From Candidatus Nitrososphaera evergladensis SR1 (GTDB lineage Archaea; Thermoproteota; Nitrososphaeria; Nitrososphaerales; Nitrososphaeraceae), in NCBI RefSeq assembly GCF_000730285.1, contig NZ_CP007174.1, positions 1,488,001 through 1,552,000 on the forward strand: DNA of 64,000 bases, given 5' to 3'. Positions 1 to 64,000 of the stretch are shown here, in pieces. The translations under genes and the position numbers were made by a program. The notes under the pieces are model-generated. The model searched no databases, was not told the DNA's origin, and saw only the letters and a list, made by a program, of their open reading frames with translations. Every line of letters starts with the position of its first letter. Positions within the stretch are counted from its first letter, which is position 1.

Positions 1-890
1 GTATTTGCGCCCTCGGCGTTTACAACCACAATCCTTGGGATCTTTTTTATCCATCCCCATTCGTACAGTTCGATTAATGCTTTTCCGCAGCTAGAAGTAT
101 TGCCCAGCGCGCCACCGGGATAAACTATCCAGTCTGGCGGGTTCCAGTTCAGATGCTCCATTACCCTGTAGACTATGGTCTTCTGGCCCTCTATCCTGAA
201 CGGGTTTACAGAATTTACAGTGTAGCCGCCTGTTTCTTTGGCGTTCTTGAGAGAAGTTGCAAGCGCGTCGTCAAAGTTGCCCTGCACCTGTATGACCTGC
301 GCGCCAAACTGGAAAGCCTGGCCTAGTTTGCCTGGCGCAATCTCTCCCTTTGGGATATAGACGTCGCACTGGATATCCTCGTTTGCCGCATACATTGCCG
401 CAGACGCGGACGTGTTGCCGGTTGAGGCACAGATTATCTTTTTTACCTTGAGCATCTTGGCGTGCGTCACGGCAGTAGACATGCCGTTGTCCTTGAACGA
501 ACCTGAAGGGTTGTAGCCTTCTGGCTGGAGGAAAAAGCTGTCATGGCTCATGTCGGCATAGTCTGCCGCCTTGCTCATGTTGTACGGTTTTGAGAGCCTG
601 CCTTCAGAGCCGTCAAGCGACACCAGCACGCGGGCGCACTCGTTAAAATCTTCGGTGTCGATACCTGCAAAGTTTACCAGGTCGCGAAAACGCCAGACGC
701 CGGACTCGTTGTAGATGTTGCCTCCGTGGTTGCGCCTCTGGTAAAACCTTTCAATGAGATCGCGGCTTGGCCTTTTGCTGTATTTGATATCAAGGAGCGA
801 GCCGCAGGTGCACCTGTAGATGTCGTTGTCAATGCCATACGACTTGCCGCAGTCCGGATTGATGCATTTCTTTATGGCGTGCTCGGCCAT
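1..890 (-). CDS. thrC: Threonine synthase, C-terminus cut by window edge
   Basis: Converts O-phosphohomoserine to threonine with PLP, the last step of threonine synthesis. Reading from an ATG at 890 gives MAEHAIKKCINPDCGK, a cysteine-bearing N-terminal segment (CxxxxC, then CTCG) typical of the long archaeal ThrC. A PLP-lysine motif SGSFKDNGMS and the substrate-binding run STGNTSASAAMYAA follow. The frame stays open to base 1, so the C-terminal third lies outside the window. The homoserine dehydrogenase of the same pathway is at 49,270. The fold and motif order leave little doubt. Confidence 0.93.
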   Translation of the reverse strand, partial: MAEHAIKKCINPDCGKSYGIDNDIYRCTCGSLLDIKYSKRPSRDLIERFYQRRNHGGNIYNESGVWRFRDLVNFAGIDTEDFNECARVLVSLDGSEGRLSKPYNMSKAADYADMSHDSFFLQPEGYNPSGSFKDNGMSTAVTHAKMLKVKKIICASTGNTSASAAMYAANEDIQCDVYIPKGEIAPGKLGQAFQFGAQVIQVQGNFDDALATSLKNAKETGGYTVNSVNPFRIEGQKTIVYRVMEHLNWNPPDWIVYPGGALGNTSSCGKALIELYEWGWIKKIPRIVVVNAEGAN

Positions 891-935
891 GATGTTGTTC
901 AGAATGAGACGTTAGGACTTGCTATTTAGGTGTTT

Positions 936-1205
936 TTACTTTTTGACGCTCTTCTCATACATTTTCAGGATCTGCTGGATCACGCCGTCCATGTCGTCCT
1001 CGCGGACCTCCGGCGACGCGGCATGCTTTAGCAGGTTGCTGATTGTGGATGATATCTCAGAGCTGACCTCGTCAAAACTGTCCATGTCGCTGTAGCTCTG
1101 CTGGTAAAGCCTTCGCAGTTTCATTGCATACATCTGCGTTTGCTCGTTGAGGCTGATGTCGTAGCTGCGATTGTTTACCTTTATCTTTTCCTTTATCATC
1201 CGCAC
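936..1205 (-). CDS. Small conserved-looking protein, unknown function
   Basis: An 89-residue, soluble, charged protein beginning MRMIKEKIKVNNRSYDIS. It is mostly predicted helix with no signal peptide, membrane segment, cysteines or recognisable motif. It lies just upstream of thrC on the same strand with a 45-base gap, so it may be co-transcribed with it. The sequence has an acidic and basic mix and GC-rich third positions like the neighbouring chromosomal genes, which supports it being a real gene. I do not recognise a family and give no function. Confidence 0.6.
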   Translation of the reverse strand: MRMIKEKIKVNNRSYDISLNEQTQMYAMKLRRLYQQSYSDMDSFDEVSSEISSTISNLLKHAASPEVREDDMDGVIQQILKMYEKSVKK

Positions 1206-1249
1206 TTGTCCGGGGTTACGGGTGTTTAAAATACTTGTCTAATGAGATT

Positions 1250-1753
1250 TTAGGGGGAGGTACGCTTTGTCATAAGGTACCTGTCATGGTCCACAAAGCC
1301 GTTGCGCCTGTAAAACCCGATGACTGCGCTGTTGTGCCTTGTCACTTCCAGATGCAGGGCGTTAACCTCTGCTTTTTTTGCCACTTTGTGCGCATGTTCA
1401 AGGACCGCCTGCCCTATTTTCCTTCCGCGGTATTCTTGCAGGATGAAAAACTCGTCAATGAATGCGTCGCGGCCACCAAACTCTAGGCTGTAGCCAAACG
1501 CAAGCACGAGATACCCTATGGGCTTGCTGCTGCCGTCAAGTACAAGAAGTACTGTGCCAAGCTTGCGATTGCCAAGCAGCTTGCGCATTGCTTTTTTGGC
1601 CTTTTTCCTGTCAAAATCGTGACAGTCGTAATCATAATATTTTTCCATGAGCGCATAAAGCGCGTCAAGGTCGCCTGTGCACGCCATTCGTATTCCGTAC
1701 TGCAATATGCATACGTCATCATCATTCTCCTGTTCAAAACCGTTTCGCAGCAT
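1250..1753 (-). CDS. GNAT-family N-acetyltransferase
   Basis: A 167-residue protein with the GNAT layout. Motif A is FFILQEYRGRKIGQAVLEHA (the RGRxIG acetyl-CoA pyrophosphate loop, about residues 105-125). It is followed by a motif-B-like stretch, LEVTRHNSAVIGFYRRNGF, near the C-terminus. This resembles acetyltransferases acting on small molecules or protein termini, but the substrate cannot be told. The first 20 or so residues are poorly conserved in style, so the start could be the downstream Met at MACTGDLDALYALM. It is divergent from the CdvB gene. Confidence 0.85.
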   Translation of the reverse strand: MLRNGFEQENDDDVCILQYGIRMACTGDLDALYALMEKYYDYDCHDFDRKKAKKAMRKLLGNRKLGTVLLVLDGSSKPIGYLVLAFGYSLEFGGRDAFIDEFFILQEYRGRKIGQAVLEHAHKVAKKAEVNALHLEVTRHNSAVIGFYRRNGFVDHDRYLMTKRTSP

Positions 1754-1873
1754 GAGATGTTAGGATCCTGATGTAACCGCCGGGCCTTGTTACCGCGGTT
1801 ACAGCACGCGTCGGTACAGCCGCCCTTTTACTTGATTGCCAGCAAAACATTGCTAGGTGCCATCATAGTCAAG

Positions 1874-2524
1874 ATGTCATTTGGTAACAAATGGGTAAAA
1901 CCACAAGGAGAAAGCGTAGGACACAAGCTGATTGAAGGAATCAAGCCGCAAACACCACTAAAGCCGAGGATAGAAGAAGCGCAAAAGAAATTGCAGATGC
2001 AGATACAAAAGCTGGACGCGATAAACTCGCGCATCAACGAGAAGGATCAGGTGATCTTCAAGCGCGTCGTCCTTGCCATGCAGAGCCACGATGCCCAGCA
2101 CGCACGCGTGCTTTCCGGCGAGCTCTCGCAGATCCGCAAGATGGGCAAAATGATAAGCTCTGCAAAACTTGCACTGGAACAGATCCAGTTGAGGCTAAAT
2201 ACCATAACAGAACTTGGCGACGTCGTAGTGACGCTGAGCCCCGCAATGTCTGTGATAAAGGGACTCCAGGGCGGCCTTTCGGGCATGATGCCAGAGGCAG
2301 ACCAGTCCTTTGCGCAGATTTCGGACCTGCTTGGCAACATCATGACCGACTCGGGACAGATCCCGTCAGGCGAGATAGGTGGATACACAGCAGTCAACGA
2401 CGACACTGCGAGGATAATGGAGGAGGCAAGCGCAATCGTGGAGATGAACATGAAGAATAAGTTCCCCGATCTTCCTTCCACCGGCAGCTCGCAGAGGTCT
2501 GCTGCAGAAGCTTCAGGCTACTAA
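1874..2524 (+). CDS. cdvB: CdvB-like ESCRT-III (Snf7 family) protein
   Basis: A 216-residue Snf7/ESCRT-III-type protein. It has a basic N-terminus (MSFGNKWVKPQG), then long amphipathic helices rich in K, Q and I (EEAQKKLQMQIQKLDAINSRI, about residues 35-60), then MxxSHDAQHARVLSGELSQIRKM and an acidic C-terminal part. CdvB polymers take part in membrane constriction during division in Thaumarchaeota, which carry several CdvB paralogs. No MIM2-like proline-rich tail or wing domain is obvious, so which paralog this is stays open. ATG 1874 is preferred over the upstream in-frame start at 1787, whose extra 29 residues look non-coding. Confidence 0.88.
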   Translation: MSFGNKWVKPQGESVGHKLIEGIKPQTPLKPRIEEAQKKLQMQIQKLDAINSRINEKDQVIFKRVVLAMQSHDAQHARVLSGELSQIRKMGKMISSAKLALEQIQLRLNTITELGDVVVTLSPAMSVIKGLQGGLSGMMPEADQSFAQISDLLGNIMTDSGQIPSGEIGGYTAVNDDTARIMEEASAIVEMNMKNKFPDLPSTGSSQRSAAEASGY

Positions 2525-2566
2525 TAGACAAGCCTCCTTCCTCTCTTTTCTCTTTCTTTTCTCACT

Positions 2567-2902
2567 CTACTTTTTCCCGGCTGCAATTTTTTGCAGCTGC
2601 TTTTTTATCCTCGATATCGTCGGATAGCTGTAGCCTTTATCGCGGTACGTGCGAATCATCGTCTTCCAGTTATTCAGGCGCCATTTTGCCTGGTCGGCGC
2701 TGAGGAGGTGCGTCTCCCTCTTGACCATGCTCTTTCGCCCAGGCATGAGGTATCCGCCACTTGCAGCAGTATAGCGGTTGTACGCAAAGCGCAGGCCAAA
2801 GAGCACGTCATCAGCAGAAAGCGAACTGAGGTACGACGCTAGCTCTCTTTCCTGTTCCTCCGATGACAGCTTTATCCGAAACGCAAATTCCCTTGCAGGC
2901 AC
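2567..2902 (-). CDS. Small hypothetical protein
   Basis: A 111-residue basic protein starting MPAREFAFRIKLSSEEQE and ending in a lysine-rich tail. It is soluble and largely helical, and the RTYRDKGYSYPTISRIKKQL stretch could be a short helix-turn-helix, but this is only an impression. Its start lies 38 bases from the edge of a 26-bp palindrome (2,940-2,965), so this gene is a candidate target of whatever binds there. No family recognised. Confidence 0.6.
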   Translation of the reverse strand: MPAREFAFRIKLSSEEQERELASYLSSLSADDVLFGLRFAYNRYTAASGGYLMPGRKSMVKRETHLLSADQAKWRLNNWKTMIRTYRDKGYSYPTISRIKKQLQKIAAGKK

Positions 2903-2939
2903 GATATTCTTTTTGTTGCAGGTACGTGTTAATTAACTT

Positions 2940-2965
2940 TATTTCTAAACTCGAGTTTAGAAATA
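2940..2965. promoter_or_regulatory. 26-bp perfect palindrome, probable operator
   Basis: Two 13-base arms, TATTTCTAAACTC and its exact reverse complement, meet with no spacer. The site lies just past the bioF stop codon and upstream of the minus-strand gene at 2,902. Near-copies are found at 5,156 (upstream of bioB), 12,530 and 24,996. The length and symmetry fit a dimeric repressor site; a dispersed palindromic repeat is the alternative. Confidence 0.6.
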
Positions 2966-2969
2966 TATG

Positions 2970-4133
2970 CTAGATTATGCCTGTCTTTCTGCCCGCTTTT
3001 TCAAAAGCGATTATGGCTGTATCAATGTGCTTTTTTTCGTGTATCGCCGTAAGCGAAACGCGCAGGCGAGCTGAACCTTTCTTCACTGTCGGATAACGGA
3101 CAGCCTGTGCAAACACGCCTTCTTTTAAGAGTTCATTAGAGAATGCCACTGTCTTTTTCTCGTCGCCTATCATGACAGGGATTATCTGGCTTGACGAGTT
3201 GCCGAGGGTAAACCCCTGCTTTTTCAATTGCGTGGAAAAATGCTTGATGTTTTCAAACAGCCTTTTCTGCAGGCCGCCTTTTTTTGCCACAGGGACCGCG
3301 GCCTCCGCAGCTGCGCAGAGGTGATCTGGGAGCGCAGAGGTGTAGATGAACTGCCTTGAGGTGTTGACCAAGAGCTCGCGTATTCTGGCGCTTGTCGCCA
3401 CGTACCCGCCAAAGCAACCGAGGCCCTTGCTCATGCTGCTGACGTGTACGTCGACCTTGACGCCAAACTTGGCGGGAATTCCTGCAAATTTCGGGCCAAA
3501 GATAAAATCGCCGTGCGCGTCGTCAACCATTGTCAGCGCGTCGTGCTTTTCTGCAATCCTGCAAATATCCCCAATGCAGGCCGAGTCGCCGTCCATGCTG
3601 AAAACGCCCTCTGTTATCACGATCTTTCTTCCTGCCGCCTTTGAGACAAGGCCCTCCAGGTGCACAATGTCGTTGTGCTTGAATACCTCTATTCTGGCAC
3701 CGGAGAGCCGGCAGGCGTCAATGATGCTTGCGTGGTTCAGCTCGTCGCTGAAAATGGTTGTATTTTTGTCGGCAAGCGCGGTGACCGCGCCAAGGTTTGC
3801 CGCGTACCCCGTAGGATAGACAAGTGCTGATTCTGTTCTTCTGTGCTTTGCAAGTATTCCTTCCAGCTTCATGATGGCCGGGTCATTTCCAGCGATTAAC
3901 CGCGAGCTGCACTGCGATACCTGCCTCAATGCACTGGCCGCCGCCTGCACGACTCTCTTGTCCTGCGACAAGCCGAGGTAGTCATTTGAGCATAAATGGA
4001 TAACTTGCCTGCCATTAACAGTGGCAAGCGGCCCGTTTACGCTCACTGTTTTAAGCGAGCGGTATAGGCCGTCCTTTTCAAGCGCATCAAGTTTTTCGTC
4101 TACAAAAAGAGTCTTACTTTGCTTTGAGGCCAA
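2970..4133 (-). CDS. bioF: 8-amino-7-oxononanoate synthase
   Basis: A PLP enzyme that joins pimeloyl thioester and L-alanine in biotin synthesis. The 387-residue protein has the alpha-oxoamine synthase signature: HLCSNDYLGLSQD near residue 45, the aspartate-histidine pair VDDAHGDFIFGP, and the PLP lysine in VDVHVSSMSKGLGCFGGYVA (about residue 235). Its length is normal for the family. The start overlaps the end of bioB by 20 bases, so the two are translated from one message. The rest of the pathway, bioA and bioD, lies 14 kb to the right beyond the inserted element. Confidence 0.95.
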   Translation of the reverse strand: MASKQSKTLFVDEKLDALEKDGLYRSLKTVSVNGPLATVNGRQVIHLCSNDYLGLSQDKRVVQAAASALRQVSQCSSRLIAGNDPAIMKLEGILAKHRRTESALVYPTGYAANLGAVTALADKNTTIFSDELNHASIIDACRLSGARIEVFKHNDIVHLEGLVSKAAGRKIVITEGVFSMDGDSACIGDICRIAEKHDALTMVDDAHGDFIFGPKFAGIPAKFGVKVDVHVSSMSKGLGCFGGYVATSARIRELLVNTSRQFIYTSALPDHLCAAAEAAVPVAKKGGLQKRLFENIKHFSTQLKKQGFTLGNSSSQIIPVMIGDEKKTVAFSNELLKEGVFAQAVRYPTVKKGSARLRVSLTAIHEKKHIDTAIIAFEKAGRKTGII

Positions 4134-5091
4134 TCTCTTTTATCATCGTGATGTCCTTGTTGGGCGCATTGCCGCCTGTTGTCAGGTAGCCCCCTGTGAT
4201 GATGCCGTTAGCGCCGGCCTTTAGCGCAAGCCTGTCCTTGTCCTTGAGGTGAACCTCGCGCCCGCCTGCTATTTTCAGTATCGTCTTTGGCATGATAAAG
4301 CGCCACACCGCTATTGCCTTGATTGCGTCCATCGGCTCGATGAGGTCTTTGTAGCCGGCAAACGGCGTCCCTTCCCTGCCGATGAGTATGTTCATGGGCA
4401 CCTCGTCAGGGTCAAGTGACGCAATTGAAAACGCAAGCTCTAGCCTCTGCCTAGGAGTCTCGCCCATGCCAATGATTCCTCCGCAGCACAGCTCCAGACC
4501 CGCTTCTTTCACTATTTTTGCCGTGTTGACTCTGTCTCTGAAATCATGGGTGGTGCATATTTTTGAGAAATAGCTTTCTGATGCTTCGAGGTTGTGGTTA
4601 TATCGTTTAACGCCCAGTTGTTTCAGGCGCCTTGCCCTTTCAAGGGTCATAAAGCCAAGCGAGACGTTCACTTCTGTCCCAACCTGCTCTTTTATCGCAG
4701 TTATCGTTTCGCATATCTGCTCAAAATCCTTCTCCGGAGGCGACCTGTACGCGCAGACAAGGCAGAAATTGGTAGCTCCTCCTGCCTTGGCCATCTCTGC
4801 CTGTTCTACGATTGTTTCCTTTGGCAAAAGGGGATACTTGTTGATGCCAGTTTCGTAAAAAGTCGACTGGGCGCAAAAACTGCAATCCTCCGGGCATTTT
4901 CCGGACTTGGCGTTAATCAGGGCTTCAACGTCTACAACGTCGCCGTTGAACTTGCGCGTTATGGTGTTGGCGCAGTCTGCAAGGGCCATGACGTCGTCGG
5001 TGGCAAGCAGCCTTTCGGCTTCGTCGATTGTTATCCTGCCGCCTGCAAGCACTTTATCCATGCAAGCCTTGATAAAAGGCGCGTCGGACAT
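4114..5091 (-). CDS. bioB: Biotin synthase (radical SAM)
   Basis: Inserts sulfur into dethiobiotin to make biotin. The 325-residue protein carries the radical-SAM cysteines in KCPEDCSFCAQS (CxxxCxxC, about residues 65-72). It also has the BioB motifs YNHNLEASESYF, CCGGIIGMGET, and the C-terminal GANGIITGGYLTTGG. It is the first gene of the bioB-bioF operon. A 26-bp near-palindrome sits 65-90 bases upstream of the start codon and is a plausible operator. Confidence 0.96.
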   Translation of the reverse strand: MSDAPFIKACMDKVLAGGRITIDEAERLLATDDVMALADCANTITRKFNGDVVDVEALINAKSGKCPEDCSFCAQSTFYETGINKYPLLPKETIVEQAEMAKAGGATNFCLVCAYRSPPEKDFEQICETITAIKEQVGTEVNVSLGFMTLERARRLKQLGVKRYNHNLEASESYFSKICTTHDFRDRVNTAKIVKEAGLELCCGGIIGMGETPRQRLELAFSIASLDPDEVPMNILIGREGTPFAGYKDLIEPMDAIKAIAVWRFIMPKTILKIAGGREVHLKDKDRLALKAGANGIITGGYLTTGGNAPNKDITMIKEIGLKAK

Positions 5092-5155
5092 TTTGGAATC
5101 GATGTTGTGAACTCGTAATTAAAAGTTTGGTTTACAACTGGGCCAAAAACACCGA

Positions 5156-5181
5156 TATTTCAAAACTCGAGTTTAGAAATA
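5156..5181. promoter_or_regulatory. Palindrome upstream of bioB, candidate biotin operator
   Basis: Same motif as at 2,940, with arms TATTTCAAAACTC and GAGTTTAGAAATA, one mismatch from perfect symmetry. It lies 65-90 bases upstream of the bioB ATG, a distance compatible with the promoter region of an archaeal gene. Its presence on both sides of bioB-bioF suggests regulation of this operon. The binding protein is not identified in the window. Confidence 0.55.
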
Positions 5182-5269
5182 TAGCTAAAAATCGTGCGTA
5201 AAATCAGCTGTCAACAACTGGCAGGTTTTGATCGTCTGCAGCGGGGGTATGCGAACCAATTTCGATGAT

Positions 5270-5700
5270 TTACTGTCCCCGGTGCTTGAGCCCGTCAAGG
5301 AATTCCTGGCCGTACTTCCGGGCTATTTCTTGTTCCATTTCCCACGTTATAGGTCGCTCTTTGAGCACGCTAGCTACGTCTGCAAAATACCTTTCCAGGC
5401 TTGCAGGGGATATGACTAGGACCTTGCCTCCCTCCGGGCCCGACTGGTAGTTGTGCGGCGTCTCCTTTGGGATGAACACGAAATCTCCTGCCTTGGCAAG
5501 AACCGTCTTTTCACCGTACCTGACAGAGTATTCGCCTTCAAGCACAATGCTTCTGGCGCTTTTGGGTGGATGTGAAGCGCAGGTCCGACATTTGGCGGAT
5601 GGGTCATTTCAAGCAAGGTATAGATGCCCTCTGACCGTTCGCCGGACACCTTTACCATTATCTTGGTGCCCTGAAAGTCGATACGCACCCCCTTCGCCAT
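5270..5700 (-). pseudogene. Cupin-domain protein broken by a frameshift
   Basis: Two overlapping minus-strand frames join to make one cupin. The N-terminal frame (start 5,700) gives MAKGVRIDFQGTKIMVKVSG through ALHIHPKAPEAL. The C-terminal frame gives VLEGEYSVRYGEKTVLAKAG, then FVFIPKETPHNYQSG. The metal-binding HxH motif and the second cupin motif (PxxxPHxY) are both present but in different frames, and adding one base near 5,550 restores about 143 codons. It is either a decayed gene or a sequencing error. It lies next to the inserted element, between bioB and bioA, where gene decay would not surprise. Related single-domain cupins are often small-molecule binding proteins. Confidence 0.75.
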
Positions 5701-5776
5701 CTTTCAGGGCATACCCGCCGCCAACGGCATCATCATTGCTTTCCATAATGCGCCTTATGTTACAGGGGCGGCTCTA

Positions 5777-6044
5777 TTTGTAGATGCAAAAGCCCGCCCG
5801 TGTGCATCTGGCAATAATTCGGGTTTTCTGGCCTTCCTAGGCGGGGGGTTTGACGCCCATTTTCCGGCAGTTATGGACCTTTGCATTTTTTGAAGTTAAC
5901 AATTTGTTTGTAGATGGACCTTTTGGCGGAAAAACCGAAAATCGTCATCGCGGCTAACTGTCTGGAACCGTCCAAAAAGGGAAGTTTGACCCTTGTGCGA
6001 AAAGTGCTGAAACCCTTTCTACATTCGTGTATACATCTACAAAA
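5777..6044. repeat. Iterated 10-mer at left end of the element
   Basis: The sequence TTTGTAGATG occurs at 5,777 and 5,907, and inverted (CATCTACAAA) at 6,035. A second short repeat, ATGGACCTTT, occurs at 5,873 and 5,914. The whole 5,701-6,097 stretch has no convincing gene. Repeats like these could be Rep-binding iterons, recombinase sites or promoter elements of the zinc-protein/rep operon; the sequence alone does not choose. Confidence 0.45.
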
Positions 6045-6097
6045 CAGACCGTAGTACGGAGCATCGCTTTTGCAATATCCTTAAAAGGGAAATCGAT

Positions 6098-6265
6098 ATG
6101 ACGGAAAAATCGACTAGAACTATTGTCTACTGTCAAACGTGCGGATGTCACGCTATAGACCACCGCTTTACCATTTCTGACGACAAGCAGGTTATCCGGC
6201 CATGTCGTAATCATGCCTCCTGCCGTCAATTCGTCAGGGTGGAAAAAGTGGTTGTTCACGCATGA
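6098..6265 (+). CDS. 55-aa cysteine/histidine-rich zinc protein
   Basis: A short frame starting MTEKSTRTIVYCQTCGCHAI. It has a CxxCxC-H cluster followed by a second C-x4-C (RPCRNHASC), enough ligands for one zinc site. It ends nine bases before the GTG of the next gene, and both are first in the element's plus-strand rep operon, which argues that it is translated. A longer minus-strand frame covering the same bases lacks any recognisable feature. The role may be DNA binding or regulation of the replicon, but this is inference from the family type only. Confidence 0.6.
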   Translation: MTEKSTRTIVYCQTCGCHAIDHRFTISDDKQVIRPCRNHASCRQFVRVEKVVVHA

Positions 6266-6274
6266 CAGTCTGGG

Positions 6275-6742
6275 GTGTCTCAAATGGACTATGGGCATAG
6301 TATCTGCGACAGCCCCGACTGTCAGCACCCGCATTTTTTTCACGGCGTATACGGGTGCTTGGGAAGGAACAAGAACAACCTTAAAGCCTTTTGTGACTGC
6401 CGACGCGACCTCAACAACGAGCGCGGGACTGCATTTCATGGAAAGCTGCGCGCTATTTTGGAAGAGTACTTTGGACTAATCGAGACGGAAGATTGGTTCA
6501 GACCAGAAGCACCTATCGAGATAGAACCGCTGCCACGGCATGAAGTAGACACAAAATATAGCAATCTCCCGCCTGAAATCAGAAACAAACTCTACTATCC
6601 AGAGGATTACGCGTTTGAAATACCAGGTGAGGGTGTAGACACCAAAAACGTACAGTCACAAGAATCACCAAAGATAGCGACATCGAGCAACCTAAAGCCA
6701 CTTCCGCCTCATTTTGTGAGAGCAATAGACCTGCTGAATTAG
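6275..6742 (+). CDS. Cys/His-rich protein in frame with Rep, ended by an amber codon
   Basis: A 155-residue protein from a GTG at 6,275 (an ATG at 6,284 is also possible). The N-terminus has clustered ligands: CDSPDCQHPHFFHGVYGC, then CDCRRD, like a zinc-finger domain, followed by an acidic, proline-rich part. It ends at TAG 6,740-6,742. The same reading frame continues without any other stop to 8,032 and includes the Rep protein, so this may be the N-terminal domain of a 585-residue Rep either split by a nonsense mutation or made by readthrough. Zinc domains ahead of HUH domains are known in replication initiators. Confidence 0.7.
   Translation: MSQMDYGHSICDSPDCQHPHFFHGVYGCLGRNKNNLKAFCDCRRDLNNERGTAFHGKLRAILEEYFGLIETEDWFRPEAPIEIEPLPRHEVDTKYSNLPPEIRNKLYYPEDYAFEIPGEGVDTKNVQSQESPKIATSSNLKPLPPHFVRAIDLLN
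6288..6301. promoter_or_regulatory. 14-bp inverted repeat, first copy
   Basis: ACTATG-GG-CATAGT is a perfect inverted repeat with a two-base spacer. The same 14 bases plus one 5' G recur at 8,149, overlapping the start codon of another zinc-ribbon gene. Here it lies inside codons 5-9 of the first gene's frame. Exact recurrence at the start of two genes of the same element suggests an operator or an mRNA control site. Confidence 0.4.
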
Positions 6743-6746
6743 TCGG

Positions 6747-6788
6747 GTGACTGCATCCTGTCAAGCGTTGCGCTTGACCTGCGGTCAC
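6747..6788 (+). promoter_or_regulatory. Stem-loop just after the amber codon in the rep frame
   Basis: An eight-base-pair stem with a three-base loop (GTCAAGCG-ttg-CGCTTGAC, 6,760-6,778) is enclosed by an outer GTGAC/GTCAC pairing (6,747-6,751 with 6,784-6,788). It begins five bases after TAG 6,740-6,742. Such structures 3' of a stop codon are known to promote readthrough in some viruses. HUH Rep nick sites also commonly lie in hairpins, so an origin is the other reading. Confidence 0.45.
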
Positions 6789-6907
6789 TTACCGACTATG
6801 CTTTAATTCGCAGGTCAGCGGTAGCAAGAGCCTATAGAGAGGGCGAGATTAATCTAGACACCGCGCTCGACCTTTTCACGCAATGGTCTCAGTTCAACGA
6901 GGGAATT

Positions 6908-8032
6908 TTGCTCAAGCGTGAAGATTTGAGCGATGCAAAGATAGACTATCTGGCTATAAAGTCCGCAAAGCGCGGAAATGATGTCTATGAATACAGAATC
7001 AAGCAGAGACTAAAGCCCATTGAGATAATGGCCGATGAATTAGATGGAGATATTTTTGAGGATGACGATATGACAATTCTAAACGACAAGACATCAAAAG
7101 CATGGACAAACGCGCTATTCGTGACTCTGACCTATGACATCAATCGGTCTAACTCTCCTACTGCATGGCGTGACTTGGGGTCTGACCTGAATCTGTTTCT
7201 AGCAAACATCAGAAAGCAATTCGGAAAAATATCGTACATCAGAGCATTTGAGGCATTCGGCAATGGCTATCCTCATATCCACCTGTTAATTATTTTCAAG
7301 GAAACGCGTTTTAAGGTGTTCAAGTATCACGATGTTTATCGCTTAGAGGACAAGCACATTTTTGAATCGTGGTATCATTCCTTTGTTGACATCCGAGCCG
7401 TACGCAATCTCAAGCATGCAATCCGCTATATCGTCAAATATCTAAAGAAATTAAACGGCAATCTGAAAGAAGCAAAGCCAGAAAATTATTACAAGGCTCT
7501 ATTGACGCAAGGTCTGCAATGGCTCTACAACAAGCGCGCTTATGCTGTCAGTGGCGACTTCTTGCGCGTCCTGAAAGCGGAACGCGCTCGACTTGAATCA
7601 ATGAAGCATAACTCAAACCTGCTTAAACTATCTGACGGAACGCGGGGAAAAGTTATCGGCTATGATTTACTAGGGCAACCCATACTCAAAAAATTTAAGT
7701 TCACTTTTCTCGGTTCTTTTGCATGGAAAAACATCATCATTTGTGGAAATTACACAAAAGAAGAGGGCACGCCTTGGTTAATGGTCGGCATAGACCCGCA
7801 CAAACTACCAGAGCAGGATAAAGCGCGCATTAGGTCATTTGACCCGTCTTTTGAGAGCGAGCCAGAATCGACAGCTGACGGCATGATAAGGCTCTATGAA
7901 CATTCCGATATTTGGCTGTGTGTAAAATGCAAGCGCCGAGGGGACAAGTGGGATGTAATAGGCCATACCTGCAAGGCCAGTGTGCGCGAGAGCGCAGCTA
8001 TCAACCCTCACGGACTCGATGTCTATCAGTAG
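6908..8032 (+). CDS. HUH-family rolling-circle replication initiator (Rep)
   Basis: Nicks one strand of the origin to start rolling-circle replication. Numbered from the TTG at 6,908: motif 1 ALFVTLTYD (about residues 69-77), the metal-binding HUH motif GYPHIHLLIIF (about residue 120), and motif 3 AIRYIVKYLKK, whose tyrosines (YxxxY) are the nicking residues and resemble phage and plasmid Reps. The C-terminus has a zinc-like CxxC and CK pair (LCVKCKRRGD). TTG 6,908 is preceded by GAGGG, but the frame is open back to 6,743 with coding-like sequence and no ATG, GTG or TTG. The real protein may therefore be a readthrough product of the 6,275 gene. Confidence 0.88.
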   Translation: MLKREDLSDAKIDYLAIKSAKRGNDVYEYRIKQRLKPIEIMADELDGDIFEDDDMTILNDKTSKAWTNALFVTLTYDINRSNSPTAWRDLGSDLNLFLANIRKQFGKISYIRAFEAFGNGYPHIHLLIIFKETRFKVFKYHDVYRLEDKHIFESWYHSFVDIRAVRNLKHAIRYIVKYLKKLNGNLKEAKPENYYKALLTQGLQWLYNKRAYAVSGDFLRVLKAERARLESMKHNSNLLKLSDGTRGKVIGYDLLGQPILKKFKFTFLGSFAWKNIIICGNYTKEEGTPWLMVGIDPHKLPEQDKARIRSFDPSFESEPESTADGMIRLYEHSDIWLCVKCKRRGDKWDVIGHTCKASVRESAAINPHGLDVYQ

Positions 8033-8043
8033 ATCTTTTTTCA

Positions 8044-8080
8044 GGTATACACCAACTACCAGGTGCGAGGTGTATACACC
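8044..8080. repeat. GTATACACC inverted repeat, copy A
   Basis: Arms GTATACACC (8,045-8,053) and GGTGTATAC (8,069-8,077) flank a 15-base loop, 12 bases after the rep stop codon. Copies B (10,782) and C (16,836) have the same arms and also directly follow stop codons. A single arm, GCATACACC, lies at 8,128 before the next gene. Candidate operator, processing site or terminator specific to the element. Confidence 0.6.
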
Positions 8081-8148
8081 TTGACTTGTGATCAACATTT
8101 GCGCACCGACAGAGCTAAAGCTGTCGTGGCATACACCCTTGACGGTAG

Positions 8149-8162
8149 ACTATGGGCATAGT
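8149..8162. promoter_or_regulatory. 14-bp inverted repeat, second copy, over a start codon
   Basis: Identical to 6,288-6,301 (ACTATG-GG-CATAGT). The ATG of the zinc-ribbon gene at 8,152 is part of the left arm. A protein bound here, or the mRNA hairpin itself, would block translation or transcription start. Confidence 0.4.
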
Positions 8163-8637
8163 TAAACCAAGACACGCCTATTATGGCGGTGAAAACAACT
8201 GCAAAAAATGCGCCGTTTTTTTGAGGCGTCTATACGTCCGTGACATATACTATCAGGACGCGGAAGGCAAGCGACACGAGAGGGTGGACACCTACGGTCT
8301 GACAAAAAAGCGCGCTTTTGCGCCTGTCGGGTGGTGGTGTCCGTCGTGTGACAAGACGATGTTTGACGGCAAGCAGAGCAAGGCCAGCAAGGACAACCCG
8401 CAAGAATCGACCAAAATCAAGTGTCGGGAGTGTGGTTCTACCAACACCGTCTTTAGAAAAGAGCGCGGACGGTCGAAGCAATATCAATGCAGGGATTGCA
8501 GCGCGTATTTTAGCATCAAGGACAACGAGACAGAAAACAGCGCGGAAACCTGTCCAGAATGCGGGGTAAAAGTCCCGAATCCTGACAGTTCGTCAGAGTT
8601 GACTTGTCAAGGCTGTGGTGAGCAATTCGCTTGCTGA
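8152..8637 (+). CDS. Multi-zinc-ribbon protein of the element
   Basis: A 161-residue protein with six cysteine pairs in order: CKKC (residue ~17), WWCPSC (~63), KCRECGS (~86), QCRDC (~107), TCPECG (~133) and CQGCG (~154). These can form about three zinc ribbons. The middle part (GRSKQYQCRDCSAYF) resembles transposase/InsA-type zinc ribbons that contact DNA. The first ribbon, with its VGWWCPSCDKTMF half, matches the 52-aa protein at 10,859 (LGWKCSTCNRIVF), so the two share a module. The start codon lies inside the 14-bp inverted repeat at 8,149. Likely a regulator or DNA-binding replication factor. Confidence 0.75.
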   Translation: MGIVKPRHAYYGGENNCKKCAVFLRRLYVRDIYYQDAEGKRHERVDTYGLTKKRAFAPVGWWCPSCDKTMFDGKQSKASKDNPQESTKIKCRECGSTNTVFRKERGRSKQYQCRDCSAYFSIKDNETENSAETCPECGVKVPNPDSSSELTCQGCGEQFAC

Positions 8638-8768
8638 TTCGTCTAAAGTGCAAAGAATGTGACCATTGCGTTGACTTCTATCGGGGTCTAGACTGCATGG
8701 CCGAGATGACAAGCCACGCGGTCTGGAAGGGTCACAAAAATTTTGAAGTAAACGTCCTTGCCGTCTAA
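8631..8768 (+). CDS. 45-aa zinc protein overlapping the previous gene
   Basis: Starts at TTG 8,631, overlapping the previous stop by seven bases, and reads LIRLKCKECDHCVDFYRGLD with CxxCxxC followed by a further C and H. It ends at TAA 8,766-8,768, inside the terminator stem. Its cysteine spacing resembles the many small zinc proteins of Nitrososphaera-type genomes. Initiation by TTG and its small size keep confidence moderate. No function is assigned. Confidence 0.5.
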   Translation: MLIRLKCKECDHCVDFYRGLDCMAEMTSHAVWKGHKNFEVNVLAV

Positions 8769-8793
8769 CCTAGACGGCTGACGATCTTTTTTC
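8760..8793 (+). terminator. Hairpin plus T-tract terminator
   Basis: GCCGTCTA-acc-TAGACGGC makes an eight-base-pair stem with a three-base loop (8,760-8,778). It is followed by CTTTTTT and a long pyrimidine tract up to 8,830. It closes the rep/zinc-protein transcription unit before the structural-type genes begin at 8,908. Confidence 0.6.
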
Positions 8794-8907
8794 TTACTTC
8801 TTCTATTTTGCGCCTTACTTTATTTTCTATTTCCTATATCTATGGGGGGTTACAGAGAGAAACCAAAACAGCTTTAGCTAACCTACATTATTACAGAACA
8901 AAGGCAT

Positions 8908-9189
8908 ATGACCCTTGCACATGATTTTTTCTGTGGTCTCGGACAATGTTGGATAGGTGACTTGGTAGATGGGGTCTGGCAATTCGGGAGCGTCCTACTT
9001 CAATACGCGGTGCCATTGATGCAGGTGTTTGCACTGTTCTATTTGCTGTATTGGGTAGGGCTGATAATTCGAGTTGTCAGACAGGGCGACATCGCTCCCG
9101 TTGTAGACCATGTTATGAAAATCTGGCATCTGCTGTCATCTATCGCAAATATGTTCGTGAACATGATTCAAGCGGTCATTCCTTTCTAG
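8908..9189 (+). CDS. 93-aa single-span membrane protein
   Basis: Starts MTLAHDFFCGLGQCWIGDLV. One clear membrane segment spans about residues 30-58 (VLLQYAVPLMQVFALFYLLYW and on), followed by a basic RVVRQ and an amphipathic C-terminal helix. It is the first gene of a run with the next three (spacing 0-10 bases), ending in the ATPase. In size and position it resembles small virion membrane proteins of inovirus or pleolipovirus type, but there is no specific match I can name. Confidence 0.75.
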   Translation: MTLAHDFFCGLGQCWIGDLVDGVWQFGSVLLQYAVPLMQVFALFYLLYWVGLIIRVVRQGDIAPVVDHVMKIWHLLSSIANMFVNMIQAVIPF

Positions 9190-9198
9190 GTGGGAAAA

Positions 9199-9753
9199 AT
9201 GGAAATCGAAATCTTGAACCAAATTATCAGTAGTGGTTATCTCACTACTGGTATAACGCTAGGCGTCATAGTCCTTTTTTCGTGGCTATTGCTGCCGAGA
9301 TTCGCAAGGCAAATGAGACAAAGGCTAACCGTCAAAAATGACGGTATCAACGAGACACTTGGAGCGTTCGCGGTGATAATACGCAACGGCGACATTCTGA
9401 AAAAGGCAAAAGGACGGTTCACGCGTGAGGGATACCTGCTTGCAGATAAGAGAGCGTGGCCGATGGTGGATGTCAGGCCATACTTGCTTAAAGACGGGTG
9501 GTCAACGCGTCCTTGTTTCATAGTAGACGCACAAAAGCAAGTGTATTACAGATTCAACAACGTTGACAACGAGAAGCAAAGACAACTCGCAGGGTTCGCG
9601 TCTGACCCCGAATTACTAAAGCGATTCACTGACTCTACCATTGTTCAAAAACTAACAAGCGCAAAAGCAGACAAGACTATGATGATAATGGTTTTCATCA
9701 TGGGAATGTTCGCGTTCTTCCTGATTCAGCAATTCCTGCCTAAAGGTGGTTAA
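9199..9753 (+). CDS. Two-span membrane protein of the element
   Basis: About 184 residues. An N-terminal membrane helix (LTTGITLGVIVLFSWLLLP) is followed by a basic stretch RFARQMRQRL. The middle is a roughly 110-residue soluble domain, and a C-terminal membrane helix (MMIMVFIMGMFAFFLIQQFL) ends the chain. ATG 9,199 is chosen because GGTGGG sits five bases upstream; GTG 9,190 would consume that signal. It lies between a small membrane protein and a soluble protein just before the ATPase, consistent with an assembly complex in the membrane. Family unknown. Confidence 0.75.
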   Translation: MEIEILNQIISSGYLTTGITLGVIVLFSWLLLPRFARQMRQRLTVKNDGINETLGAFAVIIRNGDILKKAKGRFTREGYLLADKRAWPMVDVRPYLLKDGWSTRPCFIVDAQKQVYYRFNNVDNEKQRQLAGFASDPELLKRFTDSTIVQKLTSAKADKTMMIMVFIMGMFAFFLIQQFLPKGG

Positions 9754-10116
9754 ATGTCAGAGTCAGAAAAGGAACGTCGAAAATTATCGGGCGCAGGTGA
9801 GGCGTGGACTGCGGTTCTTGACGCAGAGCGCGCATTTACCAACCCTATTGAAAAAGAGGTATACACCCTCTCGGAATTAGATGATAATGAGATTCGTTTC
9901 GCGGTGCAAGCGTTGACGGTGGGAAGCGCGTTCAAGACTGACCTTATGAGAGAGTTGGTCACGAATCTTGCAGTCCTAAAGCGCAGCAAGAAACGTCAAG
10001 GTGAGCGCGCCGTAATATCGCTTGTTCGCAACTCTACAGCCAAGATAATGCAGACAGTCCAGCAATCCAGATTCAAGCGTGTCATGTCAAACCGTGAGGA
10101 CTATGAAAATGACTAG
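9754..10116 (+). CDS. 120-aa soluble protein upstream of the ATPase
   Basis: A charged helical protein beginning MSESEKERRKLSGAGEAWTA, with no membrane segment or known motif. ATG 9,754 follows a GGTGG signal by four bases and the stop of the previous gene directly. Its end overlaps the start of the ATPase gene (TAG at 10,114-10,116; ATPase ATG at 10,109), so the two products are probably made in matched amounts. It may be a partner or adaptor of the ATPase, which is inference from position only. Confidence 0.7.
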   Translation: MSESEKERRKLSGAGEAWTAVLDAERAFTNPIEKEVYTLSELDDNEIRFAVQALTVGSAFKTDLMRELVTNLAVLKRSKKRQGERAVISLVRNSTAKIMQTVQQSRFKRVMSNREDYEND

Positions 10117-10771
10117 GATAGACGAATTGAGAGCGCAGGAACGGCAATTAACCAAACTCATCAATAAATGGCACGCTGAAAATGAGTTTAGGCTAGTTAT
10201 CCTCTACGGCACAGGTGGAATCGGAAAAACATCGTATGCGATGCAGACTCTAAAGCAGGTAGACCCCAAAGGCTACCGACACCGCTTCATTTTTCCGCCT
10301 AGTCAATTCGTGCAGACAGTAACTTACTTGCGAGAGAATAACATGCGCATTCCCGCGCTTGTCTGGGATGATATGGGCTTCTGGATGTATTCTCTCGACT
10401 ATTCAGACCCATTTGTTAAGGCTGCGATAAAATTTTTCAACGTAGCGCGAACGGTGGTATCGTGCATCATAGGAACGACGGCCAGCATGAAGATGCTCAC
10501 TAGCGCGGTCCGTAACATGGATGCAATGAGCGTCAAGGTTGTAAGCGCGACGGCTAAGGAGCCTGTCAGTCTCGCAAAGGGCTATCGTCAATCAATACAG
10601 CCTAACATGATGCGACTTGTCAAGACTGTTTTTGAGGACGAATACCCGCGCCACATGGAGGATGATGATTTTGCATGGTATAAACCACTGCGCGATTCCT
10701 ATGTGAACCACGCTATCAGTCTCATGCAAGAGTCGATAATGTCGCGCTCAAGGCGTCCTATGAAAACATGA
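10109..10771 (+). CDS. P-loop ATPase, candidate assembly/packaging motor
   Basis: A 220-residue NTPase. Walker A is YGTGGIGKTSYAM, Walker B is IPALVWDDMGFWM, and a sensor-like strand is VVSCIIGTTAS. It is a compact single domain without membrane helices, unlike pI/Zot of classical inoviruses, which carry one. It sits directly after three membrane-associated genes and before the coat-like gene, the place where archaeal and bacterial membrane-extruded viruses keep an assembly ATPase. ATG 10,109 is favoured by GAGGA eight bases upstream; ATG 10,103 is in frame but too close. A plasmid-partition or DNA-transfer role is also possible. Confidence 0.75.
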   Translation: MTRIDELRAQERQLTKLINKWHAENEFRLVILYGTGGIGKTSYAMQTLKQVDPKGYRHRFIFPPSQFVQTVTYLRENNMRIPALVWDDMGFWMYSLDYSDPFVKAAIKFFNVARTVVSCIIGTTASMKMLTSAVRNMDAMSVKVVSATAKEPVSLAKGYRQSIQPNMMRLVKTVFEDEYPRHMEDDDFAWYKPLRDSYVNHAISLMQESIMSRSRRPMKT

Positions 10772-10781
10772 TCATAATTGC

Positions 10782-10816
10782 GGTATACACCGATACCTGG
10801 TATTAGTGTATACACT
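10782..10816. repeat. GTATACACC inverted repeat, copy B
   Basis: GGTATACACC (10,782-10,791) and AGTGTATACACT (10,805-10,816) form eight-base arms around a loop that itself holds ATACC-T-GGTAT. It lies ten bases after the ATPase stop and ahead of the zinc-ribbon gene at 10,859. Fifteen of sixteen bases, ATACACCGATACYTGG, match copy C. Confidence 0.6.
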
Positions 10817-10858
10817 TCTAAATTTAATAGGGTCTCTCACGAAAGGATAAGCGCGGAT

Positions 10859-11017
10859 ATGCCACATAAGGAATTTTGCACTGGCTGCGGTGAATCTATG
10901 TCTAGGGTTTACGAGCGCGGGCCTGCCGAGCAGGGTCAAAAGTTCATACCGCTTGGCTGGAAATGCTCTACATGCAATAGAATAGTATTCGAAGCAAGTC
11001 CTATGTTAATGCAATGA
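10859..11017 (+). CDS. 52-aa zinc-ribbon protein
   Basis: Reads MPHKEFCTGCGESMSRVY and ends with LGWKCSTCNRIVFEASP: two CxxC pairs separated by about 30 residues, a single zinc ribbon. The second half matches the first ribbon of the 161-aa protein at 8,152 (GWWCPSCDKTMF), so it is a stand-alone copy of that module. An in-frame ATG at 10,778 exists, but the stretch before 10,859 contains repeat copy B and a TATA-like TCTAAATTTAATAG, so the shorter start is preferred. Likely a regulator within the element. Confidence 0.65.
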   Translation: MPHKEFCTGCGESMSRVYERGPAEQGQKFIPLGWKCSTCNRIVFEASPMLMQ

Positions 11018-11026
11018 TGCCCCTCA

Positions 11027-11398
11027 TCAACTGGTTAGTCTGATTTCTTGCTTCATTAATTCCAAATCGTTCGAGAATATCTTGCGGTCTGAAATTGCGT
11101 ATTTTGCCAAGTCGGAACGCCAGACATGGCGGTCAATTGTATCTATATGCTGTTCGTATAGTGGAATTAATGTCTGTAATTTTGAGTGGTATTCTTGCTC
11201 GGAAATTGTTTGATGGTAGTAATCATTGCTTACCATGTAATATTGTTCTTGCAAACGTTCGCCCTCCTCAATGACAGACATATCATCTTTGTACTCTTTG
11301 TCATGCTCAAAAAATAGAATGCTGCCGTAGATTGTGCCTATGACAGACGAAACGGCACTGACAACTTCGATAATAAGTTTGAGTTTTTTCTTATCCAC
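11027..11398 (-). CDS. 123-aa membrane-anchored hypothetical protein
   Basis: The only convincing minus-strand gene of the element. It has an N-terminal membrane helix (LKLIIEVVSAVSSVIGTIYG) after a basic MDKKKLK, then a roughly 95-residue soluble helical domain rich in Y, E and Q on one side of the membrane. It is divergent from the coat-like gene across a 123-base promoter region. Opposite orientation and a single anchor would suit an immunity or superinfection-exclusion protein, but nothing in the sequence shows this directly. Confidence 0.65.
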   Translation of the reverse strand: MDKKKLKLIIEVVSAVSSVIGTIYGSILFFEHDKEYKDDMSVIEEGERLQEQYYMVSNDYYHQTISEQEYHSKLQTLIPLYEQHIDTIDRHVWRSDLAKYAISDRKIFSNDLELMKQEIRLTS

Positions 11399-11521
11399 TT
11401 ATCCTTGCTTCTTGCGTGCACATAAATAAGCAGTGCGATTTCTCCAGATAAAAATAGAGTATACTCAGTAACAGTATACTTTATCGAAAACTTATAGCTT
11501 CCCTAGAGAATTTCTGCAATA
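11399..11521. promoter_or_regulatory. Divergent promoter region with GTATAC repeats
   Basis: An A+T-rich gap between the minus-strand membrane protein and the coat-like gene. It holds GAGTATACTC and, nine bases on, AGTATACTTTA, both symmetrical around GTATAC, followed by the TATA-like CTTATAG. AGTATACTTTA recurs at 17,336-17,346, also in a TATA-like setting. No Shine-Dalgarno precedes ATG 11,522, which suggests a leaderless or short-leader transcript. Confidence 0.45.
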
Positions 11522-11761
11522 ATGTTTTCCATAAAGAAGTGGAAGGCAAATCAAAAAATCGGTAAGATGGCGCGCATAGGCGTTTTTGCCCTCGCGGGCC
11601 TGTTCGCGTCCATCTTCGTATTCGGACACCCCGCCTATGCACAAACAACAACATCCGCGCCGACAATGGACATGACACCGCTGATAGCGGTCATCGTGGG
11701 CATCATACCACTGTTCATTGTCCTGTCGCTACTCGACAAACTAGGAGGCAAGTTCAAGTAG
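11522..11761 (+). CDS. 79-aa coat-like protein: signal peptide plus one membrane helix
   Basis: A basic N-terminus (MFSIKKWKANQKIGKMAR) is followed by a hydrophobic signal (VFALAGLFASIFVFG) with a likely cut after HPAYA. The mature part is about 38 residues: a short T/S/P segment, a membrane helix (LIAVIVGIIPLFIVLSLL) and a positive tail DKLGGKFK. This is the exact architecture of major coat proteins of filamentous phages, where the tail meets the DNA. It is followed within 16 bases by two genes with signal peptide, large ectodomain and C-terminal anchor. Small secreted membrane peptides of other kinds share this outline, so the virion role is inference. Confidence 0.7.
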   Translation: MFSIKKWKANQKIGKMARIGVFALAGLFASIFVFGHPAYAQTTTSAPTMDMTPLIAVIVGIIPLFIVLSLLDKLGGKFK

Positions 11762-11777
11762 CAAAAAGGTGGTCTCA

Positions 11778-12464
11778 ATGAAAGCCTCCCGTGTGATAGG
11801 TGCAATGGCCGTATTCGCAATCGTAGCAGCGGTGCTTTTTAGCCAAAATGCATTCGCACTTCCGCAGCCTATCACCTTTCAGAGGTCTATTCCCTATACA
11901 GTCTTTAACTCAACTAGCGCGACTGTATATGATGTCACGACCGCCACAAAAGCGCCTTTCGAGATTTCTACCGTCAATACTCTGACGTATACCGCAGGTG
12001 GAGCAAACAACAAGGCGATACTGAAATTCCAGAGTGGCAAGACTGGCTCATTCAACGCGCTAGAAATAGTGCAGTATGAGGGCAAGGCAATAGACATTAA
12101 TTGGTCTGACAAGGTGACAGGAACGACAACCAAGATAGGCGGGATTGCTGCTGCCGACCAAGAGACATTCGCAAAGGAATTGCTGATTGAAAACACTGGC
12201 TCAACGCTCAAGATAACGGACATCACCAACAACAAGGTGCTGATAAGTGACTTCGTGCTTCCGTCTGACTTTAGCCTAGTCGCTGTTTCAGCCTATGGTG
12301 AGACGGGTGCTGTCACAGGTGGATATAACACAGTCTATCTGGGTGGCATGAATCTGTCCAAGGCTGCGAGCGTAAACACTAATAGTATGATGCCCCTAAT
12401 CATGGCTATCGTCATGATAAGCGTCGTCGTTGGTGTCATGGCTAAAATCAAAAACAGAATCTAG
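11778..12464 (+). CDS. Secreted protein with C-terminal membrane anchor
   Basis: About 228 residues. The signal peptide is MKASRVIGAMAVFAIVAAVL with a cut near AFA. A roughly 180-residue beta-rich, Thr/Asn/Gly-rich ectodomain follows, and the chain ends in a membrane helix (MMPLIMAIVMISVVVGVMA) and basic KIKNRI. GGTGG five bases before ATG 11,778 decides the start. The gene follows the coat-like gene by 16 bases and precedes another anchored ectodomain protein by one base. In a filamentous or pleomorphic virus this would be a spike or minor coat protein; a plain surface protein is the alternative. Confidence 0.75.
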   Translation: MKASRVIGAMAVFAIVAAVLFSQNAFALPQPITFQRSIPYTVFNSTSATVYDVTTATKAPFEISTVNTLTYTAGGANNKAILKFQSGKTGSFNALEIVQYEGKAIDINWSDKVTGTTTKIGGIAAADQETFAKELLIENTGSTLKITDITNNKVLISDFVLPSDFSLVAVSAYGETGAVTGGYNTVYLGGMNLSKAASVNTNSMMPLIMAIVMISVVVGVMAKIKNRI

Positions 12465-12465
12465 A

Positions 12466-13380
12466 ATGTCAAGCAGAAAAATCCACTACCTTTCTCTCTT
12501 TTCTTTTTCAGTTATCCTATTTGCAGGTATATTTCTAAATTCGAGTTTTGAAACATCCGTGCGCGCAGCTTTTGCAGTAAATCCGACTTTCAACGCAACA
12601 AAAGGCTATCAGTATATCGCGAATCAATATAATGCGACCTATGGTCTAGTCAGAGAGAGCGAGACCATACCGACATACTGGCTCTGGACGGATAACCTGC
12701 TAGCAAGCGAAGTGCTAAAGGACTACAATTATCAGATGTCGGCTAACATCACTTCGTCAATAAAGGTATACACCAGTAACTATGACCTAGATTATAGACA
12801 TCCTCAAGGCGTCCTGTTCAATAATGTAGCATACTTTAACGGTGTCACAAACAAGCAGGTAAACGGCGCGGTGTGGTATTCTGACAGCGACGGACAGGAA
12901 TTATCATGCGGTGACTATGCAGACATCGCATTTCTAAAATCAATGTATCTCTACAAGGCAGGCAAGTTCATCGATGCAAAAACCTGCTATGATATGGGTG
13001 CATCGATGTTTGATGGGATAGGCATGAGAGACAGCGCGTTCAATGGCGACGGCCAGCGTTATTCTACCTATAAACTGGCTTTGTGGCAAATTGCGTCAAA
13101 CGTCACAGGTTATCCTATTCCAAAAGAACCTATGATGATTATTCCGTTCATGCAGAATCAGACAACGGGCGGAATATACACCCACTACCGCGCAGACCTA
13201 ACGCCTGATAGCCTCACAAACGTAGAGACAACGAGTCTCGTTATCATGGCCGAAAAGGGCGTGACGCATGAAAAACCCGCAGCTATCGCGTCGGAGAACC
13301 AGCATCTCGAGATGATAAAATGGTTAATCGGTGCTTTCGTGGTGGCAGGTTTTGCTATCCTGCTTTTCAAGAATAGGTGA
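12466..13380 (+). CDS. Secreted, C-anchored protein with probable alpha-helical toroid ectodomain
   Basis: A 304-residue protein: signal peptide (HYLSLFSFSVILFAGIFL), a large ectodomain, and a C-terminal membrane helix (LIGAFVVAGFAILLF) with tail KNR. The ectodomain has repeated helical pairs with aromatic turns (YGLVRESETIPTYWLWTDN, DIAFLKSMYLYKAG, STYKLALWQIASNV, VETTSLVIMAEKG), the style of (alpha/alpha) toroid glycoside-binding or hydrolase-like folds. A related style is seen in the 501-aa protein at 15,182. It may recognise host surface glycans. ATG 12,466 lies one base after the previous stop. A dispersed palindrome copy lies inside the coding sequence. Confidence 0.72.
   Translation: MSSRKIHYLSLFSFSVILFAGIFLNSSFETSVRAAFAVNPTFNATKGYQYIANQYNATYGLVRESETIPTYWLWTDNLLASEVLKDYNYQMSANITSSIKVYTSNYDLDYRHPQGVLFNNVAYFNGVTNKQVNGAVWYSDSDGQELSCGDYADIAFLKSMYLYKAGKFIDAKTCYDMGASMFDGIGMRDSAFNGDGQRYSTYKLALWQIASNVTGYPIPKEPMMIIPFMQNQTTGGIYTHYRADLTPDSLTNVETTSLVIMAEKGVTHEKPAAIASENQHLEMIKWLIGAFVVAGFAILLFKNR
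12530..12555. repeat. Diverged copy of the 26-bp palindrome, inside a gene
   Basis: TATTTCTAAATTC followed by GAGTTTTGAAACA: the first arm differs by one base from the perfect site at 2,940, and the two arms pair at 10 of 13 positions. It lies within codons 22-30 of the anchored protein gene, coding for part of the signal/ectodomain junction. Confidence 0.35.
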
Positions 13381-13517
13381 AGATTTTTTTATCTCTTGTC
13401 TGCTCTTGCTTCTGTTGACTATTACCAATAAATGTCCATTTAAGGGAATGATGAATAAAAAGTTTCACTAACATGGTTAACTAATCTTATTATAGAAAGA
13501 ATTCATATAATTAGGCA

Positions 13518-14210
13518 ATGGCAAATTCTCAGTATATTCTAAAAACAAACGCGCCATCGTCACCTGCGGCATGGGGAGTTAGTGTGGAATTCGTAGTACC
13601 GAATGGAGTAACGTCGCTTGCTTCTACGTCAACAGGCAAATGGTGTACTGCCGCAAATATTTTTGGCACTTTTGATGGAATTCCGTACGGCCTGCCCCCT
13701 TTTTCGTGGGTAGAATGCAGTGTCACATATTTTGCATCAGGAGGAGCCCGCGCTCAGGGATGGTACTTTTGGTATGGGTGGATTGGTAACACTGCTGGCA
13801 CATACCAATCCTTGAGTTATGATCCAACTGGACATACGATTAGGCTGAAGCTCAAACAAGTCTTTGGTGCAGTAACTCTTTGGACGGCAACATTCGTAGA
13901 TTTAACAAATTCTACAACCATCTCGCAGCCCATAAATGGAGCTCAAGTTATCAATAAATTGGGCGGTTCTTGGATGTTCTTTGAAAATGGGGGAAATACG
14001 GATTGTCACAACTATGTCAACGCTGGTTGGGGTCCGCTAGATTTCAACAATCATAAATTCTATGACCAGAATGACAATGTCATAACCTTTACACCAACGG
14101 TAGTTTCAGATAAGTCAAATCCTGCACCGGCATGTTGCGCAGGACAAACAGACTGTATCGGGTTCAATACTAGCACTCTGACAATATCGCGTAACTGTAC
14201 AAGTTGCTGA
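13518..14210 (+). CDS. Beta-rich, Trp/Gly-rich protein without signal peptide
   Basis: A 230-residue protein beginning MANSQYILKTNAPSSPAAWG. It is dominated by aromatic and Gly/Thr/Ser strands (WYFWYGWIGNTAGTYQSLSY, GSWMFFENGGN) and ends in a cysteine-rich tail (ACCAGQTDCIG, RNCTSC). The strand pattern resembles a concanavalin-like jelly roll such as the G1 peptidase fold, but I cannot place the catalytic Gln and Glu with confidence. It has no signal peptide or anchor, so it may be a virion surface or cytosolic protein, or leave by another route. A TATA-like ATTATAG lies about 25 bases upstream. Sequence here is A+T-rich. Confidence 0.65.
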   Translation: MANSQYILKTNAPSSPAAWGVSVEFVVPNGVTSLASTSTGKWCTAANIFGTFDGIPYGLPPFSWVECSVTYFASGGARAQGWYFWYGWIGNTAGTYQSLSYDPTGHTIRLKLKQVFGAVTLWTATFVDLTNSTTISQPINGAQVINKLGGSWMFFENGGNTDCHNYVNAGWGPLDFNNHKFYDQNDNVITFTPTVVSDKSNPAPACCAGQTDCIGFNTSTLTISRNCTSC

Positions 14211-14367
14211 ACATGCAATTCTCTTCTTTCCTTCTTAAACTATCCCTACTATCGTCAGAAAAATCCCTATTTTCTTTCGGGCTCAGTAGATTTAACTTCC
14301 ATATTATTTTTATACTCACACGATTAAGATATTCCTTGGTATCAGTTTCGATTATGGGTGAAGTAAT

Positions 14368-14994
14368 TTGAAAAGATGCGATGCTAAGCTGACAATTATG
14401 TGTTTAATTCTATCTGCACTATTATCTAGCATTCCCACTCTATTTTTAATTCCTGCTTATGCCGCAGTTGATTCAAGTCTTGTAAGTGGTACTTCGTTAG
14501 AAGGCGCAGATGTGCAGGTTGAAGCTTTGGGTCCAATCAAATTCGATGAACCAAACCAACCTATTCCTTATCTTGCAAATGGAACCGACTATACCTTTAT
14601 CGTGTCATTCTTTGAACCAAACAGTAGAAAGCTACTCAAAGACGTAAACTATAACATCGTGATCACAGATAATCCATTTGGGCCAGGCAACGAACTATTC
14701 AATGCCGCAAAACAGGCTAACGACCCTAGCAACATGATGTTGCATAGCGCAACCGGGAACGCGACAGTCAAGTACAACTTTAATAAACCACAGACCGCAA
14801 TACTCAGAATACAGTTTTACGGCACTGCCAACAACGCTACATCCAGCGGCCAACAACAACCACAGCAACATGACTTTGAATATCAGGTCATAGACTCCAA
14901 GGCCATGCCAGAATTTCCGCTTATAGCTGTTGTCCTCGCATCTAGCTTAGTGGCGGCTATTGTTGTTGCAAGAACCCATATAAAGAAGCCTTGA
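14368..14994 (+). CDS. Secreted protein with PEF-CTERM-type C-terminus
   Basis: A 208-residue protein starting at TTG 14,368. The signal peptide (LTIMCLILSALLSSIPTLFLIP) has a cut near AYA. The soluble domain is roughly Ig-like (DYTFIVSFFEPNSRKLL). After a Gln-rich spacer (SSGQQQPQQH), the C-terminus is MPEFPLIAVVLASSLVAAIV and then a basic end. The PEF triad, hydrophobic helix and basic end are the mark of archaeal PEF-CTERM sorting signals processed by archaeosortases. A similar protein occurs at 56,063. It may be host-type cargo carried by the element. Confidence 0.75.
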   Translation: MKRCDAKLTIMCLILSALLSSIPTLFLIPAYAAVDSSLVSGTSLEGADVQVEALGPIKFDEPNQPIPYLANGTDYTFIVSFFEPNSRKLLKDVNYNIVITDNPFGPGNELFNAAKQANDPSNMMLHSATGNATVKYNFNKPQTAILRIQFYGTANNATSSGQQQPQQHDFEYQVIDSKAMPEFPLIAVVLASSLVAAIVVARTHIKKP

Positions 14995-15181
14995 CGTGCA
15001 TATTGGGTGGATTTTTTAGATAGTCTTCGTTGCGACATTTTTCTTGCGGGCTACCATACGAGTTAGAACGAATTTTGCATTACTGGAGTTTTCTACGCTG
15101 TATTGCACATATGACATTTTGTACAGAATAAGTGTATACCACTTAGATCTATAGCTAAGTATACTATGTCTCAGTGTTGCC

Positions 15182-16687
15182 ATGTTAAAAACTGGCAACG
15201 CAAAAACAAGTTTGATAGCCCTCGCGGTTATCGCGTTGGTCATATCGACCTCAATTTTGATGCCTATGCAACAGGCAGCGGCCGCAAAACCAACGCACAC
15301 GGACATCCAGAACGTCATTAACCTCGCAAGTGGTTATATCAACGCGCTCTACAAAGACTCGTCACCTGCGGAAGTAGGTTCAAGCACAAATGCCGTCATG
15401 GCAGAATATCCCGCCTTGCCGATTCGTGTCGTACAGTCTGACGGACGCGTTATCAGAGCAGGCGAGGACGTAAACATCTGGACAGGATGGAAAACAAACG
15501 TTCTGGACACCTTCAGCGAAACAGCAAGCGACAGCATTAAATACAGAATTCACATGCGCTCGAAGGACATCTTTAACTCGGTATACGACAAGAGCCCGCT
15601 TCTTGAGGTGACGGTAGATTATGACTATGGAGCAAGCCACAATGTCAAGGTAGATGTTAAGAATCTGCAATGGGATGCAGGTGCACCCGTATCTTATGCA
15701 GATGTCTATATCGGAAATGTCTATCTCGGAAGGGCGACACCTGCAAACGTCGGAACAACATGGTCGTATACTTCAAGCGTCAACAATAGCAACGATGTTT
15801 TCTTTAGGTCGTTCCGCTACATTGAAAGGCACGGCACGCAACTAGGGCGCGAATGGTATAACGCTGTAGGTGACACGAGTAAGGCCACCGAATTAGCAAA
15901 CAGGCTGACAAGCGAGGGCTACACCTTGAGCAAGGACATCTATTCTCCTATGTTCGGAAGTGCATCAGCGCAGGCAACCAACTATCAGTATGAATCAGGA
16001 TCTACAGGTGTATACCGTGATTGTTATACTGAACCGTCGCTAAGAGACCAATCATACCAGTATCACAGCAAGGTCTGCAATGGCGTTGACGCATACATTA
16101 TCTATAGCAGGTCAAGTGACTGGCTCGTTCCTACTCTGTGGGCGATTCACCAGTTGAACAAGGGCGTAGGTGTGGACACCCCGATTTATGACGGCTACCA
16201 AACATGGTCACCGAGACAGGTAGCAAGGTTCGTTGAAGGCAAGTGGATTGCAGACATAGGCGTAAAGTCACCCTATAGCAACACACAGGCCAGTGCAGTC
16301 AGAACCGCAGCATTCCTGACCCTTGAGACCATGCTAGGCTATGGTTCCACAAACGACGCAACAAGCAGGACCTACGCAGACAAGGCTGCAAGTGCACTTC
16401 TGAACCCGCAAATCAAGTCAAATGGCGTGGTAACACGCGAAAACGAGGATGGAAGTTTCACATCACTGACAAGGCCATTGCTGAAGGGTGGGGTATACAC
16501 GGCATGGAATGGCTTCAACTACGTGACAAAGAACTCTATCCTTCAATCGATGTCTGACTCGTTCAACCAGCCTGACGAAACACTAGACATCAAGCCGTCA
16601 AATGCAGAATCGACGATAACCGTAGCACAAGCACTTAGGGTATACGACTGCTACAACTACGGCTCCAACTGCCTGAACACCCCATAG
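15182..16687 (+). CDS. Large secreted protein of the element
   Basis: A 501-residue protein with a signal peptide (KTSLIALAVIALVISTSILM, cut near AAAA) and no C-terminal anchor. The N-terminal half is beta-rich (residues ~40-260). The C-terminal half has helical hairpins with small residues at turns (STNDATSRTYADKAASALL) and Trp/Tyr motifs (YDGYQTWSPRQVARFVEGKW), again suggesting an (alpha/alpha) toroid domain like the protein at 12,466. It is the longest product of the element and could be a host-attachment or glycan-acting protein. The promoter region holds a GTATAC pair (15,132 and 15,158). Confidence 0.72.
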   Translation: MLKTGNAKTSLIALAVIALVISTSILMPMQQAAAAKPTHTDIQNVINLASGYINALYKDSSPAEVGSSTNAVMAEYPALPIRVVQSDGRVIRAGEDVNIWTGWKTNVLDTFSETASDSIKYRIHMRSKDIFNSVYDKSPLLEVTVDYDYGASHNVKVDVKNLQWDAGAPVSYADVYIGNVYLGRATPANVGTTWSYTSSVNNSNDVFFRSFRYIERHGTQLGREWYNAVGDTSKATELANRLTSEGYTLSKDIYSPMFGSASAQATNYQYESGSTGVYRDCYTEPSLRDQSYQYHSKVCNGVDAYIIYSRSSDWLVPTLWAIHQLNKGVGVDTPIYDGYQTWSPRQVARFVEGKWIADIGVKSPYSNTQASAVRTAAFLTLETMLGYGSTNDATSRTYADKAASALLNPQIKSNGVVTRENEDGSFTSLTRPLLKGGVYTAWNGFNYVTKNSILQSMSDSFNQPDETLDIKPSNAESTITVAQALRVYDCYNYGSNCLNTP

Positions 16688-16728
16688 GGAAGGCTTTTTT
16701 ACTTCCTTCTTTCTTTTTCTTCTATAAC

Positions 16729-16830
16729 ATGCGAACATCTATCAAGGCAATTATTGCAGGCGTCGCGATTCTTGTCGGTCTGGGATTGTTCTATTGGAAT
16801 GTTCTGATAGCAGGCGCAGCTCCGCCATAA
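16729..16830 (+). CDS. 33-aa single-span membrane peptide
   Basis: MRTSIKAIIAGVAILVGLGL, then FYWNVLIAGAAPP. It is basic at the start, then one membrane helix of about 22 residues. It lies 41 bases after the large secreted protein and eight bases before repeat copy C. Its size, charge pattern and context fit a small virion membrane peptide, or it could be a second coat-like protein. Too short to assign by sequence. Confidence 0.5.
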   Translation: MRTSIKAIIAGVAILVGLGLFYWNVLIAGAAPP

Positions 16831-16835
16831 GAAAT

Positions 16836-16867
16836 GCATACACCGATACTTGGCAAAGGTGTATACC
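16836..16867. repeat. GTATACACC inverted repeat, copy C
   Basis: GCATACACC (16,836-16,844) pairs with GGTGTATAC (16,858-16,866) over seven perfect bases (ATACACC/GGTGTAT) around a 13-base loop. It begins six bases after the stop of the 33-aa peptide. It shares ATACACCGATACYTGG with copy B. Confidence 0.6.
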
Positions 16868-16907
16868 CTCATGAGATCACTTTATCTAGAACTGTTCTAT
16901 TTTTCAA

Positions 16908-17249
16908 ATGATGGGAAAGCGAGATAAAGGGGAGAAAGATATGCCATTTAAGTTCCAAACAGATTTTGGAATGTTTCAAACTACTATCGGAATAATCATA
17001 GGCATTGGAATTGCCTTAGTATCATTTGGATTCACTACCGCTGCAAATATCTTACAAGGCTTGATTACCCTAGACCCGCAGACCACGCCTGCAAGGGTCT
17101 ATCTGGGTCTCGAAGCCCTTTCCACACTGGGTCTATTTTGGGGTGTATCAGGAGCGATTGTTTTTGCCGGTGGGATATTCCTATTCGTCTGGAAACGAAA
17201 ATCATTCTATGAGCGCGCTAGAAGGTTAGACGGAGATGCATCATCCTAA
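16908..17249 (+). CDS. Two-span membrane protein
   Basis: A 113-residue protein. After a charged N-terminus (MMGKRDKGEKDMPFKFQTDF) come two hydrophobic helices (TTIGIIIGIGIALVSFGFTT and ALSTLGLFWGVSGAIVFAGG, about residues 30-50 and 75-97) and a basic tail KRKSFYERARRL. It is the last protein gene of the element before a 375-base non-coding stretch. No family recognised. The fold resembles small holin-like or virion membrane proteins only in outline. Confidence 0.65.
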   Translation: MMGKRDKGEKDMPFKFQTDFGMFQTTIGIIIGIGIALVSFGFTTAANILQGLITLDPQTTPARVYLGLEALSTLGLFWGVSGAIVFAGGIFLFVWKRKSFYERARRLDGDASS

Positions 17250-17624
17250 ACGTGCTCAATGAACTATCAATAACTTCCCTTTTCGCGCGGTCAGAGGTGG
17301 GGTCAGACCGTTTTTTTGGCTAGGTATGCGTAGGATAGTATACTTTAAACGCTATCTTTATTAGCTCAACCTAATACCCCTATCGTAATGCACCAAACTT
17401 GGGAACTTGACGAAATTCGCAGTGCAGCACAAGAAGGGTCTAGATTTTTTTGTACGTCTGAAAAGGGGACGTTTTCCAGAGTGTGTAGAAATTAGCCCCG
17501 TTTTTTTACTCTTGTTTTGCAGAGTTTGCTTACGCGTCGTTTAGAAACTACTATTACCATTTTTGAACACTTGATCGCACTTTGTTGACTAGCCTGCTGT
17601 TAAGCTCAGCCTGCAAGACAGGCC
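17250..17624. other. Non-coding right end of the element
   Basis: Contains T-tracts that may end transcription from both sides (CCGTTTTTTTGG at 17,308 and CCCCGTTTTTTTAC at 17,496). It also has a TATA-like AGTATACTTTAAAC shared with the coat-gene promoter. A 35-codon frame (17,388-17,495, MHQTWELDEIRSAAQ) is too weak to call. An attachment site may lie here, but no repeat matching the left end was found by eye. Confidence 0.4.
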
Positions 17625-18227
17625 ATGAAAAAATATGCGTTTGCCTACCTCCGGGTCAGCACCGAAGAGCAGACCGTCCAGAATCAAAGGCTGGCACTAG
17701 AAAAATGGGCCAATGACAACAATTTCCAGATCCTTGACTTTTTCGAAGATTCGGCCGTTTCCGGCAGGGTTCCGGCGGCCCAAAGACGGGGATTCCGCGA
17801 CCTTGTGGAAATGGTCAAGACTGCAACAGTCGACGCGGTGCTAGTCTACGAGCTGTCGCGGGTCGGCAGGACTTTCTGGGACACCCTTGACGCCATTAAA
17901 GCGATTGAACAGTACGCGCCTCTGCTGTCGTGCTCGCCCCGCGAGTCGTTTCTGCAAACGACGGAGCCAAGCGTCCGGAAATTGATGATAGGCATACTGA
18001 CCTGGGTGGCAGAACGCGAGCGTGAGATGCTCGTACAGCGCACAAAGGACGGCATGGAGCGCGCAAGGGCCGCCGGCCGCGGAATAGGCAGGCCGCAGAA
18101 GGTGCTCGACAAGGACCGGCTGATTGCGATGCTTGCAGAAAACCGCTCCAAGGCAAGGATTGCAAGGGAGCTTGGAGTATCAAAGGCGACGCTCTACAAG
18201 GAACTGCGCCAAATAAGCAAAAAATAG
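17625..18227 (+). CDS. Small serine recombinase/resolvase
   Basis: A 200-residue enzyme of the resolvase/invertase family. The catalytic N-terminus is YAFAYLRVSTEEQTVQNQR (nucleophile Ser in RVST). The conserved arginines lie around YELSRVGRTFWD and VAEREREMLVQRTKDGMERA. A C-terminal helix-turn-helix follows (SKARIARELGVSKATLYKEL). Length and layout match Hin/Tn3-resolvase-type enzymes, not large serine integrases. It probably catalyses inversion, resolution or integration of the element. Its GC-rich codon use is closer to the chromosome than to the element genes, so it may be older or independent. Its stop abuts the stop of bioA with no gap. Confidence 0.88.
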   Translation: MKKYAFAYLRVSTEEQTVQNQRLALEKWANDNNFQILDFFEDSAVSGRVPAAQRRGFRDLVEMVKTATVDAVLVYELSRVGRTFWDTLDAIKAIEQYAPLLSCSPRESFLQTTEPSVRKLMIGILTWVAEREREMLVQRTKDGMERARAAGRGIGRPQKVLDKDRLIAMLAENRSKARIARELGVSKATLYKELRQISKK

Positions 18228-19574
18228 CTATAGTTTTTCGGCTTTTTTTACCAGTTCCTGGTGGGCATCCATCATCTTTTTCAGGTCGTTTCGGCCTATG
18301 GCAAGGGGCGGGATAACAACCATGATGTTGCCAAGTGCGCGCAGGTGCACTCCCATCTCAAGCGACTCCCTTGCCACAAAGTAGTTGATGCGCTCCTTGT
18401 TCTTGAGATGGACTAGGGGCCTGCCGTTCCGTGCAAGCTCTATTCCCGCCAGCATTCCCTTGTGGCGCACGTCTGCTACAATGCCAATTTCTTCGAATTC
18501 ACGCAGCCTTTGCTTGATGTACTGTGTATTTTCTTTGATTTGTTGCATTAGGTTACGTTTTTCGTAAAGCTCAAGGTTTGCCAGCGCGGCGGCGCAGCCC
18601 ACAGGGTGCCCAGTAAAAGTGTGGCCGTGGTAGAAATGCTTGTTTTTCTCGTAACTGCCGAGGAACGCGTCATAGATTTTTTCATGCGCGAGCGTGACAG
18701 CAAGCGGAAAGTAGCCTGCGGTAAGGGCCTTTCCCATGCAGACGATATCCGGCTTTGACTTTTGCGCCCGATATTCTATCATGTTGCCAAGTCGGCCAAA
18801 GCCCGTCGCAATTTCGTCAAGTATCAAAAGAGTGTCATACTTTTCACATAGTTCTGAAATTTTCTGCTGGTATTTCTGAGGGTAGACGACGACTCCCCCT
18901 GCTATCTGGGCGCCACTTTCCATGACAAGGCCGGCACATTTTCCATCCAGCTTTTTCAGCGTCTTTTCTGTCTGCTCTATGCAGTGCTCGACAAGGTCTT
19001 GCTCGCTGTCAAACTTGCTTCCATAGAGAAGGGGGCTTGGAACCCTGCTTACCTTGGCCAACAATGGCTTGTAGGCGCCAAAGAACTGCTCGATGTATCC
19101 TACAGACATGGCGCCGACCGTGTCGCCGTGATACCCGCCCTCAAGCGACACAAACAGTTTCTTCTCCGACTTTCCGCGGTTCTGCCAGTACTGCAGGGCC
19201 ATCTTTAGCGCGGCTTCAATGGCTGTCGAGCCGTTGTCTGTGTAAAATACTCGGTCCATGCCTCCTGCCATCTTTACCAGCCGCTCTGCAAGGCGCGCAG
19301 ACGGCTCGCTTGCAAGGCCAAACAGCGTGGAATGTTGCAGGTGTTTCAGCTGCTCGCGCATTGCCTCAACCACTTCATTCTGCCCATGTCCCCACACGTT
19401 GCACCACATGCTTGCAGTCCCGTCAAGGTATCGCCGGCCCCTGTCGTCGACCAGGTAAAAGCCCTCGCCATTCACGATGACCCTGTTGTCCTGTTTTTCC
19501 CAGTCCTTCATCTGGGTGTAGGGGTGCCAGACAAAATTCCTATCTGCGTCTTTGAGACTTGGACTGCCGCTCAT
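18228..19574 (-). CDS. bioA: Adenosylmethionine-8-amino-7-oxononanoate transaminase
   Basis: Transfers the amino group of SAM to KAPA to give DAPA in biotin synthesis. The 448-residue class-III aminotransferase begins with the BioA-type FVWHPYTQMKDWE. It has YTDNGSTAIEAALKMALQYW, the PLP aspartate in LLILDEIATGFGRLG, and the PLP lysine in KPDIVCMGKALTAGYFP (about residue 275). The length is standard. It is divergent from bioD with only 39 bases between the starts, so the two share a promoter region. Its 3' end touches the recombinase of the inserted element. Confidence 0.96.
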   Translation of the reverse strand: MSGSPSLKDADRNFVWHPYTQMKDWEKQDNRVIVNGEGFYLVDDRGRRYLDGTASMWCNVWGHGQNEVVEAMREQLKHLQHSTLFGLASEPSARLAERLVKMAGGMDRVFYTDNGSTAIEAALKMALQYWQNRGKSEKKLFVSLEGGYHGDTVGAMSVGYIEQFFGAYKPLLAKVSRVPSPLLYGSKFDSEQDLVEHCIEQTEKTLKKLDGKCAGLVMESGAQIAGGVVVYPQKYQQKISELCEKYDTLLILDEIATGFGRLGNMIEYRAQKSKPDIVCMGKALTAGYFPLAVTLAHEKIYDAFLGSYEKNKHFYHGHTFTGHPVGCAAALANLELYEKRNLMQQIKENTQYIKQRLREFEEIGIVADVRHKGMLAGIELARNGRPLVHLKNKERINYFVARESLEMGVHLRALGNIMVVIPPLAIGRNDLKKMMDAHQELVKKAEKL

Positions 19575-19613
19575 ACGGTTAAATGCAACCCCCTACTCTA
19601 TCTAATTATTTCC

Positions 19614-20309
19614 ATGCGCGGCGTGTTTGTGACGGGCACGGACACTGGCATCGGCAAGACCGTGGTCGCGGCAGGCATCGCATGGCTCTTGAAGAAAAAG
19701 GGAATCGACGTTGCCGCAATGAAGCCGTTTGCGACCGGCGGCAAGTTCTTTTCAAAGAAATTCAAGTCAGAAGATACTGCCATCCTTGCTGCAGCCACAC
19801 GTGCTGTCGAATCCGATGAAGAGCTGAACCCTGTCTTTTTCAGAGTGCCTGCGTCTCCGCTCATGGCCGCGCAGATTTTAAAGAAAAGCCCGCCGGATGT
19901 CCACGGCGCGCTGTTTCCGCTGAAAAAACTGGGCATAAAGCACCAGTTTGTAGTGGTTGAAGGCATCGGGGGCCTGATGGTGCCCCTGACAGAGCGCGAG
20001 TTTGTCGCCGACTTTGTACGGCTTGCAGACCTGCCTGTAGTGGTTGTGACTCATCCGCGCCTTGGCACCCTGAACCACACCCTTCTCACTGTACGCGTCT
20101 GCCGCGACTTTGGCCTTGACATCCGGGGGATAATCGTCAACCTGATGCCAAAAAAGCCAAGCGCAGTAGAAAGAAACGCACCGCATGTCATGCAGCGGCT
20201 TGCAGGCGTACCCGTGCTTGCAGTCCTGCCGGAAATGAAAAAGCCTGACTACAAAGAGATAGGCAGGTTGCTTGAAAAAACAAGCATTGCAGAAAAAATA
20301 CTTGCCTAG
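19614..20309 (+). CDS. bioD: Dethiobiotin synthetase
   Basis: Closes the ureido ring of dethiobiotin from DAPA, CO2 and ATP. The 231-residue protein starts MRGVFVTGTDTGIGKTVVAA, the BioD P-loop. It has the downstream VEGIGGLMVPLTEREFVADF, and VVVVTHPRLGTLNHTLLTV in the C-terminal half. ATG 19,614 is chosen because the P-loop begins five residues later; the longer frame back to 19,332 runs antisense through bioA. With bioB, bioF and bioA it completes the late biotin pathway; no pimeloyl-forming gene is seen. Confidence 0.95.
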   Translation: MRGVFVTGTDTGIGKTVVAAGIAWLLKKKGIDVAAMKPFATGGKFFSKKFKSEDTAILAAATRAVESDEELNPVFFRVPASPLMAAQILKKSPPDVHGALFPLKKLGIKHQFVVVEGIGGLMVPLTEREFVADFVRLADLPVVVVTHPRLGTLNHTLLTVRVCRDFGLDIRGIIVNLMPKKPSAVERNAPHVMQRLAGVPVLAVLPEMKKPDYKEIGRLLEKTSIAEKILA

Positions 20310-20848
20310 CCGTGCAGCATTTTCAGGCTGCTGACACCCTTGCGTGCAAGGAATGCGTGAATGTCTGAAACTGCTGACGAATATTGCAAGTTTGCATTAC
20401 CAAGGTGATAATTCCTACCTTTATATTCAATCTTTCTTGCAGAAATTATCCACAGGTTTTCAGCATTTTTCTGGACCGCTTGCGCCTGCTTTACCTTTGC
20501 CAAATCCGCGCTAGTTTTTACCACCTGTATTACAAGCGTCTTGTCGGGGTTTTTCGCAAGGCTCTTGACGGACGGCACGACTATGTCAAGCTCCATCCCA
20601 TCCACGGTTACTTTTCTTTCGGACGGCAGAAGCGACGCGGTGAGCATGAAGTGCAATAACGCCTCGCACAGGTTGCCCAAAGTCTCGTCGTCGTTTGCTT
20701 CGTCGCCAAGGTCCCGCATACACCTCTTCATTATTTCAGCGCAGTATTTCTTTGACGATTCTATGTCAGAACTGACGTCTGCGCGTATCTTTTCCCTGCC
20801 AATATCGTCAATGACTGCATAGAGGACTTGTTTGACGTCCTTTCGCAC
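20306..20848 (-). CDS. Conserved-looking soluble protein, unknown
   Basis: A 180-residue protein. The N-terminal half is helical (RKDVKQVLYAVIDDIGREKI). The C-terminal half alternates strands: KVTVDGMELDIVVPSVKSLA, TLVIQVVKTSADLAKV, NLWIISARKIEY. The D-x-x-VP...VIQ...K arrangement is faintly like restriction-endonuclease folds, but I would not call it one. It is convergent with bioD, overlapping its stop by four bases. No other clue to function. Confidence 0.65.
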   Translation of the reverse strand: MRKDVKQVLYAVIDDIGREKIRADVSSDIESSKKYCAEIMKRCMRDLGDEANDDETLGNLCEALLHFMLTASLLPSERKVTVDGMELDIVVPSVKSLAKNPDKTLVIQVVKTSADLAKVKQAQAVQKNAENLWIISARKIEYKGRNYHLGNANLQYSSAVSDIHAFLARKGVSSLKMLHG

Positions 20849-20901
20849 ACCATTGCAAACCCGGGTACGTTTATTAAATCTGATTGCCCTTTGTACAGCA
20901 A

Positions 20902-21324
20902 ATGGCCAAGGTCAAGATTGCAATCGGCTTGCTCGTCGCCTCGCTGGTACTTTTGGTGATATATGGCGCAGACGCCGCAGTCGCTGGCTCTAGCCCAAAT
21001 CACAGGGGGTTTCTCCCATTTGACGAGTCGGTGAGAGGCAGTGGGTTTGGAGGGGGCGCGGTGATAATGTCGATAATCGCTTTTGTCATTGCAAGAAAAG
21101 AGCCTTCAAAGGCAGTCATGGCGCTGCTCTTTGTCAACGGCGGCCTGATAATTGCAGGGATGCTTGCCCTCATTGCACAGGGCGCACTTGCTTCAGAGAA
21201 CTCGTCAGGCGCAATGCGCACGATCGGAAGCACGATTGGGATGGGCGCAATCCTAGTGGGCCTTGGAGTCTGGAAGGCCGCAAGCGACAGGCGCATCGCA
21301 AGCAAGCCGCAGGCCTCGAGATAG
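20902..21324 (+). CDS. Integral membrane protein, four spans
   Basis: A 140-residue protein from ATG 20,902 (MAKVKIAIGLLVASLVLLVI). Four hydrophobic segments lie at about residues 4-24, 53-68, 75-97 and 108-128, with a short loop rich in G and S (GSSPNHRGFLPFDESVRGSG) after the first. A basic tail ends the protein. No transporter or enzyme motif is visible. It stands alone between divergent and unrelated genes. Confidence 0.65.
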   Translation: MAKVKIAIGLLVASLVLLVIYGADAAVAGSSPNHRGFLPFDESVRGSGFGGGAVIMSIIAFVIARKEPSKAVMALLFVNGGLIIAGMLALIAQGALASENSSGAMRTIGSTIGMGAILVGLGVWKAASDRRIASKPQASR

Positions 21325-21491
21325 TTTTTGCCGGTCTGCGCGCGCTGCAACTCCCAGACTGACCGGACTTATTCTTGCGTGCACACGGAGGACAAGGAAA
21401 TGTGCACCGAATGCTACCAAGAAATACACTGGCTCCTGACCCAGTCCGATGGATGATAACATTTTATACGATTGTACAGGAATTCTGGGTT

Positions 21492-22178
21492 ATGAAAGCA
21501 GTAATCCTTGCAGGCGGCTTTGGCAAGCGTCTGAAGCCATTGACAGACCAGATACCAAAGCCCATGATCGAGGTGTTAAACCTCCCGATAATCGAGTGGC
21601 AGATAAAGTGGCTGGCCGGAAACGGAATCAAAGAGTTCATAATCTGCGTCGGCTACCTGAAGGAGCAGATCATAAACCACATCGGAAGCGGGAGCAGGCT
21701 TGGAGTCAAGGTCGGCTACGCTGTCGAGGAAGAGCCGCTTGGGACTGGTGGCGCGCTAAAAAACGCGGAGGGTCTTCTTTCCGGCCAGAGCGAGTTTTTC
21801 ATGCTAAACGGCGACATACTATCAAACCTTGACCCCTTGAAATTGCGCGACGGCGGGGCGGCTCACGCTCTTGCGCTCGTCCCGCTGCGCAGCCCGTACG
21901 GCGTGGTCGAGGTGGACAAGGCAAACAAGGTGCTCGGGTTTGTGGAAAAGCCCCGGATTAAAGACAGGTGGATAAATGCAGGAGTCTATCATTTCACAAG
22001 CGATGTGTTTTCCTACCTGCCTGAAAACGGCAACATCGAGACAACTGCCCTGCCTGCGCTGGCAAAGGAAGGAAAACTCAAGGCAACCACCTACGACAGC
22101 ATCTTTTGGCGCTCAATCGACTCGCACAAGGACATCGAAGAGGCTGCAAAGGAAATGCAGGCTGCAAACATCTCATGA
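21492..22178 (+). CDS. Sugar-phosphate nucleotidyltransferase
   Basis: Makes an NDP-sugar from NTP and a sugar-1-phosphate. The 228-residue protein begins with the signature MKAVILAGGFGKRLKPLTDQ and PKPMIEVLNLPIIEWQI. It also has EEPLGTGGALKNAEG and a metal-binding LNGDILSNLD. The length covers only the catalytic Rossmann-like domain, without the left-handed beta-helix of GlmU-like enzymes, as in ManC/RmlA-type short archaeal enzymes. Its stop overlaps the start of the next gene (ATGA). The sugar used cannot be told; it may feed surface glycan synthesis. Confidence 0.88.
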   Translation: MKAVILAGGFGKRLKPLTDQIPKPMIEVLNLPIIEWQIKWLAGNGIKEFIICVGYLKEQIINHIGSGSRLGVKVGYAVEEEPLGTGGALKNAEGLLSGQSEFFMLNGDILSNLDPLKLRDGGAAHALALVPLRSPYGVVEVDKANKVLGFVEKPRIKDRWINAGVYHFTSDVFSYLPENGNIETTALPALAKEGKLKATTYDSIFWRSIDSHKDIEEAAKEMQAANIS

Positions 22179-23155
22179 AGATTGGGTACAGCCTCGGGCC
22201 GCTCCTTTCGATGGAGGACGTGCTCCGTTGCGCAAGCCTCGCAGACGGCCATGAGAACGTCGACTCTGTGTGGGTGCCAGAATCGTGGGGCCGCGAGTCT
22301 TTTTCAACGCTTGGAGCCGTGGCGCAGACCACAAAAAGGGTAAGGCTTGGCACGTCAATAATCAGCATTTTTTCAAGGACTCCTGCCACGATAGCGATGG
22401 GCGCAGCCACGCTTGACATGGTATCCAGCAACAGGACAATCATCGGCCTTGGCACGAGCACGGAAGCCATAGTCGAGAATTGGCATGGAGTAGAATTTGA
22501 AAAGCCTGCATCTCGAATGAAAGAGTATGTCGAGTGCATCCGGCTGATGGCCTCTGGCGAGCGGGTCAACTATTCTGGCGAGTTTTTCAAGGTAAGCAAT
22601 TTCAAGATGCTAAACGCGCCTCCTAGAAAGCATGTCCCTATCTTTCTTGCTGCGGTCAACAGGCGTATGCTTGCGCTTGCCGCAGAAAAGGCAGACGGCG
22701 TGCTCCTTTACATGCGCCCGCTTGAAGAACTGGAAAAAATGGTGCCGGAGCTAAAGGAAAGGGCTACAGCAAGCAATTTTGAGGTCGCGCTCTCCCTCAT
22801 CTGCGCCGTGTCAGACAAAGAGCCGGAAAAAGCCAGGGCGCGGGCGGCAAAGACCCTTGCGTTCTATGTTGCAGTGGGCAAGTACTACAGCAAGTTCCTT
22901 GCAGAAAACGGCTACAGCGACGAGGTCAAGCACATCTCCGAAGCGTACCAAAAGGGCGGTGGCGACGCGGCCGCGGAGCATGTCTCTCCAAGGATGCTTG
23001 AGGCGTTGACGGTGTGCGGTACAAAAGACGAGTGCAGAAAGGCGCTCTCTCGATTTTCCGGTTCAGGAGTCACCCTGCCGATCTTGCAGTTCAACCCTGT
23101 ACAGGACGCAGAAAGTTCATTTAGGGAACTGTTGTCAACCTTTTCAAGTGCGTAG
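22175..23155 (+). CDS. LLM-class flavin/F420-dependent oxidoreductase
   Basis: A 326-residue TIM-barrel protein of the luciferase-like family. It has MKIGYSLGPLLSMEDVLRCA, VWVPESWGRESFSTLGAVAQ, then TKRVRLGTSIISIFSRTPAT and RTIIGLGTSTEAIVENWHGV, the usual order of cofactor-binding strands. In archaea many such enzymes use F420, including Mer-type reductases. The start ATG overlaps the preceding TGA, and its end overlaps the thiolase gene start by eight bases, so the three are co-translated. Substrate unknown; linkage to thiolase suggests acyl-CoA or related metabolism. Confidence 0.85.
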   Translation: MKIGYSLGPLLSMEDVLRCASLADGHENVDSVWVPESWGRESFSTLGAVAQTTKRVRLGTSIISIFSRTPATIAMGAATLDMVSSNRTIIGLGTSTEAIVENWHGVEFEKPASRMKEYVECIRLMASGERVNYSGEFFKVSNFKMLNAPPRKHVPIFLAAVNRRMLALAAEKADGVLLYMRPLEELEKMVPELKERATASNFEVALSLICAVSDKEPEKARARAAKTLAFYVAVGKYYSKFLAENGYSDEVKHISEAYQKGGGDAAAEHVSPRMLEALTVCGTKDECRKALSRFSGSGVTLPILQFNPVQDAESSFRELLSTFSSA

Positions 23156-24245
23156 GGTAGCTATCTCGGCTGCAGCAACTTCAAAATTCACCAAAGCAAT
23201 CGAGAGGTCGATTTTTGACGTTGCGTGCGAGCCCTGCATCGAGATTTTGAAAAGCTATGGCAGCAAGGATGTAGACGCTGTGCTTTTCTCGACGTGCGCA
23301 ACAGAGCAGTACGGCTCTACGATAATTTCAGAAAGGCTTGGGGTAAAGCCCAAGATGTCGCAGCGAGTCGATAACCTCTGCAATTCCGGGACAAACGCCA
23401 TAGCCACTGCGTATTCACTCATAGCATCGGGCCTGTGCGAATCGGCGCTCGTCGTTGGCGCAGAAAAGGCGCACAGCGAAGGAAACCGCCTTGTCTGGGA
23501 CGTCACACGGGGATCTTTTAACTTTCCAGTCCACTGGGCGTCAATGTTTGCGCGCTCACACATGAGGTGCTTTGGAACCACGGAGGAGCAGATGGCGCAG
23601 GTGTCGGTAAAGAACCACAAAAACGCTGCAAAAAACAAGAATGCGCTCTTTTTTCAAAAGCCCGTGACGATAAAAGACGTAATGGAGTCAAAAATGATAG
23701 CCGAACCTGTGAAACTGCTTGACTGCTCGGCGCCGTGCGACGGCGCCTCTGCCGTGCTTCTTCTATCAGAGCAAAGAGCAAAAAAAGCCGAAAACGACCC
23801 TGTGTGGATAAAGGGCATAGGCCAGAAGACAAGCGGCGCCAGCTTTGCAAGCATGGACGACCTGACCGCGCTTGAAACTGCAAAGAGGGCTGCACGCGAC
23901 GCGTACGAAATGGCCAATGTCAAGCCGTCGCAGGTGGACGTTGCCGAACTGCATGACGCTTTTACAATCTTGGAGATAATGGCGTACGAGGACCTTGGCT
24001 TTGCGCAAAAAGGCAAGGGGGGCAAGTTCGTAGAGCAACAGGACATCGCAATAAACCCGCGTGGCGGGATACTTGGATGCGGCCACCCCGTGGGCGCCAC
24101 TGGCGTTGCACAGGTCGCCGAGATAACTCTGCAGCTGTCCGGCAAGGCCGGAAAAAGGCAGGTCAAAGGTTGCAGGACCGGCCTTGTGCACAACCTTGCT
24201 GCCGCCGGCTCGTCAGCTACGGTGATGGTGCTTGGCATCACCTAG
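23148..24245 (+). CDS. Thiolase (acetyl-CoA C-acyltransferase type)
   Basis: A 365-residue thiolase-superfamily enzyme starting at GTG 23,148 (MRRVAISAAATSKF). The nucleophile Cys lies in VDNLCNSGTNAIATAYSLIA. The catalytic His is in VDVAELHDAFTILE, and the C-terminal Cys region is NPRGGILGCGHPVGATGVAQ. This is the archaeal type that works together with a DUF35 OB-fold protein, which follows with a 14-base overlap. It could serve the 3-hydroxypropionate/4-hydroxybutyrate cycle (acetoacetyl-CoA cleavage) or mevalonate synthesis; no HMG-CoA synthase is adjacent. Confidence 0.9.
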   Translation: MRRVAISAAATSKFTKAIERSIFDVACEPCIEILKSYGSKDVDAVLFSTCATEQYGSTIISERLGVKPKMSQRVDNLCNSGTNAIATAYSLIASGLCESALVVGAEKAHSEGNRLVWDVTRGSFNFPVHWASMFARSHMRCFGTTEEQMAQVSVKNHKNAAKNKNALFFQKPVTIKDVMESKMIAEPVKLLDCSAPCDGASAVLLLSEQRAKKAENDPVWIKGIGQKTSGASFASMDDLTALETAKRAARDAYEMANVKPSQVDVAELHDAFTILEIMAYEDLGFAQKGKGGKFVEQQDIAINPRGGILGCGHPVGATGVAQVAEITLQLSGKAGKRQVKGCRTGLVHNLAAAGSSATVMVLGIT

Positions 24246-24585
24246 TCTCTTTATTGAATACCTGAAAAAGGGGGAATTTGTGGTGCCTGTGTGCACGTCA
24301 TGCGGACAAAAGGCCTGGCCGCCGTCGCCTACCTGCCCGAAGTGTTTTGGCAGGACTGCGCTAAAAAAGGTTGGAAAAACAGGAACGCTGGCCGAGTTTG
24401 CAACCTCGCACGTCCGGGGCCACGAAGGAGTTTTTGGAATCGTAGAAATGGACGGCTTTAGGCTCGTAGGCTCGCTTGACGGCGACAAAAAGCTGCGCAA
24501 GGGCGTAAAAGTCAAGATGGACAGATGCGGAGTGAACGCTGAAGGCGCGCCGTTTTACCACTTTACTTTGACAACAGCAAAATGA
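24232..24585 (+). CDS. DUF35 zinc-ribbon/OB-fold acyl-CoA-associated protein
   Basis: A 117-residue protein from TTG 24,232. It opens with a rubredoxin-like zinc ribbon (VPVCTSCGQKAWPPSPTCPK, two CxxC) and continues as a small OB fold (GTLAEFATSHVRGHEGVFGI, GSLDGDKKLRKGVKVKM). Family members bind CoA and hold thiolase and HMG-CoA synthase together in a complex. The 14-base overlap with the thiolase gene supports a thiolase-DUF35 pair here. Confidence 0.9.
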   Translation: MASPSLFIEYLKKGEFVVPVCTSCGQKAWPPSPTCPKCFGRTALKKVGKTGTLAEFATSHVRGHEGVFGIVEMDGFRLVGSLDGDKKLRKGVKVKMDRCGVNAEGAPFYHFTLTTAK

Positions 24586-24623
24586 ATGCTTATTAATGAT
24601 TGAGAGAGAACAGGAACAGGCTC

Positions 24624-24986
24624 ATGAGTTATGATAGGTTCGTTGACGAGAGGGTGCTGACAAGCAGGGATGCCCTCAACCGTTTTCAGATCAAGATAAA
24701 GCTAGTTGAAATCGACGAAGGGGCAAGGGACTTTTCCCGGCGCTTTGGCAACAGGATCCTCGTCAGAAAGATTCTGCTTACGATAAAGCATACTGAAACC
24801 CAGGAAGTGGAAGAAAGAGAGCTCAACGTCGAGGAAGTTGAAAAGAGGATGAAAAAAGAACGCCTTTTCAGTTCCACGAACAGGTGGGTCGCATCGACTG
24901 ACATCAAGAATGGCTACGTGGTCGCAAGCAAACACCTTGACCTCCTTGCGGACGCCATAGCGCTTGATATCGTTCCACTTGGATGA
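24624..24986 (+). CDS. Small soluble protein, unknown
   Basis: A 120-residue charged protein from ATG 24,624 (MSYDRFVDERVLTSRDALNR). It mixes helix and strand, with a lysine/glutamate-rich centre (EEVEKRMKKERLF), and has no cysteines, signal or membrane part. It follows the DUF35 gene by 38 bases on the same strand and may belong to the same transcript. An upstream start at 24,600 adds eight residues. No family recognised. Confidence 0.6.
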   Translation: MSYDRFVDERVLTSRDALNRFQIKIKLVEIDEGARDFSRRFGNRILVRKILLTIKHTETQEVEERELNVEEVEKRMKKERLFSSTNRWVASTDIKNGYVVASKHLDLLADAIALDIVPLG

Positions 24987-24995
24987 CAAATGGGA

Positions 24996-25021
24996 TATTT
25001 CAAAACTCGAATTATGAAATA
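24996..25021. repeat. Half-conserved copy of the 26-bp palindrome
   Basis: Left arm TATTTCAAAACTC is identical to that upstream of bioB, with the extra flanking GA also shared. The right arm, GAATTATGAAATA, has diverged. It lies between two convergent genes and overlaps the stop codon of the minus-strand regulator, an unlikely place for an operator and more in keeping with a dispersed repeat. Confidence 0.45.
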
Positions 25022-25470
25022 GGGCGCTTTATCCACACCCTTAACGTTTCTATCCAAAAGGCGACGGCGCCGGCCACCGCAAAGCCTATTGCAAAAACAT
25101 CCAGGTTGTTAAAATTCAGGACGACGTACGCGATGAGCATTGTCGTGAAAAATGCCGCAAAAAATGAAAGCCTTGGCACTGCAAGCCCGCCAATGTTGAC
25201 AAACGCCTGCAGCACGCCTACCTGCACCTTCTGGATGATGTAGTACCGGCCATACTCGTCTTGGCCTACCAGTGCAAGCTGCACCAGCTTGTCGATGTGG
25301 TAGTTGGCTACGCTTGGGCTTGAAAAATCAAGGTCGCGCTGCACCTCGCGCACCCCCACCGGCTCTTTTCGCTTTATCATGTACATGTACACCTGCAGGG
25401 TTTTTCCCTTTAGCTGCTCCTCTATCTTGTCGTTATTGCTGCTGCCGGCCTGCTCGTTATCTTTGGACAA
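25012..25470 (-). CDS. Winged-helix regulator with membrane domain
   Basis: A 152-residue protein. The N-terminal part holds a winged helix (KTLQVYMYMIKRKEPVGVRE, DFSSPSVANYHIDKLVQLAL, then a YGRYYIIQKV wing, about residues 22-80). The C-terminal part has two membrane helices (FFAAFFTTMLIAYVVLNF and FAIGFAVAGAVAFWIETLRV). Such membrane-tethered helix-turn-helix proteins are common in Thaumarchaeota and may sense envelope or redox state. It is convergent with the gene at 24,624. Confidence 0.82.
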   Translation of the reverse strand: MSKDNEQAGSSNNDKIEEQLKGKTLQVYMYMIKRKEPVGVREVQRDLDFSSPSVANYHIDKLVQLALVGQDEYGRYYIIQKVQVGVLQAFVNIGGLAVPRLSFFAAFFTTMLIAYVVLNFNNLDVFAIGFAVAGAVAFWIETLRVWIKRPIS

Positions 25471-25547
25471 CTCGGGTGTTCACGTAATGCTGACGTGTGA
25501 AGCTATCCTGAAATGCTATAAAGCTATCGTAGAGAAATTATACATAG

Positions 25548-25654
25548 CGCCGCTGACCAGACTCGAACTGGTGACCCACTGGTTAACAGCCAGTTAAGCT
25601 CCGAAGCACAATATTGCGCTTTGAATTTGCTCTACCATGCTGAGCTACAGCGGC
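25548..25654 (-). tRNA. tRNA-Asn (GTT) with a ~33-nt intron at an unusual site
   Basis: On the minus strand the arms read: acceptor GCCGCTG/CAGCGGC, D-arm GCTC-AGCATGGTA-GAGC, anticodon stem-loop ACTGG-CTGTTAA-CCAGT (anticodon GTT), variable GGGTC, and T-arm ACCAG-TTCGAGT-CTGGT. The mature length would be 74 including the discriminator; the gene is 107 long. The extra 33 bases lie between the D-arm and the anticodon stem (about position 25/26), not at the usual 37/38, and contain a GCGCAAT/ATTGTGC pairing. No CCA is encoded. Confidence 0.88.
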
Positions 25655-25796
25655 GCAAGTATACGCAAATTCCATGCACAAAATAAATGTTTTGAGAAGA
25701 AAATTTTTTGCAAAATCAAAGCCGGAGTGCTCGCGCCGTTGCTAATCAATCATTCTCTGACAAATTGAATGGTATTTTAACAAGTCTTGTGTTTTC

Positions 25797-27464
25797 TTAC
25801 TTGTTTGCTATCTCTAGATCCTGAGCTGGCAGCGTGAAGGTAAATGTCGCCCCTCTTCCATTGCTATTATTTTCTGCCCATATTTTTCCGCCATGAGCTT
25901 CGATGATACTCTTTGAGATATACAAGCCAAGACCAGTGCCCTGGGAGGAACCCGTGGCGAATTTGCTAAAAAGTCTTGGAAAAATGTTTGCCGCAATCCC
26001 AGTACCTTCGTCTTTTACAGAGACAACGAAAACGCTACCTTCTTTCTTTACGCTCACGGAAATGGTCCCTTCTTTGGTGTAATTGATGGCGTTGCCAACT
26101 AGATTGGCTAGAACCTGCATGATTCTGCCTCTGTCAGCGAAAGCAGACGTGGTACCTTTGCTGCCCTCACAGAGCAGCTGCAGCCTGTCATTCTTGGACT
26201 GTCTTTTTGCATCATTCACAAGACCTTCTGCCAACTCTGTCAGGTCGAATTTTTCCTTGTTGAGTTTCAATGTTTGATTGTCTATCTTGGTAACATCAAG
26301 GACATCTTGCAAAAGTCCTTGTAGTCGCCTTGCATTTCTAAGGATTATTTCTACTCTCTCTTTGTCTTCTTCTTGCCCCTCGATGCCTTCTGCCGTTAGC
26401 AGGATGGGGGCAACTCTGTTGCGAATTTCGTGCGCAGCCACGCTGATGAATTCATTTAGCATTTTATCCCGAAGCTCCAGCTGTTCATTCGCTGTTTCGA
26501 GTTGTTCGTTAGATTCCTTTAGCTTCTTTGACAATTCTGTTTGCAACCAGAGATTCTCAAAAACAAAGACATAGGAAAGAATACCCGGCGTGCTTGTGGA
26601 ATAAGTGGAAAAGCCTCCCGCTTCTTCAAATCTTTCTTTGGAATCGTCAATCAATTCAATTACCAAAGAGACGCTGCGGTCCACTATGAGAAAAGTAGAC
26701 TTGCTTCCTTCGAACTGTTCAAAGAACCTGATTGTCAGGTTCTTATCATCCTTCAATCTTCTTGATAGCTCCTTACTTGATTGATGCTTGGGCATCAGGA
26801 TTCTTACCTCCACATGCCTGTCTCTTGCTGCTTCAGATATCAGCTTGAATATTCCTGCACGATCTTGCCTTCGAACGGCATTGATAGTTGGGATGACAAC
26901 TAGGATCTCCCTACGGGCTTCGCTGATAAGATCCTTGTACATGCTTAATGATTTGGAGGGCGAATGGATGAGTTCTATGGTTTCAGTTTGAATGCCATCT
27001 TCAATTTCCCTTATTCTTCTTGATGCTGGAATGGCTTTGCTCCAAAGAGCCTCAAAGAGGTACTGCTGCTGTTCGATAACTTCTTTGACGTTGCTATAGA
27101 TTACCTGCGAAAGCAGCTGGGCCTCTTGGAGAACCGCTGTAGCCATAAATTCAGTTTCTGTTACTCCCATGCCGCCCTTTACTCCATCCATGTGACGGAG
27201 CTCTCCTAGTTGCATGACTTCCTTGCAGTAAGGAAGATTCTCCTTGGTAATATTGGTGATAAATCTCGATTTTACATTCCTATCCTTGAGGGCATGGAAT
27301 TGGGTTTTAAAGATCTCAATGCCCATAACAACTGACGGCCATGTGCTGTCTGCACATATGCTCATGGTGGAATGCGTATTGTTCAAGAAAGCGATTATAG
27401 CTGCCGTCGTTTCTTCCGTCCCATAGAAGACTTTGGTCTGGGGATTGGAAGGAGCATTTGACAT
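25797..27464 (-). CDS. Sensor histidine kinase with PLD-like N-terminal sensor region
   Basis: A 555-residue cytosolic kinase. Residues 1-310 have no membrane helix and two related alpha/beta segments (VFYGTEETTAAIIAFLNN and on; ISEARREILVVIPTINAVRR, VEVRILMPKH), like the phospholipase-D-fold sensor domains seen ahead of thaumarchaeal kinases. A coiled coil (KKLKESNEQLETANEQLELR) leads to the H-box EFISVAAHEIRNRVAPILL (phosphorylated His near residue 348). Then come N-box NLVGNAINYTKEG, G1 DEGTGIAA and G2 GTGLGLYISKSIIEAHGG. No receiver or partner regulator is adjacent. The signal sensed is unknown. Confidence 0.92.
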   Translation of the reverse strand: MSNAPSNPQTKVFYGTEETTAAIIAFLNNTHSTMSICADSTWPSVVMGIEIFKTQFHALKDRNVKSRFITNITKENLPYCKEVMQLGELRHMDGVKGGMGVTETEFMATAVLQEAQLLSQVIYSNVKEVIEQQQYLFEALWSKAIPASRRIREIEDGIQTETIELIHSPSKSLSMYKDLISEARREILVVIPTINAVRRQDRAGIFKLISEAARDRHVEVRILMPKHQSSKELSRRLKDDKNLTIRFFEQFEGSKSTFLIVDRSVSLVIELIDDSKERFEEAGGFSTYSTSTPGILSYVFVFENLWLQTELSKKLKESNEQLETANEQLELRDKMLNEFISVAAHEIRNRVAPILLTAEGIEGQEEDKERVEIILRNARRLQGLLQDVLDVTKIDNQTLKLNKEKFDLTELAEGLVNDAKRQSKNDRLQLLCEGSKGTTSAFADRGRIMQVLANLVGNAINYTKEGTISVSVKKEGSVFVVSVKDEGTGIAANIFPRLFSKFATGSSQGTGLGLYISKSIIEAHGGKIWAENNSNGRGATFTFTLPAQDLEIANK

Positions 27465-27756
27465 TTATGCTATTTTCGTGCTCAAGTATAATAATATTGT
27501 CCCAAATTGGCAACATTTCTTTTACCATACATAATCTCTCTATTGTTTGTTAAAATATTTGTCAAAATACACGTGGAGAGATCTTGGAATCGTTGTTTTC
27601 CAGCGCGATATTCGCGCCGGGGGTTGCCCTATGCAGTACAGTAGCCAAGCAGCAGGTCAATATCGCTGGTATAGAGGTATGTGATAGAGTCTCGCGATAA
27701 ATGTTTTGAGAAAAGCGCTTTTCAAAAATTATAGGAAGAAAATAAAGAGGAAAACC
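27465..27756. other. Intergenic region between ribosomal cluster and histidine kinase
   Basis: A 292-base stretch. It holds A+T-rich sequence before the kinase start and the inverted pair AAAAGCGCTTTT at 27,714-27,725, just after the rpl6 stop region, which could end the ribosomal transcript. A minus-strand frame ending YTSDIDLLLGYCTA looks protein-like but has no start codon and may be a gene remnant. No RNA gene recognised. Confidence 0.35.
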
Positions 27757-28317
27757 CTACATGCCTTCTTCGCGGGAGTAGACGTACAGCCCGTCGAGGA
27801 AGACACGCTGGTCCTTGTCCTTTATTCTGGTGGATTGCTCGATGTTTGCGGCAGTCTGCGAGACATCTTCAAGACTTGGGCCCTTTACGACGACATCCTC
27901 GCCCTGAACTTCTACCTTGGTTGCGTCACCCTGAATCTTGGCAATACGGGCAGAACGCTCGCCGAAAAAGTTCTCTACGTGGACCTCTTTGCCCTTTACC
28001 TTTACTGCGATTGGAAAATGCGCAAATATGATCTTGACCTTGTAGGTATAGCCCTTTTCGACGCCTTTTATCATGCTCGTCACGATGCTCCTTGCGGTGT
28101 TGGTCACTGCGAGGTCGCGCTTTCTCGTGCCGTACGGCTTTATCACGACCTTGTTGCCCTCAACCGTTACCGTGGCCGGGAGCTTCAAGAAATCCTTCTT
28201 GACCGTGCCAAGTTTGCCCTTGACCGTGATAAAGCTTCCTTCCTTTGTCACCTTGACGCTTGCAGGTATGGCGACTTCTGCCATTATCTCTGCTGCTTGC
28301 TCAGTAGACGTAGCCAA
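27757..28317 (-). CDS. rpl6: Large ribosomal subunit protein uL6
   Basis: Binds 23S rRNA near the sarcin-ricin loop. The 186-residue protein shows the duplicated L6 fold: SVKVTKEGSFITVKGKLGTV early, RSIVTSMIKGVEKGYTYKVK in the middle, and VQGEDVVVKGPSLEDVSQTA at the end. The start used overlaps the rps8 stop by 17 bases; an internal Met at 28,284 (MAEVAIPASVK) would avoid this. It is the last ribosomal gene here; L32e, L19e, L18, S5, L30 and L15, which usually follow, are absent. Confidence 0.95.
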   Translation of the reverse strand: MATSTEQAAEIMAEVAIPASVKVTKEGSFITVKGKLGTVKKDFLKLPATVTVEGNKVVIKPYGTRKRDLAVTNTARSIVTSMIKGVEKGYTYKVKIIFAHFPIAVKVKGKEVHVENFFGERSARIAKIQGDATKVEVQGEDVVVKGPSLEDVSQTAANIEQSTRIKDKDQRVFLDGLYVYSREEGM

Positions 28318-28693
28318 CGAGAACTCCTCCTAATCCTTGCGCTTGCGCCTCGTGGTGGGACATGATGCCCTTGCTGGTCGAGACGAGCAGTATGCCCATG
28401 CTGTACGCAGGCAAAAACTGCCTCTCCCAGTTAAAGTACGCGTCCTTTTTCACGGAAAAGCGCGGCGTGATGATGCCACACTTGTTTATCTTGGCCAATA
28501 GCTGTATGCGGAATTTGCCTGCCCTGCCGTCGTCCACCTGCTCAAATTCTCCGATGTAGCGGTGCTTTTGCATCACTCGGAGCACTTCGCTTGCGAACTT
28601 GGACGATGGAAGTACGATACATTCTCTCTTTCTTCTGGTCTCGTTGTTGTAGATGGTGGTGAACATGTTTGATAGAACGTTTAGCGCTGGCAT
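28301..28693 (-). CDS. rps8: Small ribosomal subunit protein uS8
   Basis: Binds the central domain of 16S rRNA early in small-subunit assembly. The 130-residue protein has the archaeal S8 layout: MPALNVLSNMFTTIYNNETR at the start, SSKFASEVLRVMQKHRYIGE, and the C-terminal RNA-binding signature GILLVSTSKGIMSHHEAQAQ. It lies between rps14 (13-base gap) and rpl6 (overlap) in the spc part of the cluster. Confidence 0.96.
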   Translation of the reverse strand: MPALNVLSNMFTTIYNNETRRKRECIVLPSSKFASEVLRVMQKHRYIGEFEQVDDGRAGKFRIQLLAKINKCGIITPRFSVKKDAYFNWERQFLPAYSMGILLVSTSKGIMSHHEAQAQGLGGVLVGYVY

Positions 28694-28706
28694 CTACATA
28701 CTACAC

Positions 28707-28886
28707 CTACTCGAATTTCTTGAATCCCAGGCTCTCAGCCACTTCCCTGAAGCACTGTCTGCAAAGCATCAGGTTGTATTTTCTGATGAGTCCGTTATAT
28801 GAACCGCACCTTTTGCACCAGCGCACTCCTCTTCCGTGCGCAAGCTGCTTGCGGCCCGTTGTTGCGTATTCTCTTGGTTTAGGCAT
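28707..28886 (-). CDS. rps14: Small ribosomal subunit protein uS14, zinc type
   Basis: A 59-residue protein, [20 protein letters not shown] and on, with a zinc knuckle made of [11 protein letters not shown] and [10 protein letters not shown] (two CxxC). This is the standard archaeal zinc-binding S14. The stop is at 28,707-28,709 and the start lies five bases from the rpl5 stop, fitting the usual L5-S14-S8 order. Confidence 0.96.
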
Positions 28887-28891
28887 GTTGT

Positions 28892-29416
28892 TTACTGTAC
28901 CTCCGCTCCAAACTGCTCCCTAAAGTAGGCAATTGCGTCTTCCTTGGTTATCCTGTGGCTCTTGCCCACCTTGGCGCGTTTTCTGCTCTTGCGAGCAATC
29001 CTGTATCCCGGCCTTATGAGGACAATGTTTACGTCCATTCCAAAGATGCCGATCTCCGGGTTGTATTTCGTGCCGGGGATGTCGATGTGCTCGTGGATGC
29101 CGATTGAAAGGTTGCCGAAATTGTCAAATGAAGACTCTTTTAGCACGTTCCTTTTTGCCGCGATAACGCGCTTTAGGAATTCAATCGCCTCTTGGCGCCT
29201 TAATGTCACCATCGCGCCTATCGGCTCGCCCTGGTGGATGCCAAAGTCACGCACTGTCTTTTTTGCGCCCCTTATCGCCGGCTGGTGGCCTGTCAGTTCG
29301 GTGAGCGCTTTTTTTGCCTTTTCCATCGGCTCGCCGGACTTGCCGACCCCGATGTTGATGACCACCTTGTCCACCGCGATCCTCTTCATGCTGCTGCTTT
29401 CCATAACTTGGCTCAT
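28892..29416 (-). CDS. rpl5: Large ribosomal subunit protein uL5
   Basis: Part of the central protuberance, contacting 5S rRNA and the P-site tRNA. It has [40 protein letters not shown] and [20 protein letters not shown], with the archaeal [20 protein letters not shown] tail. Of the possible starts, the third Met ([10 protein letters not shown], 29,389) matches the usual N-terminus best; the longer 174-residue form is listed because it begins five bases after the upstream gene. Confidence 0.95.
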
Positions 29417-29421
29417 TCTAT

Positions 29422-30135
29422 CTAATTCACCTTTATCACTGGCTTATCCTTGCCAACTACCATGACCATTTCCACCGGGAGCTCTACCGTCCTGTCGCCA
29501 ACTGAGACGAGCGCGCGGGTCGGAAGGGAGAAAATTCCTTCACGGAGATCCTCTATCTTGCCCACCTTGCCTGCGTTTTCGCCCGTGATGATGAGTGCCG
29601 TTGCGCCTTTTTCGAACTTGATGTGGTCCTTTACCTTTGCGCCGGGAAGCTCAAGCACGCACGTGTCGCCGACCTTCATCTTGGCGTCTGCAAGGAGCGT
29701 CTTGCCATCGTGGAAGCCGTACTGCAGTTTCTTGCCCTTGGTGGTGACCTTGCTTGTTATCTTGGCTAGTTTTACTGCTTTCTCTGCATCTTCTACTGCC
29801 ACTGGCGCAAGCAGTTCCGAGTCCTTTGGGACAAGGCGGTACGCTTGGCCGTTTGCAAGCTCTACCACGTCCATCAGGCCGACTGCCAGGTTCGGGTCGC
29901 GCCTTACAGTGCCGTCCACCTTGACCTTGCCTTCGTTGAGTATCAGTTGTGATTCCTTGGCCGTGTGCGTCACTTTGATTGCGTCACGCAGGACCATGCC
30001 GAGCGGGTATGCGCTGTTTTTCGGATGAGGCCCCGGCTTTACCCTCATGACGAACTGGCTTTCCTTCCTTCTGATGTTCCAGAAGGTCGGTGCCATCTGT
30101 CTCTTTACTCTAGTTGCTCCACCTTTCTTTCCCAT
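29422..30135 (-). CDS. rps4e: Small ribosomal subunit protein eS4
   Basis: The 237-residue archaeal/eukaryal S4e. It begins MGKKGGATRVKRQMAPTFWN, has an S4-type RNA-binding domain (IKVTHTAKESQLILNEGKVK), the central MDVVELANGQAYRLVPKDSE, and a KOW-like C-terminal strand (ALIITGENAGKVGKIEDLRE). Its start overlaps the rpl24 stop by one base. Length and order are as expected for an archaeal spc cluster. Confidence 0.96.
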   Translation of the reverse strand: MGKKGGATRVKRQMAPTFWNIRRKESQFVMRVKPGPHPKNSAYPLGMVLRDAIKVTHTAKESQLILNEGKVKVDGTVRRDPNLAVGLMDVVELANGQAYRLVPKDSELLAPVAVEDAEKAVKLAKITSKVTTKGKKLQYGFHDGKTLLADAKMKVGDTCVLELPGAKVKDHIKFEKGATALIITGENAGKVGKIEDLREGIFSLPTRALVSVGDRTVELPVEMVMVVGKDKPVIKVN

Positions 30136-30584
30136 TAGCTAGTTTTCTCCTCCTTCTTTTCTTTTTTTGCTGCTGCCGCCTTTTTCTTTGGCACTGCTGC
30201 CTTCTTTTTTGCAGCCTTGTCAGCCTTTGGCTTTGCCTCTGCCTGCTGCTTTTGGCCGCTCAGCATTGCCGACCTGTACTTGTCATCCGTCTTGAGTCCA
30301 GTTATCATGACCTTTGAAGCGTGGATCGGGACTTTGACCTGGCCTCCGCGCACCTTTTCGCGCTGGATGCCTTCGATTTCGAGGGTGCCTTCGACCGTGT
30401 TGACCTTGTCGACCTTGCCCTCTACCCCCTTGTACTCGCCGCGCATGACCTTGACAGAGTCACCCTTGATTACGCGTGCGCTGCGCCTCTTGTACTGCTG
30501 GCGCAGGCTATCAGACAAGGCAGCGCCGACCATGTTGTCGCGCTGGTGCTTTGGAACGTGCAAGAGTTTTGGATGTATTGCCAT
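30135..30584 (-). CDS. rpl24: Large ribosomal subunit protein uL24
   Basis: An early 50S assembly protein. The KOW motif is GDSVKVMRGEYKGVEGKVDK (about residues 40-60), followed by IEGIQREKVRGGQVKVPIHA. The last 40 or so residues are a lysine/alanine-rich low-complexity tail (KAAKKKAAVPKKKAAAAKKE), longer than in most L24 and probably reaching into rRNA. Translationally coupled to rps4e. Confidence 0.96.
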   Translation of the reverse strand: MAIHPKLLHVPKHQRDNMVGAALSDSLRQQYKRRSARVIKGDSVKVMRGEYKGVEGKVDKVNTVEGTLEIEGIQREKVRGGQVKVPIHASKVMITGLKTDDKYRSAMLSGQKQQAEAKPKADKAAKKKAAVPKKKAAAAKKEKKEEKTS

Positions 30585-30599
30585 CTCAACAAAACACCT

Positions 30600-31040
30600 C
30601 TAGACTATCATCCCTGCGAGGTTTGCAATCCTCGGCCACTTTTCAGCCGCCTCGCTTGCGACTGGGCCCTTGATGTCTGTCCCCTTGATCTCGCCTTCCG
30701 GAGTCACGAGCACAGCGGCGTTGTCTTCAAACGCTACGCGAACTCCATTTGGCCTGCGTATTGGGTACTTTTGCCTTACAATCACTGCGCCGAAAATCTG
30801 CTTGCGAAGCTCGGCCGGGCCTTTTTTCACTGTAACTGTGACAAAGTCTCCAACTGCCGCCGCCGGCTGACGCGAGTGCCTTCCCTTGTATCTCGTGACC
30901 TGCGCGATGCGCAACACCTTTGCGCCCGTGTTGTCTGCGCATACAAGCTCTGCCGTCACCGGCAGCGCCCTTGTAATGTACGGGCGGAATTCCTCCACGC
31001 CCTTGGCAGAAACTGCTCTTGACTTAGCTCCTGCCGCCAT
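30600..31040 (-). CDS. rpl14: Large ribosomal subunit protein uL14
   Basis: Sits at the subunit interface by bridge B8. The 146-residue protein shows TAELVCADNTGAKVLRIAQV, RQPAAAVGDFVTVTVKKGPA and VIVRQKYPIRRPNGVRVAFE, the L14 beta-barrel strands. The start overlaps the end of rps17 by 17 bases. Confidence 0.96.
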   Translation of the reverse strand: MAAGAKSRAVSAKGVEEFRPYITRALPVTAELVCADNTGAKVLRIAQVTRYKGRHSRQPAAAVGDFVTVTVKKGPAELRKQIFGAVIVRQKYPIRRPNGVRVAFEDNAAVLVTPEGEIKGTDIKGPVASEAAEKWPRIANLAGMIV

Positions 31041-31365
31041 CCTTTGTGTTCACCTCAATCACTACGAACGAAACTGTCTTTGAAAGTGGCCTGCATTCTG
31101 CGATCCTGACCTCGTCGCCTTCTTTTACGTCCATGCACGTCGGAAGGTATGCGTGGACCTTGGATCGGGACCTCTCGTATCTCTTGTATTTCTGGACTGG
31201 CCTCGGGTACTCTTGCGTGACTACGACCATCTTTTTGGCCTTGGCACTTGCCACGATGCCTGTCAGCAGTTTGCCTCTCACCGGGAGCGTGCCGTGGAAC
31301 GGGCAGAGCTCGTCCTCGCACGTCTTGCGAGGGGCAATGACTGAAACACCAATGTTTCTTACCAT
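31024..31365 (-). CDS. rps17: Small ribosomal subunit protein uS17
   Basis: A 113-residue OB-fold protein of the small subunit. It has the archaeal N-terminus (VSVIAPRKTCEDELCPFHGT), GIVASAKAKKMVVVTQEYPR and VKEGDEVRIAECRPLSKTVS, the S17 signature. It lies between the RNase P protein gene and rpl14, as in other archaea. Confidence 0.96.
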   Translation of the reverse strand: MVRNIGVSVIAPRKTCEDELCPFHGTLPVRGKLLTGIVASAKAKKMVVVTQEYPRPVQKYKRYERSRSKVHAYLPTCMDVKEGDEVRIAECRPLSKTVSFVVIEVNTKDGGRS

Positions 31366-31383
31366 TTTCTATCTCTCACACTA

Positions 31384-31650
31384 TTATAATCGTGATATAC
31401 GATCCTCTGGCCTTGCTATCATCGAAGAACCACTTATAAAGCAAGCGCCATTTTGAGTTGCGATTTTGATTTTCTTAGCTGCCGCTTTTGGAATTATTTT
31501 TGTCGCGCTGCCCGACCTTATTGCAAGCGTGTTTTTTGTTTCAAAAACAATGGTGCCTGCAAGGCCAGCAAGCGCTGTGTTTGTTGATTCGATTATTTTT
31601 GCGTCAAGGCCGATGAGCTCGTGCGCAAGGATGTTTACCGCGGTTATCAT
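31384..31650 (-). CDS. rnp1: RNase P protein subunit Rpp29/Pop4
   Basis: Protein partner of archaeal RNase P RNA in tRNA 5' maturation. From ATG 31,650 it is about 88 residues: MITAVNILAHELIGLDAKII, then GLAGTIVFETKNTLAIRSGS, the Sm-like barrel of the Rpp29 family. A longer frame back to 31,698 adds residues antiparallel to no motif and overlaps rpl29 more deeply. Its place between rpl29 and rps17 is the classic archaeal position. Confidence 0.92.
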   Translation of the reverse strand: MITAVNILAHELIGLDAKIIESTNTALAGLAGTIVFETKNTLAIRSGSATKIIPKAAAKKIKIATQNGACFISGSSMIARPEDRISRL

Positions 31651-31651
31651 A

Positions 31652-31858
31652 TCACGCCTTGGCCTTCCTTTCGTTAAGCAGCGTGAGTATGCGTGCAATG
31701 TCGCGTCTCATGTACCTTATCTCGCCCGAGTGCTTTTTCAGCGTGCCTTTTGTCTGCTCGGACCTGACCTTTGCAAGGTCTGCCTTCATCTCGGCAAGCT
31801 TTTGCGAGAGGTCCGTGTCGTTCATTTCACGAAGGGTCTTCAGCTTAAGCCTGGCCAT
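31652..31858 (-). CDS. rpl29: Large ribosomal subunit protein uL29
   Basis: A 68-residue two-helix protein near the polypeptide exit: MARLKLKTLREMNDTDLSQK followed by KVRSEQTKGTLKKHSGEIRY and RRDIARILTLLNERK, the L29 signature. It overlaps the rps3 end by 14 bases and abuts Rpp29. Confidence 0.95.
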   Translation of the reverse strand: MARLKLKTLREMNDTDLSQKLAEMKADLAKVRSEQTKGTLKKHSGEIRYMRRDIARILTLLNERKAKA

Positions 31859-32510
31859 TTGTCTCCGCTCCTGTTTGTGCAGTTACTTCTTGTGCTGGCT
31901 CCTGCGTCGCTTGTGCTCCGCCTTCGACCATCTGGAACTCTTGGGGCAGCTCTGACTTTGACGCGATGCGCAGCTGTATTCCCATCAGGCCCATCTTCGT
32001 CAGGACAGACGAAACGCCTGTCTGGACTATCTTGCCTGCAACGTCGCCGCTCTTTGGCACCACGCCTACCGTGTGCTTTTCAAAATGGGCGCGCTCTGTG
32101 CGAAGCTTGCCTGAAATTGTAACCTCGACGCCAAGCGCCCCCTGGCTCATTATCGTGTTGAGCGCCCACATTGATGCGCGCCTAAAAGCTGTCCCGCGCT
32201 CGATGAGCTGTGCAATCCTGTTGCACATGATGTTTGGGTTCAGTTCCGGGTTTGTTACTTCAAGTACTGAAATCTGCGGGTTTGGAAAACCAAACTTTTG
32301 CTCTATCTTGGCCATGAGGTCCTTGATTCCTGTCCCCTTGCGGCCGATTACGAGGCCGGGCCTTGTCACGAAAACGGTTATCCTTGCACCGACTGGCGTT
32401 TTCTGGATCTCGACTCCGCCATAGCCAGCGTCTTTAAGCTCGCTCCTGAGGAACTCGTCGATTTCCATGTTGCGGTACGTGTTCTTCATTACGTTCTTTA
32501 CTGCGCTCAT
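31845..32510 (-). CDS. rps3: Small ribosomal subunit protein uS3
   Basis: Forms part of the mRNA entry site. The 221-residue protein carries the KH domain (RITVFVTRPGLVIGRKGTGI, GxxG loop as GRKGTG) and the S3 C-terminal domain (VEVTISGKLRTERAHFEKHT). The tail is Gln/Ala/Glu-rich (EPAQEVTAQTGAETNGQA). Start and rpl22 stop share a base. Confidence 0.96.
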   Translation of the reverse strand: MSAVKNVMKNTYRNMEIDEFLRSELKDAGYGGVEIQKTPVGARITVFVTRPGLVIGRKGTGIKDLMAKIEQKFGFPNPQISVLEVTNPELNPNIMCNRIAQLIERGTAFRRASMWALNTIMSQGALGVEVTISGKLRTERAHFEKHTVGVVPKSGDVAGKIVQTGVSSVLTKMGLMGIQLRIASKSELPQEFQMVEGGAQATQEPAQEVTAQTGAETNGQA

Positions 32511-32983
32511 TATTCTGAAGAGACCTCCTGTGCTACAAGCTCGACATGCACGAGCGTGTCAACCTTGGGGCTTGACCTGCCCATCGCCCTTGGAGTAAAG
32601 CGCTTTAGCTTTGTCCCCTTGTGGACTACTGCGCTCACTATGCGGAGGCGGTCAAGGTCCATGCCCTTGTACTCTGCGTTTGACTCGAGGTTGTCAAGAA
32701 GCCTGAGGAATTCGTTTGCCGCCTTTTGCGGGAACCTGCCTGCCGCAAAGCCGTCGCGGATGTTGGTCCTGTGCGCGACTTCGTTGTGGTACCTGCGGTA
32801 TGGCACGGCGACCTTTTTGGCCACGACGTTTTCAAGGAACTCGCGGGCCTTTTCGATGGACATGCCCTTGATGGCAACTGCTATCTCGCGAGAATGCTTG
32901 TGAGAAATGCTCTTTTCGCGGACTGCGGCGCGCACGTGGCGGGCCTTGTCAAAGTTTTGGAAAGAATAAGAGAATTGTGGCAT
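32510..32983 (-). CDS. rpl22: Large ribosomal subunit protein uL22
   Basis: Lines the exit tunnel. The 157-residue protein has ISHKHSREIAVAIKGMSIEK, AREFLENVVAKKVAVPYRRY, and the tunnel-loop region HKGTKLKRFTPRAMGRSSPK. It follows rps19 by seven bases. Confidence 0.96.
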   Translation of the reverse strand: MPQFSYSFQNFDKARHVRAAVREKSISHKHSREIAVAIKGMSIEKAREFLENVVAKKVAVPYRRYHNEVAHRTNIRDGFAAGRFPQKAANEFLRLLDNLESNAEYKGMDLDRLRIVSAVVHKGTKLKRFTPRAMGRSSPKVDTLVHVELVAQEVSSE

Positions 32984-32990
32984 ATGTGCA

Positions 32991-33398
32991 TCACTTCAGC
33001 GGGACGTAGAGGCTGGACCTCGAAGCGCCGACACCTGGTGCGCCATGCTGGACTCTCTTGTTCGTTATTGCGTATTCACCGAGATAGTGTCCGACCATTT
33101 CTGGCCTGATTGCGACTGCTGCAAATTCTTTGCCGTTGTGGACGTTTATTGTAAGGCCTATCATGTCCGGCAGGATTATCATGTCGCGGATGTGTGTTCT
33201 GATTGCGCCTTTCAGCTTGCCGTCGCGTGCCAGCTTTATCTTTTCGCGCAGCTTTCTCTTTTCGTCGTTCATGTATGTGCCGACGCGCTTGTCAAGCGAC
33301 CTGCGCTGCCGTGCGTTGAGAAGCGGCAAAAGGTTCTCAATAGACAGTGACTGTAACTGCTCAGGCGTATAGCCCTTGAACTTGAATTCACGTACCAA
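32991..33398 (-). CDS. rps19: Small ribosomal subunit protein uS19
   Basis: Head protein of the 30S subunit. The archaeal N-terminal extension (VREFKFKGYTPEQLQSLSIE) leads to the S19 core IRTHIRDMIILPDMIGLTIN and NGKEFAAVAIRPEMVGHYLG, ending GVGASRSSLYVPLK. In most archaea rpl2 lies immediately upstream; here only 64 bases separate it from rpl23. Confidence 0.96.
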   Translation of the reverse strand: MVREFKFKGYTPEQLQSLSIENLLPLLNARQRRSLDKRVGTYMNDEKRKLREKIKLARDGKLKGAIRTHIRDMIILPDMIGLTINVHNGKEFAAVAIRPEMVGHYLGEYAITNKRVQHGAPGVGASRSSLYVPLK

Positions 33399-33462
33399 CT
33401 ATATCACTCTCTCCTCGGCTGCTTTTCCATTTTTAAACCTAGCGAGTATTGTCATGTTATTG

Positions 33463-33798
33463 TTACACCAGTCCCAGCTTTGTTGCAAGGTTCCTTGCGC
33501 CTTCGGGCTCTTTGAACTTGACAAACGCCTTCTTGCCCTGTATAGTTCGCGCCGTGTTGACTTCTGATACCTCTGTTTCGTAGAGTATCCGCATCGCTTC
33601 AATTATCTGGTGCTTTGACGCCTGGTCTGCAACCATGAATGAGAGCTTGTTTTCCTTCTCTATCTGGTTGAACGTCTTTTCTGTGACGTACGGTGCCAGT
33701 ATTATGACCGTGGCTTCTTCTGCAGTCATTGTGGTGTCTGCCGGAGCCGCCGCTGCGGTTGTTGCTGTTGCTTTGTTGCTATTGTCTGTCTTGCTCAT
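33463..33798 (-). CDS. rpl23: Large ribosomal subunit protein uL23
   Basis: Docking site for SRP and chaperones at the exit. The 111-residue protein has an Ala/Thr-rich N-terminal extension (TATTAAAAPADTTMTAEEAT) before the L23 core: ILAPYVTEKTFNQIEKENKL, VNTARTIQGKKAFVKFKEPE, NLATKLGLV. It overlaps the rpl4 stop by four bases. Confidence 0.95.
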   Translation of the reverse strand: MSKTDNSNKATATTAAAAPADTTMTAEEATVIILAPYVTEKTFNQIEKENKLSFMVADQASKHQIIEAMRILYETEVSEVNTARTIQGKKAFVKFKEPEGARNLATKLGLV

Positions 33799-34616
33799 CT
33801 AATCATCTCCATTACTTTGTGCATCGGGGCCTTCACTTCTTTTAGCTGCTCTATTGCATTCTGCGAAAATATTGTCAGCCTGATTGGCTTTGAGCCCGGA
33901 GCTAGGTCAAGGACGCTGATTTCCTTTGCTGTCTTGACCTCTACGCCCGGTATCGACTTTATTGCAAGAGCCTTGGCGTCGTTTCCGACAACTACGAGCG
34001 CGCTTGTGCCAATCCTTGCGGACCTGCCCCTGCGCCTTGCCGTGCCGGAGCGGACCTTGTGGGTTGCGCCTGCGCGTGCAAGATCATCTGCAATGCCAAG
34101 CGCTGAAAGCGTATTTATCAGGTCTTTGGCCTTTGCGACAGATTCAATGTCATTTGAAACGACCAGCGGCAGTTTGACATCCTTGGCAAGCTTGTGGCCG
34201 CGGCCCTCTACTAGGTCGCGCCTTGCAGTTGCCGCAATTGCGGAGCAGAGGCCGAGCTGCTTTTCCTTGTGATTGATTTTCTTGTAAATGTGCTTCCATG
34301 ACTCTGGCGGGTGCGCAACCCTGCCGTGCCTTACGCCTGCCACGCCTGCTGCCTGTCCTGCCCTTGGGAACCCTTCGCCCCGCGCCCTTGCAAGACGTGC
34401 AATGCCAAGACCTGTGTTTCTTGATTCTGCAGAGACGTTCTCACCTGCAGCGGGGTAGCGACCCTGCCTCTGGTACGTGTGCGAGGCGAGGTTGACGTAC
34501 ACCTTGTGGATTACCTCCGGCCTGTACGGCGTCTCAAAGACAATCGGGAGCTCGATGCTTCCTGCGTCCTTGCCGTCAATGCCTGTTACTGTTGCCTTTG
34601 TCATGTTACTGAACAA
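33795..34616 (-). CDS. rpl4: Large ribosomal subunit protein uL4
   Basis: The 273-residue archaeal L4 (L4/L1e) whose loop reaches the tunnel: YQRQGRYPAAGENVSAESRN, GVAGVRHGRVAHPPESWKHI, then the globular part LCSAIAATARRDLVEGRGHK and GTARRRGRSARIGTSALVVV. It overlaps the rpl3 end by 11 bases. Confidence 0.96.
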   Translation of the reverse strand: MFSNMTKATVTGIDGKDAGSIELPIVFETPYRPEVIHKVYVNLASHTYQRQGRYPAAGENVSAESRNTGLGIARLARARGEGFPRAGQAAGVAGVRHGRVAHPPESWKHIYKKINHKEKQLGLCSAIAATARRDLVEGRGHKLAKDVKLPLVVSNDIESVAKAKDLINTLSALGIADDLARAGATHKVRSGTARRRGRSARIGTSALVVVGNDAKALAIKSIPGVEVKTAKEISVLDLAPGSKPIRLTIFSQNAIEQLKEVKAPMHKVMEMIR

Positions 34617-35610
34617 CTACCTCCAGAACCTTTGGCTCCTGCACCTTCTTTGGAAGGTTGCGTATTGGGTGCCTCATCTTTATCAGGCGCTTTGGAACGC
34701 CCGGCACCGAGCCCCTTACTACGATGTAATCGCCCTTGACAAGCCCAAAGTGCTTGAAGCCGCCAGTGGGGTTGATGGAGCTTTGCTGCTGTCCGTCCTT
34801 TTCAGTGTTTGACATTATCAAAATGCGCTTATTGTATTCGGTCCTCTGGTGGAAGCCGCGCTGGCCCTGCCTTGCGACCGTGTACATGACGACCGCAGGA
34901 GATATCGGACCCAGTGTACCGACTGCACGTACGCTCTTTCTTGACTTGTGCTGCTTGCGCTTGACACCAAACCTTGTAATCGGGCCTTCGACACCCTTGC
35001 CGCGCGTGATGCCAAAGACATCAATGTTCTGGCCGTTCTGGAAAATGTCGCTTGCCTTCATTTCCTTGCCGAGGATGCTCTTGACGTATTCAAACTGCGC
35101 TTTTGCATCCTTGCCGGAAACTGCAAGCTCAAAGACAAACGGCTTTTTCTGAGAAATGCCGACTGCGCTTGGAGAAACTGCAGCGATTGCCATGACAGAG
35201 CTTGCCTGCGCGACCTTGGCCTCGGCCTTTGCCATTGCGTCGTCGGCCTGCTTGATGTCGACTCGGCGCGACATTTCTTTTGGCAGGTCCTTTGCGTAGA
35301 CGTCAAAGATCGCGTGCTGCCCGTACAAGTCTGTCTTGTAGGCGCGAGCGCCGATTATCTTCATTGGTGGAGTCGCAATGACCGTGGCAGCGTTTAGCAG
35401 CTGCTTGCCAAAGTTTGGAGTCTTTTCCCTGTCGTCGATGGTTAGAACGTGTATACTCCCTGCCTTGAAACCTGCAAATCCCAATAGTGAGCTTTTCTCT
35501 CCCGCTATTTCCGGCCAAGTGCGGACCCTTGCTTCGAGGCTCCTTGCCCTGGCCCTCGGGCGGAAGGCTATGCTACCCCTTCTTGGGGCGCTATACTTAC
35601 GATGACCCAT
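34606..35610 (-). CDS. rpl3: Large ribosomal subunit protein uL3
   Basis: Early assembly protein near the peptidyl-transferase centre. The 334-residue archaeal L3 starts MGHRKYSAPRRGSIAFRPRA. It has LLGFAGFKAGSIHVLTIDDR, DVFGITRGKGVEGPITRFGV and RQGQRGFHQRTEYNKRILIM, the family signature. First ribosomal gene of the S10-type cluster; a methyltransferase gene precedes it. Confidence 0.97.
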   Translation of the reverse strand: MGHRKYSAPRRGSIAFRPRARARSLEARVRTWPEIAGEKSSLLGFAGFKAGSIHVLTIDDREKTPNFGKQLLNAATVIATPPMKIIGARAYKTDLYGQHAIFDVYAKDLPKEMSRRVDIKQADDAMAKAEAKVAQASSVMAIAAVSPSAVGISQKKPFVFELAVSGKDAKAQFEYVKSILGKEMKASDIFQNGQNIDVFGITRGKGVEGPITRFGVKRKQHKSRKSVRAVGTLGPISPAVVMYTVARQGQRGFHQRTEYNKRILIMSNTEKDGQQQSSINPTGGFKHFGLVKGDYIVVRGSVPGVPKRLIKMRHPIRNLPKKVQEPKVLEVVVQ

Positions 35611-35662
35611 AGGTAACGCAACAGTCTTGCGTTTCCTTTTATAAATTATTCAGTGAACAAAG

Positions 35663-36505
35663 CTAGTTCTTGGACAAAATAGAGCTGTTCAAGATGGCAA
35701 GAGTGCCAAGGATGGCCTCTTCTAGGCGCACCGTTTCCGTGGCTTGGTTTGGAAACATGTTCACGACAAATTCGGCACGCACGTTTGTACCTTCTTTTGC
35801 AATGATCTCGTGCACGCCGTGTCTTGGCGCGCCAAACACGACAAGCACGTTCTCGTTTGCCCTGATGCGCTCGCCAAGCTTGACCTCGACGTTTTTGAAA
35901 TAGCTGCCTTTTCTTGACGTGATGACTGCGACTGTCTTTTCCATGCTGCTTGACAGCAGCTTTACCACTGACGGCACCTCCTTGACTTCATAGCCCCAGT
36001 AATCCGAGATGTCGTGATCTGTTGCTTCCACTGCGCGCAGGTTGGGATACGGCTGCGTGAACTTGACGTTCACCTTCTTGCCCTCAAAGCCCTGCCCCTC
36101 AAACGGCACAAGCGAGCCTAGGCCGGCCTCCACAAACAGCGCGCCCTTTACCTTTGCGATCACGCCAGTGCGCACGTCGCCGGCCCTGACCGTCTTGATG
36201 TCCTGCGCAGGCCTGTGGTGCGGCGCCTTTATTGGATGCAATATGCCGGCAAATTCCAGCTGCGTCATCTTGGGGTACAGTATCTTGCGCAAATATTGCG
36301 GCGTGTCAAGGTAGCGGAGCACGGTGCGCAAAAGTATCGGGTCTTCTTTTTCAAACTGCGATAGCGGGTCGTGGTAGATGTAGATGCGCTTTGCTCGAAA
36401 GATGGAGCAGGCGCGCGCAAACTGGGCTATCTTGATGCTCTTGTCGCGCTTGGTCTGCTCGTCTGAAAGCGAAGAGTCGGGTATTGCTACCCAGAGGTTC
36501 TGCAT
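35663..36505 (-). CDS. SPOUT-superfamily RNA methyltransferase (DUF171 type)
   Basis: A 280-residue protein of the archaeal family often found just upstream of rpl3. It begins WVAIPDSSLSDEQTKRDKSI, has an OB-like insert (TGVIAKVKGALFVEAGLGSL), and ends with the SPOUT SAM-binding knot region: VLVVFGAPRHGVHEIIAKEG, then FVVNMFPNQATETVRLEEAI. By family it should methylate rRNA; the target base is not known from sequence. Gap to rpl3 is 52 bases. Confidence 0.9.
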   Translation of the reverse strand: MQNLWVAIPDSSLSDEQTKRDKSIKIAQFARACSIFRAKRIYIYHDPLSQFEKEDPILLRTVLRYLDTPQYLRKILYPKMTQLEFAGILHPIKAPHHRPAQDIKTVRAGDVRTGVIAKVKGALFVEAGLGSLVPFEGQGFEGKKVNVKFTQPYPNLRAVEATDHDISDYWGYEVKEVPSVVKLLSSSMEKTVAVITSRKGSYFKNVEVKLGERIRANENVLVVFGAPRHGVHEIIAKEGTNVRAEFVVNMFPNQATETVRLEEAILGTLAILNSSILSKN

Positions 36506-36526
36506 GTTTTTTCTACTTACCTTTCT

Positions 36527-37186
36527 TTATTCATTGAGAAGCTCTTCTACTATAGTTCCCAGGTAGCCTGTTGCGCCAAAGAGGTTGTGGCGCAGGTTGC
36601 CCTTTTTGTCTATTACAAGCGAAGTTGGAGTCCCGCGCATCGCGTATTCCTCAAACGTCTTGGCAGAGTATTCCTTGCCTTGCAGGTACATTTTCACGCG
36701 CTCTATCATCACCTGCTTGTCCTTTTCGCTGTACGAGCGAAAGTCCGGCACGTTTGCCTCGATCACGTCCATTATCTTGCTCTCTGTTATCTGGCCGTTT
36801 TCCTTTTTCAGCACGTCCATGCCCACCGGGAACGGTATCTTGTACGGCAGCTTGCCGCCTTTCAGCTGGCCGTACATCGACAGCGCTTTTTGCGTCTCGC
36901 CAATGACCTCGCCTGTAGTCAGCAACTTTTGCAGGTTTTCAAGCGTGTTTTTGTCATAGTCTTCAAACGCAGTAGCCATGCCAAGAACCGTGAGGCCGCT
37001 GTCACGGTACTTGTTGTAAAGTTCTATTGCCTCCGGAATGCCATACATAAAGCAGCCGGGACAGTTTACCTGGAATACCTCAACAACGACGACATTGCCC
37101 TTTTCTTGGTCCAAGTTGGTGGGCTTGCCCTGCACCCATGTAGAAACGTGCAGGTTTGGAGCCTTTGTGCCTACTTTTACTGCCAT
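36527..37186 (-). CDS. Redoxin/thioredoxin-fold protein with CPGC motif
   Basis: A 219-residue AhpC/TlpA-type protein without signal peptide: NVVVVEVFQVNCPGCFMYGI, a thioredoxin fold with CxxC (CPGC, about residues 40-43). A long helical insert follows, then TPTSLVIDKKGNLRHNLFGA, containing the cis-proline. It likely works as a cytosolic thiol oxidoreductase or peroxide-handling protein. The helical insertion of roughly 80 residues is larger than in standard TlpA. It lies between the methyltransferase and the proteasome gene. Confidence 0.85.
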   Translation of the reverse strand: MAVKVGTKAPNLHVSTWVQGKPTNLDQEKGNVVVVEVFQVNCPGCFMYGIPEAIELYNKYRDSGLTVLGMATAFEDYDKNTLENLQKLLTTGEVIGETQKALSMYGQLKGGKLPYKIPFPVGMDVLKKENGQITESKIMDVIEANVPDFRSYSEKDKQVMIERVKMYLQGKEYSAKTFEEYAMRGTPTSLVIDKKGNLRHNLFGATGYLGTIVEELLNE

Positions 37187-37234
37187 GTGTAGTAAGCAGT
37201 AATTCCCGTCACTGTATTAACCTTACCGGGATTT

Positions 37235-37972
37235 TCAGGCCGGGTGCTTGCCTGCTCTTTCCTTGGCAGAAGCTGCGTACTTTTCCAGCTCTTCGTCTTC
37301 TATCTTGCGCATGGTCTTTGTCTTGGTATCAATGATGGCCATCTTCAAGTGCTTGGTGCTGGACTTGTCCTCGCTGACAAGGTAGATGCACTCAACGGCA
37401 AGCGAGGCCGCCTCTGCAAGCGAGATGTCCTGCTTGTATGACTTTTCGAGGAAGTCCGTGACCTGGTCGCTTCCTGCGCCTATCGCCATTGCGTCATAGC
37501 CAATGTAGGTGCCTGACGGGTCTGTGAGGAACAGGTTTGCGCCGTTCTTGTCGACACCTGCAAGCAAGAGCGCGACGCCAAACGGCCTGACGCCTGCATA
37601 CTGCGTGAACTGCTGGGCCATGTCGGCGATGTTCTTGGCAACGCCTTCGACGTCTACCGGCTCGTCGTAGATGAGCCTGTTGCTCTGCGCAAAGAACCTT
37701 GCGTGGTCAACCTGGGTCCTTGCGTCAGGGATATAGCCTGCCGCAGCGACGCCAATGTGGTCGTCGACCTGGAAGATCTTTTGTGTAACGTTGTTTATCT
37801 GGAGCTTCCTCGTCTTTTCCTCTACTGCGAGGACGACGCCATCCTTTGCCTTGATTCCTATGGCAAGGGTTCCACGCCTTACGGTCTCAATGGCGTATTC
37901 TACTTGGTAAAGCCTGCCGTCTGGCGAAAATACGGTAATTGCTCGGTCATAGCCTGCTGCTGCTGGTAACAA
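37235..37972 (-). CDS. psmA: Proteasome alpha subunit
   Basis: Forms the outer rings of the 20S proteasome that gate substrate entry. The 245-residue protein has the gating N-terminus LPAAAGYDRAITVFSPDGRL, then YQVEYAIETVRRGTLAIGIK, GDHIGVAAAGYIPDARTQ-like core strands and RPFGVALLLAGVDKNGANLF. The first residues vary as usual for the disordered gate. The AAA+ partner is not in the window. Divergent small genes flank it. Confidence 0.97.
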   Translation of the reverse strand: MLPAAAGYDRAITVFSPDGRLYQVEYAIETVRRGTLAIGIKAKDGVVLAVEEKTRKLQINNVTQKIFQVDDHIGVAAAGYIPDARTQVDHARFFAQSNRLIYDEPVDVEGVAKNIADMAQQFTQYAGVRPFGVALLLAGVDKNGANLFLTDPSGTYIGYDAMAIGAGSDQVTDFLEKSYKQDISLAEAASLAVECIYLVSEDKSSTKHLKMAIIDTKTKTMRKIEDEELEKYAASAKERAGKHPA

Positions 37973-38139
37973 TTCGAGCTAATTTGCCTCTCCCGTTTAA
38001 TTTAAGTTTACCTCGCTTTTTACGCGGCATCTTATTGCCAAACCGGGATAAACCTCCGGATGCTTTTTTGCTCAAGCGCGCAGGAATTCTGGCTATAGAA
38101 CGCTCAAGACGTGAAGGAAAAAACTTTACTCTCTGCCCT

Positions 38140-38352
38140 CTAGGCGTAAAGGCAGCCCGGTCTTGAAGAAGCAGTGGTAGTGTGGAACGCAACTCTAGCG
38201 ACATCATTGTGCAGGTAATGCGTGTTGCCTGTTGCTGCTGCAAATACCGAAAAGGCCAGTGCTATGGCAGAAACAGCAACTATTGCAATCGCAAATGCTG
38301 CCACCGTTGGATGACTGTATGCAAATTCCTCTAGTCTTTGCCAAAGAGCCAT
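38140..38352 (-). CDS. 70-aa single-span membrane protein
   Basis: MALWQRLEEFAYSHPTVAAF leads into one membrane helix (AIAIVAVSAIALAFSVFAAA), followed by a polar His/Thr-rich tail. The amphipathic N-terminal helix and clear membrane span favour a real gene. The start has no strong ribosome site. Function unknown. Confidence 0.5.
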   Translation of the reverse strand: MALWQRLEEFAYSHPTVAAFAIAIVAVSAIALAFSVFAAATGNTHYLHNDVARVAFHTTTASSRPGCLYA

Positions 38353-38436
38353 ACGCTAGAGTGTAAGCGTCTCTGCTAAATAAGAATTTGCACATAAGGC
38401 AGTGTTTGTACATTTTGTTTCTTTCCGGCCGCCCGC

Positions 38437-38913
38437 TTGCGAGATTATGTTATTTTGATTGATTTTAATATCGTCTGCAAGAAAGGTGTGCCTGTATTGC
38501 AGGACGACATCGCGTTCTTTGGCCACCCAAACGTCCAGTCTCTGCACGCAAGGACTGTCGAGATTACAAAAGAGGAGCACCTGACGCTGAGGGGCGATTG
38601 CATAATTGGCGTCAATGCTGAAAAGGCGTGCGCCGACATTGACGAAAAGATAAAGCGCAAGCTGGCAAGGAGCGACTCGCACGTAAAAATAGAGATAATC
38701 GTGGGAAACGATGTCTATACGATAAGCGGTGCCGGCGATGAGCGGCTTACGCTTCAAAACAAGCACGACATTGTAATCCGCAAGACAAATTTCGTCTGCC
38801 CCCGGACGCTTTCTGTGAGGTGCGATAAAGCGTCGTCTGACATACCGCGTGGCATGGTCAAGGCGCTTCAAGACCCTGGCACAAAAGGCATCTTCCGCGT
38901 AACAGTCGAGTAA
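38437..38913 (+). CDS. DUF371-family protein
   Basis: A 158-residue protein from a TTG start. Its core, DIAFFGHPNVQSLHARTVEI, TKEEHLTLRGDCIIGVNAEK, then VKIEIIVGNDVYTISGAGDE, matches the archaeal DUF371 family, small beta-rich proteins of unknown activity. GHPN and the paired strands ending in FVCPRTLSVRCDKAS are typical. No neighbour suggests a pathway. A later start is possible because the first dozen residues are extra to the core. Confidence 0.8.
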   Translation: MRDYVILIDFNIVCKKGVPVLQDDIAFFGHPNVQSLHARTVEITKEEHLTLRGDCIIGVNAEKACADIDEKIKRKLARSDSHVKIEIIVGNDVYTISGAGDERLTLQNKHDIVIRKTNFVCPRTLSVRCDKASSDIPRGMVKALQDPGTKGIFRVTVE

Positions 38914-39236
38914 AAAATATTGTTGTTGTTAGCATACGCTAGAGCCATATACAGCACATCAAGAATTTTGGTTGCGCGCGCAAACTGGCCTCATGTCGTC
39001 AGAAATATAATAGTCATTCAGCAAGGAAAAATCTGCATAGCTAGGCTTTTTGAGCGTGCATAAATGCATAATTTGGGCACGGCTGTGCATAATCGCGCTT
39101 TTGCACAGCCGGCGGGATCAAGTGCCGCAAGCAGGATTGTCCCCATATTGTATGTATGTGTGTGCCAGCACAGACGATGCTAAACACTAGTGTTAATATT
39201 AAAGAAGTAATTTTGCATCAAAACCTGCCCTGCCGG
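38914..39236. other. Intergenic region with a strong hairpin
   Basis: 323 bases between convergent genes. The main structure is a nine-base-pair stem, CGGCTGTGC (39,080-39,088) with GCACAGCCG (39,103-39,111), around a 14-base loop. TGCATAA occurs three times just before or inside it. It may be a bidirectional terminator or a small RNA; the T content after the stem is too low for a clear terminator. Confidence 0.35.
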
Positions 39237-39773
39237 TTACTTCTTTTGTTGCCCTGCCGCCGTCAGTTCCTTGTATTCTGGCCTTTCCATCGCCCTTGCA
39301 AGAGCAGCATTTATGATTTCAAGAGCGAGAAACTCCCTGCACTTGCCGTCCTTGTCAAGCGCCAAAAAACGCTTGTCCTCATGCACGCTCTTTAGCACCT
39401 TTGCCAGCTTGCCGCTCGTATCGTCAATCAGCCGTAAAGCCTTGCTGTCAAGATCTGCTGGCGCTTGGCAGTCAAACACCCGGAGCGTAGCAGAGTAGTA
39501 CTTCATCACTGCGCCCCTTACTTCGACCATCTTTGCCGCTTCTACCAGGCCTGCTTCCTTGAGCGTGTCAAGATGGTGCCTGACCGTGGTCGTGGCCTTT
39601 TTGACGCCTGCACTTCCTAGCGCTTTTGCGATTTCTTCGGCGTTCATGGGCTTGTGGCTTACAAGCTCTAGTATCCGCATTCTTGCAGGGTCGCTTAACC
39701 CCTGCGCTGCGACATGATTCAAGGTTGTCACGCGCCTTACTTTAACGTCCTTTTGAAACAGCGCATCTGCCAT
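39237..39773 (-). CDS. ArsR-type winged-helix transcription regulator
   Basis: From ATG 39,773 a 178-residue protein: MADALFQKDVKVRRVTTLNH, then the winged helix (RMRILELVSHKPMNAEEIAK, GVKKATTTVRHHLDTLKEAG, VEVRGAVMKYYSATLRV wing, about residues 25-100), and a helical C-terminal domain for dimerisation or sensing. No cysteine metal site of the ArsR/SmtB kind is evident. Earlier in-frame Mets at 39,794 and 39,863 give less likely extensions. Confidence 0.85.
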   Translation of the reverse strand: MADALFQKDVKVRRVTTLNHVAAQGLSDPARMRILELVSHKPMNAEEIAKALGSAGVKKATTTVRHHLDTLKEAGLVEAAKMVEVRGAVMKYYSATLRVFDCQAPADLDSKALRLIDDTSGKLAKVLKSVHEDKRFLALDKDGKCREFLALEIINAALARAMERPEYKELTAAGQQKK

Positions 39774-40054
39774 ATGCGTACAGGATGCCGTCATGCATAG
39801 TAAAGCGCGCTTGTCTGATTGTTTTGTTCTGTTGGTTAATTGCAATCGTATCTGTAGTTGCAATATGGCATAGATAGTATAGTTATTAATTCCGCCATCT
39901 CTAGTTTATCATGATGAAATGATACTATAATTGTAGTAATGCTATGACAAATTCGGTTGGCTGTCGCGCAAAAGCGGCCAGGCAGGCGATGGGGCCGCCT
40001 GCAAGCACGCAGCATGCGGAAAAAGGCGCAGAAATAAGGCAGGGAATTGAGCGA

Positions 40055-40888
40055 TTAAAGCGTCCTGCCGCTTATGCGCTCGTACGCAAGTATGTAGCGC
40101 CTTGAAAGCTCGCCTGCTATTTCAGGCGCAACTGCGGGCGGCTCGGGCTTTTTGCCTTCCTTTGCAAGCCTGTCGATTTCTGCCTTGAACCCTGTCTTGA
40201 TGAGCCAGTCGCGCAAAAGTTGCTTGTCGTACGCCTCCTGGATCCTGCCCGGCTGGTAGTCGGCCTTGAGCCAAAGGCGGTATTCATCAGGCCCAAGCGA
40301 GTCCCCCAACACTATTCTGCCGCTTTCGTCGCGGCCAAACTCGAACTTGACATCGGCTATGATAAAGCCAGCCTTTTCGACGATTGCACTCATCTTTTCA
40401 TAGAGCGAGATTGACGTCTTTTCAAGAAACTCATAGTCGTCTTTGGAGACAAGGCCCATAGAGATGGCCTGCTCCTTGTTGACTGGCATGTCGTGCTCCT
40501 CTGATTTTGTCGTCGGGTCAAATATCGGCCTTGGCAGCTTGCCGGCCATCACCGGCTTGTAATCTGCAGGCAGGCTCTTGCCAAGGTGGTCCTTAAAGCG
40601 CTCGGCAAAACTGCCATAGAAATACCCCCGTACAACGCACTCTAGCGGGATCATGGTCAGTTTCTTTACCACCATCTTGTCCTTGTCCTGCACTCGCAGC
40701 ATGTGGTGCGGCGTGCCAAGGGTGTTGAACCAGAACTCGCCAAACCTGCACAATACCTCGCCTTTTCTCGGTATGGGAGTTGCCATCTTGACGTCAAACG
40801 CCGAGACCCTGTCTGAGAAATGGAAGAGGATGTTGCCATCATCAAGCTGGTAAATGTCCTTGACCTTGCCCTTGCGGATAAGCCTCAA
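40055..40888 (-). CDS. purC: SAICAR synthetase
   Basis: Joins aspartate to CAIR with ATP in purine synthesis. The 277-residue protein has the PurC order: KGKVKDIYQLDDGNILFHFS, DRVSAFDVKMATPIPRKGEV, PLECVVRGYFYGS, and FIIADVKFEFGRDESGRIVL with GDSLGPDEYRLW. The length is close to archaeal PurC. It is divergent from purK/purE across about 120 bases, giving a small purine cluster. Confidence 0.96.
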   Translation of the reverse strand: MRLIRKGKVKDIYQLDDGNILFHFSDRVSAFDVKMATPIPRKGEVLCRFGEFWFNTLGTPHHMLRVQDKDKMVVKKLTMIPLECVVRGYFYGSFAERFKDHLGKSLPADYKPVMAGKLPRPIFDPTTKSEEHDMPVNKEQAISMGLVSKDDYEFLEKTSISLYEKMSAIVEKAGFIIADVKFEFGRDESGRIVLGDSLGPDEYRLWLKADYQPGRIQEAYDKQLLRDWLIKTGFKAEIDRLAKEGKKPEPPAVAPEIAGELSRRYILAYERISGRTL

Positions 40889-41010
40889 CGCCGAATTGTT
40901 GCGTGTTATGGCATATCTGCTTATCTATTGTTCTTGTTATTTTTAAAAAAGGCTTTTAACGGCGCCTGTACGAACCAACGTCGGAATTGTTAAAGAGCGA
41001 CATGCTTTCC

Positions 41011-42177
41011 ATGAAAAGCCCCACCTGCGTCGGGATAATCGGCGGCGGGCAGCTTGGCAAGATGATAGCACACGAGGCAAGGCGCATGTCGTTTAGGGTC
41101 ATAGTTCTCGACCCGACCGAAGGCTGTCCAGCTTCAAGAATAGCCGACGAGCAGATTGTGGCCGACTTTAAGGACGAGGCCGCGATCATGAGGCTGGCAG
41201 AAAAATGCGACGTGCTCACCTATGAAATCGAGCTGGCCAACTCGACTGCGCTAAAGCAACTGGAGGAGAAAAACTATCCCGTCCGGCCTGCCCCTGAAAC
41301 CCTGCGCATCATACAAAACAAACACCGCCAAAAGTCATTTCTTCAGAAGCACAGGATAGCAGTTCCTGATTTTGAGCTTGTAAAATCAGAAGAGCACCTG
41401 CACGAGCTGTGCCAGAAATTCGGTCTTCCCGCGGTCCTGAAAGCGACTGAGGACTCGTACGACGGCCGAGGCAACTTTGTGATAAAAACCAAGGGCGACA
41501 TACACCGCGCCTACGAGTATTTCAAAGGCAGGGAAATCATGCTGGAAAAGTTTGTCCTTTTTACAAAGGAAGTGTCGATAATGGTGGCAAGAAACCCTTC
41601 CGGGCAGATAGAGTCGTTTCCAGTCGTTGAAAATATCCACAAAAACAGCATACTTGACACCACGATTGCGCCAGCGCAGATAAGCCGCAAGGTCGAGCAG
41701 AAAGCCATAAAGCTGGCAAAGAGGACGATGGAGGTTCTGCACGGCGCAGGCATCTTTGGGATTGAAATGTTTGTAACAAAAAGAGGCGACGTGCTGATAA
41801 ACGAGATTGCGCCCCGGGTCCACAACTCTGGCCACTACACCAACGAGGCGTGCTCGGTGTCGCAGTTTGAGCAGCATCTGCGGGCCGTGCTTGACCTGCC
41901 GCTTGCCAAGCCGGAACTTCTGTCGCCGGCAGTCATGATAAACATCTTGGGTCCTGAAGACTTTGACGGCGTGTATGCAGTCGCCGGACTTGACGCGATG
42001 ATGAAGGTGCCCGGGGCGGAACTGTACGTCTATGGCAAAAAGGTATCCAAGCCGCGCAGAAAACTTGGCCACATCACGGCTACCGGCAGGACCGTAAAGG
42101 AGGCCCTAGCAAGGGCTAAAAAGGCGCGCAATGCTATCACGCTCGTGCCGGCCGCAGAAAAAGAGGGAGCAAGCTGA
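41011..42177 (+). CDS. purK: N5-carboxyaminoimidazole ribonucleotide synthetase
   Basis: ATP-grasp enzyme that carboxylates AIR. It begins [20 protein letters not shown], has [20 protein letters not shown] (ATP-grasp loop), [20 protein letters not shown], and [20 protein letters not shown] with [20 protein letters not shown]. About 388 residues. ATG 41,011 (MKSPTCVG) is chosen; 40,987 and 41,002 are in frame. It is followed five bases later by purE. Confidence 0.96.
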
Positions 42178-42182
42178 TAACG

Positions 42183-42731
42183 ATGGCAACAGCGACAACA
42201 AAAAAACCGCTTGTAGGCATCATCATGGGAAGCGACTCTGACCTGCCGGTGATGAAAGAGGCGGCAGAGTTCCTCGACTCTTTTGGCGTTCCAAACGAGG
42301 TGACCATAGTGTCTGCGCACCGCACCGCAAAGCGCATGTACGACTATGCCAAAAGCGCCAAGAAAAGGGGAATAGAGGTAATCATTGCAGGGGCCGGAGG
42401 GGCGGCCCACCTGCCGGGCATGACTGCGTCGCTTACCCCCCTGCCCGTGATAGGCGTTCCGATAAAGACCAAGAGCCTTGACGGCATTGATTCATTGCTT
42501 TCAATAGCACAGATGCCGCCCGGCGTCCCCGTTGCGACGGTGGCTATAAACGGCGCAAAAAACGCCGGCATACTTGCGTGCCAGATCCTTGCGGCCAAGC
42601 ACCCTGCCATTGCAAAAAGGATAGAGAAATTCAAGCAGGAGATGGAAGGTTCCGTTCTTGAAAAGGCCCAGTCGCTTGAAGACATGGGCATAGGCAAGTA
42701 CCTGGCAAAAGATCGTCGATTGCAGCAGTAG
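42183..42731 (+). CDS. purE: N5-CAIR mutase
   Basis: Moves the carboxyl group of N5-CAIR to give CAIR. The 182-residue class I PurE has [60 protein letters not shown] and [20 protein letters not shown], containing the catalytic His and the SxSD phosphate loop. It lies five bases after purK. Confidence 0.97.
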
Positions 42732-42763
42732 AATTTATTTGGCCGCTCCCGATACCTCTTGGC

Positions 42764-43069
42764 GTGGAGTATCAAGAGCATAATTCTTCCAGCCATTCCC
42801 ACGGTGAACTGCACAAAGAAGAGGAGCACGGGCACGGCGACGGCGAGCCAGTGATTGTCAAAAGGTTGGCGCCAAACGAGATGCTGGCCAACGACCTGAA
42901 TGAACACGGCATCATTGCCGAGACGGTTGCGCAGGGCACGCATCCTATTGAGAGCAAGCCATGCTACAGCCACATGTTTGGCATGAATTCCAAGTTTACT
43001 ACCAACAAGGGCGTCATTAGGGTCAGGAACAAGAACTTTGACCTTGTCCAGGTGCTCCAGAAACACTAG
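42764..43069 (+). CDS. His-rich small protein, unknown
   Basis: A 101-residue protein from GTG 42,764. The N-terminus is rich in His and Glu (SSSHSHGELHKEEEHGHGDG) and could bind metal. The rest (RLAPNEMLANDLNEHGIIAE, then MFGMNSKFTTNKGVIRVRNK) looks like a conserved domain. It follows purE by 32 bases and is followed at 13 bases by another small gene, so all may share a transcript. No function can be given. Confidence 0.65.
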   Translation: MEYQEHNSSSHSHGELHKEEEHGHGDGEPVIVKRLAPNEMLANDLNEHGIIAETVAQGTHPIESKPCYSHMFGMNSKFTTNKGVIRVRNKNFDLVQVLQKH

Positions 43070-43082
43070 GTGATAAGAAAAA

Positions 43083-43469
43083 ATGACAAGACAAGATTCA
43101 ATGCCGCTTCCGTATGGTGCGCTTGACTACTACCAGGTACACTATATCGTCCAGACAGGCGACGACGTAAACACGCAAAAGTTCCTTGCAAGGTGCGAGC
43201 CGATAACCAAGGGCCACTTTTCTGAAAAGCGCGTCGTTGCAGTCAAGTGGACAGGCGCAAGCGCCTTTGCAGACAAACTGCAGCAGGACGAGCGCCTTAC
43301 TGAGCTGTTAAAGCAGGTGCTCCTGCACGAGCGCGAGGTCCGCGTTGACCCGCTTGACGGGCACGTGAGGATCTATGGCCGGTGGAACCACGATGAAAAC
43401 CTGAAGGCAAACCCTGTCATGGTAGAGATCGCAGACATTATCGCCGGCCACATCAAGGCCGCGCTCTAG
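43083..43469 (+). CDS. Small soluble protein, unknown
   Basis: A 128-residue protein: MTRQDSMPLPYGALDYYQVH, with alternating strands and helices, TKGHFSEKRVVAVKWTGASA and VRVDPLDGHVRIYGRWNHDE. It has no membrane part or cysteine cluster. The gene lies close after the His-rich protein on the same strand. Codon use is like the chromosome. Family not recognised. Confidence 0.65.
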   Translation: MTRQDSMPLPYGALDYYQVHYIVQTGDDVNTQKFLARCEPITKGHFSEKRVVAVKWTGASAFADKLQQDERLTELLKQVLLHEREVRVDPLDGHVRIYGRWNHDENLKANPVMVEIADIIAGHIKAAL

Positions 43470-43563
43470 TTCCTTTTTCCTTATCGTCACATTAGCTTCC
43501 TTCTTCATTTGCCCTGCTATTGTGACTCGTAAGCACCATATACTCTGATGACTTTACAAGTCC

Positions 43564-44538
43564 TTAAAGCGCGTAATCTTGTTCGTCCTCATTGTCTCCC
43601 AGCATGTTGTTGTCGGCAAATGACAATGTCATCATTTCTGGGTGAAATTTGCGAAAATAGTCTACAGGGTCTCCAGACAGCCTGTTGTCTCTCTCCTTGC
43701 GAATTATCCGCCCCATTTCATGCACGCAATATCGGTTTAGATATGAAACGAGATGCATTGGCCTGCCTGCGTTGATTTCGTCTTTCTTTTTCCTTTCGGC
43801 TGCTGTATTGTAAACGCTGCGAAGCCATCTCTTGTTTCCATTCCGGCGAAATTCTTCTTCGTCCTTTTCGTCAAATGTGGTCTTGACTCGAATCCCGAAC
43901 ACCCTGAATATTTTCTCACCAATCCTATTGAAGCTGGCCTGCTGAAGATCCCTTATTTTCTGGATTGCATCTTGTTCAAAAGGTTCTAGCCTTTTCAGAT
44001 TCTCTTTAATCTCATTGCGCGTAATTTTGTTAGCTGGCATGCCGGCGTACAGGGCATAGTAGTAATCGCCCATAGTCCAGCCATGCATTGCCAAATTCTG
44101 CTGCATTTCCTTGTTAGCCTCTTTGACTTCATCTCCATAGAATTTTGATATTTTCTTGCCCCGCTCATCATACGAAAAATATACTATCTCTCCAATGGCT
44201 TCTGGATCCTGATGCCGATACCGCTTGTCAATAATGTAGGTGTTATCAAGAGTAGTAGCATCTAGTTTAATCAGCAATGGGGCAGGCTGATGCCGCTCTA
44301 TAAGTTCCTTAATCCTCGCTTCAAGCTCATTTCGGTCCGCGGCAGTTATCTGACCTAGATCCTCGCTGCCAACGACCTTCAGCGCGCCACGCATGGCGTG
44401 GAATTGTTCGTTCTGCAGAAGAGTTGAAATTTCATCTTGGGCATATTTTTCTAGAATTGGTTTGAAAATTCTTGCTTTGATGGAAGGGTCAGGCTTTTCA
44501 GGCGGCGACGATGATGGTGATGGCAAGTTTGCTGTCAA
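43564..44538 (-). CDS. Partner protein of the CDC48-N-domain protein, unknown fold
   Basis: A 324-residue, soluble, highly charged protein. It begins with a Pro/Ser-rich tail (LPSPSSSPPEKPDPSIKARI), then helical stretches (QITAADRNELEARIKELIER), a strand/helix region (GEIVYFSYDERGKKISKFYG), an aromatic GWTMGDYYYALYAGMPANKI, and a basic helical C-terminal half ending in an acidic tail (NNMLGDNEDEQDYAL). Its ATG overlaps the TGA of the upstream gene (4 bases), so the two proteins are surely made together. I recognise no domain. Acidic tails of this kind are often docking sites, here perhaps for CDC48 or the proteasome. Confidence 0.75.
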   Translation of the reverse strand: MTANLPSPSSSPPEKPDPSIKARIFKPILEKYAQDEISTLLQNEQFHAMRGALKVVGSEDLGQITAADRNELEARIKELIERHQPAPLLIKLDATTLDNTYIIDKRYRHQDPEAIGEIVYFSYDERGKKISKFYGDEVKEANKEMQQNLAMHGWTMGDYYYALYAGMPANKITRNEIKENLKRLEPFEQDAIQKIRDLQQASFNRIGEKIFRVFGIRVKTTFDEKDEEEFRRNGNKRWLRSVYNTAAERKKKDEINAGRPMHLVSYLNRYCVHEMGRIIRKERDNRLSGDPVDYFRKFHPEMMTLSFADNNMLGDNEDEQDYAL

Positions 44539-45647
44539 CCTATGAATAGGTCGCCTCCTCCAGTTTCACCTTCCTCGTCCTTTACGCCTGCCGCTATCGC
44601 AGACCATTTGTTGAGTATCTTTTCTGCGGCACCAAAGACTGATTCGTGCAGCAGGCTCAATTTTGCGCTATTTTCCTTGTTAAGGCGGAACATTTCGTGT
44701 GCTGGCGTTGTTGGGGTAAATTCTGCTGTTGACGGAGATAATTTGGCGTTTGCCCCGTTCACAACTTTTATCGCGCTATCCATGCATCTATCGATGATTG
44801 CCCTCGCACGCTCGTTTGGCGGGACAAGTCGGCGAAAGGTTCTCATCTCGTTAACAAACCTTGAAGCAGAAAGTGTCAACTCCAGAGTCAGGACTACTCC
44901 CTGCTCGCTCGTTGACCTGTCAGTGGATTTTGGAACGCCTTTGCTGACTACTTCACTTTCTTGGTAGTCATTCTCAATGCTCTCGTCTACTATACCCCGG
45001 GCAACTATCGTCAGATCTATTGGCCCTTTGTTGGTCATGCCCGGTGCGCGGAGGCCACGTAGACCTGCTTCATACTTGAGCGTTTGCTGGTAGCGTGCAA
45101 CGGGCTTTGGCCGGACTGCCAGTTTTGTATCTTTTGTAATTATGGCAGCACCGGCATTTGATGGCTTGTCCGTACACAAACGAACCTCGACTACTCTGAA
45201 AACAACCATTTCACGGAAGCTGTGTGTCACAAGCAAGTCCCCGGCCGTCACTGGAATGGAGTCAAGTTGCTGGGCAAGTAGATCTTCTGATACGAATGAC
45301 AATGCTTCTGCCAGCGGAGCCATAATTACACTTTCGGCTTGAGGAATTTCCTTTCCGGCAGGTGTCACGCTAACTTTTCCTCCTATACCGACGGCAACGT
45401 TTGTCCTGAGGATCTCGTCCAGACGAATGATGTCTTTTTCTTGATCTGTAGGATAAAGTTCATGCACTTTGGCATAGGTTCGCCTGCCTCCTCCCAATTC
45501 AATAATGTCTCCGTTAGCCAAACCTAGTGCAGATAATAGATCCCTGTGAAGTCTGGCAATCCCGCGGTGTCTTCCCAGGGCGTACGCTTCTCTTACAGTC
45601 AAAGAGACTTTTTTATCCCGATTGAATGACGCTACATCGTAAGCCAT
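44535..45647 (-). CDS. Free-standing CDC48 N-domain protein without AAA ATPase
   Basis: A 370-residue protein. Residues about 10-185 match the CDC48/VAT N-domain. First the double-psi barrel (VSLTVREAYALGRHRGIARL, LLSALGLANGDIIELGGGRR, DIIRLDEILRTNVAVGIGGK). Then the four-stranded second subdomain (ESVIMAPLAEALSFVSEDLL, TAGDLLVTHSFREMVVFRVV). In CDC48 two AAA rings would follow; here there is no Walker motif. Instead there is a strand-rich middle (GVVLTLELTLSASRFVNEMR) and a helical end finishing EGETGGGDLFIG. It may act as an adaptor or decoy that binds CDC48 substrates or cofactors. Co-translated with the gene downstream. Confidence 0.8.
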   Translation of the reverse strand: MAYDVASFNRDKKVSLTVREAYALGRHRGIARLHRDLLSALGLANGDIIELGGGRRTYAKVHELYPTDQEKDIIRLDEILRTNVAVGIGGKVSVTPAGKEIPQAESVIMAPLAEALSFVSEDLLAQQLDSIPVTAGDLLVTHSFREMVVFRVVEVRLCTDKPSNAGAAIITKDTKLAVRPKPVARYQQTLKYEAGLRGLRAPGMTNKGPIDLTIVARGIVDESIENDYQESEVVSKGVPKSTDRSTSEQGVVLTLELTLSASRFVNEMRTFRRLVPPNERARAIIDRCMDSAIKVVNGANAKLSPSTAEFTPTTPAHEMFRLNKENSAKLSLLHESVFGAAEKILNKWSAIAAGVKDEEGETGGGDLFIG

Positions 45648-46031
45648 TTCCTTGCTCCTTTCTTTAATCCATTATAGCAGGCATACTGTATGTGGCATTC
45701 TCAGTTAGATAAACAAATACGCCAATCTCATTAACCAACTTGCAACAATAAAAGTGCAAGAATAGGCAATGCAATAGCTCAAAAAGATTCCCGTAGTGCC
45801 GTCTAGAATTGAATTGTCTTGTACAGAATTATATCTTGCTGGCCCCCTTCCCAATGATCACTCTTTTTCCCAAGTGTGGAAAAGCTACCAACGCAAGCGT
45901 ATGCCTTTTTTCCTCAAGAGAAAGTGGCAAAGCCGAGCCTGATTCACTCAAGCTCAAACAATAATCTCCGTACCGACCAGAAATACCTTTAATAACCGTG
46001 CAAAAGCCTCTTGCACCCTGAGAATATTGAT
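45648..46031. promoter_or_regulatory. Divergent intergenic region
   Basis: About 380 bases between the CDC48-N gene (leftward) and the double-SDR gene (rightward). It is A+T-rich near both ends. CCTTTAATAACC at 45,987-45,998 is a TATA-like box about 35 bases ahead of ATG 46,032, fitting a promoter with a short leader. Nothing else recognised. Confidence 0.45.
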
Positions 46032-47828
46032 ATGAGTGGTTTAAAATTTGATGGTAAAACCGTTGTTGTTACTGGAAGCGGCACCGGCATCGGCCAGGCC
46101 ATTGCCAAGAGGTTTGCCGAGGCAGGCGCCAACATTGTCATAATGGGCAGGCGCAAAGAGCCCCTTGACCAGACTGCCGAGATACTAAACGACATCATCA
46201 AAAAGGCTGGCTCCAAAGGCAGGGTCGCCACCTTTCCCGGGGTGGACGTCTCCGACGAGGAAGGCATCAACACCATGTTTGAGGGCGTCAAGAAGCAGTT
46301 TGGCAGGGTCGACATCATCGTCAACAATGCCGGCGTTTCCGGGCCGGTCAAGACTTTTACAAACGCAAGCATCAAAGAGTTCCGCGAGTGCGTCGCAATA
46401 CACCTGACTGGGACCTTCTGGACTTCGGCGGCCGGCCTGAAGGCGATGGAAAAGGGCGGCAAGATAATCACGATATCGACATTCTTTTCTGAGGAAAACA
46501 GGTACGAGCAGCGCCCGTACCGCTTCAGGACGCCGTACACCGCCTCGCAGGGCGCCAAGAACAGGCTTGCCGAGTGCCTTGCATGGGAGCTTGCAGAAAG
46601 GGGAATACGCTCGATTGCCACGAACCCCGGGCCGGTGCACTCTGACAGGATCTACAAGACCGTCTACCCAAAGGCGGCGGCAGAGTTTCTGCGCGTCGGC
46701 GGATACCCCGGCCTTTCATCAACCGAAGTCGAAGTGGTCACTGCCAAGGCGCTCCCGTACCTTGGCGACGCCGACGACATTGTGAAAAAAGCGTGCCGCG
46801 ACGCGGCCACAGAAATTGCCGCAAAGCGGGGCCAGCCTGACGAAGTGACTGTTTCAAAACTCGCAGAAACCGTTGCCGGCGCACTTGCCAAGATGCAAGA
46901 GATTGCCGAGAAAATCCAGGGCAACACCAGCAAGATGATTGTAGACAGCGAGTTCCTTTCTCAGGACGAGGTCGCCGAGATGGTGCTGAACCTCTCTGAC
47001 GAAAAGATAAGCAAGCTGATAAACGGCAGGGTGATACCAAACGACCGCGTATTTTACCCCGTCAAGCCGATTGTCGGCACCGGCGTCGACATACTGCCCG
47101 GCTCTGAACTGAAGGGCAAGGTAATCGTGCTGACCACGACGTCATCTGCCGCCAAAGACGTTGACAGGGTGAAAAAAATTGCAGGTATCGCGCAGGTTGC
47201 AGGAGCCAAGCAGGTCATAGTCCTGTACCGCAACAAGGCCGACGAGGCGCATTTCAAGGAATTCCACAGCCATGCAATCGACTTTCTCGATGAAACCGCG
47301 GTAAGGCGCATTTTCAACACTGCCAAGACGCACTTTGGACCAATAGATGCAGTCATACACTTTACCGGCGACTATGACTATAACTCAGCGTTCAGTACGA
47401 TGCCAAGGAAGCAGTGGGAAGGCCTCATTGACAACTTTCTCTACATACCTGGAATGATAGTAAAAGAATCGGTAATCGCAATGGCTCCAGAGGGCGCGCT
47501 TGCCGAGCCGGCCAAGTTCAAGGGGACAAAAGGCACAGTCACCCTAGTCGGACCTGACGCCCCTGTCGGCAAGAAAATATCCGGCACACTCCGCGCACGT
47601 GCTGACGTTTTCCGGGGAGCGCTGAGGCCGTACACGGCAACTACGAACCAGGAGCTTGGCGACGTGCTTGGGTCAAACATCAAGTTGCACTTGGTGCTTG
47701 CAGGGAACAGCGAAGGAGCAGAGCCAAACGCAGACAGGCTGCATGCCTCCATCCTGAGCCTTGCGGCAGGGGCGGCGCTCAAGCGCAACGAGGCAATATT
47801 CTACGTCGATGAGGCAAGGAATCAGTAG
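46032..47828 (+). CDS. Tandem SDR protein resembling the N-terminal half of malonyl-CoA reductase
   Basis: About 598 residues with two Rossmann units. The first is a full short-chain dehydrogenase: TVVVTGSGTGIGQAIAKRFA (cofactor loop), VNNAGVSGPVKTFTNASIKE, and the active-site pair in PYTASQGAKNRLAECLAWEL, then GIRSIATNPGPVHSDRI. The second (LKGKVIVLTTTSSAAKDVDR and AVIHFTGDYDYNSAFSTM) lacks a clear Gly-rich loop and catalytic Tyr. This tandem plan and the GPVHSDRI stretch are like MCR-N of Chloroflexus, which reduces malonic semialdehyde, a step of the thaumarchaeal carbon cycle. ATG 46,032 is preferred over 46,011. Confidence 0.8.
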   Translation: MSGLKFDGKTVVVTGSGTGIGQAIAKRFAEAGANIVIMGRRKEPLDQTAEILNDIIKKAGSKGRVATFPGVDVSDEEGINTMFEGVKKQFGRVDIIVNNAGVSGPVKTFTNASIKEFRECVAIHLTGTFWTSAAGLKAMEKGGKIITISTFFSEENRYEQRPYRFRTPYTASQGAKNRLAECLAWELAERGIRSIATNPGPVHSDRIYKTVYPKAAAEFLRVGGYPGLSSTEVEVVTAKALPYLGDADDIVKKACRDAATEIAAKRGQPDEVTVSKLAETVAGALAKMQEIAEKIQGNTSKMIVDSEFLSQDEVAEMVLNLSDEKISKLINGRVIPNDRVFYPVKPIVGTGVDILPGSELKGKVIVLTTTSSAAKDVDRVKKIAGIAQVAGAKQVIVLYRNKADEAHFKEFHSHAIDFLDETAVRRIFNTAKTHFGPIDAVIHFTGDYDYNSAFSTMPRKQWEGLIDNFLYIPGMIVKESVIAMAPEGALAEPAKFKGTKGTVTLVGPDAPVGKKISGTLRARADVFRGALRPYTATTNQELGDVLGSNIKLHLVLAGNSEGAEPNADRLHASILSLAAGAALKRNEAIFYVDEARNQ

Positions 47829-47891
47829 CCCTTACTGATTCTCTCTCTTCTTTTTGATAATCTTCAGATTGTATGTATGTGTATGCGGCAG

Positions 47892-48671
47892 CTACAACTT
47901 TACCCCTAGCCATTCTAGGATGAACGTGATGGCTACTGCCACCAGCATGATGCCAAGCATCTTTTGGAGCGACGCTGCCTTGGCATTTTTTGACCATCTG
48001 GCACCAAGCTGCGCACCCACTACAGCGCCCGCAGAAAGCGCAACTGCATAAACATAGTTTGGATGTCCAAGCAACGCATGAGTGAATATCCCTGCAAACG
48101 ACGTTATCATGAGCGTCAATTGCGAAGTGGCCGTAGCCCTGTGTATCGTCATGCGGTGTATTAGGAGCATCACCGGCACGAATATCACGCCGCCTCCCAC
48201 ACCAAAGAGACTCGAGATTATCCCTGCTCCAAAGGTTATCGCAAATATTGCCGCATGCTGGGCTATGGATATTTTTCGCGCCTCTTTTTCCTTCAGTATC
48301 GAGCTTCTGAAGACGATGTACGTGCCCACTGCCATTAGCAGTATGCCAAAATACAGCTTGAAATCTGCCTCTGATATCGTGCTTGAGATCAGACCCCCAA
48401 GTACCGCTCCAGGTACGGCTCCTGCTGCAAGCTCTAGTCCATGCCTGTAATCGATCCGCTTTTGGCGCGAAAATGCAACCGTGGATGACACGCTTGTAGA
48501 CGTCACCGCAAACAGGCTCGTGGCGGCAGTCTGGGATGGGGGAAGCCCCATGAATGTAAGCGCCGGCCCCATGATTATGCCCCCGCCCACTCCCAGCATG
48601 GAGCCTAGGGTGCCGGCTCCAAGGCCGACTGCCACAAGCACAATCACGGTGGTGACAATGTCAAACAACAA
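47892..48671 (-). CDS. TauE/SafE-family anion permease
   Basis: A 259-residue membrane protein with about eight helices in two related halves, each with the Gly-rich family motif: LGSMLGVGGGIIMGPALTFM near the start and ISSLFGVGGGVIFVPVMLLI near the middle. Members export or import sulfite, sulfoacetate or other organic anions; the substrate is not clear here. Convergent with the double-SDR gene. Confidence 0.92.
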   Translation of the reverse strand: MLFDIVTTVIVLVAVGLGAGTLGSMLGVGGGIIMGPALTFMGLPPSQTAATSLFAVTSTSVSSTVAFSRQKRIDYRHGLELAAGAVPGAVLGGLISSTISEADFKLYFGILLMAVGTYIVFRSSILKEKEARKISIAQHAAIFAITFGAGIISSLFGVGGGVIFVPVMLLIHRMTIHRATATSQLTLMITSFAGIFTHALLGHPNYVYAVALSAGAVVGAQLGARWSKNAKAASLQKMLGIMLVAVAITFILEWLGVKL

Positions 48672-48722
48672 AGGCTAGAACCTGATTGTATACCTAGATT
48701 CCTTAAAACTCTACCTCTTCTT

Positions 48723-49175
48723 TTAGGCGCCATCCTTCCACGCGTTCAGGACGGTTATTACTTGCGTGCCGGCGACGCCTGGGACTGCCTTTATCCTGCT
48801 TGCGATAATGTCTGCAAGGTCGCTTGGGCTCTTTGCCCTCACCTTCAGCAGCAGGTCGCCGTACGTGTGCGTCTCGTGCACCTCTGCCACCACGTCAATC
48901 AAGGCAAGCCTTTTTGCGACTTCTGCAGTTCTTCCCGGCGCCGCATTTAGGAGGACAAAAGCGATTGCGCCCTGTCCAAGCGCCATCGGGTCTATCGATA
49001 CCGTGAATCTGCGTATGACCCCTTGCCGGCGCAGCCTGTTTATCCTGTTTCTCACCGTCCCTTCGGTGACTTTTAGCATTCCTGCGATCTTGACTGCAGG
49101 AGTCGAGCTGTCCTTTTGCAGGATCTCGACAAGCCTGACATCCAGCTCGTCAATTTTGTAAGCAGCCGGCCTCAC
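48723..49175 (-). CDS. Lrp/AsnC-family regulator
   Basis: A 150-residue feast/famine regulator. The helix-turn-helix is at the N-terminus (DELDVRLVEILQKDSSTPAV, LKVTEGTVRNRINRLRRQGV) and a RAM/AsnC ligand-binding domain at the C-terminus (AIAFVLLNAAPGRTAEVAKR, VAEVHETHTYGDLLLKVRAK). It is divergent from homoserine dehydrogenase (95 bases between starts), so it may control that gene in response to an amino acid. Confidence 0.93.
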   Translation of the reverse strand: MRPAAYKIDELDVRLVEILQKDSSTPAVKIAGMLKVTEGTVRNRINRLRRQGVIRRFTVSIDPMALGQGAIAFVLLNAAPGRTAEVAKRLALIDVVAEVHETHTYGDLLLKVRAKSPSDLADIIASRIKAVPGVAGTQVITVLNAWKDGA

Positions 49176-49269
49176 AAGGCAAGCGTTGCGCCTGCTTGCG
49201 CTTTATAGTTTTGTCATTGTTGTTGTAAACATATTAACCCGAATACTTTAAGCAAATGGGTAACCGAAA

Positions 49270-50286
49270 TTGCGCGTAATCCTTGTGGGCTTTGGCGTCG
49301 TCGGCCAGAGTTTTGCCAAGCTATTGCTCTCACGCTCTGCAGACCTTTACAGCCAGCACGGGGTAAAGCCAAGGATAGTGGCGTGTGTCGACAACAGGGG
49401 CTCTGCCGTATCGCCTGCCGGCCTCAACCTTGAGCGCCTGCTTGCTGCAAAAAAAGCCAAGGGCACTGTCGGCGCCTATGACAAAAAGTCTGCAACAAAG
49501 TTTAACCCATTGCAGGTCATTGAAAACGTCGAGGCCGAGGTTGTAATAGAATGCACGCCTACAGACCTCTCGACGGGCGAGCCGGGGACGTCCCACATCA
49601 TATCGGCAATGAGGACTGGCAAGAACGTCATCAGCATAAACAAGGGCCCACTTGCGCTTGCCTTTCCCTCGCTGATAGAGCTGGCAAACTATAACGGGGT
49701 CATGTTCAGGTTCAGCGGCACCGTCGGGGGCGGCACACCGATACTTGAGTTTGCAAAGCGCTGCCTAAAGGGAGACAGGATAACCTCGTTTCAGGGAATA
49801 CTGAACGGCACTACAAACTATATCCTGAGCAAGATGGAAGAAGGCCTGACGTACCAGAGCGCCCTTTTGGACGCCAAGGAAAAAGGCTACGCAGAGGCCA
49901 AGCCCGAGCTCGATACAGACGGCTATGACGCGGCCGCAAAACTGGTCATCATGGCCAACTGGATAATGGGCATGAAGGTGACCATGAAGGACGTGGCAAG
50001 GACGGGGATATCAGAGGTCAGCGTCGCAGACGTGGAAAAGGCACAATCCCGTGCAAACGCGATAAAACTGATAGCAGCATGCGACAGCAGGCGCCTTGAG
50101 GTCAAGCCTACGGAGGTTTCCAAGAAGGACCCGATATGCGTCAACGGCACGCTAAACGCTGTCACTTTCTCGTCGGAGCATTCGGGCTCGCAGACCATCA
50201 TAGGGCGGGGAGCGGGCGGCATGGAGACTGCAAGCGCGGTTCTCCGAGACCTCATAGAGATTAGAGACACGATTTTTGAGCGCTAA
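49270..50286 (+). CDS. hom: Homoserine dehydrogenase
   Basis: Reduces aspartate semialdehyde to homoserine. The 338-residue protein from TTG 49,270 begins MRVILVGFGVVGQSFAKLLL (NAD(P)-binding). It has GKNVISINKGPLALAFPSLI, GTVGGGTPILEFAKRCLKGD, and the catalytic signature ILNGTTNYILSKMEEGLTYQ with AEAKPELDTDGYDAAAKLVI. There is no ACT domain and no aspartokinase fusion. It shares a pathway with thrC at the left end of the window. Confidence 0.95.
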   Translation: MRVILVGFGVVGQSFAKLLLSRSADLYSQHGVKPRIVACVDNRGSAVSPAGLNLERLLAAKKAKGTVGAYDKKSATKFNPLQVIENVEAEVVIECTPTDLSTGEPGTSHIISAMRTGKNVISINKGPLALAFPSLIELANYNGVMFRFSGTVGGGTPILEFAKRCLKGDRITSFQGILNGTTNYILSKMEEGLTYQSALLDAKEKGYAEAKPELDTDGYDAAAKLVIMANWIMGMKVTMKDVARTGISEVSVADVEKAQSRANAIKLIAACDSRRLEVKPTEVSKKDPICVNGTLNAVTFSSEHSGSQTIIGRGAGGMETASAVLRDLIEIRDTIFER

Positions 50287-50414
50287 AAAGGCGCTTTTTC
50301 CACCCGGAAAAGGGCGTACAAGCCTTGTCAAAATATGCTTAGCTGAGCTGTCAAGCAGTAGAAACAAATTACCTATAAATATCCGATCTGCATTCAAATT
50401 CTTATACTAGAACT

Positions 50415-50570
50415 ATGCAGATTTTAGGCATGGACACGGAAAAAACTGAGGAAATTGCAGGCGGGGAAATTGTCTGCGACCAGTGTGGCAAGAGGCCAGC
50501 CGAGATATTCCAGGTGACGGGCGACTATTGCGTCGAATGCTGGCAGGCCATAACGCACACAAGTACATAA
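50415..50570 (+). CDS. 51-aa zinc-ribbon protein
   Basis: MQILGMDTEKTEEIAGGEIV is followed by CDQCGKRPAEIFQVTGDYCV and EC: two CxxC pairs 18 residues apart, one zinc ribbon. Codon bias is chromosomal. It lies alone between homoserine dehydrogenase and the integrase, 57 bases before the integrase start. Such one-ribbon proteins are numerous in Nitrososphaera-type genomes; role unknown. Confidence 0.7.
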   Translation: MQILGMDTEKTEEIAGGEIVCDQCGKRPAEIFQVTGDYCVECWQAITHTST

Positions 50571-50626
50571 TTAAGTTAGTGTTGGATATTAGCCTAAAAT
50601 ATCATAGTTCCTAGTTTCAGCCTGTA

Positions 50627-51934
50627 ATGGCTTTAATCGTTGAAGCAAAAGGCGCATACCAGAGGTTTCTTAGTAAGACAAGAAATGACTTCACACGTAG
50701 GCAATACGATCACTTTCTAACTACATTTATCGAATTCACTCTGAAGGTCAAGGTCGATTCTCCAAAGCTTCAAGAACTGAAGAAGGAATTTACAAAGAAC
50801 CGCCACAAGGAAAAGGCCACAAAGGAGGCACTCAAGAAGTCAATACTAGAAGAGAAAATTAGGATCATGGAGCCATTGGTTGCTCAGATCACAGAGCTTC
50901 CTATTACAAGCTTGGAGGACCTGATAATTGACTTCATCAACTACCTTAGTGGAATAGGCAGAGGTTATGGCAGCCAGATTGCCGTTGTAAACGCCATGCG
51001 CAAGTTCTGCAAGGCCAATAAAATAGTCCTTGATTTTGATGGGCTACGAGAAGCAGTTGGAGAGGATGACACGGAGAGGGACGACAAGCCGTATTCTAAG
51101 GACATGGTTCAGAGGGTCATGCAAGCAGCCGACTTGCGTAAACAGACAATCATAGGAATCCTTGCATCCTGTGGAATGCGCAGGGGAGGTTTGGCAGATT
51201 TGAAGTTAAAGCATCTGACAAAACTTTCGGTAGATAATTGGCCTACGGTGTATGCCCTAAAGGTGTATCCCAACTCAGCAAGGTCCTGCTATACCACATT
51301 TGTAACGCCAGAGGTCACGGCAATCATTGATCAGTACTTAGAATCCCGTCGAGCCGCCGGAGAGACGTTAAATGAAGAATCACCATTGCTAAGAGAGCAG
51401 TTCGCTATCGAAAGCGCCGACAATCCCCGGCACATCACAACGGGCACGATAGCACAACTCGTGCATCAAGTGATTGAAGATGCTGGACTAAAAGGAGAAC
51501 TAAGGAAGAACAAAATCCATGAAATGCACGGGTTCCGTAAGCATGTTTACACTGAGCTCATTAAGGCAGGAGTTAAAGACATCAACGTTAAACGCATAGT
51601 TGGACATTCTACTGGACTAGGCAAAAACTATGACCGCCAAGAATTGGAAGACGTGTTGCGAGATTACATGAAAGCGCTGCCTGCCTTAACCATCTCTGAT
51701 GCTCCGGTCCTCCGTGCCGAGCTAGAGAAGATGAAGATACAGAATGCAGACATTGATATCTTGAAAATCAAGGTCAGCCAGCAAGCTGATGACCTGCGGG
51801 TTATGCAGAGCATACTTGAGAGATATGCCAAGGGTGAGATACAACAGCCGCCTAAGAGGTCGCCTGAAGAGGAGCGGGACTATTTGGAGTGGCTGTTGCG
51901 GGATTATGAGAAGGAGCATGGCGGCTCCTCCTAG
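50627..51934 (+). CDS. Tyrosine recombinase/integrase
   Basis: A 435-residue site-specific recombinase. Residues 1-130 form the SAM-like core-binding domain (KTRNDFTRRQYDHFLTTFIE). The catalytic domain carries the expected set: Arg I in ILASCGMRRGGLADLKLKHL, HxxR in IHEMHGFRKHVYTELIKAGV, His in RIVGHSTGLGKNYDRQE, and the nucleophile Tyr is most likely that of KNYDRQ. A C-terminal coiled coil (LRAELEKMKIQNADIDILKI) is typical of archaeal virus and plasmid integrases. The 3' end overlaps the next, minus-strand gene by 83 bases. Confidence 0.93.
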   Translation: MALIVEAKGAYQRFLSKTRNDFTRRQYDHFLTTFIEFTLKVKVDSPKLQELKKEFTKNRHKEKATKEALKKSILEEKIRIMEPLVAQITELPITSLEDLIIDFINYLSGIGRGYGSQIAVVNAMRKFCKANKIVLDFDGLREAVGEDDTERDDKPYSKDMVQRVMQAADLRKQTIIGILASCGMRRGGLADLKLKHLTKLSVDNWPTVYALKVYPNSARSCYTTFVTPEVTAIIDQYLESRRAAGETLNEESPLLREQFAIESADNPRHITTGTIAQLVHQVIEDAGLKGELRKNKIHEMHGFRKHVYTELIKAGVKDINVKRIVGHSTGLGKNYDRQELEDVLRDYMKALPALTISDAPVLRAELEKMKIQNADIDILKIKVSQQADDLRVMQSILERYAKGEIQQPPKRSPEEERDYLEWLLRDYEKEHGGSS

Positions 51935-52499
51935 CCTTCGCATAACAGGCACGACCACAATACTTGCCTTTACCCATTTTCAAATGTGATTTAGGCACTC
52001 GAACTGGAGCATTACAAAATCGACAATTATTTACAACGCTGCGAGTACTCTCACGTTTTGGAATTATTTCCATACGATTTGGGCATTGAATGTAGCATTG
52101 CCATGAGCAGAACAGATTGGCATCACTCCTTGGCTTGAACGGTTTTCCACAATTCCTACAGTTAGGCAAATGATATCTGTTCTCCTGCCCCGGAAAGTAG
52201 GGATTAAAGCGGCTGTCCCAATAGCATCTATGAGAGCAATAGAACTCGCCATGTGCGTTATGTGAAAGACGTTTCCCACATTGCCGGCAGGTTGGCAAGC
52301 CGGCTTCATACCGTTGAATGATAGACTCGACAAAGAATCTCCGGTTACGAGTCTGCCGGCAAATATCGTCAATGCCAAAACCACGTTTGAAAAGTTTGAT
52401 GATTAGATCTCTAGAGTCAAAGCCCCACGTGACCTTCTTGGGCTGAGGTGGTAGGTACTTTGGAACGTATGGCTTGTATTTTTTCCTAAAACCTACCAC
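51852..52499 (-). CDS. Protein with three zinc-finger knuckles
   Basis: A 215-residue basic protein. Three related modules each have CxxC, then C-x3-C: CRQCGKRLSHNAHGEFYCSH (~residue 76), CRNCGKPFKPRSDANLFCSW (~115), and CRFCNAPVRVPKSHLKMGKG ending YCGRAC (~160). They look like treble-clef or HNH-derived fingers. The N-terminal part (SRDLIIKLFKRGFGIDDICR) resembles a helix-turn-helix. A DNA-binding role is likely. Overlap with the integrase 3' end implies antisense transcripts. Confidence 0.75.
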   Translation of the reverse strand: MVGFRKKYKPYVPKYLPPQPKKVTWGFDSRDLIIKLFKRGFGIDDICRQTRNRRFFVESIIQRYEAGLPTCRQCGKRLSHNAHGEFYCSHRCYWDSRFNPYFPGQENRYHLPNCRNCGKPFKPRSDANLFCSWQCYIQCPNRMEIIPKRESTRSVVNNCRFCNAPVRVPKSHLKMGKGKYCGRACYAKARRSRHAPSHNPATATPNSPAPLQATS

Positions 52500-52526
52500 C
52501 TGTGCTTGTCACCTATGCCCCATGCC

Positions 52527-52850
52527 CTAGTTCGGAAGAGGAACGCCCGGTTGCGTTGATGTGCGAAAAAAGGTCACGGTGGATTTGCCAGTTATGCCTA
52601 TCTTTGACTTGGCCTTTTCCATACTTTTCAGCATTCGGGATTCATTCAAAGAGGCAGCAGACTCACTCTCGGCGAGATATCTTTGGCGGGCTTGCTCGAA
52701 CTCGGCATGTTGTGCTTCCGCCTGCTTGATCTCCTCTAACCGTGACAGCTCATCAGCTCGTGCCTTTACCGCCTTTTCAGCAAGGCGTTTCTGTTTCGCT
52801 GCACGACGTACTATCTTTAGTTTTTCTGTCTCGGTTAATTTCCTTGGCAT
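52527..52850 (-). CDS. Basic coiled-coil protein
   Basis: A 107-residue protein: MPRKLTETEKLKIVRRAAKQ and a long charged helix rich in A, E, K and R (EKAVKARADELSRLEEIKQA), then a short tail. No cysteines or membrane part. It precedes the zinc-finger gene by 27 bases on the same strand. Likely a nucleic-acid-associated or structural helper; not assigned. Confidence 0.6.
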   Translation of the reverse strand: MPRKLTETEKLKIVRRAAKQKRLAEKAVKARADELSRLEEIKQAEAQHAEFEQARQRYLAESESAASLNESRMLKSMEKAKSKIGITGKSTVTFFRTSTQPGVPLPN

Positions 52851-53091
52851 ATCTATCTAAAATTAAAAGGAGAACGGATCCCGGTCATGCCAAACCGGGC
52901 CCCGTATACGGATTAGTCAGCGCAATAGAGGGAATGATGCAAGGAAGCCTCTTTGTGTTATCAGGACCGCCATGAAGATCAGTGCTGGCTGTACGCCGTT
53001 TCAGACTTTGCAGGCTAGGATGATCATGAACTAGTTCTATGCCTAACCTCAAAAAATAAGGTAAAAAAGGACTTGGCTTGGATATTCGTTC

Positions 53092-53739
53092 CTAGTTTAC
53101 GGTCTTGGCTATCTCAAGCAGCTTGGACAGAGACTCCATACCCGAAATAGAATATCCAAGTTTTGTGTTGTCATCAAACCATGCTACCTTTCCAGGCATC
53201 TGAGCAGGTGTTGTCTCTACGGTTGTTCCATTGATTTTGTATGTAGATGCGCCTTCAAACGGCTCCCATCCGTATCCTTTGAATCCATTTACCTCAATAG
53301 CCTGCGGATGTGCCTGTAATCCCGGATCCTTTGAGAAGTTGTCCAGCGATATTCTCTGCATTTCCTCACTACTGCTTGCCCAGTCTATTGGTCCAGTAAG
53401 CTCTACTATGGAACGTTCCTGAACTTGGTTATCCAAACCAAGGTTTGGACAGATTTCATGGTCTGCATAGTAGAGAGCCACAGTGTTTGGGAAGTCTGCT
53501 ACTGCTTTTAAGGAATATCCGCTAGGCAGGGAGGCTAGATCTGGTTGCTTTATGGGAAAGTTTACTTCTATCTGAGAAGGGTCTGTTTTGCAGACGTTCT
53601 TGTCAGTAGCAGATGCCTCGTCTGTAGTCGTATTGCTGCCAGAAAGCAAGCCTGCCATTTGTAGAGATAGCACATATGCGATTGCCACTGCAGCAATCGA
53701 CACTCCTATCACGGTCGTTTTCATCTTGTTATTCATCAT
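53092..53739 (-). CDS. Membrane-anchored extracellular protein
   Basis: A 215-residue protein with one N-terminal signal-anchor helix (TTVIGVSIAAVAIAYVLSLQ) and a polar Ser/Thr/Asp linker. The globular domain has single cysteines that may pair (KNVCKTDPSQ and HEICPNLG). The C-terminal part (GYGWEPFEGASTYKINGTTV, KLGYSISGMESLSKLLEIAK) resembles domains that sit outside the membrane and probe or bind small ligands, but I cannot name a family. It follows the gene at 54,593 with a two-base gap: a two-gene unit. Confidence 0.65.
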   Translation of the reverse strand: MMNNKMKTTVIGVSIAAVAIAYVLSLQMAGLLSGSNTTTDEASATDKNVCKTDPSQIEVNFPIKQPDLASLPSGYSLKAVADFPNTVALYYADHEICPNLGLDNQVQERSIVELTGPIDWASSSEEMQRISLDNFSKDPGLQAHPQAIEVNGFKGYGWEPFEGASTYKINGTTVETTPAQMPGKVAWFDDNTKLGYSISGMESLSKLLEIAKTVN

Positions 53740-53741
53740 AA

Positions 53742-54593
53742 CTATTCACCCGGTAACTCCCACTGCTGCGCAAAGTTTCCAGATGTGACACAGTCATCCG
53801 TAGTTGCAAGACTAGGTCCAACATCTACCTTGTCTATAAGTTGGGTACCTCCAGCATTGTACTTTGCTTTGTAGTCTATTAACCATCCCGGACTCGAAAC
53901 GCCATTAGTTGTATAGCACTTTACTAATGATCCGGTGCTAAAATATGTCGATGAGTCTTGCGTAAGGACGCCAGAGTTCCAGTAATAGTAATGATTTCCA
54001 TCAAACTCGCCGGGCATTGTATTGCTTCCCGCACCATAGATGCTGAAGGTTCTACCTGTTACGCCGGCGATTGAGCCTGTGCTAAAAGTGCCTGTTCCAA
54101 AACAGTATGAATATACATTTGATAAAGATCCTGTAATAGCCTGACCTGTCCAGCAATTTGCACTAGTACCCGATTGTGCGTTTTGTGTTACAATAAGACG
54201 AGGTTGAGAGCCGCTACTAAGTTGATTGACCAGATTGTGTGTGGGTCCTGAGCCGTTGGGCTTGACGTAAATTAAATCATAATTGATCACAAGAGAAGTA
54301 CTGGTATCTTTGTATGACAACCACCCAGCTCCTATTCCTTGATTGCCATTGATAGCATCTATGTGCATAACATATGCTACATAATCCCTATGATTATTGA
54401 AACCAAGGCTACTCATTACAGGGGTTATGACAGTAGCGGTGTCTGTTCTTACTCCTGCTACTACTCTACTACCTGATGGGAGTATGCCTACGTAGGCTTG
54501 TTGTTGCGTTGCGTTAGCCACCAATGGAACGACAAGTAGGCCTCCGACAGCTATGATCACCACGACATATAGAAGATTATTGCCAGCAAGCAT
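53742..54593 (-). CDS. Secreted Ser/Thr/Gly-rich beta protein
   Basis: A 283-residue protein: signal-type helix (LLYVVVIIAVGGLLVVPLVA) followed by beta-rich sequence with many Asn, Ser, Thr and Gly (GAGWLSYKDTSTSLVINYDL, GNHYYYWNSGVLTQDSSTYF) and three or four cysteines (NCWTG, SYCFG, KCYT, DDCV). Several N-x-S/T sequons suggest glycosylation. The style recalls the beta-rich protein at 13,518 in the first element. Presumably an extracellular surface or binding protein. No C-terminal anchor. Confidence 0.62.
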   Translation of the reverse strand: MLAGNNLLYVVVIIAVGGLLVVPLVANATQQQAYVGILPSGSRVVAGVRTDTATVITPVMSSLGFNNHRDYVAYVMHIDAINGNQGIGAGWLSYKDTSTSLVINYDLIYVKPNGSGPTHNLVNQLSSGSQPRLIVTQNAQSGTSANCWTGQAITGSLSNVYSYCFGTGTFSTGSIAGVTGRTFSIYGAGSNTMPGEFDGNHYYYWNSGVLTQDSSTYFSTGSLVKCYTTNGVSSPGWLIDYKAKYNAGGTQLIDKVDVGPSLATTDDCVTSGNFAQQWELPGE

Positions 54594-54720
54594 CCTCTCT
54601 TACAATTTCCCTTATCTTGAACAATCATATAAGATTTTATCCGAATCATGTTCCTGAGAGTTGCATTATACGCTTTCAGAAAATGGATTCATAAGAGAAT
54701 CACACTGGCTTTTCCGGCGA

Positions 54721-54742
54721 GTCGGTCCCTTGAGGGACCGAC
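54721..54742. terminator. Perfect nine-base-pair hairpin
   Basis: GTCGGTCCC-ttga-GGGACCGAC (54,721-54,742) lies 28 bases past the stop of the minus-strand gene at 54,771 and 128 bases ahead of the next start. It may end or shield the upstream transcript. A run of T on the minus strand is lacking, so a factor-binding site or tiny RNA is also possible. Confidence 0.4.
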
Positions 54743-54770
54743 GAGCACAGGGGCGAGCATGGAGTAAATA

Positions 54771-55247
54771 TCAAAAGCAGTTTTCCTTCTCCAAATAGTG
54801 GAGAATGTTTTGGTCTGTGAGCTGTATTCCTCCACCGTGATCGTTGACACAGACAAACTCCATCCTTTCAACATTGGCATCATAATCAATATCTATAATC
54901 AAAACTACCTGAGGCTCCCTTTGCAGGGTGCCGTTGTATCGCAGGCTGGTATTCCCTGCCTCAGTCTTCTCGTAGATGACTTGACGGCCCTCCACGGTTA
55001 CTTTTGGTTCTCCGTACTTCTTTTGGAACGCTTTCATCTCTGGCAATGTATTCAGTTTTTCTTTCACAAGTCCTTCGCTGTTGGGTTTCAGGCCTATGGG
55101 AACGTCGGCTGGCGGACTGGTTTGCAAGAGTCTGGGCAAATCAGGAATTACAACAACGATTATGATGACCACCACTATGATTGACATGATTAATCCAAAT
55201 ATCAAGAAGCGAGAATTGTCACCGCCTATGAAAGGGTCAATCGACAA
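54771..55247 (-). CDS. Membrane-anchored protein with MSID N-terminus
   Basis: A 158-residue protein: MSIDPFIGGDNSRFLIFGLI, an N-terminal anchor helix of exceptional I/V content, then a soluble domain (KAFQKKYGEPKVTVEGRQVI, VVLIIDIDYDANVERMEFVC) with two cysteines near the end. The first codons and the upstream 60 or so bases match those of the gene at 57,579 (MSIDSFVRGG), so the two share a duplicated promoter and leader. Function unknown. Confidence 0.65.
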   Translation of the reverse strand: MSIDPFIGGDNSRFLIFGLIMSIIVVVIIIVVVIPDLPRLLQTSPPADVPIGLKPNSEGLVKEKLNTLPEMKAFQKKYGEPKVTVEGRQVIYEKTEAGNTSLRYNGTLQREPQVVLIIDIDYDANVERMEFVCVNDHGGGIQLTDQNILHYLEKENCF

Positions 55248-55359
55248 GTGTCTGGAATCTTTGCGTTATGAAAGTTAAGGATACTGGAGAGTGACGATAG
55301 AAGCTCATCAGAGGGCCCGAAACGGAGGACGAGCTTCGCAATCATTGATTCTAACTCGC

Positions 55360-55875
55360 TCAGGTTATCAAACTCCCTTTGACCCTCAGGATCGCCAGAA
55401 AGAGAGTGTCCCCGCTAGCAATCTCCATTCCGTCGAAGGTATCCTTGCGAAACAAAATGCTACCTCTAGAATCGACAGATTTGAATTTGACTGCAACATT
55501 TGCATATGCAATGTATCTCGCACCATTAGCATAATTCGCCCAAATGTTCCTACCTTCTTGAGTGAACGATCCGAGAACGGTTGCATCAAGGTATGCGGCT
55601 AAAGGATTCTGTCGATGAGAGATATCACTTCCGCTCACCCCTAATACAATCTCTGATTTTTCATGGAGACCTAACCGGTCCACATCGTCTTTTCTCACTA
55701 TGATGCTGCCTCGTAGGTTGCTGTAGTAGCCATCCGTAAGCACCAATTTCACAAAAGCATGATCTTTTTGGAGGGGAGTCATTTCATGGATGTACACGGA
55801 ATACGTTCCCTTCCATTCTCTCCTCATGCGATTATTAACTGGAAAGACATTCAAAATATTTGTATTCTTTGCCAT
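55360..55875 (-). CDS. Beta-rich cytosolic protein, unknown
   Basis: A 171-residue protein: MAKNTNILNVFPVNNRMRRE, then repeated strand motifs of similar shape: SNLRGSIIVRKDDVDRLGLH and VDSRGSILFRKDTFDGMEIA. The two RGSI(I/L)-x-RKD halves suggest an internal duplication of an AbrB-like or swapped-hairpin fold, which would make it a DNA-binding regulator. That is an inference from the repeat. No signal peptide. Confidence 0.6.
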   Translation of the reverse strand: MAKNTNILNVFPVNNRMRREWKGTYSVYIHEMTPLQKDHAFVKLVLTDGYYSNLRGSIIVRKDDVDRLGLHEKSEIVLGVSGSDISHRQNPLAAYLDATVLGSFTQEGRNIWANYANGARYIAYANVAVKFKSVDSRGSILFRKDTFDGMEIASGDTLFLAILRVKGSLIT

Positions 55876-56062
55876 CGACGTCTAATGAATAACAAAAGAA
55901 TCTGTAAGTATCCGAGAGGTTCTTCAGCACAAGTGCCCACCAACCCGGGATCCCTGAGAGCTGACGAGCGTGAGGGCATCATAGTATCATTTTCTAGTCT
56001 GCAATCACCTCACGAAATATTCTTAAGAATTGGACATCTAATCTCACCGGATCAGATAAATC

Positions 56063-56761
56063 TTGCAGCTTGATGGTAGTACGGTCGGATTACTTTTGAC
56101 AGTAATTGTTGCCGGTTGTATTTGCATCTCCTTTCTTTTTGAACCGACTGCATATGCACAACAGGGAGGAATCGGGTCAAGATCAGTTCCACCACCGGAC
56201 TATGAGAAATGGAACGCAGCTCATCCCACTCTAAGAATGAATATCATACATTATCCAGCAGATAATTCTACAGTAATTAATCTACGATTGTATGATAACC
56301 GAACAAATCAAGATATTCCTTGGGTATACTATCACCTGAATATCACCACTGCAGACGCATCATCCACTCCCATCGTCAATGACTTCTTTCAGACACATAA
56401 TGGCACGCTAGTTCTGAAGATAGTTAGTGACCCTAGTCTTTCTGCTGCAAAAATTATTGCATCGAGAGAGCCCTTTATCGGTGCCTATGTGGCTGACCCG
56501 AACTCGCCCATCGTCATCATGACGCCATTCATCAAACCGTCTGGTTCATATCTTCTCCATGCCGAGATCTTTGGCGTTTACTACCCGACGAATATTTTTG
56601 ATGACAGGCACATTAAGGGGACCACATTTGCATTTGATGGAAGTGATGTAGTAAACGAGACGCACGCAGTTCCAGAGTTTTCAATCATCTATCTAGTGAT
56701 GGCCGCATCTGTTGCTGGAGTCATTGCACTATTTAGAACCAAAATAAAGTTTGGCTTGTAA
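56063..56761 (+). CDS. Secreted protein with PEF-CTERM-type C-terminus
   Basis: A 232-residue protein from TTG 56,063. The signal helix is GLLLTVIVAGCICISFLFEP, cut near AYA. The ectodomain is a beta sandwich-like region (TVINLRLYDNRTNQDIPWVY, HYNLTI-like strands, sequons NNRT, NITT). The end is VPEFSIIYLVMAASVAGVIA followed by a basic tail. It is similar in plan to the protein at 14,368 in the first element, with the domain type also shared by the gene at 57,579 (YDNETQ..IRFLHYNLTI). Likely displayed on the cell surface. Confidence 0.72.
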   Translation: MQLDGSTVGLLLTVIVAGCICISFLFEPTAYAQQGGIGSRSVPPPDYEKWNAAHPTLRMNIIHYPADNSTVINLRLYDNRTNQDIPWVYYHLNITTADASSTPIVNDFFQTHNGTLVLKIVSDPSLSAAKIIASREPFIGAYVADPNSPIVIMTPFIKPSGSYLLHAEIFGVYYPTNIFDDRHIKGTTFAFDGSDVVNETHAVPEFSIIYLVMAASVAGVIALFRTKIKFGL

Positions 56762-56823
56762 TATGTGGGATGTCTTTCGCCACTGTCAGCAATAGCTGAT
56801 ATAGCGAACCTTCATCGTTTCTG

Positions 56824-57579
56824 TTACTCCGAATACAGTTTGCCATCCGCCGTCAACGTCCAGTAGATGTCAAAGCTTGGAGGATAGTTTGGCTTAAGGA
56901 AGAAGCAATTCGATGAATCAATTCCCAGAAGGTCAATATGTATGTGATACGTGCTTGGCTTTTCCAGCAGTACGTTGTCTATGTTTATGGTGCCATTATG
57001 TTCTGGAAGATAGGGCGGATAGTACGCTTGAAAAATCGTTGGTTCTATCGGAGCATGAATTACTACTGGATCAGTTGAGTTTTCAGAAGCCGCATGTAAG
57101 TTTAGTGTGAGGTCTGCAGTAGTGTAGAAAAGAGTAGGAGCAAGGACTACTTTCTGGTCATCTCCATTAGTAATGGTTAGATTGTAATGTAGAAAGCGAA
57201 TTATCTTTTGTGTTTCGTTGTCATACAGTGTTATTTTTAGTGACAAATCCGTCTTACCTGCAGATGCAGGATGGGAGAGTTTGCCATTGTTGTCGTCACC
57301 TGCATGCCCTTGCGCCAATGGCAACGCCGTTATGTTATAGCCAAGTACTACTCCTTTGTGAGCAGGTGCCAATATGGGTGGCTCGATCCTATCAGAAGCG
57401 ATAAAAGCAGGCCCCACATACTGACATTGAACAACGCTAGAACTTGCCAAGGCGTTGACATGATTTTCAGCTTGCATATAGCATATTGACGATATCATAA
57501 GCATGACCAACGCAAGCAGGAGACATCGAGAAATCAACATTCCACTGCTGCCTCCCCTTACGAAGGAGTCAATCGACAT
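56824..57579 (-). CDS. Secreted protein related to the PEF-CTERM neighbour, no C-anchor
   Basis: A 251-residue protein: MSIDSFVRGGSSGMLISRCL, then a signal helix (LLLALVMLMISSICYM). The ectodomain contains SLKITLYDNETQKIIRFLHY and NLTITNGDDQKVVLAPTLFY, closely like NLRLYDNRTNQDIPWVYYHL in the convergent neighbour at 56,063, so the two ectodomains are homologous. The C-terminus lacks the PEF signal. The leader and promoter match those of 55,247. It may be a secreted partner of the anchored protein. Confidence 0.68.
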   Translation of the reverse strand: MSIDSFVRGGSSGMLISRCLLLALVMLMISSICYMQAENHVNALASSSVVQCQYVGPAFIASDRIEPPILAPAHKGVVLGYNITALPLAQGHAGDDNNGKLSHPASAGKTDLSLKITLYDNETQKIIRFLHYNLTITNGDDQKVVLAPTLFYTTADLTLNLHAASENSTDPVVIHAPIEPTIFQAYYPPYLPEHNGTINIDNVLLEKPSTYHIHIDLLGIDSSNCFFLKPNYPPSFDIYWTLTADGKLYSE

Positions 57580-57645
57580 ACGGAGAGTGTCGAATCATGA
57601 TAATTAAGAATACTGGAAGGGAATGATAGAATAAGAAGGTGGGAG
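57540..57645 (-). repeat. Duplicated promoter/leader (pairs with 55,210-55,310)
   Basis: The region around the start of the 57,579 gene and that of the 55,247 gene share GTCAATCGACA (first codons), a -AGTGTC- element, and GGATACTGGAGAG...GACGATAG versus GAATACTGGAAGG...ATGATAG. The similarity ends shortly beyond. It suggests that one gene start was copied in front of a new body. Confidence 0.5.
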
Positions 57646-57744
57646 GCGAGCGCATGAGGACGGTGGTAGTGGCGAGAGGAGGGCACTGTCTTGCCATTTC
57701 TTTATATTCCCAAAAATGATATGGATGAATGTGTATTTGAGTGA

Positions 57745-58350
57745 ATGGCGGGTAGTAGCAACAATTCTAAAGAAAAAACAGAAACTATAACTTTTCGACT
57801 GAAGGCCGAGCTTATTGACCAGCTAAAGAAGGAAACAATAGAAGAGGGAATGAATCTTAATTCTCTCGTCCAGAAGGCTCTGATGGAGTATCTTTGGTGT
57901 CATTCAGGCGTCGCCAAAGGAACGATGGTTCCTACTTCAAAGTCAAGATTCAAAGCTATAATGGAAGAGCTATCCAAGGAGCAGATACTCCGGGTGTCTG
58001 AAGCCAATGACAAGACGAATCCGAAATCGTTGCAGTTTGTTTTGCATGGAGAATATACCGAACAGGCTCTGAGTGAAAGCCTGGAGATATGGTCGATTGC
58101 TTCAAGATTTGACTTTGTGAAGAGAATACTGGACGATAAGAGAGTTTACATGTCAGTTCGACATGGCATGGGATACAAATGTTCACTCTTTTTTTGCACT
58201 ACTATAGTTGAAGCGATTCACAATGCCTCCGGCAGGCGCCCATTGGCAACTGTTTCGGAGGATTACTTTGCACTAACTGTCGATCCTACGGCGGCTAAAC
58301 ATGTACTGCAGTCTCCAGAGCTGCAGCGCAAAAAGATAAAGGGAGAATAG
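57745..58350 (+). CDS. Ribbon-helix-helix protein with C-terminal domain
   Basis: A 201-residue protein. Residues 10-50 look like a CopG/MetJ-type ribbon-helix-helix: TETITFRLKAELIDQLKKET, MNLNSLVQKALMEYLW. The roughly 140-residue C-terminal domain (SLQFVLHGEYTEQALSESLE, KRVYMSVRHGMGYKCSLFFC) is unknown and may bind a ligand. A TATA-like TTTATATT lies about 45 bases upstream. Probably a transcription regulator of this accessory region. Confidence 0.75.
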   Translation: MAGSSNNSKEKTETITFRLKAELIDQLKKETIEEGMNLNSLVQKALMEYLWCHSGVAKGTMVPTSKSRFKAIMEELSKEQILRVSEANDKTNPKSLQFVLHGEYTEQALSESLEIWSIASRFDFVKRILDDKRVYMSVRHGMGYKCSLFFCTTIVEAIHNASGRRPLATVSEDYFALTVDPTAAKHVLQSPELQRKKIKGE

Positions 58351-58633
58351 CTAGCAGGCATTTCTTCACCGGGCGCACTTGATAATTGATTACAACGAGC
58401 TCAAAGGGCGAGCAATATCTATGCTGCCTCTCCATCACTTCTCGCAAATGAGCTTCGCCACCTGTCGTGGATGGAAATTATGGGCCCGTTTGCCATAATG
58501 AGCTCGCAATAAAATTAAACAGAGTCCTATAATCGCTAGTCCTAAAATACTACCGTGGGCGAGCCTGCCGCCGAGCCTCCTCAAGGGGGCGAGGTTGAGG
58601 GTGAAGCGGTGGGCGGATGGAGTAGGGCTTTAA
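58351..58633. other. Gene-poor stretch
   Basis: 283 bases with several short GC-rich patches (GCGAGCCTGCCGCCGAGCC near 58,559) and an A+T-rich AATAAAATTAAACAG at 58,508. I see no gene, convincing promoter or terminator. Confidence 0.3.
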
Positions 58634-58879
58634 CTACACAGGCTTGTAATCTGCTCTGCCACTCTCGTATCCTGCATTGTATAGGTTCCGCAAGGGTGGT
58701 GCTAATAGCTGTATCCAGCCGGGTGTATGCATTGCAATGTCTTCAAGGCTTGGGTTCGAGCCTTCTGTCTTTGCATATCTTGTGTACGAAATGAAAGCCT
58801 CAAACTCTTCTTCTTTCCCAAATATCTTGGAGATGGCTCCTAGCGCATCCAATAATGCGTACTCCATTCGAGGATCCAT
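58634..58879 (-). CDS. 81-aa acidic protein, unknown
   Basis: From ATG 58,879: MDPRMEYALLDALGAISKIF, helical, ending in LRNLYNAGYESGRADYKPV. No motif recognised. Its start lies one base from the start of the plus-strand zinc-ribbon gene, an odd head-to-head arrangement that requires each promoter to lie inside the other gene; an upstream start at 58,891 would even overlap. Either may be false, but both have coding-like composition. Confidence 0.5.
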   Translation of the reverse strand: MDPRMEYALLDALGAISKIFGKEEEFEAFISYTRYAKTEGSNPSLEDIAMHTPGWIQLLAPPLRNLYNAGYESGRADYKPV

Positions 58880-58880
58880 T

Positions 58881-59120
58881 ATGGCAGGCATATGCGAACG
58901 ACATAAGGCAAAGAAACCTCAAGGCGTTGGCCGGTATGAGCAAGGACAGAGGCGCTGTCAGACTTGTTCAGTGTTCTTAATTTGGTCCGGAGTTTACTGT
59001 CCCTGCTGCGGATACAAACTCAGAAGTACGCCTAGGAATAAAGTACTCAAGAGGCGGTTCAAGAATATGATAAAGGACCAAAACCGCCATCAACATGCAT
59101 ATGTACTATTTCTTCGCTGA
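58881..59120 (+). CDS. 79-aa zinc-ribbon protein of a Nitrososphaera-type family
   Basis: MAGICERHKAKKPQGVGRYE, then RRCQTCSVFLIWSGVYCPCC and GYKLRSTPRNKV. The CxxC-x(10)-CPCCGY-LR-x-PRN pattern is a recurrent small zinc protein of soil ammonia-oxidising archaea. The longer frame upstream is antisense to the minus-strand gene and is not used. Function unknown; nucleic-acid contact is plausible from the basic tail. Confidence 0.7.
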   Translation: MAGICERHKAKKPQGVGRYEQGQRRCQTCSVFLIWSGVYCPCCGYKLRSTPRNKVLKRRFKNMIKDQNRHQHAYVLFLR

Positions 59121-59306
59121 TAATAGTCTGTGCCAACAAGGGAACAAGGAGGCCACAGCTTTTTGAATGCGCCGGCTTGATGACTCGGGATTATGGCGCG
59201 TAAATATTCCAGAAAAAGGAGGGGACGAGAGTGTGTGAATGGGCCCGTCCATTTGTCCAGGTTGTTGTTTACCTTTCGTCTTCTCTTCTTCTTTTAGAAT
59301 ATGCGC

Positions 59307-59987
59307 TCAAGAAGAAGGACGAAAGGATGATAATGCCGACGATGATGAATTAGCTTTCGGCGCAGCGGCAATAGTAATTGTGGCCGTGGCTGATTTTCCC
59401 TCTCGGTCTGTTGCAGTTATGTTGTGCGTTCCATTCTTTGCATCGTTTGGAGTTGTCATTGTTGCGTTAAATGCTCCGGATTTGTCTGCCTTGGCCGTTG
59501 TCGCATTTGAACTGTTGTCAAAGGTCAAAGTGATCGTCTGGTTCGCACTAAATCCAGCGCCTTTCACCACTACGATGTCGCCGGGATTTACAGAGTCCGG
59601 TGTCACTGTAATGGATGATGGATTGCTAATGGTCTTGTTCAAAGAAGATGTTGCGTTTGTGATTGCCGCACCAATCATGCCAGCACCAGCTTTGGTGGCG
59701 TTAGCAATGGCATTGCCTGCCGAGGCAGTTGCGTTTCGTGCTGCTTCACCCGCATTTTGGGCCGAGGTAGTCGCATTGCGCACGGCTTCAGAAGCTGCTG
59801 CTGTTGCATTGCCAGAAGCTGTTGAAGTTTGGTTTACTGCCTGATCTTTTTGAGCAGTGGCGCTATCTGCCATTATCACCGTGACTGACAAAGAGCTTAG
59901 TATGGCAAGTCCAACAATCAGTGCAGTCAGCGTCTTCTTTCGCAACGGCTGTAGAGAGTAATTTTTCCTACTTTTTTCTTCATCCAT
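59307..59987 (-). CDS. Secreted Ala/Asn/Thr-rich protein with Ig-like domain
   Basis: A 226-residue protein. A signal helix (TLTALIVGLAILSSLSVTVI) is followed by a long helical, low-complexity segment made of degenerate repeats around NATxxAxNA (ASEAVRNATTSAQNAGEAAR). An Ig/TIG-like domain comes next (SSITVTPDSVNPGDIVVVKG, NQTITLTFDNSS). Many NxS/T sequons predict heavy N-glycosylation. There is no C-terminal anchor. Likely a secreted adhesive or matrix protein. Confidence 0.7.
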   Translation of the reverse strand: MDEEKSRKNYSLQPLRKKTLTALIVGLAILSSLSVTVIMADSATAQKDQAVNQTSTASGNATAAASEAVRNATTSAQNAGEAARNATASAGNAIANATKAGAGMIGAAITNATSSLNKTISNPSSITVTPDSVNPGDIVVVKGAGFSANQTITLTFDNSSNATTAKADKSGAFNATMTTPNDAKNGTHNITATDREGKSATATITIAAAPKANSSSSALSSFRPSS

Positions 59988-60197
59988 ATTTTTTCAGCAC
60001 CTGAAATGAGAATTTCAAATATTAAGGACTTTAAATTTAGATGAGTTTGAAGGAGATGAGAGATTGAGGGGCAGTGGTAAGTTATTCTTACTATGGGCAA
60101 TGGTCGAGATAGCGAACCCCGTCGGCCAGATCACCTTTTAAAAAATTACAACTCTGAGATGCGCAGAAAAATAGGAAGAAAGATCGGTGAAGTTATT

Positions 60198-60341
60198 TTA
60201 TTTCAGAGCATCCTTGGCCTTTTCCTTAGCTTTGTCAAATTCAGCTCTGGCCTTCTCAGCGGCGTCCTCTGCAGTCATTCCTGTTATTTGCAAATCTATC
60301 ATCTGCTCAATAGCGCCTCTGACTTCTAATGGCAAAGCCAT
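60198..60341 (-). CDS. 47-aa helical protein
   Basis: From ATG 60,341: MALPLEVRGAIEQMIDLQIT, then an alanine/lysine/glutamate helix (AEDAAEKARAEFDKAKEKAK). It looks like a single long amphipathic helix. A longer frame to 60,416 exists, but its extra residues read like non-coding DNA. Function unknown. Confidence 0.5.
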   Translation of the reverse strand: MALPLEVRGAIEQMIDLQITGMTAEDAAEKARAEFDKAKEKAKDALK

Positions 60342-60669
60342 GTTAGTGTAGAACAATCGCGAGGAATATATCAGTGATTCTCGACTCTTAAAGAGCAGGC
60401 ATAAGCGTTTTGCCATCTATACACTCTGAACACAATGCGATCAGTTGGAGATTAAAGGAGTTCTTCAGAGATGCACTGGTCAAAAGTTCGCTGGGCATAA
60501 ACAATTGGAAAAAAATTGAGCCATGTAAAGAGAGATTCCTAACTATGGCCCGTCTGCAAACATATCAGAAGTTGAACTTTCTTTCCCGTCCAATTTTATT
60601 TCCATACAGTCATTGGCTTACTAATTCCAAAATAAATGGAGAGAGCAGGCTAGGAGTTACATGCATCCA

Positions 60670-60834
60670 CTATACGTCATGAGGTGAGCATTCATTACAG
60701 TACCTCTCTAGCCTTATGTATCCGCCACTATCATAGAGTACTTCCTTCATGGCCGGTTTTCCGCATGAGGTACAACTAGACCTTCTTGCTTTTTTTGGCG
60801 GACTATGATCCCGAACGGTGTATGTTCGAGCCAT
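60670..60834 (-). CDS. 54-aa zinc-ribbon protein
   Basis: MARTYTVRDHSPPKKARRSS leads to CTSCGKPAMKEVLYDSGGYI and RLERYCNECSPHDV: two CxxC pairs about 23 residues apart, with a basic N-terminal arm. A TATA-like ATATTTATAGG and an inverted repeat of the TTACTCAC type lie 25-55 bases upstream. Small DNA- or RNA-binding protein by appearance. Confidence 0.65.
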   Translation of the reverse strand: MARTYTVRDHSPPKKARRSSCTSCGKPAMKEVLYDSGGYIRLERYCNECSPHDV

Positions 60835-60870
60835 AGTTCTACATACAGAAAAGCCAAATATTTATAGGTC

Positions 60871-60899
60871 ACTCACCATCTGTGAGTAAGCATAAATAT
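60871..60899. promoter_or_regulatory. TTACTCAC-type inverted repeat, copy 1
   Basis: ACTCAC-catct-GTGAGT (60,871-60,887), with the right arm extended as GTGAGTAAGCATAAAT, nearly identical to the right arm at 63,201. It lies in the divergent region between the zinc-ribbon gene and the glycosyltransferase gene, next to a TATA-like element. Confidence 0.5.
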
Positions 60900-61045
60900 C
60901 TCGTGCACACAGCATTAATGTGAGAGAGAAGAGATATGGAAGAGCGCGAACATCTCACCTCTGAAATTAACTTCAGAGGACTGTTAGATTAAGATAAAAT
61001 TAACAGAGAATCTGCAATTGCGACATCGAGAGGTGAAGACAAGGG

Positions 61046-62359
61046 GTGAAGAGGGCAAATATTGTACATGCAGATTTGAATCCATGCGGAGGAGCGGAGC
61101 AGGTAGCTATTGCTACAATTCAGGCGCTGACTGAAATGGATCTTGAAGTTGAGTTGACCGTCGCAAGGTGCCCTGATATTTCAAGATTAAGGAACGCATT
61201 TGGCGCCAGAAAAGTAGATGTCATTTTCAGTCGTATAAAGAGGATAAACCTGCTCGACACTTTGCTGACCATCCAGTCGAAAAACTGCCATGATGGCAAT
61301 GACTGTGGCATCAATGATACAATCACGATAAACACTCATGGAGATGTACTGCCGTATTATCTTCCATGTTTTTCAAAGGTAAATGCCATCACATACTGCC
61401 ATTATCCAATAGTACCTGGCCTTGCATTAAGGCGAGACCCTTCTTACCTGGACTATTTGAGGAGCCTTGGCATGATAAAGTTTAGCTACCCTACAAGCAA
61501 GGTCGATACTGGCGGCAATGGCAAAATTACTGACAATCGCTACACAGAGAATGACTACTCTCTCTTTTGGCAAGATCTTCAAAAAACATATCTAATGATG
61601 CTAAAACATTCTACCATCATAACTAATTCTACGTTCAGCAAGGATGCAATTCAAAGAGAGCTATCACCGATGCCGCCCGTTTCGTCATCAACCGTCCAAG
61701 TCGTGAGCGAGCCAATTGTTATTCCGCCGCCTGTCAGTGTCGAGGAGTTTCGCAGAGCGACGCTGTATTCGAAAGAAAGAGAGGATTTTGTAGTTGTTAT
61801 ATCACGCTTTAATCCAAGTAAGAAGCTAGAAAACGCCATCACTCTTGCAAACATGCTCAAGAAACAAAGGATTGGCAAAGGAATGATTATTGCTGGGGGA
61901 CTGATGCCGGAAGACAGCGATTACTATCATCATATAGTGAATCTGGCAAAAGAATATGATGTATCAGATTATGTAAAATTCAAGGTCAATGTCACCTCCG
62001 ACAACCTTAAAACAATTCTGCGCAAAGGAAAGGTTTACTTTCATCCCATGCCGGGGGAGCCATTTGGGATATCTGTGGCAGAGGCTATGAGTTGTGGGCT
62101 TATCCCCATCGTACCAAGTGTGGGAGGCCACAATGACTTTGTTCCGAAAAGATACAGATATGTATCTTTAGAAGATGCAGTAGGAAAGATTTCTTTCGCC
62201 TTGAGTGCTTCCCAAGAAGACCGAACGTCGATTAGCAATTTAGTAACCAGATTTTCTGAAGCAAATTATGTGAAAAGCATACAAAGATTGGTCGCCAATG
62301 TATTGCAAGGAATAAGGGCAAGTGACAATGTTGCCTATGCTGAAGACACTATTGCATGA
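61046..62359 (+). CDS. GT4-family glycosyltransferase, ALG11-like
   Basis: A 437-residue cytosolic or membrane-peripheral glycosyltransferase from GTG 61,046. The N-terminal domain has IVHADLNPCGGAEQVAIATI (acceptor/diphosphate loop GGAE). The C-terminal domain has FVVVISRFNPSKKLENAITL and the donor-binding EX7E region in FHPMPGEPFGISVAEAMSCG. This resembles ALG11-type mannosyltransferases that extend lipid-linked oligosaccharides, which would suit the many glycosylation sequons in neighbouring secreted proteins. The sugar is not known. Confidence 0.88.
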   Translation: MKRANIVHADLNPCGGAEQVAIATIQALTEMDLEVELTVARCPDISRLRNAFGARKVDVIFSRIKRINLLDTLLTIQSKNCHDGNDCGINDTITINTHGDVLPYYLPCFSKVNAITYCHYPIVPGLALRRDPSYLDYLRSLGMIKFSYPTSKVDTGGNGKITDNRYTENDYSLFWQDLQKTYLMMLKHSTIITNSTFSKDAIQRELSPMPPVSSSTVQVVSEPIVIPPPVSVEEFRRATLYSKEREDFVVVISRFNPSKKLENAITLANMLKKQRIGKGMIIAGGLMPEDSDYYHHIVNLAKEYDVSDYVKFKVNVTSDNLKTILRKGKVYFHPMPGEPFGISVAEAMSCGLIPIVPSVGGHNDFVPKRYRYVSLEDAVGKISFALSASQEDRTSISNLVTRFSEANYVKSIQRLVANVLQGIRASDNVAYAEDTIA

Positions 62360-62437
62360 TTACTCTGTACGATATCCAAAAGTAGAATAGCAAGACAATT
62401 TATTTTATACCAAGCAAGTATACATTCGCTCTAGTAA

Positions 62438-62734
62438 CTATCTTCGCATGTGGGTGTCCTCCATATGACCAACCATGGTTTCACTTTTCCCTATCACTGA
62501 CCTACAGTATGGGCATACAGATTCCCGCTGTGCTACAGAGCGTGACGATTCCAGCTCTGCCAGATCAATGTTGTGGCTGGGCATGTTACCAATTATGGTC
62601 TTGAGAGTCACTATACCGATAACTGAACCATCCGAACTTATCACTGGCAGCCTTCGTATTTGCTTTGATTGCATGAGAGCTATTGCGTTTCTGACAGATG
62701 CATCTTCACCTATCGTAACAAGTGGTGAGCTCAT
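62438..62734 (-). CDS. CBS-domain protein with C2H2-like end, probably N-truncated
   Basis: A 98-residue frame: MSSPLVTIGEDASVRNAIAL, then QIRRLPVISSDGSVIGIVTL, one CBS motif. A C-terminal finger follows, SVCPYCRSVIGKSETMVGHM and EDTH (CxxC...HxxxxH). CBS domains work in pairs; here the second half of a pair stands alone. A short upstream frame (62,743-62,850) carries what looks like the beginning of the first CBS, so a deletion with frameshift is likely. In-frame sequence before the ATG (GPYKITIGQI) also reads like CBS, so translation may begin elsewhere. Confidence 0.6.
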   Translation of the reverse strand: MSSPLVTIGEDASVRNAIALMQSKQIRRLPVISSDGSVIGIVTLKTIIGNMPSHNIDLAELESSRSVAQRESVCPYCRSVIGKSETMVGHMEDTHMRR

Positions 62735-62742
62735 TATTTGGC

Positions 62743-62850
62743 CTATAGTAATCTTGTAAGGGCCGTGTCTTCTGGCAAAGCGACAAAATCTTGTTCTGCT
62801 ACGTTTGCCACTCTTTTGACAAGACCGCTGGCTACTGTTTGCTGCGCCAT
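62743..62850 (-). pseudogene. Remnant of the N-terminal part of the CBS gene
   Basis: ATG 62,850 reads MAQQTVASGLVKRVANVAEQ, then DFVALPEDTALTRLL and a TAG. The VKxVANVAExDFVALPEDTAL stretch has the form of the first strand and helix of a CBS domain, but the frame closes nine bases before the start of the CBS gene at 62,734. Together they look like one tandem-CBS gene that lost most of its first domain. Confidence 0.45.
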
Positions 62851-63178
62851 TTTACTCTCCACCTAAGGCGGAAACGGCATCAGCAATAGAGGGTAGACCC
62901 AAATTTATTTTTTAAAATATAGTTAGCTTTTAAGACTGAAGATATGACAACATTATGATTATATGTTGCAGGAACAAGTGAATCCATCGCCTGCAACAGT
63001 CCGACGGCTTATCGCGTTTTCATCATTTTTTAATTCCAATAGTAGCATCTTCCTCACCATATCATGCGGTCTAACTTCTGCAGCATGCTTCCCATCGCTG
63101 CCTCAGATCTTTTCTTTTATACATATGTCTGACAGCCAGCTCTGCGTTATGGCCTCTACTACATAATAGAGGTTTACA

Positions 63179-63217
63179 ATTTATTGCTTACTCACCACCC
63201 GTGAGTAAGCAATAAAT
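63179..63217. promoter_or_regulatory. TTACTCAC-type inverted repeat, copy 2 (17-bp perfect arms)
   Basis: Left arm ATTTATTGCTTACTCAC and right arm GTGAGTAAGCAATAAAT pair perfectly over 17 bases around a CACCC spacer. It lies 39 bases ahead of the C2H2 remnant. Copies with the same five-base spacing occur at 60,871 and, weakly, at 63,967-63,987 (TTACTCAC-atgtt-GTGACTTG). Confidence 0.6.
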
Positions 63218-63255
63218 GAATCGATTTTGATAATAAGGTCGTGAGGTCAAATGGA

Positions 63256-63386
63256 GTGAAAGTTCAGAAGGAAGTGCCACGGCCAAAATTTGAATGCACC
63301 GGGTGCCAAAAGGCTTTTAAGTTTCCTTGACTGTGGAAGAGCACAGGAAGCATGACCATACAGGCGGCAGACCAATAGCTGCCTGA
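63256..63386 (+). pseudogene. Frameshifted single C2H2 zinc-finger gene
   Basis: GTG 63,256 opens VKVQKEVPRPKFECTGCQKA and FKFP, then TGA. One extra base there would join it to the downstream frame TVEEHRKHDHTGGRPIAA (stop at 63,384-63,386). The joined form is a single C2H2 finger, C-x2-C-x12-H, with a choice of second His, the type of tiny finger common in these archaea. It is either decayed or a sequencing error. Confidence 0.5.
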
Positions 63387-63402
63387 TTCTTATTTCTCTT
63401 TT

Positions 63403-63419
63403 TACCGATAATATCGGTA
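63403..63419. terminator. 17-base hairpin after the C2H2 remnant
   Basis: TACCGATA-a-TATCGGTA is a perfect inverted repeat with a one-base centre, 16 bases after the remnant stop, preceded by TCTCTTTTT. It may be an old terminator or an operator. Confidence 0.35.
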
Positions 63420-63506
63420 TGCCAATTTCTTTCTATGACAAGGAAAATCATGGATTTATGAATTGGAGAATAGAAATAAAGAAAAAGGTGGAATCGACAG
63501 CCGCTG

Positions 63507-63845
63507 CTATTTAGAAAGCAGCGGATCGCTCCTCATCTTTGGTGCCAAGATTTTGCCTGCGCAGACTGCCGCCATTGTTGCAGAAACAGCGAGTGCGATC
63601 CACAGGAGCAAGCTCATGGGGTCAGCACCGAACAGCAAAGGAACCCCGTTTCCAAACGCTCCTGGCTGAGTAGCAGCGTGCACCTTTTCTTGAGCCAGCC
63701 TCAGCATTTCAGTATATTCCGGAGGCAGGCTCGCGTCCGTGCTAGCTGCAAATGCCATACGCACAGTGGATAGGATGGTCGCCATTCCTGCCGTAGCAGC
63801 AGTGGCTATCTTGGCCAGCACGTCTTTTACTGGTCCACCAATCAT
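63507..63845 (-). CDS. Membrane protein, two spans
   Basis: A 112-residue protein: MIGGPVKDVLAKIATAATAG, a first hydrophobic stretch that may be a signal (MATILSTVRMAFAAS), a polar loop (TDASLPPEYTEMLRLAQEKV), and a C-terminal membrane helix (LLLWIALAVSATMAAVCAGK) with a basic tail. The plan recalls small secreted membrane peptides. No family recognised. Confidence 0.55.
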   Translation of the reverse strand: MIGGPVKDVLAKIATAATAGMATILSTVRMAFAASTDASLPPEYTEMLRLAQEKVHAATQPGAFGNGVPLLFGADPMSLLLWIALAVSATMAAVCAGKILAPKMRSDPLLSK

Positions 63846-64000
63846 ATGACATCGCCTATATCTTCTAACTAGAAGAAAAATAAATTTTTTGCTTCATCAT
63901 AAATTTCTGTCGTCAGCAGCAACTTTGATCACTCAAAATCCATAAAAAATAAAAAATAAATATTAGTTACTCACATGTTGTGACTTGTTAGAGGTGCTGC

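Follow-up and report, generated by a model that had tools for sequence, protein, structure and literature searches.

What becomes of the N-domain of CDC48 when it is encoded apart from its AAA motor, and does a gene that overlaps it encode its partner? These questions are raised by two adjoining genes, here called P1 and P2, of Candidatus Nitrososphaera evergladensis SR1, whose genome is a single contig of 2,954,373 bases. They lie in the stretch of 64,000 nucleotides analysed here (the window; positions 1,488,001 to 1,552,000 of contig NZ_CP007174.1), between a gene for a 128-aa protein without a Pfam match and one for a short-chain dehydrogenase. The coordinates originally given for both reading frames and their four-base overlap are confirmed from the sequence (Table 1). 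P2 might instead start at another TTG, its codon 5, in which case a short gap to P1 would replace the overlap.

Table 1. Features of the P1-P2 locus and a second AAA-less protein of the same genome. Positions are those of the window unless a locus or contig is named.
Feature	Position	Strand	Description	Evidence
P1	44535-45647	minus	370-aa AAA-less CDC48 N-domain protein; ATG start	ORF list, family matches, full-length homologue L099
P2	43564-44538	minus	324 aa, without family; TTG start; mild acidic C-terminal tail	ORF; paralogue in its own genome
TTGA overlap, 4 bp	44535-44538	minus	P1 stop TGA and P2 start TTG	sequence
GGAG, Shine-Dalgarno-like	45655-45658	minus	7 nt upstream of P1 ATG	sequence
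CDC48_N, double-psi beta-barrel subdomain (Nn)	45357-45602	minus	P1 aa 16-97	Pfam PF02359, E=3.4e-19
CDC48_2 subdomain (Nc)	45096-45284	minus	P1 aa 122-184	Pfam PF02933, E=9.4e-5
P1 C-terminal half	44538-45095	minus	aa 185-370; no known family	common to L099 only
Lineage-specific segment, ~2.5 kb	43469-45983		holds P1 and P2	gap in alignment to G042; seven syntenic relatives without the pair
Second AAA-less CDC48-N protein	L004:1471-2298 (G000 C1:2726759-2727583)		275 aa	aa 15-175 share 59% identity with a host CDC48

P1 had been described as carrying both N-domain subdomains and no AAA module, and this description is borne out. The CDC48_N match scores 69 bits against a Pfam cut-off of 35.1, and the same lobe matches the profile of VAT-N (PDB 1cz4) at E=7.2e-9; the CDC48_2 match sits exactly at its Pfam cut-off. 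Of the 733 positions of the NCBIfam CDC48 model, P1 covers only 2-169, where the similarity stops, so that the D1 and D2 AAA modules are absent, and no Walker A motif (GTGK) is found in the protein. P1 therefore has the two subdomains of the archaeal CDC48/VAT N-domain in the same order, but differs from CDC48/VAT in lacking D1, D2 and the HbYX tail and in adding a new C-terminal half of 186 aa. The novelty of this half stands, as it belongs to no known family and gives weak, broken matches only among 397 phylum genomes. Its supposed helical nature is another matter: structure prediction, the check originally proposed, gave unusable models from the single sequences (pLDDT 35 for P1 with AlphaFold and 36 for P2), and a double-psi barrel is indicated by the sequence profiles.

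P1 is not one part of a split CDC48. There is no adjoining AAA gene, and the seven CDC48_N copies of the host genome comprise, beside P1 and the 275-aa protein of Table 1, five complete CDC48s (722-747 aa) that sit elsewhere in the genome. The original view of a stand-alone N-domain protein is thus upheld. Over its residues 13-160 P1 shares 43% identity with one host CDC48, and the nearest of them, L112, has 45% identity to its first lobe and 37% to its second. The HbYX motif for proteasome docking is absent from the P1 C-terminus, which ends in GGGDLFIG; comparison with the tails of the five host CDC48s, among which are one FYG, one YYR and one HYG, led us to reject this end as a mimic of the CDC48 C-tail.

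Although P1 was at first treated as singular, it has company. A CDC48_N search of 18 family genomes and 33 genomes of the order and phylum, with inspection of the short-frame matches, gave 18 AAA-less CDC48-N genes from ten genomes, counting P1 and the 275-aa protein. Apart from P1, at least 15 of them, spread over the host genome and nine more of its family or order, are intact AAA-less CDC48-N-like genes; this count leaves out P1, L100 (without the domain start) and L148 (25.7 bits), and takes in L102, L146 and L147 despite scores of 29-32 bits, lower than the 35.1 that Pfam requires. The C-termini differ: P1 and L099 have one type, L088, L095 and the shorter L104 another, and most of the others consist of little or nothing beyond the N-domain. 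Judged from these comparisons, ammonia-oxidising archaea have a loose set of AAA-less CDC48-N proteins that recurs among their genomes, and P1 belongs to it. Further candidates of 217-388 aa from fragmented genomes (L080-L087, L089-L092) were rejected, since all run off contig ends and most have Walker A, as was the 449-aa protein L079:5420-6769 (G041), a CDC48 variant made of the N-domain and a single AAA module.

The full-length homologue of P1 is L099, a 332-aa protein of genome G002, which belongs to another genus. It aligns to P1 aa 23-304 (phmmer E=7.6e-20, 24% overall identity), including most of the C-terminal half, for which the similarity reaches z=5.1 and was equalled in 1 of 1000 shuffles. 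In a tree of N-domains P1 groups with L103 and L099, both of G002, with support of 91/75 and 90/76, values below the program's trust mark, and on long branches. On the question of a single or multiple origin of the AAA-less proteins, the best tree has four changes, one forced. The 275-aa protein also joins an N-domain to a non-AAA C-terminus, but its short C-terminal part has no detectable kinship to that of P1 (z=0.9, not significant).

Several other members and relics of the set deserve record. A degraded relative of the C-terminal part of the 275-aa protein occurs in G026 (L105:5224-5601). In the same genome, L106:4210-4461 and the next frame split a CDC48 N-domain match into model positions 1-38 and 39-84, and the gene is likely frameshifted. 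L102:5711-6751 of G042 and L146:4128-5486 and L147:3170-4237 of G300 have a CDC48-N-like start followed by a DUF5643-like region, with all matches below cut-off, and a third G300 protein, L148:4331-5542, looks similar without a DUF5643 match. The C-terminal domain common to L088:1938-2762, L095:4002-4820 and L104:5065-5577 (CIDFEKERPKIM...) resembles a separate 114-aa protein, L095:2144-2488 (E=8e-4).

P2, by comparison with protein family collections, has no convincing family match, in agreement with the initial reading that it has no known domain. Its sole relative among 70 family and 398 phylum genomes is a paralogue in the same genome (C1:2078079-2078948), and at 30% identity and E=3.4e-24 this paralogue shows that P2 is a real coding gene. 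Models for Cas2b, CARF, haem utilisation and tail proteins, and a glutathione transferase, were matched weakly (E from 6e-4 to 0.2) by one or other of the paralogues; none came up for both in a family search, and we take these matches as chance. The acidic tail ascribed to P2 is real but mild, the final 20 aa having six D/E and no K/R, and the paralogue has no such tail. Comparison of the neighbourhoods tells against the proposed two-gene system. Unlike P1, L099 has no P2 neighbour; the gene next to it is convergent and unrelated, and P2 is missing from the whole G002 genome. The P2 paralogue, in turn, has no CDC48-N gene beside it. A search for the pair in these other archaeal genomes gave no second example, P2 being found in its own genome only, so that, as far as genome comparison goes, P1 and P2 do not form a conserved system of two components.

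What might P1 do? In p97, UBX and VIM partners sit in the groove that separates the two lobes of the N-domain, whereas SHP boxes attach to the second lobe (PMC5468458; PMC5042407). Our leading, though tentative, reading is that P1 may be a trans-acting ligand-binding module of the CDC48 type, adaptor- or decoy-like, with P2 as a lineage-specific accessory partner. We prefer such a role because P1 has kept both lobes and because N-domains with varied C-termini recur, a variety that fits a portable binding module. The P1 N-domain would still bind peptide, adaptor or ubiquitin-like ligands of the CDC48 type, through the inter-lobe groove or the Nc lobe, and P1 would act in trans, either delivering clients to one of the five complete CDC48s of the host or withdrawing ligands from them. 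Its C-terminal half might give specificity or oligomerisation, and P2, presumably produced by coupled translation, could be a bound accessory or client of P1 in this lineage only.

The eukaryotic p97 adaptor Ufd1 has a CDC48-N-like double-barrel fold in its N-terminal part, followed by a non-AAA C-terminal part. Its likeness to P1 is an analogy only: P1 gives no match to the UFD1 Pfam model up to E=10, and no SHP box (FxGxGxxL) is present in P1, P2, the P2 paralogue, the 275-aa protein or L099. P2 has a near-VIM at aa 240-250 (RSVYNTAAERK), one residue off RX5AAX2R (K for R), a sequence that 1.8% of shuffles also yield by chance and that the paralogue lacks; as several motifs were tried, we give it little weight.

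A different account, which we consider unlikely but worth serious attention, is that the double-psi barrel has been put to new use with unrelated ligands, the AAA-less proteins being scaffolds with new C-termini and unlinked to CDC48 function. Their conservation is low, many have a weak second lobe or none, and the several C-termini, the DUF5643-like one included, are seemingly unrelated to one another. Their long branches point to fast evolution, which is equally compatible with loss of the original ligand. However, several of the proteins, P1 and the 275-aa protein among them, keep both lobes in the CDC48 order, with about 40-60% identity to a host CDC48 N-domain.

The genomic setting of P1 and P2 bears on their origin. 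DNA of G042 aligns to the window at 39511-43468 and 45984-50562 with 87% identity, and has 26 bp in place of the 2.5-kb segment. Gene order around the site is conserved in seven relatives within the genus: SAICAR synthetase, two genes that we interpret as purK and purE, a pair of small genes, the dehydrogenase and a putative transporter. In all seven the dehydrogenase comes immediately after the small gene g43083, and the window alone has P1 and P2 in between. From these seven empty sites we infer that the segment was probably gained in this lineage, rather than lost in all relatives, which agrees with the transfer first suggested. The richness in A+T that had prompted attention is real but moderate, about one standard deviation below the window mean in GC, with GC of 0.49 for P1 and 0.45 for P2 against 0.53-0.56 for the direct neighbours, and GC3 of 0.46 and 0.48 against 0.58-0.69. 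Since the P1-P2 unit lies on a lineage-specific segment, a niche function would be likelier for it than one in core proteostasis.

Such a setting could also suit cargo of a mobile island that counters the host CDC48 or proteasome, as a decoy of N-domain ligands, on behalf of a mobile element or virus. Not only P1 and P2 but also the P2 paralogue lie on segments absent from G042, the latter beside a membrane protein with a 70%-identical relative on an integrase island of the window. We nevertheless regard this account as improbable: the P1-P2 segment has no integrase and no target duplication, and its ends lack direct or inverted repeats of at least 9 bp; the pair has no match in phages or viral contigs, and for P2 none was found in plasmids or GTDB contigs either, nor any relative in pattern scans of viral and GTDB contigs.

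The island itself is of low GC and lineage-specific, extending from window position 50563, immediately after the end of similarity to G042 at 50562, to at least 57579. It opens with a gene of the phage integrase family (50627-51934; PF00589, E=3e-7), and no tRNA was found in the window. The two copies of the small membrane protein family are at 54774-55247 on the island and at L011:9600-10043 (148 aa) beside the P2 paralogue. Their distribution hints at a shared mobile gene pool, and does not imply mobility of P1 and P2 themselves.

We hold it very improbable that P1 is a decaying, functionless remnant of a CDC48 duplicate. The genus does have a broken CDC48 gene (L106) and a remnant of an N-domain protein (L105), and AAA-less proteins evolve fast, but P1 is intact over 370 codons with a ribosome-binding site, its C-terminal half is still recognisable in L099 despite the low overall identity, and P2 is intact too and has a paralogue. 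The toxin-antitoxin-like or two-component conflict pair once envisaged is scarcely credible: apart from the overlap, lineage-specificity and A+T-richer composition of the two genes nothing supports it, as neither homologue keeps the pairing, no toxin, antitoxin or defence family is matched (weak PADLOC matches, E of 5e-4 and 5e-3, differ between P2 and its paralogue), and the two products are larger than is typical of type II systems.

Returning to P1 as a candidate trans-acting module, we may ask how far the reading extends to its relatives. That the whole AAA-less set serves CDC48 in trans, as adaptors or decoys, and is the archaeal counterpart of the eukaryotic layer of Ufd1-type cofactors, with P2 as a dedicated partner in one lineage, is a bolder proposition and appears doubtful at present. 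A literature search, which covered few subscription journals, gave no description of AAA-less CDC48-N proteins, and this absence is weak evidence. Little is known so far about the cofactors of archaeal CDC48. Recurrent motor-less CDC48 N-domains with exchangeable C-termini are concrete candidates for the regulation of archaeal CDC48 by trans-acting adaptors or decoys, and they also bear on whether the plan of Ufd1 has parallels in archaea.
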